Source: Qipengyuania sp. ABI-127-1
GTDB taxonomy: Bacteria; Pseudomonadota; Alphaproteobacteria; Sphingomonadales; Sphingomonadaceae
Assembly (NCBI GenBank): GCA_022953095.1
Contig: JALJCR010000001.1
Location: forward strand, 1,708,501-1,772,500
Direction: 5' to 3'
DNA: 64,000 bases
How positions within the stretch are numbered: position 1 is the first letter of the stretch; every line of letters begins with the position of its first letter. This document shows, one piece after another, positions 1-64,000 of this stretch. Made by a program: the position numbers and the translations under genes. The notes beneath the pieces are model-generated. The model did not search any database and was not told the DNA's origin. It saw only the letters and a program-made list of their open reading frames with translations.

Positions 1-451
1 ACTCGATCGCATGAGCTTCGACGTCTACGAAACGCATGAACGCATCGAGGCGAAGGAGCGCCCGATCGTGGTGATCACTTCGAACAACGAAAAAGAACTG
101 CCCGACGCCTTCCTGCGCCGCTGCTTCTTCCATTACATCAAATTCCCCGATACCGAGACGATGCGCGAGATCATCGAGGTCCACTTCCCCGGCATCCAAA
201 AGAGCCTCGTCACCAAGGCGATGGAAATCTTCTACGAAATCCGCGATGTGCCAGGCCTCAAGAAGAAGCCCTCGACCAGCGAATTGCTCGACTGGCTCAA
301 ACTGCTCCTCAACGAGGACATGCCGCTCGAGGTGCTGCAAGACGCGAACCCCAATGCCGCGATTCCGCCACTGCACGGCGCACTGCTCAAGAACGAGCAG
401 GACGTGATGATGTTCGAACGTCTCGCCTTCATGGCGCGGCGGCAAAGCTGA
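1..451 (+). CDS. MoxR-family AAA+ ATPase, 3' part
   Basis: The reading frame is open from the window edge (codons from base 2), so only the C-terminal ~149 residues are present. They match the end of a MoxR AAA+ module: a sensor-1 stretch (ITSNNEKELPDAFLRRC) with its asparagine and the arginine-finger region, then a helical lid with a sensor-2-like STSELLDWLK segment. MoxR ATPases are chaperone-like and usually act with a VWA-domain protein. The matching VWA gene lies at 2415-3599, two genes away. The stop codon overlaps the next start (TGATG at 449-453), so the GFA gene is probably co-translated. Family is clear; the substrate cannot be told from sequence. Confidence 0.88.
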   Translation, partial: LDRMSFDVYETHERIEAKERPIVVITSNNEKELPDAFLRRCFFHYIKFPDTETMREIIEVHFPGIQKSLVTKAMEIFYEIRDVPGLKKKPSTSELLDWLKLLLNEDMPLEVLQDANPNAAIPPLHGALLKNEQDVMMFERLAFMARRQS

Positions 452-900
452 TGTCGCATCAAGGTGGCTGCCTTTGCGGCGCCGTTCGGTTCGAGATTGC
501 CTCGGACCCGATCGGAGCACGGTACTGCTGGTGCCGCGACTGCCAGCGGATCGCGTCCGGAATGGCCACTGTGAATGTGTTGTTTCCGGCCGAAGCGGTC
601 ACCTATTTGGGCGAAATGACGGCGATGCGCCGGGTCGCGGACAGCGGCAATACCGTTGAACGGGCTTTCTGCGCAAAATGCGGTTCGCAAATGTATAGCA
701 AGACGGTCATCGGTCCCGAGCAACCGATGCGCGTGCGCGCCGGAACGCTGGATGATCCCGAAATCTGCCCGCCGAGCATGATCATCTGGGGATCGAGCGC
801 GCCGAGCTGGGCGCCCTTCCCCGATGGCATGCCGGTGCTCGAGGCCGGTCCGGGATCGCCAGAGTGGCGCCGCCCGGATTCCCCTCAAGAGAAGCTGTAA
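451..900 (+). CDS. GFA/CENP-V family zinc protein
   Basis: A 149-residue protein with the GFA fold. An N-terminal [11 protein letters not shown] motif supplies the first zinc cysteines, CWCRDCQR follows near residue 27, and [10 protein letters not shown] around residue 72 gives the last CxxC. Named after glutathione-dependent formaldehyde-activating enzyme, most members have no proven activity and the S-hydroxymethylglutathione role is contested. Length (about 150) is normal for a one-domain member. The ATG overlaps the MoxR stop. Its 3' end overlaps the convergent chemoreceptor gene by 16 bases. Function beyond zinc binding is not inferable here. Confidence 0.85.
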
Positions 901-2288
901 GCCAGCTCGAAATCGCCCCAACGGCGCCCGTTGACGATAAGCGGGACATAAACATTGCGCACTACGCGATAGGACTGGCCGTCATTTTCGTGACGATAGA
1001 CCGCCATCATATAGCTCGCATCGCTCTTTTTCGCCTTCTGATCTATGGGATTGAAGATGATGCGGCCGTTACGGCAATACTTGGTGTCGTGAGCCAGATC
1101 ACCGGTTGGCGCTTTTGAGTTCCGCGTGAGATGCGTCGGAAGATAACCGTTCACATCACTGCATACAGAACCGAGAATGTCGCCGCCCTCCGCGCCTGCC
1201 GCTGCGTCGAGCACGGGGCGCCAATGCTCGTTCGCCCATTCCATCAACCCGGTCCGGAAGCGTTGGGGGTTCGATCCTTCGATTGGGCGATAGTCCCGGT
1301 CGAAGAGCTGCTCGAGTGTCAGTTCGCCTTTGGCGATGGCTTCCTCGGCCATAACGATGATGTCCTGCGCATGGTCTTGCGCTTTCTCGACCATCGCGCT
1401 GTCTTGCGGCGAAAGGCCCGCCTTGACCAGCTTGTCGAACATTTCACTGGCGATCAGTTCAAGGCTTTCCATCCGGTCATGCGCATTCGCGAGGTTGTTC
1501 TCGTTTTCCTTGACCGAGCCATCGAAATTGCCGAGCACGTCCTGCACGCTGTGGACATGATCCGAGATCGTCGCGGTATTGCGTGCGATCTGGTCTTGCT
1601 GTCCATCGACTTCGAGCAGCAGCGCCGTAACACTGCGCATCGTATCCTCGATCGAACCGACCGAGTTCTTGGCCTGGCTGCTGGCGGCGGCACCGCTCTC
1701 GATTTTCTCGATCACCTGGCCGGCCTCTTTTCCGAGCATGTCGACCGTGCGGCCAATTTCTTCGGTCGCCTTGCGGGTTTCGCTGGCGAGCGACTTCACC
1801 TCGTTGGCGACGACCGCGAAGGTGCGCCCCTGCTCACCGGCGCGCATCGCCTCGATCGTGGCATTGAGCGCGAGGATATTGGTCGTCTCGGCGATTTGGT
1901 CGATTTCCTGGCTCGAACGGCGTACCTGATCCATCGCCGCAGCAAAGCCGGTGACATGCTCGGTCAGAGTCTCGACTAGGCTGAGCAGATTGCCGATCTC
2001 GTTGAGCGAATTGCTGATCATCAGCGAGCCATCGTTGAGCCGTTCGATCGCGCGTTCAGACAGCAGGCGCGCTTCGTCGCTAGCCTCGAGAACCTTGCGC
2101 TGATCGTCGTCAAGCGCGCGGACGGTTCCCTGCAGTTCGACATATTCTCGGCGCAAATGCCCGAAGGAATCGATGACGTCCCGCACTATGCCGGCGACAT
2201 CCGAGCAGCCCACGGCAACTTTGCCGCAAGTCTCGGGTATCTGGTCGAGTGCCGATGCGCCCGGGGCATCGATCGCGCTAAGTTCCAT
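885..2288 (-). CDS. Soluble methyl-accepting chemotaxis protein with C-terminal sensor domain
   Basis: Product of 467 residues if started at the ATG at 2286-2288 ([10 protein letters not shown]). The reading frame stays open upstream but would run into the divergent VWA gene. There is no transmembrane segment or HAMP domain, so it should be cytoplasmic. Residues ~80-290 are the MCP signalling coiled coil with the hairpin tip ([20 protein letters not shown], then [10 protein letters not shown]) that contacts CheA and CheW. After it comes a ~140-residue C-terminal domain with CRNGRIIF and [12 protein letters not shown] motifs, resembling the Cache-like ligand domain that follows the hub in soluble alphaproteobacterial chemoreceptors. 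No che genes are nearby, so it is an orphan receptor. Confidence 0.87.
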
Positions 2289-2414
2289 TGTCCAAGTGAC
2301 CCCTGAGTGGATTTTTGTGCGACCTGCGTAGGACAGGATGGTTAGCGGACGGTAAAGACAAAGTCGTAAATCGGGCACTGGTGCGGGCCGCAGGCACGCG
2401 CTAGACCCTCGTAC

Positions 2415-3599
2415 ATGTTCTTCAATTTCGTCGACGAGCTGCGCGCTGCGGGCATTCCCGCAAGCTTCAAGGAACACCTCACGCTGATCGAAGCGCTGGA
2501 TCGCGATGTGATCGAGCAATCACCGGAAGCGTTCTATTATCTCAGCCGCGCGACCTTCGTGAAGGACGAAGGCCTGCTCGATCGGTTCGATCAGGTTTTC
2601 CAGAAGGTCTTCAAGGGTATCCTGACCGATTACGGGCAGAACCCAGTCGATATTCCCGAAGACTGGCTGAAGGCCGTCGCCGAGAAATTCCTCTCCGAGG
2701 AAGAGATGGAGAAGATCAAGAGCCTGGGCGACTGGGACGAGATCATGGAGACGCTCAAGAAGCGGCTCGAGGAACAGGAAAAGCGCCACCAGGGCGGCAA
2801 TAAGTGGATCGGCACCGGGGGCACCTCGCCCTTCGGCAATTCGGGCTACAATCCCGAAGGCGTGCGGATCGGCGGCGAGAGCAGGCACAAGCGCGCGCTG
2901 AAGGTGTGGGACAAGCGCGAGTTCAAGAATCTCGACAACACCAAGGAACTGGGCACGCGCAACATCAAGATGGCGCTGCGCCGCCTGCGCCGCTTTGCCC
3001 GCGAAGGCGCGGCGGACGAGCTCGATCTCGACGCGACGATCGAAGGCACTGCCAAGCAGGGCTGGCTCGACATCCACATGCGGCCAGAACGGCATAATGC
3101 GGTCAAGCTGCTGTTATTCCTCGATGTCGGCGGCTCGATGGACCCGTTCATCAAGCTGTGCGAGGAGCTGTTCAGCGCCGCCACCGCCGAATTCAAGAAC
3201 CTCGAATTCTTCTACTTCCACAACTGCCTCTACGAAGGCGTGTGGAAGGACAACCGCCGCCGCTGGCAGGAACGCACCAAGACATGGGACGTGCTCCACA
3301 AATACGGGCACGATTACAAGGTGATCTTCGTCGGTGATGCGGCGATGAGCCCCTATGAAATCACCCATCCGGGCGGCAGCGTCGAGCATATGAACGAGGA
3401 AGCCGGCGCCACCTGGATGCAGCGCGTGACCAACACCTATCCCGCGACCGTGTGGCTCAATCCGGTGCCCGAGAAACAGTGGGGTTATTCGCAGTCGACC
3501 AAGGTGATGAAGCAACTGGTCAACGACCGCATGTATCCGCTGACGCTCGACGGTCTCGACGATGCCATGCGTGAACTGAGCCGCAAAACAGGCGCCTGA
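2415..3599 (+). CDS. VWA-domain protein, CoxE-like
   Basis: A 394-residue CoxE-type VWA protein. The N-terminal ~200 residues are helical and charged. The VWA domain follows with the MIDAS motif [11 protein letters not shown] (DxGxS) near residue 240, a second acidic/Thr site around VIFVGDAAM, and a conserved C-terminal [16 protein letters not shown] segment. Such proteins bind Mg2+ through MIDAS and work with MoxR AAA+ ATPases in assembling or activating metalloenzymes and complexes; CoxD/CoxE of CO dehydrogenase is the model. The MoxR gene at the window edge is the likely partner. No cox structural genes are visible, so the client is unknown. Confidence 0.9.
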
Positions 3600-3600
3600 G

Positions 3601-4434
3601 TTGAGACACAGCCGCTTCGAGGCGGTTCGCCTCCGCCTCGAACGCTTCGATCCGGGCACGGGCTGGCGGCTCTGGCTCTACGAATTCGTGCTGTTCGGTT
3701 TCAAACAGGCATGGGCTTGCCTGTTCGGCGGGTTGCTGCTGGCCCTGCTGCTGGCAACGCATTTCTTCTACCCGGAGAGCGCTGCGCTTCATCGCTACGA
3801 CTTTCTCACCCTCTCCGCGATTTCGTTACAGGCGGCGATGCTGGCCTTCCGGCTCGAGACCTGGGCCGAGGCGAAGGTCATCCTGATATTCCATATCGTC
3901 GGCACTGTGATGGAACTGTTCAAGACCGCCGCCGGATCGTGGATTTACCCCGAGGCAAGTGTTCTCCACATCGGCGCGGTGCCGCTGTTCTCGGGCTTCA
4001 TGTATGCGGCCGTCGGGAGCTATATCGCGCGCGTCTGGCGGATCTTCGACTTCCGCTTTACGAACTATCCCGCGCGCTGGGCCACACGGCTGCTGGCCGC
4101 CGCGATCTATATCAACTTTTTCGCCCACCACTGGCTGCCCGACATCCGCATGCTGCTGTTTGCGGTCACGATCCTCCTTTTCTGGCGAACGCGTATCCAT
4201 TTTCGTAACTGGCGCGACCATCGCTGGATGCCCTTATTGCTGGGTTTCCTACTGGTCGCACTGTTCATCTGGGGCGCGGAGAACATCGGCACGTTCGCAA
4301 GAGCCTGGACCTATCCCGGACAGGAGGATGGCTGGAAAATGGTCAGCCTGGCGAAGCTCGGCAGTTGGTTCCTGCTGATGTTGATCAGCTTCGTCCTGGT
4401 CGAACTGGTTTCGCCCGCGCGAAAGCCCGATTAG
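3601..4434 (+). CDS. DUF817 integral membrane protein
   Basis: A 277-residue polytopic protein with about eight hydrophobic segments, matching the DUF817 (YoaT-like) family through the region around HIVGTVMELFKTAAGSW and the FFAHHWLPD and WGAENIGTF motifs. Start is TTG at 3601, one base after the VWA stop, implying tight coupling; no closer ATG keeps the conserved N terminus. The stop overlaps the convergent MFS gene by four bases. No biochemical function is established for the family. The close spacing with a VWA gene may simply reflect compact gene packing. Confidence 0.85.
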   Translation: MRHSRFEAVRLRLERFDPGTGWRLWLYEFVLFGFKQAWACLFGGLLLALLLATHFFYPESAALHRYDFLTLSAISLQAAMLAFRLETWAEAKVILIFHIVGTVMELFKTAAGSWIYPEASVLHIGAVPLFSGFMYAAVGSYIARVWRIFDFRFTNYPARWATRLLAAAIYINFFAHHWLPDIRMLLFAVTILLFWRTRIHFRNWRDHRWMPLLLGFLLVALFIWGAENIGTFARAWTYPGQEDGWKMVSLAKLGSWFLLMLISFVLVELVSPARKPD

Positions 4435-5717
4435 CCCTTCTGGTCGAGCTCCTCGTTCAGCCGCAGCGAGCAGCGCCAGAAGAAGAATGCGGGAAGCAGG
4501 CCGAGGAAGGCCGCGCCATACAGCACGTAACGTACGCTTTCCTCGCCGAATTCCGGGCGCAACCAGTCCGACAACATGCCGAAGAAGAGCGGCCCCAGAC
4601 CCAGCCCGATCAGGTTCTGGAAGAACAGCAGCACCGCCGCCGCGATCGCCCTTGCGCGCAACGGCACAAGCCCCTGAGCCGCCGAATAGGTCGGTCCATA
4701 GTAAAGCGAGTTGAACAGCGTGGGCAGAAACAGCAGCGTCAGCGCGAATAGCCAGTTTTCCGCCTGATAAGCGAAAAAGGCGAGCGGCACTGCCAGAGCC
4801 ATGCCCACCGCCGGCGCAGTGAGGACGTGACGTCGATTTTCCGCCCCGTAGCGATCCGCCAGCCAGCCTCCGAGAAACGTCCCTGCGATGCCGGCGGCGC
4901 CGTTGACGACGCCGAACCAGAAGCCGACTTCACCCGGCGTCAACCCGTGGGTGCGCTGAAAGAAAATCGTGGTCCAGGTGGTCTTCCCGTAAGCAAGGAA
5001 AGCTGCGGCCGATCCCGCCACCAGCAGCAGTACGAATGCCTTGGACCCCATAACCGACCGAACCGCTTGCCCCAGGGGCATGGTTTGCTGCGCGTTCGAC
5101 GCGGCTTGTGCTTGCGTCAGCTGCCGCCGCGGCTCCTTGAGTACCCAGGCGACGACAATCGCCAGCAGGACACCCGGCACTCCGACAATGAAAAACGCCA
5201 TGCGCCAACCCACGAAATCGGCAAGCAGGCCACCGATCATCATGCCCAAAAGCGTGCCAACAGGTATGCCCAGGGCGTAGAAGGCCAGAGCCGAACTGCG
5301 CTTTTTCGGTTCGACCATATCGGCGATGAGCGAATGCGCGGGCGGTGTGCAACCGGCCTCCCCAATCCCTACCCCGATGCGGGCGAGCAGCAGTTGGACG
5401 AAATTCTGCGCCATGCCGCATAGCGCGGTCATTGCCGACCAGGTTGCGAGCGCCGCCGCGATCAACTTGGGCCGATGCGTCGTCGGACGGTCGGAAAACC
5501 GCGCGATCGGCAGGCCGAGAATGGTGTAGAACAGCGCGAAAGCCAGCCCTGTCATCAGCCCGATCTGCGTATCGCTCAGCCCCAGTTCGAGCCGGATCGG
5601 TTCGGCCAGAATGTTGACGATCTGCCGATCGATAAAATTGAAGATATAGACAATCAGCAGAATCCACAGGGTGACCCTGACCGATCCGCCGGTCTGGCGC
5701 GCTGCCGCAGTGACCAT
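4431..5717 (-). CDS. MFS transporter, Spinster-like
   Basis: A 428-residue, 12-TM major facilitator. Features include the N-terminal NFIDRQIVNILAEPI segment typical of the Spinster/sugar-acid MFS group, a motif-A-like ARFSDRPTTHR loop between TM2 and TM3, GIGEAGCTPPAHSLIAD in TM4, and a second motif-A copy GGWLADRYGAENRR in the C half. ATG at 5715-5717 is preceded by a purine-rich GGGAGAG Shine-Dalgarno on the minus strand. Substrate is unknown; sphingomonads hold many paralogues of this type. It may be read with the DUF1343 gene upstream (153-base gap), but no shared function is evident. Confidence 0.88.
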   Translation of the reverse strand: MVTAAARQTGGSVRVTLWILLIVYIFNFIDRQIVNILAEPIRLELGLSDTQIGLMTGLAFALFYTILGLPIARFSDRPTTHRPKLIAAALATWSAMTALCGMAQNFVQLLLARIGVGIGEAGCTPPAHSLIADMVEPKKRSSALAFYALGIPVGTLLGMMIGGLLADFVGWRMAFFIVGVPGVLLAIVVAWVLKEPRRQLTQAQAASNAQQTMPLGQAVRSVMGSKAFVLLLVAGSAAAFLAYGKTTWTTIFFQRTHGLTPGEVGFWFGVVNGAAGIAGTFLGGWLADRYGAENRRHVLTAPAVGMALAVPLAFFAYQAENWLFALTLLFLPTLFNSLYYGPTYSAAQGLVPLRARAIAAAVLLFFQNLIGLGLGPLFFGMLSDWLRPEFGEESVRYVLYGAAFLGLLPAFFFWRCSLRLNEELDQKG

Positions 5718-5870
5718 GAAAACTCTCTCCCGAAGCGCGGGTATGCCCGTCGCCGGGGCACAAGCTCTATGTCCAAGGCAATTCCGTCAACCCCGTTCGT
5801 CGAAAATCGAAGATCGGGTCGGTCAGCGCCCTACCGATATGGGGCGCCTCTTCATGGCTACGGTGCCGGA

Positions 5871-7073
5871 TCAGCTATAGATCAGGTGGGGGGCGATCGC
5901 TTCGCGCCAGGCAGCCTCATCGGCTGCGGCGAGTTCATCGAGATCGTCGGGCATGGCCTCGCCGTCGTCGACCCATTTGCGCAGGCTTGGCCCCCCGTTG
6001 ATGACATCGATGGCAAGCCGGTCGAACTCGTATTCATAGGGGAAGTCGCGCCAGATCGTATAATCCGGGTAAAGAGAGCGGATCGCCTTGAATGCCAGCG
6101 CCTGCAAGCGCCACGGCCGGAAAGCATGATGATCGTAGAACTTGCCTTCCGCATGGATCATCAAGCCGTTGCACAATGTGCCGGCATGTTTGTGGAAAGT
6201 CGGCTCGAACCAGCATTCGCGCAAGGCACAGCCGCGCAGCCATACGGGGGCCATGCGCTGCATTTCCGCAAGCACCGCCTTGGCATCGATGTCGGGCGCG
6301 CCGAACAGCACTTCGAGCGGCCTGGTCGTCCCCCGCCCTTCGCTCAAGGTCGTACCCTCCAGCATGACCGTCCCCGCATAGGCGCGGGCCATGTTGAGAT
6401 TGGCGGCATTGGGGCTGGGATTGATCCAGATGCGATCTTCGGGCCAGCCATAACCCGGCGCCTTGCCCGGTTTCCAGCCTTCCATCTCGATCACCCGCAG
6501 CTCGACATCGAGCTTGAAATGATCGACGAACCAGTGCGCCATCTCCCCCATGGTGAGGCCGTGACGCATGACCATCGGTCCGGCTCCGACGAAGCTTTCC
6601 TGCCCCGGCAGGAGCAGAGTTCCCTCGACTGGCCCACCGGCCGGATTGGGACGGTCGAGCACCCACACGCTCTTACCCGATTTAGCGGCTTCTTCCAGCA
6701 GGTAGAGCAGCGTCGTGACGAAGGTGTAGATGCGGCAGCCAAGGTCCTGCAGATCGAACAGGAAGATATCGGCGCTGGACATCATCTGGCCGGTCGGACG
6801 CCGCACTTCGCCGTAGAGACTGAAAACGGGGATACCGTATCGCGGATCGGTCTCGTCCCCGGTTTCGACCATATTATCCTGCTTATCGCCCTTCAGCCCG
6901 TGCTGCGGCCCGAAAGCCGAGGACACGGTCACGCCGCGTTCGATCAACGCATCGAGCGAATGGTCGAGATTGGCGGTGACCGAGGCAGGATGGGCGATCA
7001 GCGCCACCCGTTTGCCCTCCAGTGGCTTGCGCAGTTCCTCTTCCGTGAGGAGGCGATCGATACCGAATTTCAT
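5871..7073 (-). CDS. DUF1343 protein, NamZ-type exo-N-acetylmuramidase candidate
   Basis: A 400-residue DUF1343 protein. The family founder with known activity is Bacillus NamZ (YbbC), an exo-beta-N-acetylmuramidase of family GH171, so peptidoglycan fragment recycling is the best hypothesis. Seen here: the GPQHGLKGDKQDN segment, DLQDLGCRIYTFVTT, VLDRPNPAGG and WINPSPNAANL, all conserved blocks of the family. The ATG at 7071-7073 overlaps the stop of the upstream DOMON-like gene (ATGA), giving translational coupling; an in-frame start further upstream would lie inside that gene. No signal peptide is apparent, so a cytoplasmic role is more likely than secretion. Substrate specificity is inference. 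Confidence 0.85.
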   Translation of the reverse strand: MKFGIDRLLTEEELRKPLEGKRVALIAHPASVTANLDHSLDALIERGVTVSSAFGPQHGLKGDKQDNMVETGDETDPRYGIPVFSLYGEVRRPTGQMMSSADIFLFDLQDLGCRIYTFVTTLLYLLEEAAKSGKSVWVLDRPNPAGGPVEGTLLLPGQESFVGAGPMVMRHGLTMGEMAHWFVDHFKLDVELRVIEMEGWKPGKAPGYGWPEDRIWINPSPNAANLNMARAYAGTVMLEGTTLSEGRGTTRPLEVLFGAPDIDAKAVLAEMQRMAPVWLRGCALRECWFEPTFHKHAGTLCNGLMIHAEGKFYDHHAFRPWRLQALAFKAIRSLYPDYTIWRDFPYEYEFDRLAIDVINGGPSLRKWVDDGEAMPDDLDELAAADEAAWREAIAPHLIYS

Positions 7074-7612
7074 GCGTCGTTCGGTGCCCCAAGCCGTGCG
7101 GTGAAGCAAGCCGGATCGTGAAAATCGGGCGCGGGGCCGTCATGCTCCAGCGCCCAGTAACTCTTTTGGCCACCGGCCTCCTCGATGACGCAGGCGAGCG
7201 CCATAGCACATTCTTCCTGCGGCAATCCTGCTGCCGGAATTGCCGCATCGAAGATGGCGAAAGCGCTGCCCGGTCGCATCGTGCACACCGGAGCTCGGGG
7301 CATGGTCCGTTCGGTCATGCCCGTCCGCCGGGCCGCGAAATCGTAAGCGTTCCAGCGTTCGGAAGGCGACAGGTTGAACTCCGAATAGGAACTGTCTCCC
7401 GGGGGCCTAAGAAACATTTCGAAACAGGTCGTCTGCCAGAGGTCATCTGCCCTGCCCTTGCCCGCAAATGGCGGGACCACCAGTTTGCCCGATCCTTCGA
7501 TGCGCCAGCGAAGGTGCAACCAGTTCCGATCACGCCCGACGATCCGCGTTTCCACACTCGAAACAGCCAAAGGTGGATGGGCCGGATGCGGGCGCAATCG
7601 ATACGTTTTCAT
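7070..7612 (-). CDS. DOMON-like (CBM9-like) protein
   Basis: A 180-residue protein resembling the DOMON-like/CBM9-type beta-sandwich found widely in sphingomonads. Recognisable blocks are the [27 protein letters not shown] run (split here for length: [12 protein letters not shown] then YSEFNLSPS), WNAYDF and the C-terminal HDPACF. CBM9-type folds bind sugars or haem, but this cytoplasmic version has no proven ligand. It precedes and overlaps the DUF1343 gene, so a role near muropeptide or sugar handling is a reasonable guess. Its ATG lies only 32 bases from the divergent tyrS start, so the two promoters must overlap. Confidence 0.8.
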
Positions 7613-7644
7613 GCCGCCTCTTACCTGCTAGCGGGCGCTTCGTC

Positions 7645-8874
7645 ATGAGCAACTACTCCTCCGATCTCCTGCGCCTGCTCGAAGAGCGTGGCTACATCCA
7701 CCAGATTACCGATTCGGAAGGCCTCGATGCGCTTGCCGCAAAGCAGATCGTGCCCGGCTATATCGGGTTCGATGCGACCGCGCCCTCGCTCCATATCGGC
7801 AGCCTGGTCCAGATCATGATGCTGCGCCGGTTGCAGCAGACCGGTCACAAACCCATCGTTCTGATGGGCGGAGGGACGACGCGGATCGGTGACCCCACGG
7901 GCCGCGACGAAAGCCGCAAGATGCTGACCGACGAGGCGATCGCGGCCAACATCGCCGGTATTCGCACAGTCTTCGAGAGGCTGTTGAAATTCGGTGACGG
8001 ACCGACCGATGCGGTCATGGTCGATAACCAGGATTGGTTGAGCAAGCTGGGCTATATCGAGATGCTGCAGAAGGTCGGCACGCATTTCACGATCAATCGT
8101 ATGCTGACGTTCGATTCGGTGCGCCTGCGGCTCGAACGCGAACAGCCGATGACCTTCCTCGAATTCAACTACATGATCCTGCAAGGCTACGATTTCCGGT
8201 ACCTGTCGCAGGAAATGGGCGTACGTCTGCAAATGGGCGGCAGCGATCAGTGGGGCAATATCGTCAACGGGATGGAACTCGGTCGTCGGATGGACGGCGC
8301 TGAGCTGTTCGGGTTGACCACCCCGCTTCTGACCACCGCCGACGGCGCCAAGATGGGGAAGACCGCCGCCGGGGCCGTGTGGCTAAACGAAGCGCAGTTG
8401 CCGAGCTACGATTTCTGGCAGTACTGGCGCAATGTCGACGATCGCGACGTGGGCCGTTTCCTGCGCCTGTTCACCGATCTCCCGCTCGAGGAGATTGCGC
8501 GTCTCGAATCGCTCGGAGGTGCTCAGATCAACGATGCGAAGACGGTTCTCGCCAATGAGGTAACCAAGCTGGTGCGCGGCGAGGAAGCCGCCGTCCTGGC
8601 CGCGAGTACCGCTGCCGAAACTTTCGCCGGAGGCGGCGCCGGGGCCGACCTTCCATCACTCGACGTGGGCGATGACGGTATGCGGATCGGTGCGGTGCTT
8701 ACTGCGCTTGGCTTCACCGCCTCAAACGGGGAGGCCAAGCGGAAGCTGGCGGAAGGCGCGGTCAAACTGGATGGAAAGCCGGTGACCGATCCGGGCTTTC
8801 TGGTCGCAATCGATGAAGGCACCGAATCGAAGCTCAGCCTGGGCAAAAAGAAACACGCGATCATTCGCCGCTAA
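7645..8874 (+). CDS. tyrS: Tyrosyl-tRNA synthetase
   Basis: TyrRS, 409 residues, charges tRNA-Tyr in the cytoplasm. Class I signatures are present: HIGS at residues 50-53, the tyrosine-binding QGYDF, the GGSDQWGNI block, and a KMGKT version of KMSKS. A C-terminal S4 RNA-binding domain (residues ~345-409) includes [19 protein letters not shown]. The ATG at 7645 gives the canonical N terminus; the frame is open further upstream but overlaps the divergent DOMON-like gene. Monocistronic by position: divergent neighbour upstream, hairpin downstream. Confidence 0.97.
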
Positions 8875-8887
8875 TTGTCGGTGAACC

Positions 8888-8908
8888 GTTCATCCATCGG
8901 GGATGAAC
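8888..8908 (+). terminator. Hairpin after tyrS
   Basis: An 8-bp perfect stem GTTCATCC/GGATGAAC with a 5-base loop, 14 bases after the tyrS stop. No T-run follows, so it may be only a 3' stabiliser or a weak terminator. Confidence 0.4.
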
Positions 8909-8987
8909 CGCTGGACCGGTTTACCAATTGGCAGCCTTTTACGCCCATAAAGTCGGGCAATCGTTTCATCGCAGAGGGGCCGCCCGC

Positions 8988-9326
8988 ATGAGTGCCGGAG
9001 CACAACTGAGCGTTACCGACCAGCGGCGCATGACGCGTCACCCGGTCGATTACCCGGTCATCGCCGAACATTTCGGCAAGGGCGATGTGCGCCTTCATAT
9101 TGCCAATATTTCCGCCAATGGCTTCATGATCGACAATGCGGAAGCTATCGAGCGCGGTGAACGAGTGATCGTGCGCCTGCCGGTGATCGGCCGTATCGAA
9201 GCCTATTGCATCTGGACCCGCGACAATCGCGCGGGCTTTCAGTTCGAACGCATCATCCGGGTCGACGATTTTCTGGCGATGATCGACACGCTGCAACCCA
9301 ATCCTCGCCTGCGTAAGCTGCGCTGA
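8988..9326 (+). CDS. PilZ-domain protein
   Basis: A 112-residue stand-alone PilZ protein, a cyclic di-GMP receptor fold. Both binding motifs are visible: RxxxR in QRRMTRHPVDYP and (D/N)xSxxG in ANISANGF. The ATG at 8988 follows a purine-rich GCAGAGGGG; a longer in-frame version starting at 8928 adds only unconserved residues. The gene is isolated between two hairpins. A cyclic di-GMP phosphodiesterase-type protein is encoded at 60770-62005, but no direct link can be shown. The output target is unknown. Confidence 0.87.
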   Translation: MSAGAQLSVTDQRRMTRHPVDYPVIAEHFGKGDVRLHIANISANGFMIDNAEAIERGERVIVRLPVIGRIEAYCIWTRDNRAGFQFERIIRVDDFLAMIDTLQPNPRLRKLR

Positions 9327-9355
9327 TCCGCAACGCCTTCTACTAGAACGACAAG

Positions 9356-9387
9356 CAGGCCCGTCTTCACAAGTGAAGGCGGGCCTG
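9356..9387 (+). terminator. Terminator-like hairpin after PilZ gene
   Basis: A 15-bp stem starting CAGGCCCGTCTTCAC (one G:T pair) closed by a two-base gap, ending 13 bases before the next start codon. No clear T-run. It separates the PilZ gene from the MFS operon and also sits in the leader of that operon. Confidence 0.6.
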
Positions 9388-9400
9388 TCATGCGTCCGGC

Positions 9401-10711
9401 GTGACCGAAACCGCCACCCCCGCCCCCGACCGATCGCCACTGCGGATCGCCAATTTCAGAGCGTACTGGGTCAGCCGCCTGTCGATGACTCTGGCGCAAT
9501 ACGCGATGATGCTGATCATCGGATGGCAGACGTACAATATCGCACGCGATGGGGGGATGAGCGTTGCCGAAGCCTCTGGCCAGCTCGCGCTTATCGGCCT
9601 GCTGCAATTTGTGCCGCTATTCCTGCTCACACCATTTTCGGGCTGGGCCGCGGACCATTTCGACCGCCGCAATATCGCGCGGCTTACCGTGCTGGCGCAA
9701 TTGGGATGCGCAGGAGCTCTTGCCTGGCTGACCTGGAGCGGGAATCTCACCCTTCTCGCCCTGTTCGGGGTTGCCATCGTGCTGGGTATAGTCCGGGCCT
9801 TTAACGGACCGGCCCTGTCCGCTCTCGCGCCCAATCTCGTGCCCAAAGCCATCCTGCCCAATGCGATCGCGCTGTCCAGCATCGCCTGGCAGGTCGGGAT
9901 GATCGTCGGCCCCGCGATCGGCGGATACACCTATGCGATCCTGCCTGCCCTTCCCTATCTGACCGCCTGCGTTCTCTTCGTGTTATCGCTGATTGCACTG
10001 ACCTTTATCGGCAAAGTCCCGCAGCCGCCGAGGGAAGCCAACAAACGCCCGATCCATCAGATGGTAGAGGGGCTGCGCTATGTCGTGCGCAACAAAATGG
10101 TGCTGGGTGCGATCACGCTCGATCTGTTCGCCGTCTTCCTGGCCGGGGCGACCGCGCTGTTCCCGGTCTATGCGCGCGACATACTGGAGGTCGGCGAGAC
10201 AGGGCTGGCCCAGCTCGCCATGGCGCCCGCCGTCGGCGCCGCGCTCACCGCATTGTGGTTCAGTTTCCGTCCCCTCAAGACCAATGTCGGCCCGAAGATG
10301 CTCTGGGCCGTTGCCATATTCGGACTGGCCACCGTAGTCTTCGGCCTCTCGACCTCGATGCCGCTCAGCCTCGCCATGCTGTTCATCGTAGGGGCGGCGG
10401 ATATGTTCAGCGTCTATATCCGGCAATCGCTGATCCAGCTACACACGCCCGATGACAAGCGCGGCCGCGTGTCCTCCGTCAGTCTGCTCACGATCAGCGC
10501 CTCCAACGAATTCGGCGATTTCTTTTCCGGCAGCCTCGCTTTCCTGGTCGGCCCCGTGCTGGCGGTCGTCGGCGGCGGCGCGGGGGCGATCGTCACCGTC
10601 GCGATTTGGGCGCGCATTTTTCCGGTTCTGCGCACGACGCGAACCTTTGACCCACCAGAAGAATTGCTAGACACTCCCCCTGAAGAAAAATTGAAGGAGC
10701 AGATGCCATGA
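9401..10711 (+). CDS. MFS transporter, MFS_3/EntS-like
   Basis: A 436-residue 12-TM carrier of the MFS_3 type, related to the EntS enterobactin exporter by the opening [20 protein letters not shown] segment, the [15 protein letters not shown] motif-A loop, and the later [21 protein letters not shown] block. The start is GTG at 9401, right after the hairpin; no in-frame ATG is near. It overlaps cysK by four bases (ATGA at 10708), so these genes and the following hydrolase form an operon. Substrate unknown; export of a small organic compound is the usual role of this group. Confidence 0.86.
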
Positions 10712-11625
10712 AAGCCGACTCCGTCCTCGCCACAATCGGCGGCACCCCCCACATTCGCCTGTCGCGCCTGTTTCCGGATCACGAGGTCTGGGTGAAGAAC
10801 GAGCGCGCCAATCCGGGCGGTTCCATCAAGGACCGGATCGGCCTAGCCATGATCGAAGATGCCGAGCAGGCAGGCAAGCTGAGGGAAGGCGGCACGATTA
10901 TCGAGCCGACCAGCGGCAATACCGGCATCGGCCTCGCCATGACGGCTGCGGTCAAGGGCTACAAGCTGGTCCTCGTCATGCCCGAAAGCATGAGTGTCGA
11001 GCGTCGCCGCCTGATGCTTGCCTATGGCGCGACCTTCGACCTCACGCCCAAGGAAAAGGGCATGAAGGGCGCCATCGAGCGCGCACAGGAGCTGGTCGAG
11101 CAGACCGAAGGGGCTTGGATGCCCAGCCAGTTCGACAATGAAAGCAACTGGAAAGTCCATGCCCGTACCACGGCCAGGGAGATCCTCGAGGACTTCGCCG
11201 ACACGCCGATCGATGCTCTGATCACCGGCGTCGGCACGGGCGGCCATCTGACCGGCTGCGCCGAGGTCTTGAAGGAGACCTGGCCTGAAATGAAGGCCTG
11301 GGGCGTCGAGCCGGAACTTTCCCCGGTCATCAGCGGCGGCCAGCCCGGCCCGCACCCGATTCAGGGTATCGGAGCCGGCTTCATACCCGGCAATCTCCAC
11401 ACCGACGCAATCGAAGGGGCAATCCCTGTCGATGCCGCCGATGCCAAGGACATGGCCCGCCAATGCGCGGTCAAGGAAGGCCTGTTGGTCGGAATTTCGA
11501 GCGGTGCGACGCTGGCGGCAATCAAGCAGAAGCTGGCCGAGCTGCCTGCCGGTTCTCGCGTGCTCGGTTTCAATTACGACACCGGCGAACGGTATCTGTC
11601 GGTGCCGGACTTCCTGCCGGAGTGA
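10708..11625 (+). CDS. cysK: Cysteine synthase A
   Basis: A 305-residue PLP fold-type II enzyme that makes cysteine from O-acetylserine and sulfide. The PLP lysine is K41 in NPGGSIKDR, the TSGNTG substrate loop is at 68-73, and [10 protein letters not shown] is the phosphate-binding glycine loop; GISSG near residue 260 completes the site. Length fits CysK (about 300-320) and no C-terminal CBS domain is present. ATG overlaps the MFS stop, and its own stop overlaps the next start (TGATG at 11623). O-phosphoserine or cystathionine-type specificity cannot be fully excluded without structure. Confidence 0.9.
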
Positions 11626-12320
11626 TGGAATTCGCGAAGGTCGGATACAGCGATGGGGCGCTCGGCCTGACCGGATTTCACGCGCGCCCTTCCTCGCCGC
11701 CGCGGGCTGCAGTTGCGATTTATCCGACCTTCATGAATTCGACGCCCGCCGTCGAAGCGAAAGCGCGGCAACTCGTCGATTCGGGTTTTGCCGTCCTGAT
11801 CGCCGACTATTACGGACCGGAAGCGCCTTCCACCATCGATGAGGCCTTCACCGCGATGCGTATGCTGCGGGGCAATCCGCAGGCGATGCGGCAGAGATTG
11901 CGCCCTTCACTCGATCTTTTGCGAAAGCTCGAACCGAGCGCTCCGCATTTGGCCATCGGCTTCTGTCTGGGCGGCATGGCGGTGCTCGAAATGGCGCGCG
12001 ACGGGCAGGATCTGGTTGCAGTCTGCAGCTTCCACGGCCTACTCGATACCGCTCTCCCCGCGAAGGAAGCGATCAGGCCGCGCATCCTGATCTGCCACGG
12101 CGATGCCGATTCCATGGTTCCACGGGATCGGGTTGTGGCATTCTGGGAAGAGATGGATGCAGTGAAGGCCGATTGGCATTTTCACAGCTATGCCGGGGTG
12201 GAGCACGGCTTTACCAATCCGCATACTCTCGATGGCGCACTGAACCCGGCCTACAATGCTAGCGCTGACCGCCAGAGCTGGGCGGCCATGCTCAGTCTAT
12301 TCGACGAAGTTCTCGACTGA
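11625..12320 (+). CDS. Dienelactone hydrolase family protein
   Basis: A 231-residue alpha/beta hydrolase of the DLH family. The nucleophile elbow GFCLGG carries C114, the acid is in CHGDADSMVP near D160, and the histidine is H194 in EHGF; this Cys-Asp-His set is typical of the family. The start ATG at 11625 overlaps the cysK stop. Dienelactone hydrolases open lactone rings in chlorocatechol breakdown, but many relatives act on other esters, and no aromatic pathway is encoded here, so the substrate is open. Last gene of the MFS-cysK operon, ended by the hairpin at 12328. Confidence 0.88.
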   Translation: MEFAKVGYSDGALGLTGFHARPSSPPRAAVAIYPTFMNSTPAVEAKARQLVDSGFAVLIADYYGPEAPSTIDEAFTAMRMLRGNPQAMRQRLRPSLDLLRKLEPSAPHLAIGFCLGGMAVLEMARDGQDLVAVCSFHGLLDTALPAKEAIRPRILICHGDADSMVPRDRVVAFWEEMDAVKADWHFHSYAGVEHGFTNPHTLDGALNPAYNASADRQSWAAMLSLFDEVLD

Positions 12321-12327
12321 CAAAAAA

Positions 12328-12350
12328 GCCCGGACGTTTCCGCCCGGGCC
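12328..12350. terminator. Bidirectional intrinsic terminator
   Basis: A GCCCGG-A-CG / CG-C-CCGGGC stem with a TTTC loop. It is followed by CTTTCTTT on the plus strand and preceded by an A-run (CAAAAAAG) that reads as a T-run on the minus strand. It ends both the hydrolase operon and the convergent acyl-CoA dehydrogenase gene. Confidence 0.85.
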
Positions 12351-12372
12351 TTTCTTTCCGACAATGCGGAAC

Positions 12373-14178
12373 TTACGCAGCGGTCGTGAAGGCGTCTTCA
12401 CCCAACGCCATCATGCTGTCAGCACCGCTTTCGAGCTTGCGGCGCAGCGCGCCGACGTCGGGCAGGAACCGGTCCATGTAATAGCGCGCGGTGGCGAGTT
12501 TGGCTTCGTAGAACGCCTTGTCCTCGGTGCCGTCCGCCAGAGCGGCCTGGGCGACCTTGGCCATGCGCAGCCACATCCAGCCCAGCGTTACGATGCCCAT
12601 GATATGCATGTAGTGATGCGCGCCAGCCCCCAAATGGTTGGGGTTCTGCATCGCATTGTTCATGAACCACATCGTCGCCGCCTGCTGCTGTCCGAGCGCC
12701 TTTTCGAGTTGCTCGGCCATCGCGCCGAGATTCTCGTCACCCTTGGCAGCGGCGATTTCGTCACCAACCGTCTTGAAGAAGGCCTGGATCGCAGCGCCAC
12801 CTTTGCTGGCGAGTTTGCGGCCGCACAGGTCCATGGCCTGCACACCATTGGTCCCTTCGTAGATCTGGGCGATGCGCGCATCGCGGACGAACTGGCTCAT
12901 GCCCCACTCTTCGATATAGCCGTGGCCGCCGAAGACCTGCTGCATATTGGTCGCGACCTCGTAACCCTTATCCGTGCCGTACCCCTTGATGACCGGGGTC
13001 AGCAGACCAATCATCTGGTCGGCTTCGGCGCGCTCTTCCTCGGTTTGCGCCTTATGGGTAAGGTCGACCTGCAGCGCGCCCCACAGGCACAGGGCACGCA
13101 TGCCTTCGGTAAAGGCCTTCGCATCCATCAGCATGCGGCGCACGTCGGGGTGGACGAAGATGGGATCGGCCTGCGCGTCCGGATCGGCGGGGCCAGTGAG
13201 CGCGCGGCCCTGGCGGCGGTCGAGCGCATAGGCAACCGCGTTCTGGTACGCGACTTCCGCCTGGCTCAGCCCCTGGATGCCGACGCCGAGGCGCGCAGCA
13301 TTCATCATGATGAACATTGCGGCGAGCCCCTTATTCTCCTCGCCGACCATCCAGCCTTTCGCCCCGTCATAGTTGAGCACGCAGGTCGAATTCGCGTGGA
13401 TGCCCATCTTGTGTTCGATCGAACCGCACATGACGCCGTTGCGCTCGCCCACCGAACCATCTTCGTTGACGAGGAATTTCGGCACGACGAAGAGCGAGAT
13501 GCCCTTGGTGCTGTCGGGCGCGCCGGGAGTCTTGGCCAGCACGAGGTGGATGATATTCTCGCTCATGTCATGCTCGCCGGCCGAGATGAAGATCTTGGTG
13601 CCGGTTATCGAATAGCTGCCATCGCTCTGCGGCTCGGCCTTGGTCCGGATCATGCCCAGATCCGTGCCGCAATGCGGCTCGGTCAGATTCATGGTGCCGG
13701 TCCATTCATTGGAGATCATCTTGGGGAGATATTTCTCCTTTTGCTCCTGCGATCCCTTGGCGATGAGCGCCGAGACCGCGCCGTTCGTGAGGCCCGGATA
13801 CATGCCGAAAGCCTGGTTGGCGCTGGAAATGAACTCTTCTAGCACGAAGCCCAGCACGTGCGGCATGCCCTGCCCGCCGAATTCTTCCGGCTGCGACAGC
13901 GTTCCCCAGCCCGCCTCGCGAAACTTATCGAAGGCTTCCTTGAAGCCTTTCGGAGTGGTGACCGACCCATCGTCATGCCGGACGCATCCCTCCTGATCGC
14001 CCGACTGATTGAGCGGAGCGAGAACCTCCGCGCAGAACTTGCCGCCCTCATTCAGGACCGCGTCGGTCACATCGGGGCTGACCATCTCGAATCCCGGCAG
14101 ATTTCCATAGCCGGCGAGATCGAGCAGTTCGTTGACGACGAACCGGGTATCGCGGGTGGGCGCTGAATAGATGGGCAT
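12373..14178 (-). CDS. Acyl-CoA dehydrogenase, long form with C-terminal domain
   Basis: A 601-residue FAD-dependent acyl-CoA dehydrogenase with the extra ~120-residue C-terminal domain of the DmdC/AcdA-like long group. Seen: the FAD/substrate block [23 protein letters not shown], the arginine-rich [19 protein letters not shown] helix, and the [34 protein letters not shown] sequence that carries the family signature. It catalyses alpha,beta-desaturation of an acyl-CoA. Chain length or a methylmercaptopropionyl substrate cannot be told. The MerR-type regulator gene lies 49 bases upstream on the same strand and probably controls it. Confidence 0.92.
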   Translation of the reverse strand: [601 protein letters not shown]

Positions 14179-14227
14179 CGGCGTGTCCTTGGATTTTGGG
14201 GCTGTTTAGGTGAGAATGGGGACTGGA

Positions 14228-14686
14228 TCAGTCGAGATCGAGAGTTTCGATGTGTTCGATGAACTCGCTGAGTTCATTGATGGAGCTGTCGATATCGTCC
14301 CGCTGTTCCTTGAGCTTGGCGACATGCGCCTTGCACTTTTCGATCGTGACGCGGCGCTGCTCCACGCGACCATCGCCGAGATCGTAAAGGTCGATCATCT
14401 CGCGAATCTCGGTCAACGAAAAGCCGACATTCTTGGCGCGCATGATCCATGCAAGCCGTGCGCGGTCGCGTTTGGAATAAATACGCGTCAGGCCGACCCG
14501 CGACGGCGCGATCAGGCCCTCGTCTTCGTAAAAGCGCAAGGCTCGTGCCGTGCAGTTGAATTCGCTGGTAAGGTCCGAGATCGAATATTGCTCGCGACCG
14601 AGTTCGTCCGGCCGTTCGATATGGGCACCGGCATGACGCCGGTCGCCCGTTTCGGAAGGAACATCCTTGGGAAGCGGCTGTGTCAT
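14228..14686 (-). CDS. MerR-family transcriptional regulator
   Basis: A 152-residue MerR regulator. The winged helix begins around residue 34 (YSISDLTSEFNCTARALRFY, then EDEGLIAPSR), followed by an antiparallel dimerisation helix (VTIEKCKAHVAKLKEQRD). The effector domain is short and lacks the cysteines of metal sensors, which fits the LiuR-like group controlling acyl-CoA and branched-chain catabolism. It precedes the acyl-CoA dehydrogenase gene. Its own promoter overlaps the palindrome at 14704-14719, so autoregulation is likely. The ligand is unknown. Confidence 0.88.
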   Translation of the reverse strand: MTQPLPKDVPSETGDRRHAGAHIERPDELGREQYSISDLTSEFNCTARALRFYEDEGLIAPSRVGLTRIYSKRDRARLAWIMRAKNVGFSLTEIREMIDLYDLGDGRVEQRRVTIEKCKAHVAKLKEQRDDIDSSINELSEFIEHIETLDLD

Positions 14687-14693
14687 GCCCCTT

Positions 14694-14724
14694 CCATAAT
14701 CGCACGTTTACGTAAGCGTCAAGT
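14694..14724 (-). promoter_or_regulatory. MerR-type promoter with palindrome in the spacer
   Basis: On the minus strand TTGACG (-35) and a TTATGG-like -10 flank a stretch of about 18 bases containing most of the near-perfect palindrome at 14704-14719 (ACGTTTACGTAAGCGT, one mismatched pair). MerR proteins bind in such long spacers. The -10 lies only a few bases before the regulator ATG, so the transcript would be almost leaderless. Element assignment is inference from spacing. Confidence 0.5.
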
Positions 14725-15090
14725 CTTGACGGGTTCGAGAACACCCTTGTCGAGACGCCGATAGAAACAACTGCGCGCTCCAGTGTGGCAAGTCGGGCCT
14801 GCCGGCTCGCACGCCATGACAAGCGCGTCCTGATCGCAATCGACCAGGATTTCCCGCACTTCGAGAACATCTCCGGATGTCTCGCCCTTCTTCCACAGCC
14901 TGCCGCGCGAACGGGAATGGAAATGCGCAAAGCCCGTTGCCTGCGTGGCCTCCAGCGCCTCGGCGTCCATGAAAGCGACCATCAACACCTCGCGCGTTTC
15001 ATGATGGACCACGACTGCGCTCAGCAGCCCCTTCTCGTCAAATTTGGGCATGAAGGTTCTGCCCGCTTCGCGTTCGGTCGGTTCGCTCAC
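14719..15090 (-). CDS. hisI: Phosphoribosyl-AMP cyclohydrolase
   Basis: A 123-residue HisI, third step of histidine synthesis, opening the adenine ring of PR-AMP. Diagnostic blocks are LWKKGETSGD, the DCDQDALVMACEPAGPTCHTG metal-binding block (seen as DCDQDAL then GPTCHTG), and SCFYRRL near the C terminus. Its zinc and magnesium ligands, the aspartates and cysteines, are all present. The HisE pyrophosphohydrolase domain is absent, as usual in alphaproteobacteria. Start is GTG at 15088-15090 with AAAGG about nine bases upstream; the only later in-frame ATG would remove conserved N-terminal sequence length. Confidence 0.92.
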   Translation of the reverse strand: MSEPTEREAGRTFMPKFDEKGLLSAVVVHHETREVLMVAFMDAEALEATQATGFAHFHSRSRGRLWKKGETSGDVLEVREILVDCDQDALVMACEPAGPTCHTGARSCFYRRLDKGVLEPVKT

Positions 15091-15461
15091 CAAGGCGCCT
15101 TTCGATGTATTCCGGAACAAGATGTTTGTTGCAATATAACCACAAAGTCGACCCAAAATTAGGAACATCGGTAGATGACTGTTTGATGAAGGCCGCTTTT
15201 GGGGAACAAACGGTCTTGCAGGCAAGTGAGGCCTGCCCACCGGAGCAGCGGCGTCGCAGAGCGCCAGGTTCAGGGGGTCAATGGATCCGCTGCCGCGAAC
15301 GAGGGTGTACGCGGCGCATCCGACAACGATGAGGGATGGACCCAGGTGCATGCTGGGGGGCTGCACCGCCGCCGCGAGGCAGGTCCGGTAATATTCGTCA
15401 CGTGGCGCCCGGGATCGCAAGGTTCCGGGCGTTTCGTTTGTCGGTTACATCCCGCGCAATC
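15091..15461. other. 371-base gene-free stretch with RNA-like structure
   Basis: No convincing protein is encoded. Several hairpins can be drawn on the plus strand: GCAGGC/GCCTGC (15218-15236), GCAGCGG/CCGCTGC (15245-15293), CCCAG/CTGGG (15341-15357), and the terminator-like hairpin at 15406. GGGATG at 15333-15338 can pair with CATCCC at 15448-15453, closing a ~120-nt domain. It matches none of SRP RNA, RNase P RNA or tmRNA by their conserved motifs. A small RNA is possible but unproven. Confidence 0.4.
15406..15440 (+). terminator. Terminator-like hairpin in the hisI-comF gap
   Basis: A 9-bp stem CGCCCGGGA/TTCCGGGCG (one G:T pair) around an 8-base loop, followed by TTTCGTTTG on the plus strand. 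Both flanking genes are on the minus strand, so its presence suggests a plus-strand transcript from this gap. Confidence 0.5.
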
Positions 15462-16214
15462 TTAGTTCACAAGCGCTTCGTCGAGTACCCGCGAGAAACA
15501 GGCGATCGTCACCCGCCGGGCGCCGGCTCGCTTGAGCGCCTTGACGCAGGCCGTGCTGGTCGCCCCGCTGGTGAGCACATCGTCGACTAGCAGAATCTCG
15601 CGGCCAGCGATCGCCATCCCGCGCTTGGGATTGATCTTGATCGCCCCCGACAGCGCCCTTGCGCGCGCCTTGCGCCCGAGCCCGCCGAGGCTCGGTGTCG
15701 GCTTCGTGCGGAGCAGAGCGTCGACCTGCATGGTTCCGTGCCCGGCTTTTTCCAATTGCCGACCGAGCAAGACCGCCTGATTGTAGCCGCGCTGCCACAA
15801 CCGGCGACGGTGCAGGGGCACGGGCACGATCACCCGGCTGTCATCCGGTTCGGGCAATCGCGCGGCGATAAGCCTGGCCAGCATCGGTGCGAGCGCGATT
15901 CGGCGGCCATGCTTGAGGGCCAGCACCAGCTTGCGCGATACCTCGGTGTAGAGCGTGGCCGCCGCGATCCCGTCATGCACGGGCGGATGGGCAAGACAGG
16001 CGGCACAGGTCGCGCCTTTGCCGGGGCCGCGATCGCCAAACGGCCTCTGACAGCTTTCGCAGCAGGGATCGGACGGGATGACCAGTTCGTCCCAGCATTC
16101 GGCGCACAGCCCGCCCTGCTCGCCGACCGCACTGCCACAGGCCGGACAGCGGGGCGGATAGACGAAGTCGAGCAGCGGCGCGAGGCTGGCGGCGAGGAGG
16201 CGGCTTGTCGACAC
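15462..16214 (-). CDS. ComF-family phosphoribosyltransferase-like protein
   Basis: A 250-residue ComF protein, the DprA-partner family needed in DNA uptake during natural transformation, though many non-competent bacteria keep it. The N-terminal zinc ribbon has CPACG, CAECW, CESC and CAAC pairs (residues ~23-75). The C-terminal type I phosphoribosyltransferase domain has the PRPP loop ILLVDDVLTSGATS and the VPVPLHRRRLWQRGYNQA block. Full length for the family. Divergent from the methyltransferase gene, with 55 bases between starts. No other competence gene is in the window. Confidence 0.9.
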   Translation of the reverse strand: MSTSRLLAASLAPLLDFVYPPRCPACGSAVGEQGGLCAECWDELVIPSDPCCESCQRPFGDRGPGKGATCAACLAHPPVHDGIAAATLYTEVSRKLVLALKHGRRIALAPMLARLIAARLPEPDDSRVIVPVPLHRRRLWQRGYNQAVLLGRQLEKAGHGTMQVDALLRTKPTPSLGGLGRKARARALSGAIKINPKRGMAIAGREILLVDDVLTSGATSTACVKALKRAGARRVTIACFSRVLDEALVN

Positions 16215-16269
16215 ATTGGCATGCTGCCCCGCTTGCGCCAGGCTGGCAAGCGCGGCAGGGCGTGGCGCG

Positions 16270-17028
16270 ATGGCAAACCAGGTCCCTCCGCAGATTTTCT
16301 CACGCCGCCGCCGGATCGCCGGATTGCGCCGCGCCCGCGTGAGGCAGGCGAAGCGCGATGCGGCGCGCTACATCCTCGACGACATGGTGGAGGACGTGCT
16401 CGACCGGCTCGAATTCATCCGTATGTCACCGACCCGCGTTCTGGTTATCGGCGACTGGACCGGAACGCTGGCCCTGTCGCTGCGCGGCGGCGGATCGGAT
16501 GTAACCGAACATGACGTCGCCACGCTCGACGAAGAACATCCGGTGGAGAGCAAGCCCTACGACCTCATCGTCAGCCTGTGCTCGCTCGACCGGGTGAACG
16601 ACCTTCCCGGCGCGCTGGTCCACCTGCGCAATGCGCTGGCGGAGGGCGGGATGATGATCGCCAGTTTCCTCGGCGCGGGAAGCCTCGTCAATCTCCGCCG
16701 CGCCATGCTGGCCGCCGAGCCGGACAGGCCCGCGGCCCGCATGCATCCGCTGGTCGACAATCAGGCGGCTTCCGCGCTGATGCAGCGCGCGCTGTTCAAG
16801 CGGCAGGTGGTCGACAGCCGCACGCTCACTGCATCCTTCGGCTCACTCGACCGGCTCGTGTCGGACCTGCGCGATCAAGGCCTGGGCAGCGCCTTGGCAA
16901 ATCCGCCCCCTGCTCTCGACAAAGCGGCGAAAGCGCGTGCGGCGGCAGCGTTTCTTGACACTGCCAACGATAAAGGTCGGGTCCTCGAAAGCTTCGAGAT
17001 AATGACCTTAACCGGCTGGAAAAATTAA
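16270..17028 (+). CDS. SAM-dependent methyltransferase, BioC/NDUFAF5-like
   Basis: A 252-residue class I methyltransferase. The opening PQIFSRRRR segment followed by AKRDAARYILDDMVEDVLDR is typical of an alphaproteobacterial group related to BioC and to NDUFAF5. The SAM-binding motif is diverged (VLVIGDWTGTLALSL), and motif IV reads YDLIVSLCSLDRVNDLPGAL. The ATG at 16270 gives the conserved start; a longer version from 16216 overlaps the divergent comF promoter. Substrate is unknown: malonyl-ACP-type, or an arginine of a respiratory subunit as for NDUFAF5, are options. Confidence 0.78.
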   Translation: MANQVPPQIFSRRRRIAGLRRARVRQAKRDAARYILDDMVEDVLDRLEFIRMSPTRVLVIGDWTGTLALSLRGGGSDVTEHDVATLDEEHPVESKPYDLIVSLCSLDRVNDLPGALVHLRNALAEGGMMIASFLGAGSLVNLRRAMLAAEPDRPAARMHPLVDNQAASALMQRALFKRQVVDSRTLTASFGSLDRLVSDLRDQGLGSALANPPPALDKAAKARAAAAFLDTANDKGRVLESFEIMTLTGWKN

Positions 17029-17095
17029 CTTCTTTCTATTTTCTCAGCCGTCGCCGTTCGGCATTTCAGGCTGAGTTCCCTGGCTTCGCAGGCGA

Positions 17096-19762
17096 TCAGT
17101 CTTTCAGGCTCGCCTGTGCCGCTGCCAGTCGCGCGATCGGCACGCGATAGGGCGATGCGCTGACGTAATCGAGCCCGGTCGCCTCGCAGAAAGCGATGCT
17201 GGCGGGATCGCCGCCGTGTTCGCCGCAAATGCCCAGCTTGAGCCCGTCGCGTGTCGCCCTGCCCCGCTCCGCCGCCAGTTCGACCAGTTGGCCAACCCCG
17301 TCGATATCGAGGCTGACGAACGGATCGCGCGCGAAAATGCCCCTGTCGACATAGGTCGTGAGGAAGCGCCCTGCATCGTCGCGGCTGACGCCCAGCGTCG
17401 TTTGCGTCAGGTCGTTGGTGCCGAAGCTGAAGAACTCGCCCACTTCGGCAATCTCGCCCGCCATCAGCGCGGCGCGCGGCAGCTCGATCATCGTACCGAC
17501 GAGATAATCCACCGTGCAGCCCGTGGCTTCGAACACCTCGCTCGCGACACGGTCGACCACTGCCTTGAGCAGTTCCAGCTCGCGGCGAGTGGCCACGAGC
17601 GGGATCATGATTTCGGGCACCGGCGCTTCGCCGCTTTCCTTGGCGACCTGGCAGGCGGCTTCGAAGATCGCCCGCGCCTGCATCTCGTAGATTTCGGGAT
17701 AGGTGATCCCGAGCCGGCAGCCGCGATGGCCCAGCATCGGGTTGAACTCGTGCAGTTCGCCAGCACGGCGACGCAGCTTCTCGATCGGTACGCCGGTGGC
17801 CTCGGCCAGTTCCTCGAACTCGGTATCGCCATGCGGGAGGAACTCGTGCAGCGGCGGGTCGAGCAGGCGGATCGTACACGGCAGGCCCGCCATGACCTCG
17901 AAGATGGTCACGAAATCGCTGCGCTGTTCGGGCAGCAGCTTGTCGAGCGCGGCGCGGCGACCGGCCTCGCTGTCGGCGAGGATCATCTCGCGCACTGCAC
18001 TGATCCGGCTAGCATCGAAGAACATATGCTCGGTCCGGCACAGGCCGATGCCTTCGGCGCCGAACTGACGCGCCATGCGGCATTCGGTTTCGGTCTCGGC
18101 ATTGGTGCGGACCTTCATCCGGCGATGCCGGTCCGCCCATTCCATCAGCGTGGCGAAATCGCCCGCGAGTTCGGGCTCGATTGTCGCAACTTCGCCCGCC
18201 ATGACCTGACCGTTGGCGCCATCGATGGTGATGACATCGCCTTCCTTCAATTCGCGCGAGCCGATTGCAAGCGTGCGCCCTTCGCGTGCGATCGAGACCT
18301 GCGAGGCGCCCGAAACACAAGGCCGCCCCATACCGCGCGCGACCACGGCGGCGTGGCTGGTCATGCCGCCGCGCGCGGTGAGAATACCGGTCGCCGCGTG
18401 CATACCGTGAATATCCTCGGGGCTGGTCTCGACACGCACGAGGATGACCTTCTCGCCGCGCCCCGCCCACAGTTCCGCCGTATCCGCATCGAGCACGATC
18501 TTGCCGCTAGCCGCGCCGGGCGAGGCCGGCAGGCCGGTGGTCAGCACATCGCGCGGTGCATCCGGGTCGAGCGTCGGGTGGAGCAACTGGTCCAGCGCCA
18601 TCGGGTCGACGCGCAGGATCGCGGTCTTCTCGTCGATGAGCCCCTCGTCCACCATGTCGACCGCCAGCTTGAGCGCGGCCTTGGCAGTGCGCTTGCCATT
18701 GCGGGTCTGCAGCAGCCACAGCTTGCCCTGCTGCACGGTGAACTCGATATCCTGCATGTCGCGATAGTGCTTTTCGAGCAGGTCGAAGAGATGTGCCAGT
18801 TCGGAAAAAGCCTCGGGCATGGCCTCCTCCATGCTCGGCTTGTCGGCCCCGGCTGCCTCGCGCGCCGCCTTCGTCAGATATTGCGGCGTGCGGATGCCCG
18901 CGACCACGTCCTCGCCCTGCGCATTGACCAGCCATTCGCCGTAATAGGCCTTCTCGCCGGTCGAGGGATCGCGCGTGAAAGCGACGCCGGTGGCACTGGT
19001 TTCGCCCATATTGCCGAAGACCATCGCCTGCACGTTGACCGCCGTGCCCATGTCATGCGGTATGTCGTTCAGGCGGCGGTAAATCTTGGCGCGTTCGGTA
19101 TCCCAGCTATCGAACACGGCGCTGATCGCGCCCCAGAGCTGTTCGACCGGGTCCTGCGGGAATGGCTTGCCCAGCTCTTCCTCGACGATGGACTTGTACT
19201 GCGCGACCAGGGCCTTCCACTCCTCGGCGGAAAGCTCGGTATCGGCGTAATAGCCATTGTCTTCCTTGGCGATTTCGAGCGCTTCCTCGAACAGGCCGTG
19301 ATCCACGCCGAGCACCACATCGCCATACATCTGGATGAAGCGGCGATAGCTGTCCCAGGCGAAGCGTTCGTCGCCGCTGGTTTTGGCAAGGCCTTCGACC
19401 GTCTCGTCGTTGAGGCCGAGATTGAGCACGGTGTCCATCATCCCGGGCATCGACACTGCCGCGCCCGAGCGGACCGAGACGAGCAACGGATCGGCGGGAT
19501 TGCCGAAATCCTTGCCCACGGTCTTCTCGACATGGTTCAGCGCTGCGGCGACGTCGCTGCGCAGCTTTTCCGAAAAGTCCGAACCGCCCGCGAGATATTT
19601 GAGGCATTCCTCGGTCGCGATGGTGAAGCCGGGAGGGACGGGCAGGCCGATGCTGGCCATTTCGGCCAGATTGGCGCCCTTGCCGCCGGTAACGGTCTTG
19701 TCCTTCTGCCTTGCATTCGTATGCGGCGCGTCGCCGCCGAAGGTGAAGACTGTTTCCGACAT
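17096..19762 (-). CDS. ppdK: Pyruvate phosphate dikinase
   Basis: An 888-residue PPDK, interconverting pyruvate + ATP + Pi and PEP + AMP + PPi. In order: an ATP-grasp nucleotide domain (TGGKGANLAEM near residue 28; VRSGAAVSMPGMMDT), the swivelling phosphohistidine domain (GGMTSHAAVVARGMGRPCVSG, split: TSHAAV has the catalytic histidine), and the C-terminal TIM-barrel PEP domain (GLCRTEHMFF, GTNDLTQTTLG, CGEHGGDP). ATG at 19760-19762 has AGGAG upstream; an upstream in-frame ATG at 19795 lacks it. Its leader contains competing inverted repeats. Acts in gluconeogenesis or PEP replenishment. Confidence 0.95.
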   Translation of the reverse strand: MSETVFTFGGDAPHTNARQKDKTVTGGKGANLAEMASIGLPVPPGFTIATEECLKYLAGGSDFSEKLRSDVAAALNHVEKTVGKDFGNPADPLLVSVRSGAAVSMPGMMDTVLNLGLNDETVEGLAKTSGDERFAWDSYRRFIQMYGDVVLGVDHGLFEEALEIAKEDNGYYADTELSAEEWKALVAQYKSIVEEELGKPFPQDPVEQLWGAISAVFDSWDTERAKIYRRLNDIPHDMGTAVNVQAMVFGNMGETSATGVAFTRDPSTGEKAYYGEWLVNAQGEDVVAGIRTPQYLTKAAREAAGADKPSMEEAMPEAFSELAHLFDLLEKHYRDMQDIEFTVQQGKLWLLQTRNGKRTAKAALKLAVDMVDEGLIDEKTAILRVDPMALDQLLHPTLDPDAPRDVLTTGLPASPGAASGKIVLDADTAELWAGRGEKVILVRVETSPEDIHGMHAATGILTARGGMTSHAAVVARGMGRPCVSGASQVSIAREGRTLAIGSRELKEGDVITIDGANGQVMAGEVATIEPELAGDFATLMEWADRHRRMKVRTNAETETECRMARQFGAEGIGLCRTEHMFFDASRISAVREMILADSEAGRRAALDKLLPEQRSDFVTIFEVMAGLPCTIRLLDPPLHEFLPHGDTEFEELAEATGVPIEKLRRRAGELHEFNPMLGHRGCRLGITYPEIYEMQARAIFEAACQVAKESGEAPVPEIMIPLVATRRELELLKAVVDRVASEVFEATGCTVDYLVGTMIELPRAALMAGEIAEVGEFFSFGTNDLTQTTLGVSRDDAGRFLTTYVDRGIFARDPFVSLDIDGVGQLVELAAERGRATRDGLKLGICGEHGGDPASIAFCEATGLDYVSASPYRVPIARLAAAQASLKD

Positions 19763-19788
19763 GAAAGCTCCTGTCCCGGTGCCTGTAG

Positions 19789-19882
19789 GTGACACGGGGT
19801 TACAGGGGTGTCACCCTAATTCCAACAAAAGAAAGCACCTGTTTTCAGGTGCTTGTAATACATTTCGGTGCCCAGGGTGACA
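19789..19882 (-). promoter_or_regulatory. ppdK leader with competing inverted repeats
   Basis: Three segments share complementarity: GTGACAC (19789-19795), GTGTCACCCT (19808-19818 region) and AGGGTGACA (19874-19882). The middle one can pair with either outer one, and the terminator hairpin at 19833-19854 lies between the middle and far segments. This resembles an attenuator or riboregulator layout, or stacked protein-binding sites. Function is inference. Confidence 0.45.
19822..19854 (-). terminator. Intrinsic terminator after glyS
   Basis: A perfect 9-bp stem AAGCACCTG/CAGGTGCTT with a 4-base loop; on the minus strand it is followed by TCTTTTGTTGG. It should end the glyQS transcript and separate it from ppdK. 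Confidence 0.8.
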
Positions 19883-19924
19883 GATCGGCCGATTTTTCTT
19901 CCCGACACCCGGAACACGGCCGAC

Positions 19925-22399
19925 CTAACCCTCGATACGCGAGAAATCGGCCACTTTGTGCACTGCAGCACGGAAGGCTGCAAGCAGGTTGAGGCGATGT
20001 GCCCGCTTGTTTTCTTCATCCGCGTTTACCGTCACTTCATCGAAGAAACGGTCGATCGGGGCGCGAAGACCTGCAAGCGCAGCCATCGCGGCCGAGAAGT
20101 CTTCCACCTCGATCGCCTTGGCGGCCTCCGGTTCCGAAGTTGCCAGAGCATCCATCAGCGCCTTTTCCGCCGGTTCGGGCGTGTAGGAAAGCTGTTTCGC
20201 CTTGGCGGCTTCGGCATAGATTTCACGCATTTGCGGGTCGTCGACATTTTCCAGCGGGTCTTCGTCGCCGGTATGTTCGACTTCATCCCCGTCATTCACG
20301 CGAAGGCGGAAATCCCGCTTGTCTTCTGCGGTTGCATCCGAAGGCAGCGGGACCCCCGCCTGCGCGGGGGTGACGGCGGAGGATTTGAGCCAGTCTTCCT
20401 TCTTGAGAATGTTGGCCGCACGCTTGTAGCCCGCGAGGAGGTTTGCGCCGTCTTCGGTCTCCATGAAGGACTGCAGCGCCTTCACGCGGGCGAGCAGGCG
20501 GACGAGATCGTCCTCTCCACCTAACGCGAAGACCGCGTCGATGAGGTCGTGGCGGACGCCTGCTTCGCGCTGCTGGACCTTGAGGCGGTCGGCGAAGAAG
20601 TCGACACTACGTTGCTCAGACGACTCTACAAGATCTGCCCATTTGGTATCTGTCCAAAGTTCGCGAAATTCCGAGAGGGAGAGACCATAGAATAGCTTGC
20701 TTTTATCGTGGGGGTTGGGCCTGCCCAAAATGGTTTCTGAAATGCCCAACTTTGCTTGATTCTTTAGCCAGTCGCACTTTTCTTGGTCGAAGTAGGCTTC
20801 CCAGCGCGTGAGGAGACCACCGAGCGACAAGTTGAGTTTACCCACGTTCAAAAGTTGGATGATGCCAAGCGCAGCCCGACGCAAAGCAAACGGATCTTTC
20901 GAACCCGTGGGATACTCTCCAATTGCGAAGAAGCTTAGGAGCGTATCCAGCTTGTCCGCCAAACTCACCGCCACCGTAACCGGCGCGGTCGGCACATCGT
21001 CGCCCTGCCCGACCGGCTTGTAGTGATCGCGGATGGCGTCGGCGACTTCGTCGGGCAGGCCCTCGGCGCGGGCGTAATAGCCGCCCATCAGACCTTGCAG
21101 TTCGGGAAACTCGCCGACCATTTCGGTGACGAGATCGGCCTTGCACAATTCAGCGGCCTGTTGCGCCCAGTCCGCCAATTGCTCCTTCGTCACCCCGGCC
21201 CCCGAGCCGGGGTCGTGCTTTTCTTCTGCAGCGCCTGAAGAAGCACCACCCCGGATCAAGTCCGGGGTGACGATACCCTCTTCGACCAGCCACCTTGCCA
21301 GCTTCGCCACGCGGTCGACCTTGTCGGCGACGGTGCCCAGCTTTTCGTGGAAGGTGATCCGCTCCAGCCCCTTGGCATGTTCCGCCAGCGCTTTCTTGCG
21401 GTCGACATCCCAGAAGAAGCGCGCATCGGACAGGCGCGCGGCGAGGACCTTGCGGTTGCCGTCGACCACACGCGCGCCGCCATCCTCCGCCTCGATATTG
21501 GCGGTGCAGATGAAGGCGTTGGCGAGCTCGCCCTGCGCGTCTTCGCAGACGAAATACTTCTGGTTCACGCGCGCGGTGAGCTGGATAGTCTCGGGCGGGA
21601 CCTCGAGGAAATCCTCCTCGAACCGGCCGAGCAGGGGGACGGGCCATTCGGTAAGGCCGGCGTTCTCCACCACCAGCCCCTCATCCTCGACCAGCGTGAG
21701 GCCGGCTTCGGAAGCGACCTTTGCGGCGCCCGAACGGATCATGTCCTGCCGCTCCTCGTGATCGACGATGACATGGCCCGCGCGCAGCTTCATCGCGTAG
21801 TCGTCGGCATTGCCGATGGTGATGTCGCCCGAGTGGTGGAACCGGTGGCCCAGCGTGACTGCACCGGAGGTAACGCCATGCACTTCGCACTCGACCACAT
21901 CGTCACCCAGCAGCGCGACGATGCCCGAAAGCGGACGTACCCAGCGAAGGCTCTCGGTGCTGATCGAGGCGGCGCCCCAGCGCATCGACTTTGGCCATGA
22001 AAAATCGCGGATGATCGCGGGGATTGCCTCGGCGAGCAGGTCTTTCGTTGCCCGGCCGGGGACGTTCTTGACGGCGAAATAGGTCGCCCTGCCCTTCACC
22101 TCGCGCGTTTCCAGATCGCCGCGTTCGACACCGGCCTTGCGGCAGAACCCGTCGATCGCCTGGTCGGGCGCGCCGACCGGCGGCCCCTTCAGTTCCTCGC
22201 TCACAGCCTCGGTGGCTTCGGGTAGCCCACGCGCAATCAGCGCAAGGCGGCGCGGGGTCGACCAGACGGTGATCTCGCCAGTCGCGACACCGGCGGCATC
22301 CATCTCGCGGCGGAACAGCTTGTCGAGCTCTTTGCGCGCACCGGCTTGCATCCGGGCGGGGATTTCTTCGCTGCGCAGTTCGAGGAGGAAGTCCCTCAT
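19925..22399 (-). CDS. glyS: Glycyl-tRNA synthetase beta subunit, with two inserted peptides
   Basis: GlyS, partner of GlyQ in the alpha2beta2 enzyme that charges tRNA-Gly. The MRDFLLELRSEEIPARMQ start and ARVNQKYFVCED, then DKLDTLLSFFAIGEYPTGSKDPFALRRAALG are family blocks (quoted in parts: FAIGEYPTGSKDPFALRR), and a DALR-like anticodon-binding end is present (FFDEVTVNADEENKRAHRLN region). At 824 residues it is much longer than the ~690 of E. coli. Part of the excess is two peptides encoded by palindromic elements, residues ~376-404 and ~675-704. The frame stays open, so the protein should be functional. Start ATG at 22397-22399. Confidence 0.95.
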   Translation of the reverse strand: MRDFLLELRSEEIPARMQAGARKELDKLFRREMDAAGVATGEITVWSTPRRLALIARGLPEATEAVSEELKGPPVGAPDQAIDGFCRKAGVERGDLETREVKGRATYFAVKNVPGRATKDLLAEAIPAIIRDFSWPKSMRWGAASISTESLRWVRPLSGIVALLGDDVVECEVHGVTSGAVTLGHRFHHSGDITIGNADDYAMKLRAGHVIVDHEERQDMIRSGAAKVASEAGLTLVEDEGLVVENAGLTEWPVPLLGRFEEDFLEVPPETIQLTARVNQKYFVCEDAQGELANAFICTANIEAEDGGARVVDGNRKVLAARLSDARFFWDVDRKKALAEHAKGLERITFHEKLGTVADKVDRVAKLARWLVEEGIVTPDLIRGGASSGAAEEKHDPGSGAGVTKEQLADWAQQAAELCKADLVTEMVGEFPELQGLMGGYYARAEGLPDEVADAIRDHYKPVGQGDDVPTAPVTVAVSLADKLDTLLSFFAIGEYPTGSKDPFALRRAALGIIQLLNVGKLNLSLGGLLTRWEAYFDQEKCDWLKNQAKLGISETILGRPNPHDKSKLFYGLSLSEFRELWTDTKWADLVESSEQRSVDFFADRLKVQQREAGVRHDLIDAVFALGGEDDLVRLLARVKALQSFMETEDGANLLAGYKRAANILKKEDWLKSSAVTPAQAGVPLPSDATAEDKRDFRLRVNDGDEVEHTGDEDPLENVDDPQMREIYAEAAKAKQLSYTPEPAEKALMDALATSEPEAAKAIEVEDFSAAMAALAGLRAPIDRFFDEVTVNADEENKRAHRLNLLAAFRAAVHKVADFSRIEG
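20290..20375. repeat. Palindromic insertion element inside glyS (3' part)
   Basis: About 86 bases bounded by CGTCA and TGACG. The left arm CGTCATTCACGCGAAGGCGG resembles the widespread GTCATTCCCGCGAAGGCGGG repeat; the right arm is GACCCCCGCCTGCGCGGGGG. On the minus strand it encodes VTPAQAGVP and RDFRLRVNDGDE, peptides known to arise from such repeats, in frame with glyS. Confidence 0.85.
21188..21272. repeat. Palindromic insertion element inside glyS (middle)
   Basis: An 85-base element bounded by CGTCACCCCGG and CCGGGGTGACG. It contains two hairpins, around CCCCGGCCCCCGAGCCGGGG and CCCCGGATCAAGTCCGGGG. It encodes VTPDLIRGGASS and KHDPGSGAGVT in frame with glyS. It is the same size class as the element at 20290 but of a different sequence family. 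Confidence 0.87.
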
Positions 22400-22412
22400 T
22401 GCTCGCTCTCCC

Positions 22413-22491
22413 AGTCATTGCGAGGCGCCGCAGGCGGCGCGGCAATCCAGATAGTGCGGGACTGGATTGCTTCGCTCCGCTCGCAATGACT
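22413..22491. repeat. Palindromic element between glyQ and glyS
   Basis: A 79-base element with perfect 12-bp ends AGTCATTGCGAG/CTCGCAATGACT and an inner 9-bp pair GCAATCCAG/CTGGATTGC. This is the familiar CATTGCGAG...CTCGCAATG repeat type of proteobacterial genomes. It fills most of the 115-base glyQ-glyS gap, so glyQS mRNA carries a large cruciform-type hairpin between cistrons. Confidence 0.9.
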
Positions 22492-22514
22492 GTGGATGGG
22501 TTGGATGGTCAGGC

Positions 22515-23450
22515 TCATTTCGACCACTCCGGATATTTCTCGGCCCACGCGGGCGCTTCCTTTTCCATATGCGCTTCGCACGATCCGCGTGCGAGGTCGC
22601 GGACGCGGCCCATATAGCTGGCGCGTTCCTGGACGCTGATCACGCCGCGCGCCTGCAGCAGGTTAAAGATGTGGCTCGCCTCGACCGCCTGCTCGTAGGC
22701 GGCGATGGGCACGTCGTTGGCGAGCGCGTTCTTGCACTCGGCCTCGGCCTTGTTGAACAGGTCGAACAGCGCATCGGTCTCGGCGACCTCGAAGTTCCAC
22801 TTCGACATCTGCTTCTCGTTCTCGAGAAAGACGTCGCCGTAAGTCACGAGTCTTTCGCGTCCTACCGCTTCGCTACTTGAGGACGTGCCCCCGTTGAAAT
22901 TCAGGTCGTACACATTGTCGACGCCCTGAATATACATGGCGAGGCGTTCGAGCCCGTAGGTCAGCTCGCCCGCAACAGGCTTGCAGTCGAACCCGCCCAT
23001 TTGCTGGAAATAGGTGAACTGGGTGACTTCCATCCCGTCGCACCAGACTTCCCAGCCGAGGCCCCATGCCCCCAGGGTCGGGCTTTCCCAGTCGTCTTCG
23101 ACAAAGCGGATATCGTGCTTCAAGGGATCGATGCCGATGACTTCGAGGCTCTTGAGATAGAGGTCCTGGATGTCGGGTGGGCTCGGCTTGAGGATCACCT
23201 GGTACTGGTAATAATGCTGCAGCCGGTTCGGGTTCTCGCCATAGCGGCCATCGGTCGGGCGGCGGCAGGGCTGGACGAAGGCGGCGTTCCACGGCTCCGG
23301 CCCCAACGCGCGCAGCGTGGTCGCGGTGTGGAAGGTGCCCGCGCCCATGCGCATGTCGTAAGGCTGAAGGATAAGGCACCCTTGCGCGGCCCAGAAATCG
23401 TGCAGCGCGAGGATCATGTCCTGGAAGGATTTTTGCGGATTGCGGTCCAT
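22515..23450 (-). CDS. glyQ: Glycyl-tRNA synthetase alpha subunit, with a small inserted peptide
   Basis: GlyQ, 311 residues from the ATG at 23448-23450 (MDRNPQKSF); another ATG 12 bases upstream would add four residues. Class II motifs are clear: [37 protein letters not shown] (split), [18 protein letters not shown] and [19 protein letters not shown] with the glycine site. Between NVYDLNFN and [11 protein letters not shown] lies an extra ~12 residues ([13 protein letters not shown]) absent from the E. coli protein and encoded by the short palindrome at 22858-22885. Precedes glyS on the minus strand, with an intercistronic repeat. Confidence 0.95.
22858..22885. repeat. Short palindromic insertion inside glyQ
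   Basis: A 28-base inverted repeat CGTCCT...AGGACG around CGCTTCGC, in frame, encoding the [10 protein letters not shown] peptide at residues ~189-198 of GlyQ. The surrounding GlyQ sequence is otherwise collinear with the family. Confidence 0.7.
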
Positions 23451-23592
23451 GGCGCGGGGCAATGGCGCAAGCGAATTGCACGGTCAATGCCGCAGCGCAG
23501 CGATAGCAGCACACACCGCTCAAGCACCCGGCTTGGCAAATGCGGCGCAGCCTCGCTATCGCGGGAAACCAATCCAAAAGGAATCGCAGCGC

Positions 23593-24522
23593 ATGACCCG
23601 TCCTACCGTTCGCCAGGCCATTGCCTGCCTTGCCCCGCTGACGCTCGCCCTGCAGGGATGCGCGGCCTATCCGGAAACCGATGTCGCGGCCGCACCCGTT
23701 ATGGCCGAACCCCCGGCCGCGAAAGGGCCGGGCCTGTGGAAGGTCACCGACGAAGACACCACGATTTACCTTTTCGGGACGGTCCATGCACTTCCCGAAA
23801 GCGTCGAATGGTATGAGGGGCCGATAGAAAGCGCGCTGGCCGCTTCGCAGGAACTGGTGACCGAAATCCCCGATGGGGCCGCGAAAGACCCGGCATCGCA
23901 GCAGATGGTCATGGCCAAAGCCTTGCTGCCCGCCGACGAATCGCTGCGCGATATGCTTAGCGAACCGGATCGGACGAGTTACGAGATCGCGCTGACCAGG
24001 CTCGGTATGCCGCCCGCCGCATTCGACCGTTTCCAACCCTGGTTCGCGGGAATGACGCTGGCCGTGGTTCCGTTGATGCAGGCGGGCTATGCCGCCGAAA
24101 GCGGTGTGGAAACGAAGCTGGAGGAGCTGGCGCCCGCCGATGCGGCGCGCGGCGCATTGGAGACGCTGGAGTGGCAGATCGAACTTTTCGACACGCTGCC
24201 GGTCGAATCGCAGCTCGCCTTTCTGATGGCGTCGGCGGACAATATCGACGAAGTCGTTCCAATGATGGACCGGATGGTTGCCGAATGGCTCGAAGGCGAT
24301 GCCGATGGTCTGGCGGTGCTCATGAATGAAGGGCTGACCGATCCGGTGCTGGCCGATGCCCTGCTCTACCAGCGCAATAAACGCTGGGCAGAGTGGATCG
24401 ACGAGCGGCTCGATCGGCCCGGCACCGTGTTCATCGCGGTGGGTGCAGGCCACCTTGCCGGTCGGGACAGTGTGCAGGATTATCTCACCGGCAGCGGACT
24501 GACCGTGACGCGGGTACAGTAA
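23593..24522 (+). CDS. TraB/GumN-family lipoprotein (copy 1)
   Basis: A 309-residue TraB/GumN (Tiki-like) protein. The N terminus is a lipoprotein signal, lipobox LALQGC with C23. The domain starts with LWKVTDEDTTIYLFGTVHALP, containing the conserved GTxH, and ends with AVGAGHLAG. Relatives of known activity (Tiki) are metalloproteases using such Gly-x-x-His motifs; the bacterial proteins lack proven function. ATG at 23593 is chosen because it gives the signal peptide. A second family member follows 67 bases later. Start region is divergent from glyQ. Confidence 0.85.
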   Translation: MTRPTVRQAIACLAPLTLALQGCAAYPETDVAAAPVMAEPPAAKGPGLWKVTDEDTTIYLFGTVHALPESVEWYEGPIESALAASQELVTEIPDGAAKDPASQQMVMAKALLPADESLRDMLSEPDRTSYEIALTRLGMPPAAFDRFQPWFAGMTLAVVPLMQAGYAAESGVETKLEELAPADAARGALETLEWQIELFDTLPVESQLAFLMASADNIDEVVPMMDRMVAEWLEGDADGLAVLMNEGLTDPVLADALLYQRNKRWAEWIDERLDRPGTVFIAVGAGHLAGRDSVQDYLTGSGLTVTRVQ

Positions 24523-24589
24523 CCGTCCCATGTCCGGTCAGGCGTCATTGCAGGCTTGCCAGCGCCATCGAACCATGCACTCGGACAGC

Positions 24590-25477
24590 ATGACCTCGCG
24601 CTTTCTCCTTGGCCTGACTGCGGCCCTGACGTTCCTGCTAGCCGCCTGCGGCAAGCAGGCCGATACCGTCAAGCCCGAAGGACCTTATCCCGCCCTGTGG
24701 GAAATTGTCGACGGCAGGGGCGTGACCGAAGGCTGGATGTTCGGCACGATCCACGCTCTGCCCGATGGCACCCGCTGGCGCTCCGAACGGCTCGATACGG
24801 TGGTGGACCGGGCCGACATGCTGGTGGTGGAGGTCGCGAATCTCGAGAATGGCGAGGCGCTTTCCGCCTTGTTCGAGCAGATGGCCTATGATCGCCCGGC
24901 CGGACCGATCGCCGAACGGATCGATCCCGAGCTGCGCGGCGAGTTCGAGGAATTGCTGGTCAAGGCCAAGGTGCGGCGCGCCTATTTCGATCCCATGGAA
25001 AGCTGGGCCGCGGCGCTGGCGCTGGCGCAGGTGGCGCAAACGGCGAAGGCCGAAAACGGGGCCGATCGCGTCCTGCTTGCGGCTTTCGACAAACGCGAAG
25101 TGGTCGAACTGGAGGGCGCGCAGGGCCAGCTTGCGATCTTCGACAGTTTGCCCGAAGACGAGCAGCGCGATCTGCTCAATGCGGTTCTGGAAGAGTCACG
25201 CGATCATCGGGGCGAGATCGGGACGCTGGCAAATGCCTGGCTGGAAGGCGATACCGAACGGCTTACGCAATTGACCCGTCGCGGAATTCTGGCCGACCCC
25301 GAACTGGCGCAGGTCTTACTGCGCGATCGCAATGCCGATTGGGCGGCGCAGATCGAAAACCTTCTCTCGGCCCGCGACAAACCGCTGATCGCGGTCGGCG
25401 CCGGGCACCTGCTGGGCGACCATGGCCTGCCCGCCCTGCTCGAAGCCCGCGGATATACGGTTCGCCGGATCGAATAG
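24590..25477 (+). CDS. TraB/GumN-family lipoprotein (copy 2)
   Basis: A 295-residue paralogue of the previous gene, with lipobox FLLAACG (C20), the block [18 protein letters not shown], and the closing [21 protein letters not shown] motif (quoted as AVGAGHLLG). The two proteins share layout and key motifs but have diverged strongly, so the duplication is old. The ATG at 24590 fits the signal peptide; the frame is open to 24530 without a better start. Likely anchored to the inner or outer membrane facing the periplasm. Confidence 0.85.
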
Positions 25478-25610
25478 GGCGCCCTGCCCCGCACCTTCGC
25501 GCTTGCTTTTCGCGCACGCCCTGCTAAGCGCGCGCCCTTCGGCACCATGGTCATCCCTGGAGGCGTGGTGGACCGAACATGTAACCAACGTATTTCGAAA
25601 GGTAAGCGAC

Positions 25611-26291
25611 ATGAGCGATGCTCTGACCCTGCCGGCCGAGACGCGCGAACGGGCTGGCAAGGGAGCCTCCCGTGCACTGCGTCGCGAAGGCCGCATCCCC
25701 GCCGTGATCTATGGCGGCAAGGAAGAACCCACGATGATCCACGTGGAAGAAAAGGAGCTGGTCAAGCAGCTCATGACCGGTCACTTCATGAACTCGATCG
25801 TCGAGATCGAGCTGGGTGGCAAGAAGGTCAAGACGCTTCCCAAGGACGTGTCGCTTCACCCGGTCACCGACCGACCCGAGCACGTCGACTTCTTCCGCCT
25901 CGCCAAGGGCGGCAAGATCGAAGTCTCGGTCCCTGTCGTTTTCCTCAATGAAGAAGACAGCCCGGGCCTCAAGAAGGGCGGCGTCCTCAACGTGGTTCGC
26001 CACGAGCTCGAACTGGTCTGTGAAAACGACAAGATCCCCGGCGAAATCGAAATCGACGTGACCGGCAAGGAAGTCGGCGATTCGATCCACATCAGCGAAG
26101 TGACCCTGCCCGAAGGCAGCGAGAGCGCGATCACCGATCGCGACTTCACCATCGCCACGCTGGTCGCTCCCTCGGCGCTCAAGAAGGCCGAAGGCGACAC
26201 CACGCAGGAAGGCGACGAGGTCGAAGAAACCGAAGTCACCGAACAGAATGCCGAAACCGTCGAAGGCGAAGCCGACCAGTCCGACGACTGA
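25611..26291 (+). CDS. rplY: Ribosomal protein bL25 (CTC family)
   Basis: A 226-residue long-form bL25, binding 5S rRNA. The N-terminal domain carries [25 protein letters not shown] (quoted: [15 protein letters not shown]), the signature of the family. The C-terminal TL5/CTC domain follows from ~100 ([24 protein letters not shown]). An acidic tail ([13 protein letters not shown]) ends the protein. ATG at 25611 with AAGG upstream (GAAAGGTAAGCGAC). It is followed by a strong terminator and then pth, the usual gene pair. Confidence 0.96.
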
Positions 26292-26318
26292 TCCGCACTT
26301 CCGGTATCGCAATCGAAG

Positions 26319-26352
26319 CGCCGGTCCCGCAAGGGGCCGGCGTTTTGCTTTT
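26319..26352 (+). terminator. Intrinsic terminator after rplY
   Basis: A 10-bp stem CGCCGGTCCC/GGGGCCGGCG (one T:G pair) with a GCAA tetraloop, followed by TTTTGCTTTT. Confidence 0.92.
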
Positions 26353-26378
26353 GGGAACAGCGAAGCTAAGGGGCGCGC

Positions 26379-26942
26379 ATGCAGATCTGGACAGGCCTTG
26401 GAAATCCCGGACCCAAATACGCGCTTCACCGGCACAATGTCGGCTTCATGGCGGTGGACGTCATCGCGGAAACATACGGATTCGGCCCGGTGCAGAAGAA
26501 GTTCTCGGGTTGGGTTCAGGAAGGGACAATCGCCGGTGAGAAGATTCTGCTTCTCAAACCAGCGACTTTCATGAACGAAAGCGGCCGTGCGGTGAGCGAG
26601 GCGCTACGCTTCTATAAGCTCGGCACCGATGCGCTAACGGTGTTTCACGATGAACTCGATCTCGCGCCGTTCAAGGTAAAGGTTCGCCGGGGCGGCGGCC
26701 TTGCCGGTCACAACGGACTGCGCTCGATCAACCAGCATCTCGGCCCCGATTTTCGCCGGGTGCGGATCGGGATCGGACATCCGGGCTCGAAAGAGCGCGT
26801 CCATGGGCACGTTCTGGGGAATTACACGAAGTCGGAGATGGACCCGCTGGCTGCGATGCTGGGAGCCATCGCGGCGGAGGCCGAATGGCTGGCAAAAGAC
26901 GACGATCCCCGTTTCATGAGCGAGCTTGCCCTGCGGATGTAA
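26379..26942 (+). CDS. pth: Peptidyl-tRNA hydrolase
   Basis: A 187-residue Pth that releases peptides from prematurely dropped peptidyl-tRNA. The start MQIWTGLGNPGPKYALHRHNVGF holds the GLGNPG motif and catalytic histidine (HNVGF). KPATFMNESG, the HDELDL aspartate, and RGGGLAGHNGLRSI are all conserved. Full length. It lies 36 bases after the rplY terminator, with ATG at 26379 preceded by AAGGGGCGCGC. Confidence 0.96.
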   Translation: MQIWTGLGNPGPKYALHRHNVGFMAVDVIAETYGFGPVQKKFSGWVQEGTIAGEKILLLKPATFMNESGRAVSEALRFYKLGTDALTVFHDELDLAPFKVKVRRGGGLAGHNGLRSINQHLGPDFRRVRIGIGHPGSKERVHGHVLGNYTKSEMDPLAAMLGAIAAEAEWLAKDDDPRFMSELALRM

Positions 26943-27059
26943 GGAGCTTGTTCACGACTTGCGTAGTACATGTCCCACCAAGAAACAGTCCGGATACGGG
27001 CAGTGCGCCCGATACCGTAGTGCGATAGCCGGTCTTTCCTGACCACGGAGAATTCAAGA

Positions 27060-27272
27060 ATGCGTGTTTGCCAGATTGCACTCGTTTGCGCTTCGTTACT
27101 CGCGGCGGCTGCACCGGCCGCTGCTCTTACGAAGCCGCCAAGCGAACCCGGCGGAGGCGGAGGCACTTCCGTACCCGAACCCGGCGCTCTTGCAATGATG
27201 GGAACCGGCGTGGCTGGATACGGCGCAGCGGTTGCCCTGTATCGCCGCAAGAAGCGCAAACAGAAGAATTGA
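27060..27272 (+). CDS. Very small PEP-CTERM protein
   Basis: A 70-residue secreted precursor. Residues 1-22 are a Sec signal peptide ending in APAAA. A proline/glycine linker (PSEPGGGGG) follows. Residues 38-70 are a full PEP-CTERM sorting signal: VPEP at 38-41, a hydrophobic stretch (~43-60), then the basic tail RRKKRKQKN. PEP-CTERM proteins are processed by exosortase (EpsH/XrtA) and usually sit near exopolysaccharide genes; neither is in this window. Hardly 15 residues would remain after processing, so there is no room for a normal domain. An ACGGAG Shine-Dalgarno precedes the ATG. Confidence 0.8.
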   Translation: MRVCQIALVCASLLAAAAPAAALTKPPSEPGGGGGTSVPEPGALAMMGTGVAGYGAAVALYRRKKRKQKN

Positions 27273-27418
27273 AGAATTAACGCATAAGCGCCGCCAGCTC
27301 CGGGAAACACACCCTTGCTAGCGGCGCCGATCGTCGTTCGAGAGTAGAACGCACCAGGCCCGAACCACTGGCCATTTCCTCCGCCCCGGGGGATGATGCG
27401 CGCGAGAGGTGACCAACG

Positions 27419-28420
27419 ATGCCCGATCTCACCCGCCGCACCCTGCTTGCCGGAGCCGCCGCCACCGGTGCCCTGGCCGCGTCCGCGTCGCTGGCCCAGA
27501 CCGATCAGCTCGCCACCGCACCGAAGCTGACGGGCAAAGCGATCTTGATTACCGGATGCTCGTCCGGTTTCGGGCGGTTGATGGCGGAAGATTTCGCGCG
27601 CAAGGGCGCCAGGGTCTTCGCCACCATGCGCAACCTGCCCCGTCCCGAAGCCGACGAATTGCGCGCACTGGCCGCTACGGAAAACCTCGATCTCCATGTG
27701 ATCGAGATCGACGTCACGGACGATGCCCAGGTTGCCGCAGGCGTTGCCGAAGCCGAACGTATCGCGGGTGGCGCGCTCGATGTCCTGGTCAACAATGCGG
27801 GTATTTCCACCGCCGGACCGATCGAAATCCAGGACATGCAGGCCACGCACTCGCTGTTCGATACCAATGTCTATGGCCCGCACCGGCTCGCTCGCGCCGC
27901 CCTTCCCGCGATGCGGGCGCGCAAATCGGGGCAGATCTTCAATGTGACTTCGCAGCTCGGACGGGTCATCGTGCCGGGATATGGTCAATACTCGCCCACC
28001 AAATTCGCGCTAGAGGCGATGAGCGAGCAGATGGCCTATGAGCTGGTGCCGCATGGCATCGACGTGACGATCATCGAGCCGGGCGGCTATCCGACCAAAA
28101 TCTGGGAGAATGCCAATCGCCTGACGCTTGTCCTGCTCGACCGCGCCGACGAAACACACCTCGCAGGGTATCCCGCGACGATCGACCAGTTGCGCGGGCG
28201 CGGTGGCGGCGGTGGCGGCGGATCGACCGATCCGATGGACGTGCCCAATGCCATCGCCGCGATCATTGCAATGCCGCCCGGCACACGCCCGCTGCGCAAA
28301 CCGGTGCATCCCGGACCGAAGCCGCAAATCCCGATCAACGAAGTCAGCGCCAAGGTACAAGTCGGCTGGCTGGGGGAATCGCCCTTCGGGCCGATGATCA
28401 AGGCCGTCCACAACGTCTGA
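27419..28420 (+). CDS. SDR-family oxidoreductase with Tat signal
   Basis: A 333-residue short-chain dehydrogenase/reductase. A twin-arginine signal (LTRRTLLAGAAATGALAAS) occupies residues 1-26, so it should be exported folded with its cofactor. The Rossmann motif is ILITGCSSGFG, then NNAG and the active site YSPTK (YxxxK) with upstream serine in VTSQLG. Close to classical SDRs of the ketoreductase/17-beta-HSD type. A glycine run (RGGGGGGGS region, near residue 263) interrupts the substrate lid. Substrate unknown. A Tat-exported NAD(P)-dependent SDR is unusual, since the periplasm lacks free NAD(P). Confidence 0.87.
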   Translation: MPDLTRRTLLAGAAATGALAASASLAQTDQLATAPKLTGKAILITGCSSGFGRLMAEDFARKGARVFATMRNLPRPEADELRALAATENLDLHVIEIDVTDDAQVAAGVAEAERIAGGALDVLVNNAGISTAGPIEIQDMQATHSLFDTNVYGPHRLARAALPAMRARKSGQIFNVTSQLGRVIVPGYGQYSPTKFALEAMSEQMAYELVPHGIDVTIIEPGGYPTKIWENANRLTLVLLDRADETHLAGYPATIDQLRGRGGGGGGGSTDPMDVPNAIAAIIAMPPGTRPLRKPVHPGPKPQIPINEVSAKVQVGWLGESPFGPMIKAVHNV

Positions 28421-28484
28421 TCCTCTGGCATTTCGTGTAACGCGCGGCTAAGGCGCGCGCCACACACTTTTTCCGGAGTTTCTG

Positions 28485-29585
28485 ATGGGTTTCCGTTGCG
28501 GGATCGTCGGCCTGCCGAATGTCGGCAAGTCCACCCTTTTCAATGCATTGACCGAAACGCAGGCCGCGCAGGCAGCGAACTATCCGTTCTGCACGATCGA
28601 GCCGAATGTCGGCCAGGTTGCCGTCCCCGACGAACGGCTCGACAAGATCGCCGCCATCGCCGGATCGGCCAAGGTGATCCCGACGCAGCTTGCCTTCGTC
28701 GATATTGCCGGTCTGGTAAAAGGCGCGAGCCAGGGCGAAGGCCTCGGCAACCAGTTCCTCGGCAATATCCGCGAAGTCGATGCAATCGTCCACGTGCTGC
28801 GCTGCTTCGAGGATGACGACATCCAGCACGTCGCCAACAAGGTCGATCCGCTGGCCGATGCCGAAGTGGTCGAAACCGAATTGCTGCTAGCCGATCTGGA
28901 AAGCCTTGAAAAACGCGTCCCCGCCGCAGCCAAGCGCGCAACCGGCGGCGACAAGGAAGCCAAGCTGATGGCGTCGGTTCTCGGGCAGGCGCTGGACCTG
29001 CTCAAGGACGGCAAGCCCGCCCGCCTCACCGAGCCGAAGGACGAGGAAGAAGCCCGTGTCTTCCGCCAGGCGCAATTGCTTACCGCCAAACCCGTGCTCT
29101 ATGTCTGCAATGTCGCCGAAGAAGACGCCGCCACCGGCAATGCGCTGTCGGAACAGGTTTTCGCCAAGGCTGCGGCGGAAGGGGCCGAAGCAGTCGTGGT
29201 ATCGGCCGCGATCGAGGCCGAACTGGTCGCCATGCCGGCCGAGGACCGGGGGGAATTCCTCGCCGAACTCGGCCTCGACGAAAGCGGCCTGAGCCGCGTG
29301 ATCCGGGCGGGCTACAAGCTGCTCGGCCTGCAGACTTTCTTCACCGCCGGTCCGAAGGAAGCGCGCGCCTGGACCTTCCCCGTTGGCGCCAAGGCACCGC
29401 AGGCCGCTGGCGAAATTCACACCGATTTCGAGCGCGGCTTTATTCGCGCTGAAACAATTGCCTTCGATGATTACATCGCTCTCGGCGGTGAAAGCGGTGC
29501 GCGCGAAGCGGGCAAGCTGCGGCAGGAGGGCAAGGATTACCTCGTCCAGGATGGCGATGTAATGCTGTTCAAATTCAACGTCTGA
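28485..29585 (+). CDS. ychF: YchF/Ola1 family ATPase
   Basis: A 366-residue Obg-type P-loop protein. Walker A is [15 protein letters not shown]; switch regions include the G3 box [10 protein letters not shown]. The G4 motif is replaced ([11 protein letters not shown]), which gives the ATP preference known for YchF. A coiled-coil hairpin follows (~120-200) and the C-terminal TGS domain has [14 protein letters not shown] and ends [14 protein letters not shown]. It associates with the ribosome and is linked to stress control in E. coli. ATG at 28485 follows TCCGGAG. Confidence 0.96.
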
Positions 29586-29595
29586 GGACAAACCC

Positions 29596-30864
29596 ATGAA
29601 CCGGATCGCCGCTGCTCTCGCCCTTGGCCTTGCCAGCGCTCTCGGCGGGTGCGCCACTTATGCCGAGCCGCCGATCGTCAGCGCCCCGGTCGAACAGCGC
29701 GATCCCGTTACCATTCTCGTATCGATCGACGGGTTTCACCCCGACTATCTCGAACGCGGATTGACTCCCACGCTCTCCCGTCTCGCGGCGGACGGGGCAA
29801 GCGCCGCGATGCGCCCGTCCTTCCCGACCAAGACCTTTCCCAACCACTGGACGCTGGTAACCGGGCTGGTGCCCGACCATCACGGCATCACCGCCAACCG
29901 GATGGAAGATACCGGAAGGCCGGAAGACCCCTTCACCATGGCCACGGTCGATCCCTATTGGTGGAGCGAAGCAAAGCCCGTCTGGGTCGAGGCCGAAGAG
30001 GCAGGCATCCGCAGCGCGGCCATGTTCTGGCCCGGCTCGGCGGTTCCCTGGGGCGGCACCGCCGTACGCTACGGACCGGTGACCGACGGCATCATGGCGA
30101 GCGACTGGCAGGCTTTCAGCATGCAGGTATCGAACACCCAGCGGGTCAATTCGGTGCTCGACTGGTTGCGGCGCCCCGCCGATATCCGTCCAGAATTCGT
30201 GACGCTCTATTTCGACACCGTGGACAGCGCCGGCCATGGCGGAGGGCCGGAGAGCCAGCAGATCGAGACCGCCCTGCGCGATATCGACAGCCATATCGGC
30301 GATCTCGTCGCCGGTCTCGAAACGCTCGGCCAACCTGCCAATCTGGTGATCGTCTCCGATCACGGCATGGCCGCGACGGGTTCCGACAAGATGATCGTGC
30401 TTGCCGATATCATCGACCCCTCGCTCTATCGTCTGGTCGAAGGCGGAGCCTATGCCACCTTCGAGCCGACCGAAGGCAACAGAGCCGCGCTGGAAGCCGC
30501 GCTTCTGCGCGATCACGATCGAATGGAATGCTGGCGCAAGGGCGAGATCCCGACGCGCTATCAATACGGGACGCATGACCGGATCCCGCCCTATTTCTGC
30601 CTGCCCGAAACCGGCTGGACGATTTCGGCCACAGCTTCCGGCACAAGCTGGAGCGGCGGAAACCATGGCTATGATCCCTTCTCGCCGGAAATGGCCGCGC
30701 TGTTCATTGCCCATGGTCCGGCTTTCCGCAGTGGCGCAACACTGGCACCGTTTCAGAACACCGCGGTCGCGCCGCTGCTGCGCCATCTCGTCGGCCTTCC
30801 CCAGACAAGCCGCGCGGACGGCGATCTTGCAGATGTCGCACCGGCGCTCGCGGGGCAAAATTAG
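29596..30864 (+). CDS. Ectonucleotide pyrophosphatase/phosphodiesterase-type lipoprotein
   Basis: A 422-residue alkaline-phosphatase-superfamily enzyme of the NPP (autotaxin-like) group. Lipobox SALGGCATY gives a lipoprotein. Catalytic parts: metal aspartate in VSIDGFHPDY, nucleophile threonine in FPTKTFPNHWTL, YFDTVDSAGHGGG and VIVSDHGM for the second metal site. It hydrolyses phosphodiester or pyrophosphate bonds of nucleotides or lipid-like esters, probably in the periplasm or at the surface. It starts ten bases after the ychF stop, so it is probably cotranscribed. True substrate unknown. Confidence 0.9.
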   Translation: MNRIAAALALGLASALGGCATYAEPPIVSAPVEQRDPVTILVSIDGFHPDYLERGLTPTLSRLAADGASAAMRPSFPTKTFPNHWTLVTGLVPDHHGITANRMEDTGRPEDPFTMATVDPYWWSEAKPVWVEAEEAGIRSAAMFWPGSAVPWGGTAVRYGPVTDGIMASDWQAFSMQVSNTQRVNSVLDWLRRPADIRPEFVTLYFDTVDSAGHGGGPESQQIETALRDIDSHIGDLVAGLETLGQPANLVIVSDHGMAATGSDKMIVLADIIDPSLYRLVEGGAYATFEPTEGNRAALEAALLRDHDRMECWRKGEIPTRYQYGTHDRIPPYFCLPETGWTISATASGTSWSGGNHGYDPFSPEMAALFIAHGPAFRSGATLAPFQNTAVAPLLRHLVGLPQTSRADGDLADVAPALAGQN

Positions 30865-30873
30865 AGGCCCAGC

Positions 30874-30898
30874 GGAACGAGCACGCGCCCTCCCCGTT
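30874..30898 (+). promoter_or_regulatory. EcfG-type stress promoter for the DUF1206 gene
   Basis: GGAAC at 30874-30878 and CGTT at 30895-30898, exactly 16 bases apart, match the known GGAAC-N16/17-CGTT promoter of the alphaproteobacterial general stress sigma factor EcfG. It ends 29 bases before the GTG of the DUF1206 gene and lies after the phosphodiesterase stop. Confidence 0.75.
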
Positions 30899-30927
30899 GC
30901 CATTCAAAGTTCAACGGGGAGACGACC

Positions 30928-31725
30928 GTGGTCGATAAATCGGAAAAGTTCAGTACATTGGTGCGCGTCGGCTATTTCAGCCGCGCGATACTCTATTCGG
31001 TTCTCGGCCTCATCGCGCTCACCAGCGCAGGCAAGATCAGCCAGGGCACGAACGGCATTTTCGAAGCGATCCACGAATTCCCGCTCGGCACCGCCATTCT
31101 CTGGCTGATGGTCGTGGGATTGTTCGCCTATGCCCTGTTTCGATTTGCCTCGACCTTCTTCGATATCGAAAATCACGGCAGCGACACCACCGGCTGGGCT
31201 CATCGTATCGGGCACGCGGGGAGCGCCATCGGCCACCTGGCGCTGGCCTATTCGGCGTATAAGTTCGCTACCTCCGGCAGCGACAGCGGTAGCGGCGCAC
31301 AGGATGCGGCTTCGGGTGTTCTTTCGATGGAATTCGGCGGCGCATTGCTGGGCCTCCTGGGAATTGCCTTTTTCATCACTGCCGTATTCCAGGCGAAGAA
31401 AGGGCTTACAGGCAGCTTCATGAACCGCATCAGCGGCGCGGCCCCTTCGCAGACACGGATGATAGGGGGCATCGGTTATGTCGCCAGGGCGGTGGTGTTC
31501 CTCGTCATTGGTTGGTCGCTGTTCAAAGCCGGCTTTCTGTCGGGCTCGGCGGGTCAGATCAAAACGCTGGGCGATGCCGTCGCCAGCCTGGCAGGAGAAG
31601 GTGTGATCTTCACGCTGGTTGCCATCGGGCTGCTTGCATTCGGTCTCTTCAGCCTCGTGCTGTCGCGCTACAGGATCATTCCGGACATGGGCTCCGACGG
31701 CCGGATTCCGCAATTTCGCGCCTGA
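30928..31725 (+). CDS. DUF1206 membrane protein
   Basis: A 265-residue integral membrane protein with three tandem DUF1206 units, each two TM helices, beginning with R-x-G-Y-x-S/A-R motifs (VRVGYFSRAILY, RIGHAGSAIGHL, GGIGYVARAVVF). Start GTG at 30928 after AACGGGGAG. Function of the family is unknown. The EcfG-type promoter just upstream suggests general stress control, which fits envelope maintenance under salt, desiccation or stationary phase, but this is inference from the promoter. Confidence 0.85.
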   Translation: MVDKSEKFSTLVRVGYFSRAILYSVLGLIALTSAGKISQGTNGIFEAIHEFPLGTAILWLMVVGLFAYALFRFASTFFDIENHGSDTTGWAHRIGHAGSAIGHLALAYSAYKFATSGSDSGSGAQDAASGVLSMEFGGALLGLLGIAFFITAVFQAKKGLTGSFMNRISGAAPSQTRMIGGIGYVARAVVFLVIGWSLFKAGFLSGSAGQIKTLGDAVASLAGEGVIFTLVAIGLLAFGLFSLVLSRYRIIPDMGSDGRIPQFRA

Positions 31726-31732
31726 CTTGATT

Positions 31733-31751
31733 TATACCCCCTGGGGGTATA
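31733..31751. promoter_or_regulatory. CsoR-like operator palindrome
   Basis: TATACCCCCTGGGGGTATA is a perfect 9+1+9 palindrome ending ten bases before the ATG of the glutaredoxin-MauE gene. ATACCCC...GGGGTAT sites are typical of CsoR/CstR/RcnR-type repressors, which sense copper or reactive sulfur. No such repressor gene is in the window. Confidence 0.65.
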
Positions 31752-31761
31752 ATTGGCGCGC

Positions 31762-32499
31762 ATGGAAAAGACCGCCACACTTTATCGAATGGTGATGGAC
31801 AAACATGTCTGTCCCTACGGGATCAAAGCCAAATGGCTGCTTGAACGCGAAGGGTATCGGGTCGAGGATCAACACCTTACAACCCGTGAAGAAACCGACG
31901 CGTTCAAGCAAAAGTTCGATGTATCGACGACGCCGCAGGCCTTTATCGCCGACGAGCGTATCGGAGGATACACCGATCTGGCCGAACATTTCGACCGCGC
32001 GCGCGATCCGGAAGCCACCAGCTACCGCCCGGTGATTGCGGTCTTTGCCGTCAGCGCGGCCCTCGCCCTTGCCCTCAGCCAGTTCGTATTCGAAACCCCG
32101 TTGACGATCCGCACCGCCGAGTGGTTCGTGGCATTTTCCATGGCCATGTTGGCCATGCTGAAGCTGCAGGACGTGGAACAGTTCTCGACCATGTTCGTCG
32201 GCTACGACCTGCTGGGGCAGCGCTGGGTTCGCTATGCCTATGCCTACCCCTTTCTCGAGGCAACCGCAGCCGTCCTTATGGCCGGTCGATTGCTGCCCTG
32301 GCTGTCGATCCCCATCGCCCTGTTTATCGGCACGGTCGGGGCTGTCAGCGTGTTCTATGCCGTCTATGTGCAAAAGCGCGAAATCAAATGCGCCTGCGTG
32401 GGTGGCAGCGCGAATGTGCCGCTCGGCTTTATCTCGCTGACCGAAAACCTTGCGATGATGGGCATGGGAATTTGGATGTTGCTTCGCCCGGCATTGTGA
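31762..32499 (+). CDS. Glutaredoxin-MauE fusion protein
   Basis: A 245-residue fusion. Residues 1-85 form a glutaredoxin-type thioredoxin fold with a one-cysteine active site CPYG (17-20) and the cis-proline TTPQAF. Residues ~95-245 carry four TM helices of the MauE/DoxX redox-membrane family, with FVAFSMAMLAMLKLQDVEQF and a late CAC pair (KCACVGGS) that could exchange electrons with the glutaredoxin. ATG at 31762; no Shine-Dalgarno, since the operator-like palindrome lies immediately upstream. A role in thiol transfer under copper or sulfur stress is suggested by the operator, not proven. Confidence 0.83.
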   Translation: MEKTATLYRMVMDKHVCPYGIKAKWLLEREGYRVEDQHLTTREETDAFKQKFDVSTTPQAFIADERIGGYTDLAEHFDRARDPEATSYRPVIAVFAVSAALALALSQFVFETPLTIRTAEWFVAFSMAMLAMLKLQDVEQFSTMFVGYDLLGQRWVRYAYAYPFLEATAAVLMAGRLLPWLSIPIALFIGTVGAVSVFYAVYVQKREIKCACVGGSANVPLGFISLTENLAMMGMGIWMLLRPAL

Positions 32500-32515
32500 T
32501 CCATTGCAATTTGCA

Positions 32516-32974
32516 ATGCAGTTCTACGAAGACATCGAGATCGGGCGGGAGCGCGCCTTCGGCCGGTATCAGGTCACGCGCGAAGAGGTGATGGAGTTTG
32601 CCTCCAAATACGATCCGCAATCGTTCCACCTCGACGAGGAGGCGGCAGCGCAGACCCATTTCGGCAGGCTGTCCGCGAGTGGGTGGCATACATGTTCGAT
32701 GACCATGGCTATGATGGTCGAGAATATGAAACAGGAGAAATCGGCCGGCCTCGGATCTCCGGGTATCGACCATCTACGATGGAAAAAGCCGGTCTATCCC
32801 GGGGACACTCTGCGCTGCGAGACGGAGGTGATCGAGAAGCGCCGCAGCCAATCAAGACCTGAGATGGGCATTTTCAAAACCCGGATCAGGACGCTTAACC
32901 AGCATGACGAAGTGGTGCTGGAAATGCAGTCCAACGGACTGATCCGTACGCGCGATCCCAACGGGGCCGACTAG
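32516..32974 (+). CDS. MaoC-family (hotdog) dehydratase
   Basis: A 152-residue single-hotdog MaoC-like protein. Family marks are FYEDIEIG at the start, the catalytic Asp/His pair in SFHLDEEAAAQTHFG, ASGWHTCSM, and GIDHLRWKKPVYPGDTL. R-specific enoyl-CoA hydratase activity is typical, but many MaoC-like proteins are unassigned. The ATG at 32516 gives the conserved N terminus; the alternative TTG at 32504 adds four residues. It follows the glutaredoxin-MauE gene by 16 bases, so the two may be cotranscribed. Its stop lies within the hairpin shared with the next gene. Confidence 0.85.
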   Translation: MQFYEDIEIGRERAFGRYQVTREEVMEFASKYDPQSFHLDEEAAAQTHFGRLSASGWHTCSMTMAMMVENMKQEKSAGLGSPGIDHLRWKKPVYPGDTLRCETEVIEKRRSQSRPEMGIFKTRIRTLNQHDEVVLEMQSNGLIRTRDPNGAD

Positions 32975-32999
32975 GCCAACCTAGTCTAGGCTGGCCTAG
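32971..32999. terminator. Hairpin shared by two convergent stop codons
   Basis: CTAGGCCA/TGGCCTAG (8 bp) followed by an inner CCTAG/CTAGG (5 bp) around a single T. The outer arms contain the TAG stop codons of both convergent genes. No T-run, so it is a probable but weak bidirectional terminator. Confidence 0.6.
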
Positions 33000-33480
33000 G
33001 CTCCGCATTGGGCGATGCCATCCTTGCGGTAGACGATCCGGTCGGCCGCATCGCGGATCGTCAGCGTCGCGGGAAAATCACTGACTTCCTCGCCCACCTG
33101 TTCACCCTCGGCCTCATCCAGGTCGAGGGTCATAGAATATTCCGTGCCATCATATTTGCGCCGCGCGAGATAGGGCAGTTCCGCGCTCCCCTTGTCTGCA
33201 GCCAGCGTCATTAGTTCGCCGCCGCGCAGGAAATGCCCGGTCTCCGCCATGGCCAGCGCGACCGCCGACAAACCGCCGCCTTCGGGCGCGAAGCTGCATC
33301 CGGCGCCATAAAGATCGTGCTGTTCGATTTCCCGATACCGGATCGCGCCGAGCTCGAGGTTTTCGGGCGCCGGTGTCTGGTTGGCCTTCACCTCGGCCAC
33401 GGCAGCCTGCCGTTCCTCCTCGGTCTGTTCGTTCGAGCAGGCGGCCAGTGCCACCACAAGCAAGAGAATTCCGGCGCGCA

Positions 33481-33481
<1 letters not shown>
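32996..33481 (-). CDS. Small lipoprotein of unknown function
   Basis: A 161-residue predicted lipoprotein. Signal MRAGILLLVVALAACSNE with lipobox ALAAC; then a charged linker (EQTEEERQAA) and a ~110-residue domain with GAGCSFAPEGGG and KDGIAQCGA, the two cysteines possibly forming a disulfide. I do not recognise the family. The ATG at 33479-33481 overlaps the mutL stop (ATGA), so it is translated with mutL; upstream starts in frame would sit inside mutL. Function unknown. Confidence 0.75.
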
Positions 33482-36522
<3,041 letters not shown>

Positions 36523-36536
36523 GAAAGGCATAGGGG

Positions 36537-37427
36537 ATGGCGCCGACAGGCTCACGGCGCTCGGGATATTCTCGAAGGGCGCAATACAACCTCTTCACCG
36601 GCTACGTGATCGCGGGCGTGGGCGCGCTGATTGGCGCCACGCTGCTGGTGTTGTCTTTCTTTCAGCCGCATCTCTTCGGCGGGCTGCGCGGTGCGGCGCA
36701 GGATGGGGTATCTCCGGCGACAGAAACCGCCGCGACCGTGCGCACCGGCTCCAAAGGGTTCTGGGACACGGTCAGCGGGTATTATCGGGCGGGCTCGAAG
36801 AACGCCGAACTCAAGCGCGAGATGGAGATCGCCCGTATTCGCCTGGCCGAAGCCGAGGCGGTGAAGCAGGAAAATGCCCGCCTCAAGGGCCTGCTCGACC
36901 TTCAGGATGACGAGCGGAAACCTGTGGTGGTTGCCCGGCTCGTCGGATCTTCCGCCTCCAGCAGCCGCCGGTTCGCCTATCTCGGCGCAGGCCTGAACGA
37001 TGGGGTGAGCGTCGGAATGCCCGTGCGTTCACCGCGCGGCGTGGTTGGCCGCATTCTCGAAGCCGGTGGCGACAGTTCGCGCGTTCTGCTGCTCACCGAC
37101 AGCGAAAGCGTACTTCCGGTGCGGCGCGCAAAGGATGAAGTCGTGGCGTTTGCCGAAGGGCGCGGCGACGGCCTCCTGCGAATCAGGCTGATCAATCTCG
37201 GCATCAATCCGCTTGAGCCCGGAGACGTCTTCGTTACCAGTGGCGCGGGCGGTTATTATCCGCCCGGCATTGCTGTGGCGATACTGACCGAAACCACCGA
37301 TGATGGAGGGCTCGCCCGTATCGTCAGCGATCCGGCAGCAACCGACTTTGTGAGCGTGGAGCCGATTTTCGAACCGGAAGCGGCACTGGGCGCCACCACC
37401 CCGGTCGAGCGCGAGCTGTCCGAGTGA
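36537..37427 (+). CDS. mreC: Rod-shape protein MreC
   Basis: A 296-residue MreC: short cytoplasmic start, one TM helix (~22-45), a coiled coil (~75-125, AELKREMEIARIRLAEAEAV, quoted to 20), and a periplasmic beta domain with LVGSSASSSRRF, GMPVRSPRGVVGRI and GLAR-type motif GGLARIV. It links MreB to PBP2/RodA and activates them. The ATG at 36537 follows 14 bases after the mreB stop. It overlaps mreD by one base at the stop/start (GTGATG). Confidence 0.93.
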   Translation: MAPTGSRRSGYSRRAQYNLFTGYVIAGVGALIGATLLVLSFFQPHLFGGLRGAAQDGVSPATETAATVRTGSKGFWDTVSGYYRAGSKNAELKREMEIARIRLAEAEAVKQENARLKGLLDLQDDERKPVVVARLVGSSASSSRRFAYLGAGLNDGVSVGMPVRSPRGVVGRILEAGGDSSRVLLLTDSESVLPVRRAKDEVVAFAEGRGDGLLRIRLINLGINPLEPGDVFVTSGAGGYYPPGIAVAILTETTDDGGLARIVSDPAATDFVSVEPIFEPEAALGATTPVERELSE

Positions 37428-37978
37428 TGGAGCGCAATGACCCGCGTTCGCGCAGCGACGCTTATGGTAGCCGGATAAACCGCTCGCACTCTCCGATCAT
37501 TGCCAATGCCGTCCCGTGGATATCGATCGTCATCGGGTCGATCCTGCCGATCTTCGCCATCGCCGCGGCTCTTCCGATGGTGCCGCCGCTGGGGCTTCTC
37601 ATGCTGCTTGCCTGGCGGCTGGTGCGCCCCGGTCTGCTGCCCGTATGGGCCGGAATGCCGCTTGGTCTGGTAGACGATCTGTATAGCGGTCAGCCGTTCG
37701 GTTTCGCCATTTTCACCTGGTCGCTGATCATGATCGCTATCGAACTGATCGAAAGCCGATTGCCATGGCGGGCCTTCTGGCAGGACTGGTTCAGTGCCGG
37801 TATATTGATCCTGTCCTATCTGCTAGCAGGTTGGTTGCTTTCGGGTGGCCAACCCAATGTCCATTCCCTCGTCGCTCTCGTTCCGCAACTCGTGTTTACC
37901 ATCCTTCTCTTCCCAATAGCGGCCCGTATCGTCGCCATGCTCGACCGGTTCCGGCTCCATCGCTGGAAGGCTGTCTGA
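37427..37978 (+). CDS. mreD: Rod-shape protein MreD
   Basis: A 183-residue inner-membrane protein with five or six TM segments, small and weakly conserved as usual for MreD; operon position between mreC and mrdA supports the call. GMPLGLVDDLYSGQPFG is the most recognisable MreD-like stretch. Start ATG 37427 overlaps the mreC stop; a GTG three bases upstream is in frame. The stop overlaps mrdA (TGATG). Confidence 0.9.
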   Translation: MERNDPRSRSDAYGSRINRSHSPIIANAVPWISIVIGSILPIFAIAAALPMVPPLGLLMLLAWRLVRPGLLPVWAGMPLGLVDDLYSGQPFGFAIFTWSLIMIAIELIESRLPWRAFWQDWFSAGILILSYLLAGWLLSGGQPNVHSLVALVPQLVFTILLFPIAARIVAMLDRFRLHRWKAV

Positions 37979-40059
37979 TGCGTCTGCGCAAGCGGAGCCG
38001 ACCGCGCGAAGTCGTCACCCATTCAACGCTCGACAATGCCTTCGATCGCCGGACCTTCGTCATCGGGACCGCGATGGGCGGTCTCGGTGTGCTGCTGGCG
38101 GCGCGCATGGGTTACATTGCGATCGCCGAGAACGAGAAGTACGAGCTGGAAAGCGAAAGCAACCGGGTCAACCTGTCGCTGATACCCCCGCGCCGCGGTT
38201 GGATTCTCGACCGCAATGGCGCGCCCCTCGCATCGAACCGCGCGGATTTTCGCGTCGACATAATCCCCGAGCGCACACCCGATTCCGATGCGACGATCAC
38301 CGCGCTCGCCAATCTTCTCAATCTCGACGAGAATCAGGCTGCGGACATTCGCAAGCGCGTCGATGATGGTCCCGGCTATCAGCCGGTGGAAATCGCCTCG
38401 GGCATTAGCTACGATCAGTTCGCCGCCGTCAGCGTGCGCCTGCCCGATCTGCCGGGCGTCGTGCCGCAGCGCGGATTCTCGCGTTTCTACCCGACCGGCC
38501 CCAGCGTCGGGCACCTGATCGGCTATGTCGGAACGGCCAATGCCGAGGAATATGCCGAGCAGGATCGCAACCCGCTGCTGGTCACGCCCGGCTACAAGAT
38601 CGGCAAGGATGCACTCGAAAAGCAGTTCGAGCAGGATTTGCGCGGGATCCCCGGGGCACGGCGGGTGGAGGTCACCGCATCGGGACGCATCGTGCGCGAA
38701 CTCGAAACGCGGGACGACATTCAGGGCGATCCGGTTCGCCTGACGATCGACGGGCCATTGCAGGATTACGCCGCACGCCGCATCGGTCTGGAAAGCGGTT
38801 CGGTTGTGGTAATGGACTGCGAGAGCGGCGACCTTCTGTGCATGGCATCCATGCCAAGCTTCGATCCCAACAGTTTTTCGCAAGGCATCGGCCGGGTCGA
38901 ATATGCCATGCTGCGCGATGACGAGCGCGTGCCGTTGCGCAACAAGGTGCTCAAGGGGCTGTATCCGCCCGGATCGACCGTCAAGCCGATGCACTGCATG
39001 GCTTTTCTCGATGCCGGCGTGAAGCCCGAAGAAACGATCATGTGCAATGGCGGGCGCCGGATCGGCAACCGTTTCTTCAACTGCTGGAGCAATCACGGCC
39101 GGGTCGACATGGCCAAGGCCATCTATCAAAGCTGCGACAGCTATTTCTATCACTTCGCCCAGCAGGTGGGTTTCGCAAAGGTCGCCGAATGGGCGCACAA
39201 GATGGGGCTCGGCGAAGAGTTCCCGCTTCCGGTGCAGAGCCAGTTCTTCGGCACAGTCCCCTCGCCCGAATGGAAGCAGCGCCGCCACGGTAGCGCGTGG
39301 CAACCCTACGATACGGTGAACTCGTCGATCGGCCAGGGCTATTACCTCACCAACCCCCTGCAGCTTGCGGTCATGAGCGCGCGCATGGCGACCGGCTTCA
39401 AGGTCATGCCGCGCCTGCGCATGTCGGACAAACAGCCGCGTTTCGAACATTTCGATTTCAGTCCGGAAGAGATCGGCTATGTCCGCCAGGCAATGAGCGA
39501 TACGGTCAATGGCCCGGGCACTGCCGGGCGGGCTCGCCTGCCTTTCGAAGACATCAAAATGGCCGGCAAGACGGGCACCGCGCAGGTTGTCTCGCTCAGC
39601 GTCTCGGACGGGCGCAGTGGTCCATGGAAGTATCGCGACCACGGGCTGTTCGTGTTTTTCGCCCCGTTCGATAAACCGAAATACGCCGGTGCGGTGGTGA
39701 TCGAACATGGGGGCGGTTCGGGCGCGGCCTATCCGATCGCGCGCGATGTGATGACCTTCATGTTCGACCCCGCCAAGGGGATGGATGCCCTGCGCGCGCT
39801 CGAGGAACAATGGGGCGGCAATGCGCAGCAGCGGCTGAATTCCAAATACCGGGCCTATGCCGCGGCGCAGGGCGAATCTGTCCCGCCGGTTCCGGCGCGC
39901 GACGAAGACATTTTCGACCGGGTCGAGGCCGAAGCCCGGCTTGCGGCGCGCCAACCCGAAGGACTTGCCGAAGAATCCAATCCCTCGCGCGTCGACGATC
40001 GCACGCCCGAAGAGATCTCGCGCACATCCGCCGCCGCCAATGCGGAGCCGGAACAATGA
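37978..40059 (+). CDS. mrdA: Penicillin-binding protein 2
   Basis: A 693-residue class B transpeptidase. One TM helix (~28-48), a dimerisation/pedestal domain with RRGWILDRNGAPLASNRADF (20 quoted), and the penicillin-binding domain: STVK with the acylated serine at residue 333, SCD (385) as SxN-type motif, and KTGT at 531. It crosslinks peptidoglycan during elongation together with RodA, encoded next. The C-terminal ~90 residues are a charged, proline-rich tail not usual in E. coli PBP2. Overlaps mreD and rodA by stop/start codons. Confidence 0.96.
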   Translation: MRLRKRSRPREVVTHSTLDNAFDRRTFVIGTAMGGLGVLLAARMGYIAIAENEKYELESESNRVNLSLIPPRRGWILDRNGAPLASNRADFRVDIIPERTPDSDATITALANLLNLDENQAADIRKRVDDGPGYQPVEIASGISYDQFAAVSVRLPDLPGVVPQRGFSRFYPTGPSVGHLIGYVGTANAEEYAEQDRNPLLVTPGYKIGKDALEKQFEQDLRGIPGARRVEVTASGRIVRELETRDDIQGDPVRLTIDGPLQDYAARRIGLESGSVVVMDCESGDLLCMASMPSFDPNSFSQGIGRVEYAMLRDDERVPLRNKVLKGLYPPGSTVKPMHCMAFLDAGVKPEETIMCNGGRRIGNRFFNCWSNHGRVDMAKAIYQSCDSYFYHFAQQVGFAKVAEWAHKMGLGEEFPLPVQSQFFGTVPSPEWKQRRHGSAWQPYDTVNSSIGQGYYLTNPLQLAVMSARMATGFKVMPRLRMSDKQPRFEHFDFSPEEIGYVRQAMSDTVNGPGTAGRARLPFEDIKMAGKTGTAQVVSLSVSDGRSGPWKYRDHGLFVFFAPFDKPKYAGAVVIEHGGGSGAAYPIARDVMTFMFDPAKGMDALRALEEQWGGNAQQRLNSKYRAYAAAQGESVPPVPARDEDIFDRVEAEARLAARQPEGLAEESNPSRVDDRTPEEISRTSAAANAEPEQ

Positions 40060-41174
40060 ACGGCATCGTCCCCGCGCCGATCGCGCGGCAGCCATGGCAG
40101 ATGCTCTTACCCCTGTTCGTGCTGATCGCTTTCGGCGCGCTGGTTCTGTTTTCGGCCGCTGCGGGAAGTTGGGAACCCTACGCATCGTCGCATGTGATCC
40201 GGTTCGGCATCTTTCTGGTCATGGCCTTTGTGCTCAGCCGGTTTTCCCGCGATCTGGCCATGTTCTTCGCCTTCCCGATCTATGTGATCGTGCTCCTGAT
40301 GCTGGGCGCGGTGGAGGTGATCGGTTTCGTAGGCGGCGGTAGCCAGCGCTGGCTCGACCTCGGTTTCATTCAATTGCAACCGTCCGAGGTGATGAAACCC
40401 GCCATCGTGCTGATGCTGGCGCGATTTTACGCGACGCTTCCAGTCGGGATGGTGCCAACCTGGCGGGCTTTGATCCCGGCGGTCGCCTTGATCCTGACAC
40501 CGGTGGCCCTGGTCCTTCTTCAGCCAGACCTTGGGACATCCCTGGCCATAACCTTCGGCGGCGCCATGGTGATGTTCGCAGCCGGACTGCCATTGCGCTG
40601 GTTTCTCGGCGCGGGACTGGCCGCCGCCCTCCTCGCGCCCCTCGCCTTTTTCTTCGCGCTGCAACCCTATCAGCAGAAGCGGGTCTTCACCTTTCTCGAT
40701 CCCGAAAGCGATCCGCTCGGCGATGGCTATCACATCACCCAATCGAAGATCGCGATCGGCTCGGGCGGCTTTTCCGGCAAGGGCTTCAACGAAGGATCGC
40801 AGAGCCATCTCGATTATCTTCCCGAGCCTCATACCGATTTCATCTTCGCGACCATGGCCGAAGAATGGGGCTTCCTGGGCGGCCTCGTCGTATTGGGCGC
40901 ATTCGCCATGATCCTTGGCTGGGGACTGTCGGTGGCCCGCGCGAGCACCGAGCGCTTCGACAAGCTGTTGGCCTTTGGAATGACCGCCTCGATCTTCTTC
41001 TACGTCGCGATCAATCTGATGATGGTCATGGGCCTCGCCCCCGTCGTAGGTATTCCCCTGCCCTTTATGAGCCACGGGGGCAGCTCCATGCTGACCAACA
41101 TGGTGTGCATCGGATCCCTGATGATGGTGAATCGCTGGAACCGGACGGCGCCGCGCACGGGGCTGTTGCGATAG
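40056..41174 (+). CDS. rodA: Peptidoglycan glycosyltransferase RodA
   Basis: A 372-residue SEDS-family polymerase with about ten TM helices. Conserved parts: SQRWLDLGFIQLQPSE(VMKPAI) near residue 92, LVLLQPDLGTSLAI, DYLPEPHTDFIFATMAEEWG with the catalytic aspartate-bearing loop, and GLAPVVGIPLPFMSHGGSSM. It polymerises lipid II for the elongasome with PBP2. ATG at 40056 overlaps the mrdA stop. Last gene of the operon; a small hairpin (TGGCGGCA/TGCCGCCA, 41236-41254) lies downstream. Confidence 0.96.
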   Translation: MNGIVPAPIARQPWQMLLPLFVLIAFGALVLFSAAAGSWEPYASSHVIRFGIFLVMAFVLSRFSRDLAMFFAFPIYVIVLLMLGAVEVIGFVGGGSQRWLDLGFIQLQPSEVMKPAIVLMLARFYATLPVGMVPTWRALIPAVALILTPVALVLLQPDLGTSLAITFGGAMVMFAAGLPLRWFLGAGLAAALLAPLAFFFALQPYQQKRVFTFLDPESDPLGDGYHITQSKIAIGSGGFSGKGFNEGSQSHLDYLPEPHTDFIFATMAEEWGFLGGLVVLGAFAMILGWGLSVARASTERFDKLLAFGMTASIFFYVAINLMMVMGLAPVVGIPLPFMSHGGSSMLTNMVCIGSLMMVNRWNRTAPRTGLLR

Positions 41175-41235
41175 GCTTCAAGCGAAGCCGATTTTGCCGC
41201 CTTCCGGGGCCGCTGCCTACAGGTCTTCGCTCTTC

Positions 41236-41254
41236 TGGCGGCATCGTGCCGCCA
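41236..41254 (+). terminator. Hairpin after rodA
   Basis: A perfect 8-bp stem TGGCGGCA/TGCCGCCA with a TCG loop, 61 bases after rodA. No T-run. The rest of the 237-base gap to the next gene shows nothing else clear. Confidence 0.4.
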
Positions 41255-41411
41255 ATGGCACCATCATCAGCGACTCCGCAGTGTTGCTTCGCCGATAGGC
41301 AAATGTCACCCGCTTGAGGGACTCGATTCTCATACCCATTCGGCTACCTGCCCGGCGAAACAGCAAGCGGAAACCGGGGGGAGGTTCCGCGAGGTAGGGA
41401 CGCACTCACTT

Positions 41412-41744
41412 ATGACCCCCGAGAAGCCCCGGCGACGAGCCGGCGACGAACTCGATTCCAATCGCAGCGATGTGGCCGACACGGTCGCCCACGAGGCCCG
41501 CAACAGGGTTCTGCTCGAAGTTTGGCACGCCAACCAACAAGGTACGCCGATAACGATCTGGGATCTGCCGCAGCCGACCGGCCTGCCTTTGCGCGCCGCT
41601 TTTGCCGCCGCACGCAAGCTTGAATCCGACCGCCTCGTTGCCATTGGGGACAATCCATCCGACCCTTTCGGCGCAACGCTGAGGGTGCGGAAAGCCGCCA
41701 TGCCGCATCTACGCAAGCTGTATCCGACCCGATCGGTCATTTAG
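41412..41744 (+). CDS. Small protein, possible winged-helix DNA-binding
   Basis: A 110-residue protein of no recognised family. After a charged start (PEKPRRRAGDE) it shows an alpha-helix (VAHEARNRVLLEVWHANQQG), then a helix-turn-helix-like segment PLRAAFAAARKLESDRLVAIG and a short wing (GATLRVRKAAM). The pattern fits a small winged-helix protein, but this is a secondary-structure reading, not a family match. The ATG at 41412 follows AGGTAGGG at some distance. Codon pattern favours this frame over the antisense frame. Function unknown. Confidence 0.55.
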   Translation: MTPEKPRRRAGDELDSNRSDVADTVAHEARNRVLLEVWHANQQGTPITIWDLPQPTGLPLRAAFAAARKLESDRLVAIGDNPSDPFGATLRVRKAAMPHLRKLYPTRSVI

Positions 41745-41831
41745 GGCTTTTCATCTCGAAAGAGCCCGCTATATGAGCGCCTCCCGAGTCGGGAACGCCT
41801 CCTTCCACGAGGTCGCGGCATGCCGCAGTGT

Positions 41832-41907
<76 letters not shown>

Positions 41908-41970
41908 ATCCCTCCCCCAATCCCGTACATTCGTCTCCTCGCAGGCGACATGTATTCACGTCACACGCAA

Positions 41971-42022
41971 TGTGATATGCAGCATTGGCAATCACATTTT
42001 GATGTGATAGCCAATGCTGCAT
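41971..42022. promoter_or_regulatory. Long inverted repeat overlapping the ribB start codon
   Basis: Bases 41977-42022 form a near-perfect inverted repeat: ATGCAGCATTGGC / GCCAATGCTGCAT (13 bp), an A:A mismatch, then ATCACAT/ATGTGAT (7 bp) around TTTG. The right arm ends in the ribB ATG. A further AATGTGAT half-site lies at 41969-41976. No Shine-Dalgarno is present. It could be an operator for the HTH domain fused to RibB, or an RNA hairpin hiding the start codon. Confidence 0.75.
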
Positions 42023-43265
42023 GGATACGATCGAAAAAGTTCGCACACTTGTTTCGCAAGGGCTGATGACCCGTGCCGGCCTTGCCCGTGCAGCGGGCCT
42101 TCATGCTAATACGCTGCGCGATTGCAACGAGGAAAGCTGGAATCCCACCGCCGAAACCCTCACCAAGCTCGAAGCCTTTCTCGAAGCCAATGACGATACG
42201 CCGGTCATTGTGAGCGCCGAGGAAATCATTGACGAGGCGCGCAACGGCCGGATGTACATCCTCGTCGATGACGAGGACCGCGAAAACGAAGGCGACCTTA
42301 TCATTCCCGCCCAGATGGCGACGCCCAGCGCAATCAATTTCATGGCGACACATGGCCGCGGCCTGATCTGCCTCTCACTCGATCGCAAACGTGTCGAGGC
42401 GCTCGGCCTCGAGCCGATGAGCCGCGACAACCGCGAAAGCATGCAGACCGCCTTCACCACTTCGATCGAGGCGAAAGAAGGCGTCACCACGGGGATCAGC
42501 GCGGCCGACCGCGCACGCACCGTTTGCGTGGCGATCGATGCGACCAAGGGGCCGGACGACATCGTGACGCCCGGCCATGTCTTCCCCCTCGCTGCGCGTG
42601 ATGGCGGTGTGCTGGTCCGTGCGGGCCACACCGAGGCTGCCGTCGACATTTCGCGCCTAGCAGGTCTCAACCCCTCGGGTGTCATCTGCGAGATCATGAA
42701 CGAGGATGGCACCATGGCGCGCCTCGACGATCTGATCGGCTTTGCGCGCAAGCACGATATGAAGATCGGCACGATCCGCGACCTTATCGAATACCGTATG
42801 CGCCACGATCATCTGGTCGAACGCGTCGGCGAAGACAGTTTCGAATCCGATTATGGCGGCGAATGGCGCCTGCTGACCTATCGCAACACCGTCGACGGCA
42901 GCGAAAGCTACGTCCTGCAGAAGGGCCATGTCGTCGAGGGGCAGCCCACCCTCGCCCGCGTGCATCCGATTTCGATCTTCGAAGACGTGCTCGGCAGGCC
43001 GGGGCCGCGCAAGCGCACGCTTCAGCGCTCCATGCATGCGGTCGGCGAGCACGGAGCCGGTGTGATCGTGCTGATTACCGGACGACCGGCGTCGAACCGG
43101 GGCTATAGCGAGAGCGATGCTCAGCGAAACGTCGGCATCGGTTCGCAGATCCTTGCCGATCTCGGTATCGAGGACATGATCCTGCTCAGCAATTCGCAAC
43201 CCAATGTCGTGGCGATCGAAGGCTATGGCCTCAACATCGTCGATCATAAACCTATCCCGGAGTGA
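42021..43265 (+). CDS. ribB: HTH-RibB fusion: DHBP synthase with N-terminal DNA-binding domain and degenerate RibA domain
   Basis: A 414-residue three-part protein. Residues ~1-58 are an XRE/Cro-like helix-turn-helix ([20 protein letters not shown], then [15 protein letters not shown]). Residues ~62-265 are 3,4-dihydroxy-2-butanone-4-phosphate synthase: [11 protein letters not shown] acid/metal loop (83-93), THGRG, and [10 protein letters not shown]. Residues ~270-414 match the GTP cyclohydrolase II fold but lack the CxxxxxxxxxxCxC zinc cysteines, so RibA activity should be lost. RibB makes the four-carbon unit of riboflavin; ribH follows. The start lies in a 46-base inverted repeat, suggesting self-regulation. 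No FMN riboswitch is seen upstream. Confidence 0.93.
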
Positions 43266-43270
43266 CACGC

Positions 43271-43693
43271 ATGGCCCGTTTCCTGATCGTCGAAGCCCGT
43301 TTCTACGACCATCTCAACGATATGCTCGTCGCGGGTGCCCGCGCCGCTCTCGAGGCGGAAGGGCACGAGGTCGAAGTGCTGACCGTGCCGGGCGCGCTCG
43401 AAGTGCCCGGAGCGATCGCCCTGGCTTCAGAAAGTGGGCAGTATGATGGCTATGTCGGCATCGGTGTGGTCATCCGCGGGGAGACCTATCACTTCGAAAT
43501 CGTCGCGGGCGAAAGCGCGCGCGGGATCATGGCGCTGACCATGGACGGCATGGCTATCGGCAATGGCATCCTGACGGTCGAAAACGAGGAACAGGCGCTG
43601 GTTCGTGCCGATCCGGCACAGAAGGACAAGGGTGGCGAAGCGGCCAAGGCGGCCATGACCCTGCTCGATCTGCAGACGCGCTTCGCCGCCTGA
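43271..43693 (+). CDS. ribH: Lumazine synthase
   Basis: A 140-residue RibH that joins the RibB product to the pyrimidine to give 6,7-dimethyl-8-ribityllumazine. Seen: [29 protein letters not shown] (substrate pocket), [18 protein letters not shown] with the catalytic histidine, and [15 protein letters not shown] at 43271, five bases after ribB stop; a GTG at 43262 overlapping that stop is an alternative. Forms icosahedral or decameric shells in relatives. Confidence 0.95.
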
Positions 43694-43863
43694 GGCCATG
43701 GTCGAAATCGCCGCGCTGATGATCAATCCATAGAGGGGGAGCACGGTCGTCAAGCCGGACGGGATAAGCTCGCCGGCCGCGTGTCGCGAGGGTGGATCGC
43801 CCTTTGTCGGCCCTGCCCGAAAACCCCCCTTTGCCCTCATCGGTCTTTTGTAAAGCGGTTCCC

Positions 43864-43888
43864 GGAACGCAAAGCGGCGCCGCGCGTC
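43864..43888 (+). promoter_or_regulatory. Possible EcfG-type promoter (one mismatch)
   Basis: GGAAC at 43864-43868, 16-base spacer, then CGTC (consensus CGTT) at 43885-43888, 26 bases before the next ATG. One mismatch in the -10 makes this less certain than the two perfect sites in the window. Confidence 0.4.
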
Positions 43889-43914
43889 ATGCCCATCATG
43901 CAGGGGACATTACC

Positions 43915-44160
43915 ATGAACGGCCCTTTCGAATGGGTCGCATCGATCGGGGCGGTTATTGCCGCCTCGATGATCGCCTTCGATCTGGGGCGCCGCGCAAC
44001 CGCCTGGGGTTTTGTTCTGTTCTGCGTCGTCTCGGCGCTGTGGATCTATATTGGCCTGACCGAAGACGCGATGCCGCTGGCAGCAATGAACGGCGTGCTG
44101 CTGCTGATCAACGCCTGGGGCGTATGGCAATATTGGTTCCACCCGAAGAACCGAAGCTGA
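43915..44160 (+). CDS. Small three-helix membrane protein
   Basis: An 81-residue protein with three hydrophobic segments (WVASIGAVIAASMIAFDLG; WGFVLFCVVSALWIYIGL; AAMNGVLLLINAWGVWQYWF). I recognise no family; the size and the YWFHPKNRS tail resemble small inner-membrane proteins of sphingomonads. ATG at 43915 is preceded by AGGGGAC. A near-consensus EcfG promoter lies upstream, so stress induction is possible. The 221-base gap between ribH and this ATG otherwise shows no gene. Confidence 0.7.
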   Translation: MNGPFEWVASIGAVIAASMIAFDLGRRATAWGFVLFCVVSALWIYIGLTEDAMPLAAMNGVLLLINAWGVWQYWFHPKNRS

Positions 44161-44208
44161 TCGTCGGTAAAGGCGGACGTTTCAGACCGTTGAGCCAAGT
44201 TGGCCGAA

Positions 44209-44228
44209 GTCCCCGTCTACACGGGGAC
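44209..44228. terminator. Hairpin between eno and the small membrane gene
   Basis: A perfect 8-bp stem GTCCCCGT/ACGGGGAC with a 4-base loop, 7 bases beyond the eno stop. It may serve both convergent genes; only a short TTC follows on the minus strand. Confidence 0.6.
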
Positions 44229-44235
44229 CTCCGCT

Positions 44236-46338
<2,103 letters not shown>

Positions 46339-46360
46339 GCGAGCGATGACGGGGGTTTGA

Positions 46361-46795
46361 ATGCGAGACGATAACGACGAGCGGGTCGATGAGTATTCCG
46401 GCCCGCTCGATTTGCCCGACGAGCACGAGTCCCCCGATGAGGAGGATGAAGGCGGTCGGCAGTTTTCCTTGACCGACGATGTTCTCGCGCTGATCGAGGA
46501 TGGGAAGACCTATGCCGAAGCGGAGCTGCGTTTCCAGAAAAGCCGCGCGGGCTATATCGGGAACCGGTTCAAGGGTGCCCTCGCCTTCGGGCTTGGCGCT
46601 TTCGGCGTTTTTCACCTCGCACTGATTGCGGCCACGGTTGGGCTCGTCATCGCGCTCGCGCCCATCGTCGGACCTTGGGGCGCGACCGCCATCGTAACGC
46701 TCGCGCTGATTGCGGGCGGGGTATTGCTCTTGCGACTGCTGAAGGGGCGCCTCGACGATATCCGGGACGCATTCGAAGAGAAGGAAGCCGAATGA
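46361..46795 (+). CDS. Phage-holin-3_6/YqjE-like membrane protein
   Basis: A 144-residue protein with an acidic N terminus (DLPDEHESPDEEDEGG), a short helix (DDVLALIEDGKTYAEAEL) and two TM helices (~72-95 and ~100-122), the pattern of the holin-superfamily 3_6/YqjE group. YqjD-YqjE-YqjK gene sets are common, and here too it follows a YqjD-like gene by 22 bases. Not a real phage holin: no prophage genes are around. Probably part of an envelope stress set. Confidence 0.75.
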   Translation: MRDDNDERVDEYSGPLDLPDEHESPDEEDEGGRQFSLTDDVLALIEDGKTYAEAELRFQKSRAGYIGNRFKGALAFGLGAFGVFHLALIAATVGLVIALAPIVGPWGATAIVTLALIAGGVLLLRLLKGRLDDIRDAFEEKEAE

Positions 46796-47109
46796 GCGAT
46801 CGGCGGATCCGAATGCTGGAAGACAAGTATATGCGCGATTCCGCTCGCGCATTGGTCGAAGCCGATATCGAGCATCTCAAATGCGACTTCGCCCATAAAG
46901 GGTTGGGAGAACGCGCTATCGAGCGCGTGAAAGAAGGTGCCACCGATCTCTACGAAGAAGCGGCCGATATGGCCGAGGACAACAAAGGTGCTCTGGCAGC
47001 TCTGATTGCGGCGATATTCGTCTGGTTCGCACGCAATCCAATCATGGAACTGTTCGGACGGGACCCCGATGAAGGGGATGACGCCGCTACCGAAAATCCG
47101 GAACATTAG
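46792..47109 (+). CDS. Small protein with one TM helix, stress operon member
   Basis: A 105-residue protein. Residues 1-60 are charged and helical (DRRIRMLEDKYMRDSARALV; KGLGERAIERVKEGATDLYE); residues ~68-85 are hydrophobic (GALAALIAAIFVWFARNP); an acidic tail (GRDPDEGDDAATENPEH) ends it. I recognise no named family, but the layout parallels the DUF883 proteins on both sides. Its ATG overlaps the stop of the preceding gene (ATGA), so translation is coupled. Confidence 0.75.
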   Translation: MSDRRIRMLEDKYMRDSARALVEADIEHLKCDFAHKGLGERAIERVKEGATDLYEEAADMAEDNKGALAALIAAIFVWFARNPIMELFGRDPDEGDDAATENPEH

Positions 47110-47157
47110 CGCCCTTCCAACCATTATTCCGACGAACACGCATTGCGGAGAAATATC

Positions 47158-47688
47158 ATGGCAGACACGGCCAAAGACAATGTCACCCCTATCAGCGCCG
47201 ACAGCAAATTGAGCGATGAGCAGAAGCGCGAACAATTGCGCGCTCGCATCGAGTCCGGGGAAAAGCGCAACGAGGAGCGCAGCCTGGCCGATCAGGCGAA
47301 AGACGTTGCCGACAGCGCGATCGAATTCACCAAGAAACACCCATTCGCTGTCGTCGGCGGCGTACTCGTCGCCGGGCTTGCGATTGGCGCCATGACACGC
47401 CCGGGCCGCAGACTCGGTCGACGCGGGAGTATTTGGGCCGGTCTCGCCGCAGATGCCGCCCTCGCCTACGGCGCGCGAATGATCGATGGCGTCGTCGATG
47501 GCGCTCAATATGCAGGCGACCGGGTGGAAGATCTCGGAGACAGCGCGGCGACCGCCGCTCGTGGTCTGCGCCGCGATACGGCCTATAAGCTCGATGTCGC
47601 CGGTGATGCCCTGCGCAGCTCGAGCCGCAAAGCAAGCCGCAAGGGCAGCCGTGCCTATCGCGCGTTGCGGACCCGCATCGCTCACTGA
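47158..47688 (+). CDS. Second DUF883-like protein of the stress operon
   Basis: A 176-residue protein. The N-terminal charged helix (DEQKREQLRARIESGEKRNE) leads to SLADQAKDVADSAIEFTKKHPFAVVGGVL, split here as ADQAKDVADSAIEFTKKHP then FAVVGGVLVAGLAIGA, which is the DUF883 TM signature. After the helix come a glycine-rich RPGRRLGRRGS loop, another hydrophobic patch and a Ser/Arg/Lys-rich tail (SSSRKASRKGSRAYRALRTR). Such a basic tail could bind RNA, DNA or acidic lipids. ATG at 47158 after GCGGAG. Ends with a strong terminator. Confidence 0.8.
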   Translation: MADTAKDNVTPISADSKLSDEQKREQLRARIESGEKRNEERSLADQAKDVADSAIEFTKKHPFAVVGGVLVAGLAIGAMTRPGRRLGRRGSIWAGLAADAALAYGARMIDGVVDGAQYAGDRVEDLGDSAATAARGLRRDTAYKLDVAGDALRSSSRKASRKGSRAYRALRTRIAH

Positions 47689-47713
47689 AAATCATAATTC
47701 GGTAGCATGCCGT

Positions 47714-47748
47714 AGCGGCGCGACGGGGTTGCCTGTCGCGCCGCTTTC
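47714..47748 (+). terminator. Terminator of the DUF883 operon
   Basis: A perfect 11-bp stem AGCGGCGCGAC/GTCGCGCCGCT around a ten-base loop, followed by a short TTC stretch. Confidence 0.75.
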
Positions 47749-47794
47749 GCTATGGCGCGCAACGATTCATTCCTCCCTAGAGAAAGATAATCCG

Positions 47795-48025
47795 ATGGAA
47801 GAAACCGAGAGCAAGCAGACGCTCTATCTGGTCATGGGCGGCCGTGTCGCAGACCCGCGCAGCGTCACCTTCGCCGATCCTGAGAGCCTTCACGTCGCCG
47901 GCGTGTTCAGCAGCTACGATGCTGCCGTCGATGCCTGGCGCTCGAATGCCCAGCGCACGGTCGACGATGCCGAAATGAAATATGTCATTGTCCACCTGCA
48001 CAAGCTGCTCGACCCCGGCGCCTGA
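47795..48025 (+). CDS. DUF4170 protein
   Basis: A 76-residue protein matching DUF4170, a small alphaproteobacterial family: TLYLVMGGRVADPRSVTF, then HVAGVFSSYDAAVDAWRSNA and a closing YVIVHLHKLLDP. No function is established. ATG at 47795 is preceded by AGAGAAAGATAA rather than a strong Shine-Dalgarno. It lies nine bases before the GNAT gene, so the two are likely cotranscribed. Confidence 0.8.
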   Translation: MEETESKQTLYLVMGGRVADPRSVTFADPESLHVAGVFSSYDAAVDAWRSNAQRTVDDAEMKYVIVHLHKLLDPGA

Positions 48026-48033
48026 ACTGGCCC

Positions 48034-48522
48034 ATGGCCTATTCCATAAGGCCATATCGGGACGATGACGCCGAGGCGTTGGCCGAGGTGATCGCCGCGG
48101 CGATTGCCGCCATTGGCCCGCACGCTTACTCACCCGAGCAGGTCGCTGCCTGGAGCGCGCGACATCCCGGTGCCGGACGGTACCGGGAGCGTGTGGCGGA
48201 AGGTCATGTGATCTTCGTAGCCACAGGCGCGGACGACCGCCCGGTCGCTTATGTCTTGATCGAGCCCGACGGTCATCTCGACCATCTCTACAACCACCCC
48301 GACCACACGCGGCGCGGTCTGGCGACGCAATTGCTCGCGCGCGCGGAAATCTATGCACAGGCACACGGCGTAGAGCGGCTCTATACCGAGGCGAGCGATC
48401 TCGCCCGCCCCGCTTTCGAGCGAGCAGGTTATGTCGTGACGAAAAAACGCGAATTCACCATCGCCCACGAGGGTCGGGATGTCCCGATCCACAACTGGGC
48501 GATGGAAAAGCGGCTCAGATGA
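48034..48522 (+). CDS. GNAT-family N-acetyltransferase
   Basis: A 162-residue GNAT domain. Motif order: [16 protein letters not shown] at the start, [20 protein letters not shown] (beta4 and beta5), the acetyl-CoA loop [15 protein letters not shown] (R/QxxGxG/A), and [18 protein letters not shown] at the end. Of the small-molecule or protein acetyltransferase type, with unknown acceptor. The 3' end overlaps the convergent greA by eight bases. Confidence 0.88.
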
Positions 48523-48982
48523 ACTCGATCTTGTCGATCAGGTAGAACTTGTCTCCGGACGGAACGGTCACTTCCACCTCTTCTTCGAGCTGTTTGCCGA
48601 TCAACGCCCGTCCGAGGGGCGAATTGTAACTGATGCGTCCCTTCGCGGCATCGGCTTCGGTCTGCCCGACAATCTGGTATCTCACCGGTTTGTCGTCTTC
48701 GTCGAGCAGAGTGACCGTAGCGCCGAAGATCACCTTGTCGCCCGACAGCGTCGTCGGGTCGATGATCTGGGCGCGGCTGATCTTGTCTTCCAGCTCGCCG
48801 ATCATCGCCTCCACCTGGCCCTGACGTTCCTTGGCGGCGTGGTATTCGGCGTTTTCAGACAGATCGCCATGCGCGCGCGCTTCCTCGATCGCATCGACGA
48901 TCTTCGGGCGTTCGGCACGCAAGGTTTTCAGGTCCGCCGTGAGCTTTTCATAGCCCTCGGCCAGCATCGGCACTTTTTCCAT
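48515..48982 (-). CDS. greA: Transcript cleavage factor GreA
   Basis: A 155-residue GreA that rescues backtracked RNA polymerase. The N-terminal coiled coil carries the catalytic acid tip in [20 protein letters not shown] (the D/E pair). The C-terminal FKBP-like domain has [11 protein letters not shown] (here [12 protein letters not shown]), [14 protein letters not shown] and the closing [10 protein letters not shown]. Start ATG at 48980-48982 with AAAGGGG upstream; a longer form from 49024 is less likely. It is the last gene of the minus-strand group after carB. Confidence 0.95.
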
Positions 48983-49096
48983 CGGACCCCTTTTGTCCTT
49001 CCTGTTCGGCGCCTTCCGGGACAATTCGGACCCGGCCCGCCGGATTGCGGAAGCCGATCGATACGAATGTCGGGAGGGATAAGCGCGTGTTCTTCG

Positions 49097-52000
49097 TTAG
49101 CTATAATAGTCTTGCAACGAACGCACTTCAAGCTGATCGGGTGAAACCTCGGCCACGGCCTGCGCAACCGCGAGCGAGGCCGCCGCCGTGGTGTAATAAG
49201 GCAGCTTCTTTTCAAGCGCCGCCTCGCGGATGGATTTGCTGTCGAGCAGCGACTGCCAGCCCTCAGTCGTGTTGAAGATCAACTGCACCTCACCATCGAT
49301 AATCGCATCGACGATATGCGGGCGGCCTTCAGCAACCTTGTTGACCGGCTCGACCGCCAGACCCTGCTCGGCAAGATAGGTCTGCGTGCCCCCGGTGGCG
49401 ATGACCCGGAAGCCCTTGTCGAGCAGTGTCCGAACTGCGGGCACGATCAGCGGCTTGTCGGTATCCTTGACCGAAACGAACAGCGTCCCCGATTGCGGCG
49501 GTTTCATCCCCGCGCCAAGCTGCGACTTCAGGAAGGCCGGCGCAAAGCTGCGGTCGATGCCCATGACTTCGCCGGTCGATTTCATCTCGGGCGACAGGAT
49601 CGGATCGGCCCCCGGGAAGCGCGCAAAGGGGAAGACCGCCTCTTTCACCGCCATGTGATCGGGAGTGAGATCGAAGGGCTCGAAAGTGTGCAGTTCCTCA
49701 CCCGCCATGACGCGCGCGGCGACCTTGGCGATGGGCCGACCGATGGCCTTGGCGACAAAGGGCACCGTGCGGCTGGCGCGCGGGTTCACCTCGATCAGAT
49801 ACACTTCGCCTTCCTTCACCGCGAACTGCACGTTCATCAGGCCGCGGACCTCCAGCGCCTTGGCCAATTCGGTCGCCTGACGGGACATTTCCTCGATGAT
49901 GTCGGCGGGAAGGCTGTAAGGCGGCAGGGTGCAGGCGCTGTCGCCCGAATGGACCCCGGCTTCCTCGATATGCTGCATCACACCCGCGATGCGCACCTCG
50001 TTGCCATCGGCGACCACATCGACATCGCATTCGATCGCATCGCGCAGATACTGGTCGACCAGCACCGGGCTGTCGCCCGAGACGTTGACCGCCGTGTTGA
50101 TGTAATCATCGAGCTGGGCTTCACTGTCGACGATTTCCATCGCCCGCCCGCCAAGCACGTAGCTCGGACGCAGCAGCACCGGATAGCCGATCCGCGCGGC
50201 CACGGCGGCGGCCTCGTCGCGGCTCTTGGCGATACCGTTCATCGGCTGCATCAGCTTGAGCTGGTTGACCAGCTTGGCGAAGCGTTCGCGGTCTTCGGCC
50301 AAATCGATCGCATCGGGGCTGGTGCCGAGGATCGGGATGCCTTCGCGTTCCAGCGCGGCGGCGAGCTTGAGCGGGGTCTGCCCGCCGAACTGGACGATGA
50401 CGCCGACGACTTCACCCCTCGACATTTCGACGCGCATGATTTCGAGCACGTCTTCTTCGGTCAGCGGCTCGAAATAGAGGCGGTCGGACGTATCGTAATC
50501 GGTCGAGACAGTTTCCGGGTTGCAGTTGACCATGATCGTCTCGAACCCGGCCTCGGCCAGCGCGAAACAGGCGTGGACGCAGCAATAGTCGAACTCGATC
50601 CCCTGCCCGATGCGGTTCGGGCCGCCGCCGAGGATGACGATCTTCTTGCGGTCGGAGGGCATCGCCTCGTCTTCGGGCTCGCCGAAGCTGGGCGCTTCGT
50701 AGGTCGAGTACATATAGGGCGTGATCGCCTCGAACTCGGCGGCGCAGCTGTCGATGCGCTTGTAGACCGGATAGACGCCGAGCTTGCGGCGCAGATCGCG
50801 CACCTCCTGCTCGCTGGTCGCGCCCGCCATGGCACGCAATGCGTCGTGCAGCAGGCCCGAACGCTTGGCCTGGGTCTCGCCCAGACCGCCCGCGACACCC
50901 ACCGAACGCACCGCCAGCGTGGCAAGGCGCTTGTCGGAAAAGCCCATCGCCTTGAGGCGGCGCATTTCGGCGGCATCGCGCGGCAGGCCGTTGTGGCCGA
51001 TCATCTTTTCTTCATAGATGATCGCTTCGATCTGGCGCAGAAACCACGGGTCGAAACCGGTGATCTTGGCCACTTCCTCGACCGTGAAATCCTCGCGGAA
51101 GGCCTGGGCGATCTTGAGGATGCGGTCGGGCGTGCGCTTGCTGAGCGAGGCAGTGATGACCTCGCGGCTGACGCCTTCGAATTCGGTGATGCGGTTGAAC
51201 CCGTCGAGCCCGGTTTCGAGGCCGCGCAACGCCTTCTGCATCGATTCGGCGAAGCAGCGGCCGATCGCCATGACCTCGCCAACCGATTTCATCGCGGTCG
51301 ACAGCTCGTTCTTCGATCCCTTGAACTTCTCGAAGGCGAAGCGCGGGATCTTGGTGACGACGTAATCGATGGTCGGTTCGAACGATGCAGGAGTTGCGCC
51401 GGTGATCTCGTTCTGGATCTCGTCGAGCGTGTAGCCCACGGCAAGCTTCGCCGCGACGCGCGCGATGGGGAAGCCGGTGGCCTTGGATGCGAGCGCCGAG
51501 GACCGCGAAACGCGCGGGTTCATCTCGATCACGATCAGGCGGCCATCCTTCGGATTGACTGCGAACTGTACGTTCGAACCGCCTGTTTCCACACCGATTT
51601 CGCGCAGCACATTAATGCTGGCGGTGCGCATGATCTGGTATTCCTTGTCGGTCAGCGTCAGCGCCGGCGCGACGGTGATGGAATCGCCCGTATGCACGCC
51701 CATCGGATCGACGTTTTCGATCGAGCAGATGATGATGCAATTGTCCTTGCGGTCGCGCACCACCTCCATCTCATATTCCTTCCAGCCAAGGAGCGATTCC
51801 TCGATCAGGACTTCGGTGGTGGGCGATGCATCGAGACCCTCGCGCACGATCTTGTCGAACTCTGCCTTGTTGTAGGCGATGCCGCCGCCCGTCCCGCCCA
51901 GCGTGAAGCTGGGACGGATGATGGCGGGAAGGCCGGTGCGTTCGAGAACGGCGAAGGCCTCGTCCACCGTGTTCGCCACGCCGCTGCGCGCGCTTTCGAG

Positions 52001-52420
52001 GCCGATTTTGTCCATCGCCTCACGGAAGCGCTGGCGGTTCTCGGCCTTGTCGATGGCGTCGGCATCCGCGCCGATCATCTTCACGCCGAACTTCTCCAGC
52101 GTGCCGTCGTTGAACAGCGAGAGCGCACAATTCAGCGCCGTCTGCCCGCCCATCGTCGGCAGCACCGCGTCGGGGCGTTCCTTCTCGATGATCTTGGCGA
52201 CGATCTCGGGCGTGATCGGCTCCACATAGGTCGCGTCGGCCATTTCCGGATCGGTCATGATCGTGGCGGGGTTGGAGTTGACCAGGATGACCCGGTAGCC
52301 CTCCTCCTTCAGCGCCTTGATCGCCTGCGTGCCGGAATAATCGAACTCGCACGCCTGGCCGATGATGATCGGCCCGGCGCCAATGACGAGGATCGAGGAG
52401 ATGTCAGTGCGTTTGGGCAT
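49097..52420 (-). CDS. carB: Carbamoyl-phosphate synthase large subunit
   Basis: A 1107-residue CarB, making carbamoyl phosphate for pyrimidine and arginine synthesis with CarA. It has two ATP-grasp halves: [20 protein letters not shown] at the start and [20 protein letters not shown] (as [17 protein letters not shown]) at ~560. Both carry typical ATP-binding and metal motifs ([32 protein letters not shown]). The C-terminal allosteric MGS domain (~950-1107) includes [13 protein letters not shown] at 52418-52420 gives the standard start. It overlaps the upstream membrane-protein gene by 17 bases. Confidence 0.97.
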
Positions 52421-53168
52421 TATCTTTTCTCTTGGAATTGGAGCGAACCGCCATCTCAACCCCGCTTTTGGGTATTACAAAATACCTTCCATCACTATCG
52501 AATGGAGGGCCCTCGCAGGAAGTAAGAATGGAAGCGGTACCCACCCAAACAACATACTCGATACTATCGCACCGGTTTGATGCCTCGCTTGGCAGGGTAG
52601 GAGAATTGCTTCGTGAAATCGTAATTTCGGCCGAGCGGAATGCTGACGAGAACGAGAAAAATGACAACGCTAAAAAGATGGCTAGAAACGAGAAAAACAC
52701 CCTTACCGTCTTGTCGCCTCGATAAAGCCTGAGCGTCGGACTAATGGACAAAGAGACCAAGAAAATTCCAGAAGTAGTAAGCAATGGTCGCTGAAGCTCA
52801 GACGCACCGACGAGGGCCATGATATCGTAGAAAGGACTCGATTTAAGCGTCGTGATGAGAAACAGGCCGCCCAAAGTAAACAACAATGCGGCGTGCAGGC
52901 GCTTCGAAATCCAACCGAATGCGAATCTTCCAAGCGAGTAGCCTAGCAGCACCGCGAGTAGCGGTAGGCCAAGCACTCCGAAGGCCTCGAGCGCACCAAT
53001 AATAACATCCGATGGACTAGCGACAATTGAGTAGCTAAGCCCCCAATTGGCAAATAGGATTACGTTCGAAGCAAACGAAAAGCCAGTGGCCAAAACCGAA
53101 AAAACGGCAACATACTTAATCGATTTCTCGAGCAGGTTCGTGGCGGGACTCTCTTGCTCCACACTCAC
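52404..53168 (-). CDS. Unknown membrane protein wedged between carA and carB
   Basis: A 254-residue protein of no recognised family. Start GTG at 53166-53168 overlaps the carA stop (GTGA); the end overlaps the carB start by 17 bases. It has about five TM helices (e.g. [75 protein letters not shown]) and a ~70-residue C-terminal soluble part with a Cys pair (SNRCDS, TSCEGP) that may be periplasmic. The DNA is poorer in GC than its neighbours (30 of 60 in line 52561 versus 42 of 60 in line 53401). It seems inserted, yet kept in frame with coupled signals. Confidence 0.7.
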
Positions 53169-54343
53169 CCCAACATCCCCACGAATTTCTCGAACAGGTA
53201 GAAGCTGTCCTGCGGGCCGGGGCTTGCCTCGGGATGGTATTGCACGCCGAAGGCCTTCTTGCCCTTGATCGAAATGCCGCAATTGGTGCCGTCGAACAGC
53301 GATACGTGGGTCTGCTCCACATCATCGGGCAAGGTATCGGCGTCGACCGCGAAGCCGTGGTTCATGCTGGTGATCTCGACGAGGCCCTCGCTGTCGCCCC
53401 AATCGCTCCCGACGCGCTGGACGGGGTGGTTGGCGCCGCGGTGGCCCTGGAACATCTTGGCGGTCTTCGCACCCGCCGCAAGGCCGAGCATCTGGTGGCC
53501 GAGGCAAATGCCGAACAGCGGCACGTCCGCGTCCAGCAGCGCCTTGATCACTGGAACGGCGTATTCGCCCGTCGCCGCCGGATCGCCCGGACCGTTCGAG
53601 AGGAACACGCCATCGGGCTTCAGTGCCATGATCTCGTCGAAAGAGGTCCGCGCAGGCACCACGGTCACCTTCGCCCCAGCCTTCACGAGGTTGCGGAAGA
53701 TATTGTCCTTCGCGCCGTAATCGATCGCGACGACATGCGGCTTCTCCGCACTGCCGTTGGTATAGCCGAAGCCGAGTTGCCAGTGGCCGCCGGTCCAGTC
53801 TTCTTGGGCCTCGCGCGTCACGCCGGGGACGAGGTCGAGCCCTTCGAGCCCGCTCCATTCGGCGGCCTGCTTTTTCAGCGCCTTGAGGTCGAATTCACCC
53901 CGCGGACTGTACGCGATCACCGCATTGGGTGCGCCCGAAATACGGATGCGGCGGGTCAGCGCGCGCGTATCGACGCCCGACAGGCCGATCTTGCCGTGAT
54001 CCTTCATCCATTCGACGAATTCGTTCTGCGCGCGGAAGTTCGACTGCGGGGTCACTTCCTGCCGCGTGACGCAGCCGACTGCGCCGAGGCCGCGGCTTTC
54101 GTGGTCTTCCTCGTTCGCGCCGACATTGCCGATATGCGGGAAGGTGAAGGTGACGATCTGACTTTCATAGGAGGGATCGGTCATTACCTCCTGATAGCCG
54201 GTCATCGCGGTGTTGAAGCAGACTTCGCCCACAGCGGACCCGGTGGCGCCGAAGCCCTTGCCCCAAATGACCGTGCCGTCGCCCAGAACGAGGACTCCCG
54301 TGGCATCTTTAGGTTGCGCGTGCGAAGATGCGGACAGGGCCAT
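53165..54343 (-). CDS. carA: Carbamoyl-phosphate synthase small subunit
   Basis: A 392-residue CarA, the glutamine amidotransferase that supplies ammonia to CarB. The N-terminal domain starts GVLVLGDGTVIWGKGFGATG and has FNTAMTGYQEVMTDPSY. The class I GATase triad is present: Cys in FGICLGHQMLGLA, His/Glu in GVQYHPEASPGP. ATG at 54341-54343. Upstream is the divergent yqeY gene. Between carA and carB lies a membrane gene, so stoichiometric coupling must pass through it. Confidence 0.96.
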   Translation of the reverse strand: MALSASSHAQPKDATGVLVLGDGTVIWGKGFGATGSAVGEVCFNTAMTGYQEVMTDPSYESQIVTFTFPHIGNVGANEEDHESRGLGAVGCVTRQEVTPQSNFRAQNEFVEWMKDHGKIGLSGVDTRALTRRIRISGAPNAVIAYSPRGEFDLKALKKQAAEWSGLEGLDLVPGVTREAQEDWTGGHWQLGFGYTNGSAEKPHVVAIDYGAKDNIFRNLVKAGAKVTVVPARTSFDEIMALKPDGVFLSNGPGDPAATGEYAVPVIKALLDADVPLFGICLGHQMLGLAAGAKTAKMFQGHRGANHPVQRVGSDWGDSEGLVEITSMNHGFAVDADTLPDDVEQTHVSLFDGTNCGISIKGKKAFGVQYHPEASPGPQDSFYLFEKFVGMLG

Positions 54344-54429
54344 GGGCGCTCCGGGATAAAAAGGTTTCCAGCGATGTGTGCTAAGACCCAGCCGCTAGGG
54401 ACCTGCACGAGTCCCGTCAAGCGGAACCC

Positions 54430-54457
54430 TTGGCTTATGGGCACACTGGTCTAAATG
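54430..54457 (+). promoter_or_regulatory. Possible housekeeping promoter for yqeY
   Basis: TTGGCT at 54430-54435, a 16-base spacer, and TAAATG at 54452-54457 form a plausible sigma-70-type promoter 38 bases before the yqeY ATG. Confidence 0.35.
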
Positions 54458-54495
54458 AGCCGGTGAAATCAGACACCAACCACCCGGGAAACCCA

Positions 54496-54948
54496 ATGCT
54501 GCGCGAAAAAATCCAGGCCGAAACCGTCACCGCCATGAAGGCCAAGGACAAGGAACGCACCGCCGCGCTGCGCCTGATCGGCGCCAAGATCAAGGACCGC
54601 GACATCGAACTGCGCACGGCGGAGACCAAGCCCGAGGACGACGCATTGGTCACCGACGTGCTGCTCAAGATGGCGAAGCAGCGCCGCGAATCGATCGAGA
54701 TGTACGAGGACGGCGGCAGGCAGGAACTGGCCGATAAGGAAAAGGCCGAACTGGCCGTGATCGAAGAATTCCTGCCCAAACAGATGAGCGAGGAGGAGAC
54801 CCGCGCCGCGATCGCCGCGATCAAGGCCGACCTCGACGCCGAGGGCATGAAGGACATGGGCCGCGTGATGGGGGAACTTAAGAGCCGTCACGGCGCTACT
54901 CTGGACATGAGCAAGGCCAGCGGGCTGGTAAAGGAAGCGCTTTCATGA
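54496..54948 (+). CDS. GatB/YqeY-domain protein
   Basis: A 150-residue YqeY family protein, resembling the tail domain of GatB. Seen: TAMKAKDKERTAALRLIGAK, QRRESIEMYEDGGRQELADK, EFLPKQMSEEE and MGRVMGELKSRHG. Its role is not settled; an amidotransferase-like link to tRNA has been suggested. yqeY next to dnaG and rpoD is a conserved arrangement, here interrupted by three genes. ATG at 54496. The stop overlaps the following lipoprotein start (ATGA). Confidence 0.92.
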   Translation: MLREKIQAETVTAMKAKDKERTAALRLIGAKIKDRDIELRTAETKPEDDALVTDVLLKMAKQRRESIEMYEDGGRQELADKEKAELAVIEEFLPKQMSEEETRAAIAAIKADLDAEGMKDMGRVMGELKSRHGATLDMSKASGLVKEALS

Positions 54949-55703
54949 ACAGGATTTCGGTCGCCCTCCCCCTCGCCCCGGCGCTCGCTCTGATGCTGGC
55001 CGCCTGCGGTTCCGATGCGGACGATCCACCGACCGATCTTGAAACCGCCGAAAGCGACGGCGCTGCTGAAGCGCTGGCGCGCAATATCGAGGCGGTAGAT
55101 TTTCTCGATCTTGCACTGGGTGCGAAGATCGTCGGCCCACAGGGGCCGGAAGTGGAAGCCGCGCTGTCCAATCCGGAAGGTAATTTCGCCGATATGCGTA
55201 GTTATGTCGCCTGCCCGGCGGGCATGGCCGAATGCGACCCGGCGACCGCGCCCGAGGGCACGGTCTACACCTATGTCCACGTGGTCTATCCGGGCGAGGA
55301 CAACCAGCCCGACAGTGGTAGCGGCGAAGGCGCGGATTCCTCCGATGTCGAGCGCGCCACGGCTTTTCGCATGACGCGCCCGGCCATCGGCTTCACAGGC
55401 GCGGTCGGCTACTCCAAGGACGAGGCGATGGCCGCGATCGGCGCCAAGGCCGATGTCGTGATTACCTGCGACGATGGCGCATTGGTCTGGACCGTCAGCG
55501 CAGGCGATGGCGGCGACCAGTGGGAACAGGCCGAACCGCTTACCTTCTGGTGGCAATCGACGGTGCCGCCTGCCGGTCCGGTCGAGGCTTATGCGATCGA
55601 GGCCAACTATACGATGGCCATGGGAAATGGGCCTTACCCCGGCGAGGCACCCGATGCGGTCAATGCCTGCGATCGCGACACCGTTCCCGGTCGCGAAGGA
55701 TGA
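54945..55703 (+). CDS. Predicted lipoprotein, tandem paralogue 1
   Basis: A 252-residue lipoprotein with lipobox MLAACG. Body conserved with the next gene: GAKIVGPQGPEVE, SYVACPAGMAECDP, PEGTVYTYVHVV, GFTGAVGYSKDEA, LTFWWQSTVPPAGPVEAY. The two cysteines in ACPAGMAEC could form a disulfide. I recognise no named family. Probably periplasmic, tethered to a membrane. It is translationally coupled to yqeY and lies between it and dnaG. Confidence 0.75.
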   Translation: MNRISVALPLAPALALMLAACGSDADDPPTDLETAESDGAAEALARNIEAVDFLDLALGAKIVGPQGPEVEAALSNPEGNFADMRSYVACPAGMAECDPATAPEGTVYTYVHVVYPGEDNQPDSGSGEGADSSDVERATAFRMTRPAIGFTGAVGYSKDEAMAAIGAKADVVITCDDGALVWTVSAGDGGDQWEQAEPLTFWWQSTVPPAGPVEAYAIEANYTMAMGNGPYPGEAPDAVNACDRDTVPGREG

Positions 55704-55707
55704 CCCG

Positions 55708-56400
55708 ATGATGCGCTTCGTGTCCCTTGCCGTATCCGGAATTGCCTTTGCCCTGGCCTCGTGCGGCTCTCCCGAGCCGGAGCCCGCGCCTACCCCGACC
55801 CCGACCGTCGCTGCACCGCGCACCCTCGTCGGCGCAGATCTCGATCTGTCGACGCTCGGCGCGAAGATCGCCGGGCCGCAAGGATCGGAGGTCGAAACTG
55901 TCCTCAGCGCACGCAACCGCCAGGTCGGTACGCTGGTAAGCTACGTCGCTTGCCCCGCCGGTGTGGAGGACTGCAAGCCAGGCGAGATGCCCGAAGGGAC
56001 AGTCTACACTTATGTTCACACGGTGACGCTGGCAGAAGAAAGCGACACCAGAGACGCTGACGACGGCCCCGAAGTCGTGGAAGCCCCACCCACCTTGTTT
56101 CGCACGATACGCAAGGCAGCGGGCTTCAACCAGTCGATCGGGTATTCCACCGCCGAGGCCGAGGCCGTGCTGGGCGATCCCGATGCGATCTCGATCAGCA
56201 ACGATAATGGCAGCCTGATCTGGCGCGTGGTTCGCGGATCGGGATGGAAGCCCGGCGGCACGGTGACCTTCTGGTGGCAATCGACCTTGCCCCCGCAAGG
56301 ACCGGCAGAAGCCTATCTGTTCGAAGTCGACGGCAATCAGGTCGCGGCGACAGGCCCCTTCCCGCCTGAGGATAAGCCTGTGGAGGGCTCGCGCAACTAA
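55708..56400 (+). CDS. Predicted lipoprotein, tandem paralogue 2
   Basis: A 230-residue paralogue of the preceding gene: lipobox ALASCG, a proline/threonine linker (PEPEPAPTPTPTVAAP), then GAKIAGPQGSEVE, SYVACPAGVEDCKP, PEGTVYTYVHTV, GFNQSIGYSTAEAEA, and VTFWWQSTLPPQGPAEAY. The first ATG at 55708 and a second at 55711 are adjacent. Starts four bases after the stop of paralogue 1. Same unknown role; the strong match of the ACPAG...C core suggests a shared ligand or partner. Confidence 0.75.
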   Translation: MMRFVSLAVSGIAFALASCGSPEPEPAPTPTPTVAAPRTLVGADLDLSTLGAKIAGPQGSEVETVLSARNRQVGTLVSYVACPAGVEDCKPGEMPEGTVYTYVHTVTLAEESDTRDADDGPEVVEAPPTLFRTIRKAAGFNQSIGYSTAEAEAVLGDPDAISISNDNGSLIWRVVRGSGWKPGGTVTFWWQSTLPPQGPAEAYLFEVDGNQVAATGPFPPEDKPVEGSRN

Positions 56401-56409
56401 TTGCACGGA

Positions 56410-56436
56410 CCACTCGACTTCGCTCGAGGCGAACGG
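56410..56436 (+). repeat. GIY-YIG-associated repeat, copy 1
   Basis: A 27-base copy starting CCACTCGACTTCGCTCGAGG and ending CGAACGG, the more diverged member. With copy 2 it forms an inverted doublet that can fold into a hairpin, 24 bases apart. Confidence 0.8.
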
Positions 56437-56460
56437 CACACTGGTGGAATCCCAAAACAT

Positions 56461-56489
56461 CCGTTCGTGTCGAGCGCAGTCGAGACACG
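56461..56489 (-). repeat. GIY-YIG-associated repeat, copy 2
   Basis: A 29-base copy, CCGTTCGTGTCGAGCGCAGT followed by CGAGACACG, in inverted orientation. It matches copy 3 at 28 of 29 bases once reverse-complemented. It ends 19 bases before the GIY-YIG start codon. Confidence 0.9.
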
Positions 56490-56507
56490 TTGCCCTGGAC
56501 AACCGCG

Positions 56508-56828
56508 ATGCCCTTCTGGTGCTACATTCTGAAATGCGCTGACGGGAAGTATTACACCGGCCCTACCGACGATCTTGATCGCCGAATTGCCGAGCACCAT
56601 CAGGGTGGATATTACAGCTTCACGACTCGGCGCCGCCCCGAGAAACTGGTCTGGGCCGACGAATTCCCAACGCGTGACGAAGCGCTCGAAAGCGAATTGC
56701 GCGTGAAGAAATGGTCTCGCGCGAAGAAGGAAGCGCTGGCGTCAGGGGATTGGGATCGATTGTCCCATTTCGCCAAACCACCGCGCGAGCGTGTCTCGAC
56801 TGCGCTCGACATGAACGGATATGGGTAA
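56508..56828 (+). CDS. GIY-YIG nuclease-family protein (YhbQ-like)
   Basis: A 106-residue single-domain GIY-YIG protein. The fold starts WCYILKCADGKYYTGPTDDL, with the GIY strand (CYI), the YYTG version of YIG, the catalytic Arg (DLDRRIAEHHQGG) and Glu (ESELRVKKWSRAKKEAL). The last ~16 residues (RERVSTALDMNGYG) are encoded by repeat copy 3, so the C terminus is formed by repeat DNA. ATG at 56508 gives the standard start. The gene sits between inverted repeats in an otherwise conserved yqeY-dnaG region. Not an intron or intein homing enzyme: nothing is interrupted. Confidence 0.87.
   Translation: MPFWCYILKCADGKYYTGPTDDLDRRIAEHHQGGYYSFTTRRRPEKLVWADEFPTRDEALESELRVKKWSRAKKEALASGDWDRLSHFAKPPRERVSTALDMNGYG
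56790..56818 (+). repeat. GIY-YIG-associated repeat, copy 3
   Basis: A 29-base copy, CGTGTCTCGACTGCGCTCGA followed by CATGAACGG, inverted relative to copy 2 with one mismatch. It lies within the end of the GIY-YIG coding sequence. Confidence 0.9.
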
Positions 56829-56831
56829 GCG

Positions 56832-58685
56832 GTGCTAAGTCCCCAATGGCTCGACGAATTGCGCATGCGGACCACGCTTTCCGCCGTGATCGGTCGCACC
56901 CTGCGGCTGACCAAGGCAGGGCGCGAGTTCAAGGCCTGCTGTCCGTTCCATAACGAGAAGACACCCAGCTTCTATGTCAATGACGAGAAGGGCTTCTACC
57001 ACTGCTTCGGCTGCGAGGCGCATGGCGATGCGATCCGCTGGCTGACCGACCAGCGCGGCATGCCCTTTATGGATGCAGTGAAGGAATTGGCCGCGGAGGC
57101 CGGGATGGAAGTCCCCGCCCCCGACCCTCAAGCCGCCAAGCGAGCGGAAAAACGCGCCAGCCTGCACGATGTGACCGCCGCCGCGCAGGAGTGGTTCGAG
57201 AGCAATTTGCGGGAGGCGGATGGCATTCAGGCACGCAGCTATCTCGGGCGGCGCGGATTTTCCGATGCGACCATCCGCGAATTCGGCTTCGGTTATGCGC
57301 CCGAAGACCGGCAGGCGCTGAAGCGCGCGCTGAGCAAGTTCGAGGAGCCCATGCTGATCGAAGCGGGCATGCGGATCACGGTCGAGGACAAGGAACCCTA
57401 TGACCGCTTTCGCGGGCGCCTGATGCTGCCGATCCACGACACGCGCGGGCGCGTGATCGCCTTCGGCGGGCGCATTCTCGACAGCGATGCCAATCCCAAG
57501 GCGCCGAAATACCTCAACAGCCCCGACACGCCGCTCTTCGACAAAGGCCGCACGCTCTACAATCTCCACCGCGCCGCGCCCGCAGCGCGGCAAAGCGGGC
57601 GGATGATCGTGGTCGAAGGCTATATGGACGCGATCGCGCTGGCCAATGCGGGTATCCGGGAGGCGGTTGCTCCGCTCGGCACGGCGCTGACCGAAAACCA
57701 GATCGAGCTGCTGTGGCGGCAGGTCGAACGACCGATTCTGTGTTTCGATGGCGACAATGCCGGCCAGCGCGCTGCCATGCGGGCGATATCGCGCGCGCTG
57801 CCGATGCTGCGGCCCGGCCATTCGCTGGCGATCGTGCGCCTTCCGGCCGGGCTCGACCCGGACGATCTGATCCGCGAGAAAGGCGTCGGCGCGCTCGAGG
57901 AACTGCTCGCGCATCCCGCGAGTCTGCTCGACACGCTGTGGGATTTCGAAAAGGCGGCGGCGCCGCTCGATTCCCCGGAGGAGAAAGCGGGCCTCAAAGC
58001 GCGGCTTCTCGGCCATGTCGACAGCATTCAGCACCCCGATATCGGTCCGCTCTACAAACGCGAACTGCTCGAGCGCTTCTCGGCCTTCGCCTTCCCGCCC
58101 CGCCCACAGCGCGAATTCCGGTCTCGCGGAGACTGGAAGAAGGGGCAATTCAAACAACCCGCGCCAATGCTGTCGCCCGAAGCGCGCGATAGCCTGACCC
58201 GCGCGATGCAGGGCGGTGCGCGCGATGCGCTGACCCGCGCGGTGATTGCGGGACTGGTCAAATATCCCGACCAGATCCTGCGCCACGAAGAAGCGCTCTC
58301 AGAACTGGCCAGGCGTGACCAAAATGTCGGTCCGGCGCTCGATTCACTGCTCGAAGCCGCAGAGACGCTTGATTTGTCCGCGCAATCGACCATATCGCTC
58401 GAACGAGGCCTTCCCGCCCCACCGGCAAAAGCTCATTTCGCCTTCCTCGATGAAGGCACCGACCCGGTTGATGCGCGCGAGGATCTGGCCGAGGCCGTAT
58501 CGTTGCTGGTCGAAAGACCGGCGCTGGAGGCTGCGCTTGGCGCGGCCACAGTGCGTTTCGAACGCGATCCGGAAGGCTCCATCGCTGAACAGGCCCGATT
58601 GCGCGAGCGGTTGCTGGCACTAAATGAGCGGTTGAAGCGTTTTGGTCGCAGGAAAGCCGCAGCGGACGGCGAATCGGATACTTGA
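56832..58685 (+). CDS. dnaG: DNA primase
   Basis: A 617-residue DnaG that makes primers for replication. Zinc-binding domain at the start with CPFHNEKTPSF and FYHCFGC (C37, H40, C58, C61). Catalytic core with RGRLMLPI (near 195) and the TOPRIM motifs VVEGYMDAIALA and CFDGDNAGQRAA (DGD). C-terminal helicase-binding region from ~430. Start GTG at 56832, three bases after the GIY-YIG stop; it gives the conserved LSPQWLDELRMRT start. Precedes rpoD as in many bacteria. Confidence 0.96.
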   Translation: MLSPQWLDELRMRTTLSAVIGRTLRLTKAGREFKACCPFHNEKTPSFYVNDEKGFYHCFGCEAHGDAIRWLTDQRGMPFMDAVKELAAEAGMEVPAPDPQAAKRAEKRASLHDVTAAAQEWFESNLREADGIQARSYLGRRGFSDATIREFGFGYAPEDRQALKRALSKFEEPMLIEAGMRITVEDKEPYDRFRGRLMLPIHDTRGRVIAFGGRILDSDANPKAPKYLNSPDTPLFDKGRTLYNLHRAAPAARQSGRMIVVEGYMDAIALANAGIREAVAPLGTALTENQIELLWRQVERPILCFDGDNAGQRAAMRAISRALPMLRPGHSLAIVRLPAGLDPDDLIREKGVGALEELLAHPASLLDTLWDFEKAAAPLDSPEEKAGLKARLLGHVDSIQHPDIGPLYKRELLERFSAFAFPPRPQREFRSRGDWKKGQFKQPAPMLSPEARDSLTRAMQGGARDALTRAVIAGLVKYPDQILRHEEALSELARRDQNVGPALDSLLEAAETLDLSAQSTISLERGLPAPPAKAHFAFLDEGTDPVDAREDLAEAVSLLVERPALEAALGAATVRFERDPEGSIAEQARLRERLLALNERLKRFGRRKAAADGESDT

Positions 58686-58738
58686 CCTTGGCGGGATCGC
58701 GGCCCGCCCAAAGCGAATAGACTGGATTTGAAATCTCT

Positions 58739-60742
<2,004 letters not shown>

Positions 60743-60749
60743 TGCCGGG

Positions 60750-60769
60750 CGGGGCCGTTTGCGGTCCCG
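60750..60769. terminator. Hairpin between rpoD and the EAL gene
   Basis: An 8-bp stem CGGGGCCG/CGGTCCCG (one G:T pair) with a TTTG loop, right before the stop of the convergent EAL gene. No T-run. Confidence 0.5.
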
Positions 60770-62005
60770 TCAAGCATGGTCCCGTAAATGACGTGATGCG
60801 GCGTCGACCGACATGGGTGCGGCGAAATGGTAGCCTTGGCCGTAATCGATTCCTATACGGGTCAGCATATCCAGCTCGTTCTGGCATTCGATGCCTTCGG
60901 CAATAACCTTGCTACCGATTGCTCCGGCGAAGCTCACGATCGCCTTTGCCAAGGCCTGACGCGCCAGGTCTTGATGAATGTTCCGGGTCAGGCTCATATC
61001 GAGCTTCACCAGGTCGGGCGCCAGATCGACTAGGTAGCGCAGCCCTGCATAACCAGCACCGACGTCGTCCACGGCTATGCGCGCATATTTTGCAATCTCT
61101 CTGAGTGAGTCGCGCAGCCGTATGAAATCACTGACCTTTTCGTGCTCGGTCAATTCGAGCACTATGTTGCGACCGCGATGCTTTTCGATGAGGGGCACGA
61201 TTTCGCCCGAAAGCACGGTTTCCGGCGAAGCGTTGATGGAAACATACGCGCCTGGAGGAACATGTTCCACCGTCTCGAGGGCCAGCTCGATCGCCGCCAG
61301 CTCAAGCTCGACGCCACGTCCAACCGCGACGGCTTCTGCAAACCATTTGTCGGGACCGCGAGATTGCGCGTCTTCGAAACGTGATAGACATTCGACGCCT
61401 ACCGCACGCTGCGTCCGCACATCATGAATCGGCTGTTGTACAATGTTGATCGCACGCCGTCCGATAGTATCCGAAATCCTCCGATCGAGCCGCATTGATT
61501 GCTCGTCTTCGGCAATCGAACTCTCGATATGCTCGGCTGCGAGCCTTCCGAACGCGCGAAGGACATTCATGTCGCGCTCGGTTACGGTCCTATCGGCTTG
61601 GCGGCTGACGCAGCAGAAGCTTCCGAAGACGGCTCCATCGGAAAACCGCAGTGGGACATTCAGATGGCACCCCACGGGCAGCATGTTGGTAACCGGCAAG
61701 GTCTTGGCAAGCTCGTAGTCGGCGGCGTCCTGAATGAGCTCGGGCAGGCGTCCTTCTAGGATATGCCAGCAGAAACTGTCTTCGCGCGGCTCGCGAAAGC
61801 CCGCTCCCATCGGCAGGTCAAGATCGGTATCGACGTGCATTAACTCACGCTGATCCCCATCGACGTAGCGTCCGACGAAGGCGATTTCGGCTCCGAGATG
61901 TTCACGGGTTGTATGCAATATCCGCTGGATCGATTCACTCTCGACCGCTTCGAACCGCAGGGGCCGCGCTTCCGCAGGCAAGGCAAGCTTGAGATCAATC
62001 GACAT
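60770..62005 (-). CDS. GAF-EAL cyclic di-GMP phosphodiesterase
   Basis: A 411-residue cytoplasmic protein. Residues ~20-170 are a GAF-type sensor (RILHTTREHLGAEIAFVGRY; FCWHILEGRLPELIQDA; VGCHLNVPLRFSDGAVFGSF). Residues ~180-405 are an EAL domain: ECLSRF for the EAL signature (ExLxR kept), SINASPE metal Asn, ELTEHE Glu, VDDVGAGYAGL (DDFG-type loop), KLDMSL Lys, AEGIE Glu. All key ligands look present, so it should hydrolyse cyclic di-GMP to pGpG. No GGDEF domain. Start ATG at 62003-62005; divergent from rpiB. Confidence 0.88.
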   Translation of the reverse strand: MSIDLKLALPAEARPLRFEAVESESIQRILHTTREHLGAEIAFVGRYVDGDQRELMHVDTDLDLPMGAGFREPREDSFCWHILEGRLPELIQDAADYELAKTLPVTNMLPVGCHLNVPLRFSDGAVFGSFCCVSRQADRTVTERDMNVLRAFGRLAAEHIESSIAEDEQSMRLDRRISDTIGRRAINIVQQPIHDVRTQRAVGVECLSRFEDAQSRGPDKWFAEAVAVGRGVELELAAIELALETVEHVPPGAYVSINASPETVLSGEIVPLIEKHRGRNIVLELTEHEKVSDFIRLRDSLREIAKYARIAVDDVGAGYAGLRYLVDLAPDLVKLDMSLTRNIHQDLARQALAKAIVSFAGAIGSKVIAEGIECQNELDMLTRIGIDYGQGYHFAAPMSVDAASRHLRDHA

Positions 62006-62122
62006 GGAATCACTCTTAAGCGCGATTGGTTAACGGATATTTCACGATCACCACGGCTTTTTACCGCTGCCAAAATCCGATTTGCACTGGAAGCTAGGCG
62101 TTCGAAACCCTATGCCGCCCCC

Positions 62123-62560
62123 ATGCGTATCGCCATTGCCTCCGACCATGCCGCCATCGACCTCAAGACCGAGCTGCGCGACTGGTTGATCGAGCAGGGT
62201 CATGAGGTCGCCGACCTCGGCCCCGAGACCTCCGACAGCGTCGACTATCCCGACTTCGGCTACAAGCTGGCGAGCGTCGTTGCAGACGGCACAGCCGAGC
62301 GCGGCGTCGCCTTGTGTGGCTCGGGCATCGGCATTTCGATGAGCGTAAATCGCAACCCTGCCGTGCGCTGTGCGCTGGTCTCGGAACCCCTGTCCGCATC
62401 CCTTGCGCGCGAACACAATGATGCGAATTGCATCGCCATGGGTGCGCGCCTGACCGGCAGCGACATGGCCAAGGCCTGCCTTACAGCCTTCCTTGAAACC
62501 GAATTCGCCGGCGGCCGTCACCAGCGCCGCGTCGACAAGCTTTCCAATCCGGAGATCTGA
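62123..62560 (+). CDS. rpiB: Ribose-5-phosphate isomerase B
   Basis: A 145-residue RpiB/LacAB-family isomerase between ribulose-5-phosphate and ribose-5-phosphate. Seen: [34 protein letters not shown], and [16 protein letters not shown] with the active-site cysteine and phosphate loop; [15 protein letters not shown] ends the fold. The start is the ATG at 62123; an in-frame ATG at 62112 would add a few residues. Precedes glyA, with only one base between them. Confidence 0.94.
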
Positions 62561-62561
62561 A

Positions 62562-63875
62562 TTGGCTACCCAGCCCGCAAACACCGACCGCGACCCGATG
62601 GACCGTTTCTGGCACGACACGCTCGCCGAGGCCGATCCCGAGATTCATGCCGCGATCCGCAAGGAACTTGCCCGCCAACAGGACAAGATCGAGCTGATCG
62701 CGAGCGAGAACATCGCGTCGAGTGCTGTGCTCGAAGCCACGGGCTCGGTATTCACCAACAAATATGCGGAAGGTTATCCGGGCAAGCGCTATTATGGCGG
62801 TTGCGATTACGCCGACGTGGTCGAAACGCTGGCCATCGATCGCGCGAAGCAATTGTTCGGCTGCAACTTCGCCAACGTACAGCCCAACTCTGGCAGCCAG
62901 ATGAACCAAGCAGTCTTCCTCGCGCTGCTGCAACCGGGCGATACCTTCATGGGACTCGATCTCAATTCGGGGGGCCACCTGACCCACGGATCGCCGGTCA
63001 ATATGAGCGGCAAATGGTTCAATCCGGTGAGCTATGGCGTGCGCAAGGATGACGAGCTGATCGACATGGACGAAGTCATGGCGATCGCGAAGGCCAACAA
63101 GCCCAAGCTCATCATTGCCGGCGGTACAGCCTATTCGCGCGTGTGGGACTGGGAAGCCTTCCGCAAAGTGGCAGACGAGGTCGGCGCCTATCTGATGGTC
63201 GACATGAGCCACATTTCGGGCCTCGTCGCCGGCGGAGCGCATCCCAATCCTTTCCCCCATGCGCATATCGTTACTACCACGACCCACAAGAGCCTGCGCG
63301 GTCCGCGGTCGGGCGTGATCCTGTGGGACGACGAAGAGCTGACCAAGCCGATCAATATGGCGGTATTTCCCGGCATGCAGGGCGGCCCGCTGATGCACGT
63401 GGTCGCTGCCAAGGCGGTCGCATTCGGTGAAGCGCTGCGTCCGGACTTCAAGGACTATGCGCACCGCGTCGTCGAAAACGCGCGTGCGTTGGCCGAAGGC
63501 ATCGAAGCGAACGGACTGCGCGTTGTCTCGGGCGGGACGGACAATCATTCGATGCTGGTCGATCTCACCGCCAAGGATGTCACGGGCAAAGCGGCCGAAG
63601 CCGGTCTCGATCGCGCCTGGCTGACCTGCAACAAGAACGGTATTCCCTACGACACCCGCAGCCCCTTCGTAACCAGCGGCATCCGCCTCGGTACGCCTGC
63701 GGGTACGACGCGCGGTTTCGGCCCCGAGGAATTCCGTCGGATTGGCGCGCTGATCTGCGAAGTGGTAGACGGGTTATCGCGCAATGGCCCCGAAGGTGAC
63801 GGACAGGTCGAAGAGCGGGTGCGCGGCAAGGTCGCCGAGCTCTGCACCGCCTTCCCCGTCTATCCGGGCCGCTGA
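62562..63875 (+). CDS. glyA: Serine hydroxymethyltransferase
   Basis: A 437-residue SHMT that interconverts serine and glycine with tetrahydrofolate. PLP fold-type I marks: [54 protein letters not shown] and [15 protein letters not shown] with the PLP lysine. The start is taken as TTG at 62562, eight bases after GGAG; an ATG at 62598 is the alternative and would shorten the N terminus by 12. Coupled to rpiB by its tight spacing. Confidence 0.95.
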
Positions 63876-63886
63876 GGAGACGAGCG

Positions 63887-64000
63887 ATGGACGATAAAGA
63901 ACCGCAGCATCAGGATCACGATCTGGTTTCCGACGCAGGTGCGGAAATCAAGGACATGGCAAAAGAAGGGCTCAGCCACCCTTCGACCAAACCGGTGCTG
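63887..64000 (+). CDS. Unknown protein, 5' part only
   Basis: The first 38 residues of a gene that continues past the window edge: ATG at 63887 with GAGGAGACGAGCG upstream, coding for an acidic, His-rich start (DDKEPQHQDHDLVSDAGAEI) and then KDMAKEGLSHPSTKPVL. Often in sphingomonads a small membrane protein with this start follows glyA, but too little is visible to name it. Confidence 0.6.
   Translation, partial: MDDKEPQHQDHDLVSDAGAEIKDMAKEGLSHPSTKPVL

Follow-up and report, generated by a model that had tools for sequence, protein, structure and literature searches.

Upstream of dnaG in Qipengyuania sp. ABI-127-1, a small GIY-YIG nuclease gene is flanked by inverted repeats, one of which encodes residues near the end of the protein. 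A sequence-only reading took this unit for a REP-type element moved together with, or by, its nuclease. Is the nuclease a partner of the repeats, or merely their neighbor? The unit is best explained as a minimal element of two parts, in which inverted REP-like arms, tails inward, surround one small GIY-YIG gene; the nuclease is probably the cognate partner, and the most likely mobilizer, of the repeat class. The window denotes the whole 64,000-nucleotide stretch that was analyzed, to which all positions refer.

The nuclease gene and its R1 arms

The whole unit spans positions 56412–56828, upstream of dnaG (56832–58685, plus strand), and contains a 29-base repeat that we named R1; yqeY (54430–54948, plus strand) forms the left anchor of the interval. 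The nuclease gene (56508–56828, plus strand; ATG at 56508, stop codon at 56826–56828) encodes a UPF0213/Slx1-like protein of 106 residues, this ATG being preferred over a longer TTG open reading frame starting at 56490. Copy 2 of R1 (56461–56489, plus strand) is the 5′ flanking arm, with its CCGTTCG end pointing outward, and copy 3 (56790–56818, minus strand) is the 3′ flanking arm. As had been read from the letters, copy 2 and the reverse complement of copy 3 are identical at 28 of 29 bases, and copy 1 (56412–56436, minus strand) is the inverted neighbor of copy 2. Copy 1 is a weaker match and stands head-to-head with copy 2. Copy 3 forms part of the 3′ end of the gene and encodes RVSTALDMNG in frame near the protein end, in a C-terminal tail that is modeled with low confidence. 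The arms reach 31 nt with 97% complementarity and a spacing of 300 nt. The 5′ arm stops 18 bp before the ATG and the 3′ arm just ahead of the stop codon.

The 18-base core of R1 occurs twice in the window at up to three mismatches, with 0.11 occurrences expected; two were reached in 1 of 100 shuffles. A 21-mer of R1 has 16 copies in the genome at up to two mismatches, compared with none for a reversed-pattern control. A single R1 unit folds no better than shuffles (z of −0.48 and +1.08), and the stretch comprising copies 1 and 2 yields a strong fold (z of −4.83). No Rfam family reached the gathering threshold in 56301–56950, by which a known RNA family was ruled out at the locus.

The window protein matches the Pfam GIY-YIG domain (E = 1e-17) and has the conserved Tyr, Arg and Glu of that domain. 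It is the sole domain that Pfam finds in the protein, with no NUMOD C-terminal DNA-binding modules. Residues of active-site type are conserved: Tyr16, His30, Glu63 and Lys67 are present in 77 of 77 sequences (76 of the 80 named relatives introduced below and the window sequence), and Arg26 in 76. Profile and fold comparisons both place the UPF0213 proteins 1zg2 and 1ywl closest among solved structures; Slx1 chains rank after them by fold, with E-values of 0.027 and weaker. This Slx1-like fold, as modeled, suggests recognition of branched DNA. The AlphaFold2 model has a mean pLDDT of 70.3 and a pTM of 0.61, and residues 95–106 fall below a pLDDT of 50, so that what the repeat encodes is apparently no more than a disordered tail. 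PADLOC and NCBIfam gave no match, and PHROGs a single weak homing-endonuclease match, to GIY2, a second nuclease of the genome. In 15 of 21 pairs identity is lower for the nuclease than for the N-terminus of DnaG, which is only a tendency to faster evolution.

The yqeY–dnaG interval, read at first as otherwise conserved, was examined in part: the unit is found in 2 of 30 dnaG loci and is absent upstream of dnaG in the other 28, and the 330 bp before dnaG mostly resemble the end of one and the same small open reading frame, except in one locus (L130), where they resemble the end of yqeY. The dnaG start context in the window is unlike that in G005, a relative with an empty site. Between yqeY and the unit lie two open reading frames (54945–55703 and 55708–56400) that share the wording TFWWQST and GPYP/GPFP and look like tandem paralogues; a Pfam search with both gave no match. 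It is the end of the second that the 330 bp before dnaG resemble in most relatives, by an uncounted impression.

Flanking repeats of related nuclease genes

All five standalone GIY-YIG genes of the window's genome carry inverted arms on both sides, and these arms belong to four repeat classes. They are long in three genes (31, 30 and 40 nt) and shorter in two. Besides R1, R2 (GTCATCCCAGCGAAAGCTGGGATC; 30 nt, 97%) forms the arms of GIY2 (locus L002) and R5 (CGTCGCCCCTGCGAAGGCAGGGGCCCAG; 40 nt, 93%) those at L005; both fold as hairpins. A repeat of the type GTCATTGCGAGC...CAATCCAG provides the arms at L003 (16–17 nt) and at L004 (13 nt), the latter scoring below 14, the cut-off of the covariation test. 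Flanking arms are absent from a sixth GIY-YIG match, a 740-aa frame taken as uvrC. The suggestion that other copies of the 29-mer flank other GIY-YIG genes failed: two of the 16 R1 copies flank the window gene, and the copies nearest to the remaining four genes lie more than 50 kb away. The 29-mer itself was therefore rejected as a marker of other GIY-YIG genes. Each nuclease has its own repeat class; the general idea behind that suggestion is well supported, its literal form is not. The genome gave no match for Y1_Tnp/RAYT, and a RAYT was accordingly rejected as mobilizer within it.

Of at least 374 confirmed matches, we named the best 80 loci as ranked by similarity to the five nucleases of the genome, so that our claim covers this clade and not all bacterial GIY-YIG proteins. 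An inverted-repeat (IR) score compared 220 bp upstream of each gene with the reverse complement of 320 bp downstream, and several cut-offs were tabulated. Among the best 80 loci, a score of at least 16 was reached by 55 of 79 testable nuclease genes versus 0.058% of 13838 placements drawn at random within these loci, and a score of at least 18 by 50 of 79 versus none of 13838. The corresponding figure for other open reading frames of the same loci was 7 of 900 at a score of at least 16 (1 of the 327 small ones). With direct repeats (DR) admitted alongside inverted ones at the same cut-off, 64 of 79 nuclease genes were flanked, compared with 25 of 900 other frames; 15 of the 79 had neither.

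Relatives of the window's genome behaved similarly. Inverted or direct repeats scoring at least 16 flank 26 of 29 GIY1-like genes, GIY1 being the nuclease type of the window, and 27 of 29 GIY2-like genes (25 and 25 by IR alone), each set consisting of 30 loci of which one could not be scored. In ten genomes chosen mostly for being exceptions, flanking repeats accompany 16 of 18 standalone genes versus none of nine uvrC genes, where uvrC was named by frame length, a fragment (L264) was excluded and some loci overlap the relatives' set. Escherichia coli yhbQ, of the same wider family, is without flanking repeats (IR 8, DR 9).

Arms of many other GIY-YIG genes have the head, short hairpin and CCA tail of the CGTC-tagged REPs, which are described from five phyla, mostly from alphaproteobacteria, and include the neisserial dRS3 and the rickettsial RPE-4 and RPE-6 (PMC3733652, partial text). 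At least one strict unit of this kind (CGTC or TGTC head, hairpin, CCA tail) lies within 300 bp in 51 of the best 80 loci, where 2.9 are expected; up to 300 bp from the GIY-YIG domain the density is 2.57 per kb, versus 0.062 per kb elsewhere. A wider scan of the same 80 loci found units on both sides in 36, with the heads of the nearest two pointing outward in 23 of these 36, and none on either side in 27. The R1 of the window differs in being outside the class: by sequence it fails the pattern of CGTC head, 8–9 bp stem and CCA tail, and its single unit folds like shuffles.

According to the accessible part of the same source, CGTC REPs seem to be without a dedicated transposase, none being reported for them; transposase genes were what Di Nocera and colleagues examined, and they discussed an early disappearance of the transposase or the use of other enzymes (PMC3733652). 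GIY-YIG does not occur in that accessible text. Caulobacter crescentus is listed there among the CGTC-positive species, and it has three COG2827 genes whose role was left open (PMC1839093, partial text).

Covariation, copy number and dispersed pairs

Repeat similarity tracks protein identity. For 74 loci scoring at least 14, four from the window's genome and 70 from the best 80 named, the latter spanning seven named phyla but mostly Pseudomonadota, the Mantel r is 0.27 (2701 pairs, p = 0.001); among the 2359 pairs whose members differ in order, or for which the order is unknown, it is 0.28 (p = 0.0005). A CCCAGC/GCTGGG stem is found in all 11 relatives that are at least 69% identical to GIY2 (in L226 in part), and more distant GIY2 relatives carry, for example, CCCCTGC or CCCGGACTTGATCCGGG; the repeat shifts stepwise within the lineage. 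GIY1 relatives of at least 71% identity have arms of the R1a type, and both arms of R1a loci share the same loop variant; in G081 R1a is visible upstream only because the contig ends. The sister group of GIY1 has mostly CCGTTCG-CCCTGAGCTTGTCGAAGGGC or close variants (R1b).

In a 464-kb genome sample (400 kb of stretches plus the window, up to three mismatches) we counted two R1, the window's own pair, four R2, three R34 and no R5. With so few repeats in the sample, copy numbers rest on whole-genome pattern searches, which were made for R1a, R1b and R2; the relation to gene presence was tested for R1a and R2, at cut-offs for a cognate gene (at least 71% and at least 69% identity) that, like the four-copy limit of the independent-pairs test below, were picked after the data had been seen. 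Of 118 genomes, the eight with GIY1 of at least 71% identity contain 15, 9, 10, 15, 4, 50, 97 and 28 copies of R1a, whereas ten of the other 110 contain one to four and the rest none (rank test p = 3e-14, uncorrected for the relatedness of the genomes). R2 is present in 6–28 copies in the 11 genomes with GIY2 of at least 69% identity, and at least six copies occur in 9 of the 107 others. In three of these nine exceptions (G039, G045 and G051) nearly all the matches listed have CCCCGCGAAAGCGGGG as a variant stem. In G093 the nuclease between the R2-like repeats is broken, and one of the nucleases of G002 (L270), a distant one, has a stem resembling that of R2. The remaining four (G094, 77 copies; G065, 11 copies, in a genome 79% complete; G005, 10; G068, 6) have R2 and no examined standalone nuclease with R2 arms. 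In G094 some of the 77 copies form close inverted pairs, and the repeats beside its two standalone GIY-YIG genes are of other kinds. G045, which is 100% complete, contains 12 R1b and 12 R2-variant copies, and its sole GIY-YIG match is a 643-aa frame taken as uvrC; its repeats may be what is left after a loss of the gene. G045, G094, G065, G005 and G068 have repeats but no nuclease to match, which indicates that repeats can persist beyond their partner or exist with none to be detected. GIY1 presence changed at least five times on a tree built from the dnaG of 35 genomes. Three supported independent pairs all point in the expected direction, and three are too few for significance (sign test p = 0.25).

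Outside the unit, 12 of 14 R1 matches are paired with an inverted copy no more than 80 bp away on their tail side, which is where the gene sits in the unit; the unit accordingly resembles one of these pairs with a gene in its middle. Empty sites, whose comparison in relatives had been proposed, were found for the gene-less pairs: at four of five compared sites (L011, L014, L015 and L020) the R1 pair is absent from G005, G014 and G016, and at the fifth (L010) G005 carries what resembles another REP. G005 is the closest of 61 genomes compared; G078, which has GIY1 and is closer by DnaG, was left out. Since the four pairs are missing from all three relatives, a recent gain in the window's lineage would most simply account for them, as judged from these sequence comparisons. 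No clear target duplication was seen at the empty sites. At the L011 site, G014 carries a different, CGTC-type REP (L209) in place of the R1 pair.

GIY1 itself lies directly upstream of dnaG in all seven placeable genomes, the eighth copy being at a contig end. The evidence from this locus is therefore patchy presence only, and we make no claim that the whole unit moved. Two findings had been named in advance as speaking against a mobile unit, a gene always at this locus and repeats spread independently of GIY-YIG genes. Within the genus the former is what we see for this nuclease type, and the latter is contradicted.

A probable cognate nuclease, its alternatives and known systems

The proposal of a REP-type element moved with or by its GIY-YIG nuclease is well supported by the arms at five of five genes and at 55 of 79 loci, by covariation and by copy number. 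It applies more broadly than first put forward, and its specific form gave way to one in which each nuclease has a repeat class of its own. We infer that the nuclease mobilizes the repeats. It would recognize the hairpin or cruciform made by its repeat pair and cut there, repair or replication would copy the pair to new intergenic sites, and the dispersed pairs would represent copies of the gene-carrying unit that are not autonomous, comparable to REPINs (a term from PMC3116915, partial text). We offer as a speculation that R1 is recognized as a pair and the CGTC type as a single hairpin, which would fit the poor hairpin of single R1 and the good folding of copies 1 and 2 together, of R2 and of R5.

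The recurrence of a nuclease with its own repeat across many bacteria makes the family a candidate for the so far missing machinery behind the spread of a large class of bacterial repeats. On balance we favor, if by a modest degree, the wider proposition that standalone GIY-YIG genes are the long-missing mobilizers of CGTC-type and related REPs, forming phylum-spanning elements of about 0.4 kb (REP, Slx1-like nuclease, REP) whose sole enzyme would be a structure-recognizing nuclease and which would have arisen independently of the HUH-based RAYT/REP pairs.

The arms could instead be cis-acting control or protection sequences of the nuclease gene, such as terminators, insulators or autoregulatory sites, that another enzyme spreads. 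We regard this as unlikely, despite an arm placement in the window, close before the start codon and before the stop codon, that would suit such a role, and a reported location of REPs mainly downstream of coding regions (PMC3733652, partial text). The five genomes whose repeats no nuclease carries also agree with it. What it leaves unexplained is that R1a and R2 copy number mostly follows the cognate gene, that dispersed R1 repeats are paired in inverted, tail-in orientation and that mirror-image arms stand on both sides of the gene; moreover, the genome has no Y1/RAYT match.

Still less probable is homing, in which the nuclease would cut repeat-less alleles at a fixed site and recombination would copy the unit in, leaving dispersed repeats as by-products. 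Homing enzymes do occur among GIY-YIG nucleases (PMC1564403, partial text), and GIY1 is patchily present and confined to the dnaG site wherever it can be placed. The GIY-YIG domain is, however, the only one that Pfam shows, gene-less pairs lie at several unrelated sites, and other nucleases sit at other loci, each with its own repeats. That genes and repeats simply gather in tolerant intergenic sites without a functional link is the reading to which we give the smallest chance, and it is already disfavored by the single small open reading frame in 327 with comparable arms, by covariation across orders and by the copy-number relation; in its favor, one intergenic site (L011) holds different REPs in different species.

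A cognate nuclease would most closely resemble the RAYT/REP pairs, or REPtrons, with which the unit shares a gene between inverted REPs, covariation, cognate copy number and dispersed gene-less inverted pairs; it differs in that its enzyme is a GIY-YIG protein of about 95–106 residues and not an HUH/Y1 tyrosine transposase (PMC2817692, partial text). Nunvar and colleagues characterized RAYTs by flanking inverted REPs, coevolution, a presence correlating with cognate abundance and fast evolution (PMC2817692, partial text). Work on TnpAREP is given in PMC8266576 (partial text). GIY-YIG genes lie between two inverted REPs (15 of 79 having no flanking repeat at a score of 16), enzyme and repeat coevolve (Mantel test; matched loop variant in both R1a arms) and repeat abundance follows the gene, with the exceptions of G045, G094, G065, G005 and G068 and few independent events; an HUH/Y1 tyrosine transposase is lacking, as the protein is GIY-YIG and Y1_Tnp is absent from the genome. 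Three of the four founding RAYT criteria thus describe, with these exceptions, an unrelated nuclease, which for that reason does not count as a RAYT, though it would act in a similar way.

In sequence and fold the enzyme belongs with the UPF0213/YhbQ/Slx1 GIY-YIG family, from which it is set apart by its arms, E. coli yhbQ having none. MITEs and their parent transposons consist of gene-less copies and a gene-carrying unit with common terminal inverted repeats. The R1 gene unit and the gene-less R1 pairs likewise have common inverted ends, but no clear target-site duplication is seen at the compared sites and the nuclease is not of a known transposase family.

We found no literature linking GIY-YIG to REPs in a partial search that lay outside most subscription journals and preprints and is no proof of absence. 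The string 'palindrom' does not occur in the accessible text of a 2006 GIY-YIG survey (PMC1564403), nor 'nuclease' and 'transposase' in that of a 2025 REP survey (PMC12306157); one paper with both RAYT and GIY-YIG treats them, in its accessible part, as separate accessory genes. If the nuclease is indeed cognate, a purified protein of about 100 residues would allow the question of the CGTC-REP mobilizer to be tested, REPs would have acquired enzyme partners of unrelated chemistry on at least two occasions, and the multi-copy gene family left open in Caulobacter (PMC1839093, partial text) would gain a role.

Modified units were observed at a few loci. At L236 (G058:C5) the REP, GIY-YIG, REP unit is present as a tandem duplicate (705 columns, 93.6%), and a 97-bp repeat stretch recurs between the two units and in the sequence surrounding them. 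In the R1b sister group, the GIY-YIG frame of L142 (1501–2739) and L155 (1501–2751) runs through the 3′ repeat into an S4 and PseudoU_synth_2 (RluD-like) protein, giving a single open frame of 412–416 aa with a repeat-encoded linker. Open frames of 415–430 aa at the matches suggest a similar GIY-YIG/RluD-like fusion in G074, G035, G070, G026 and G092.
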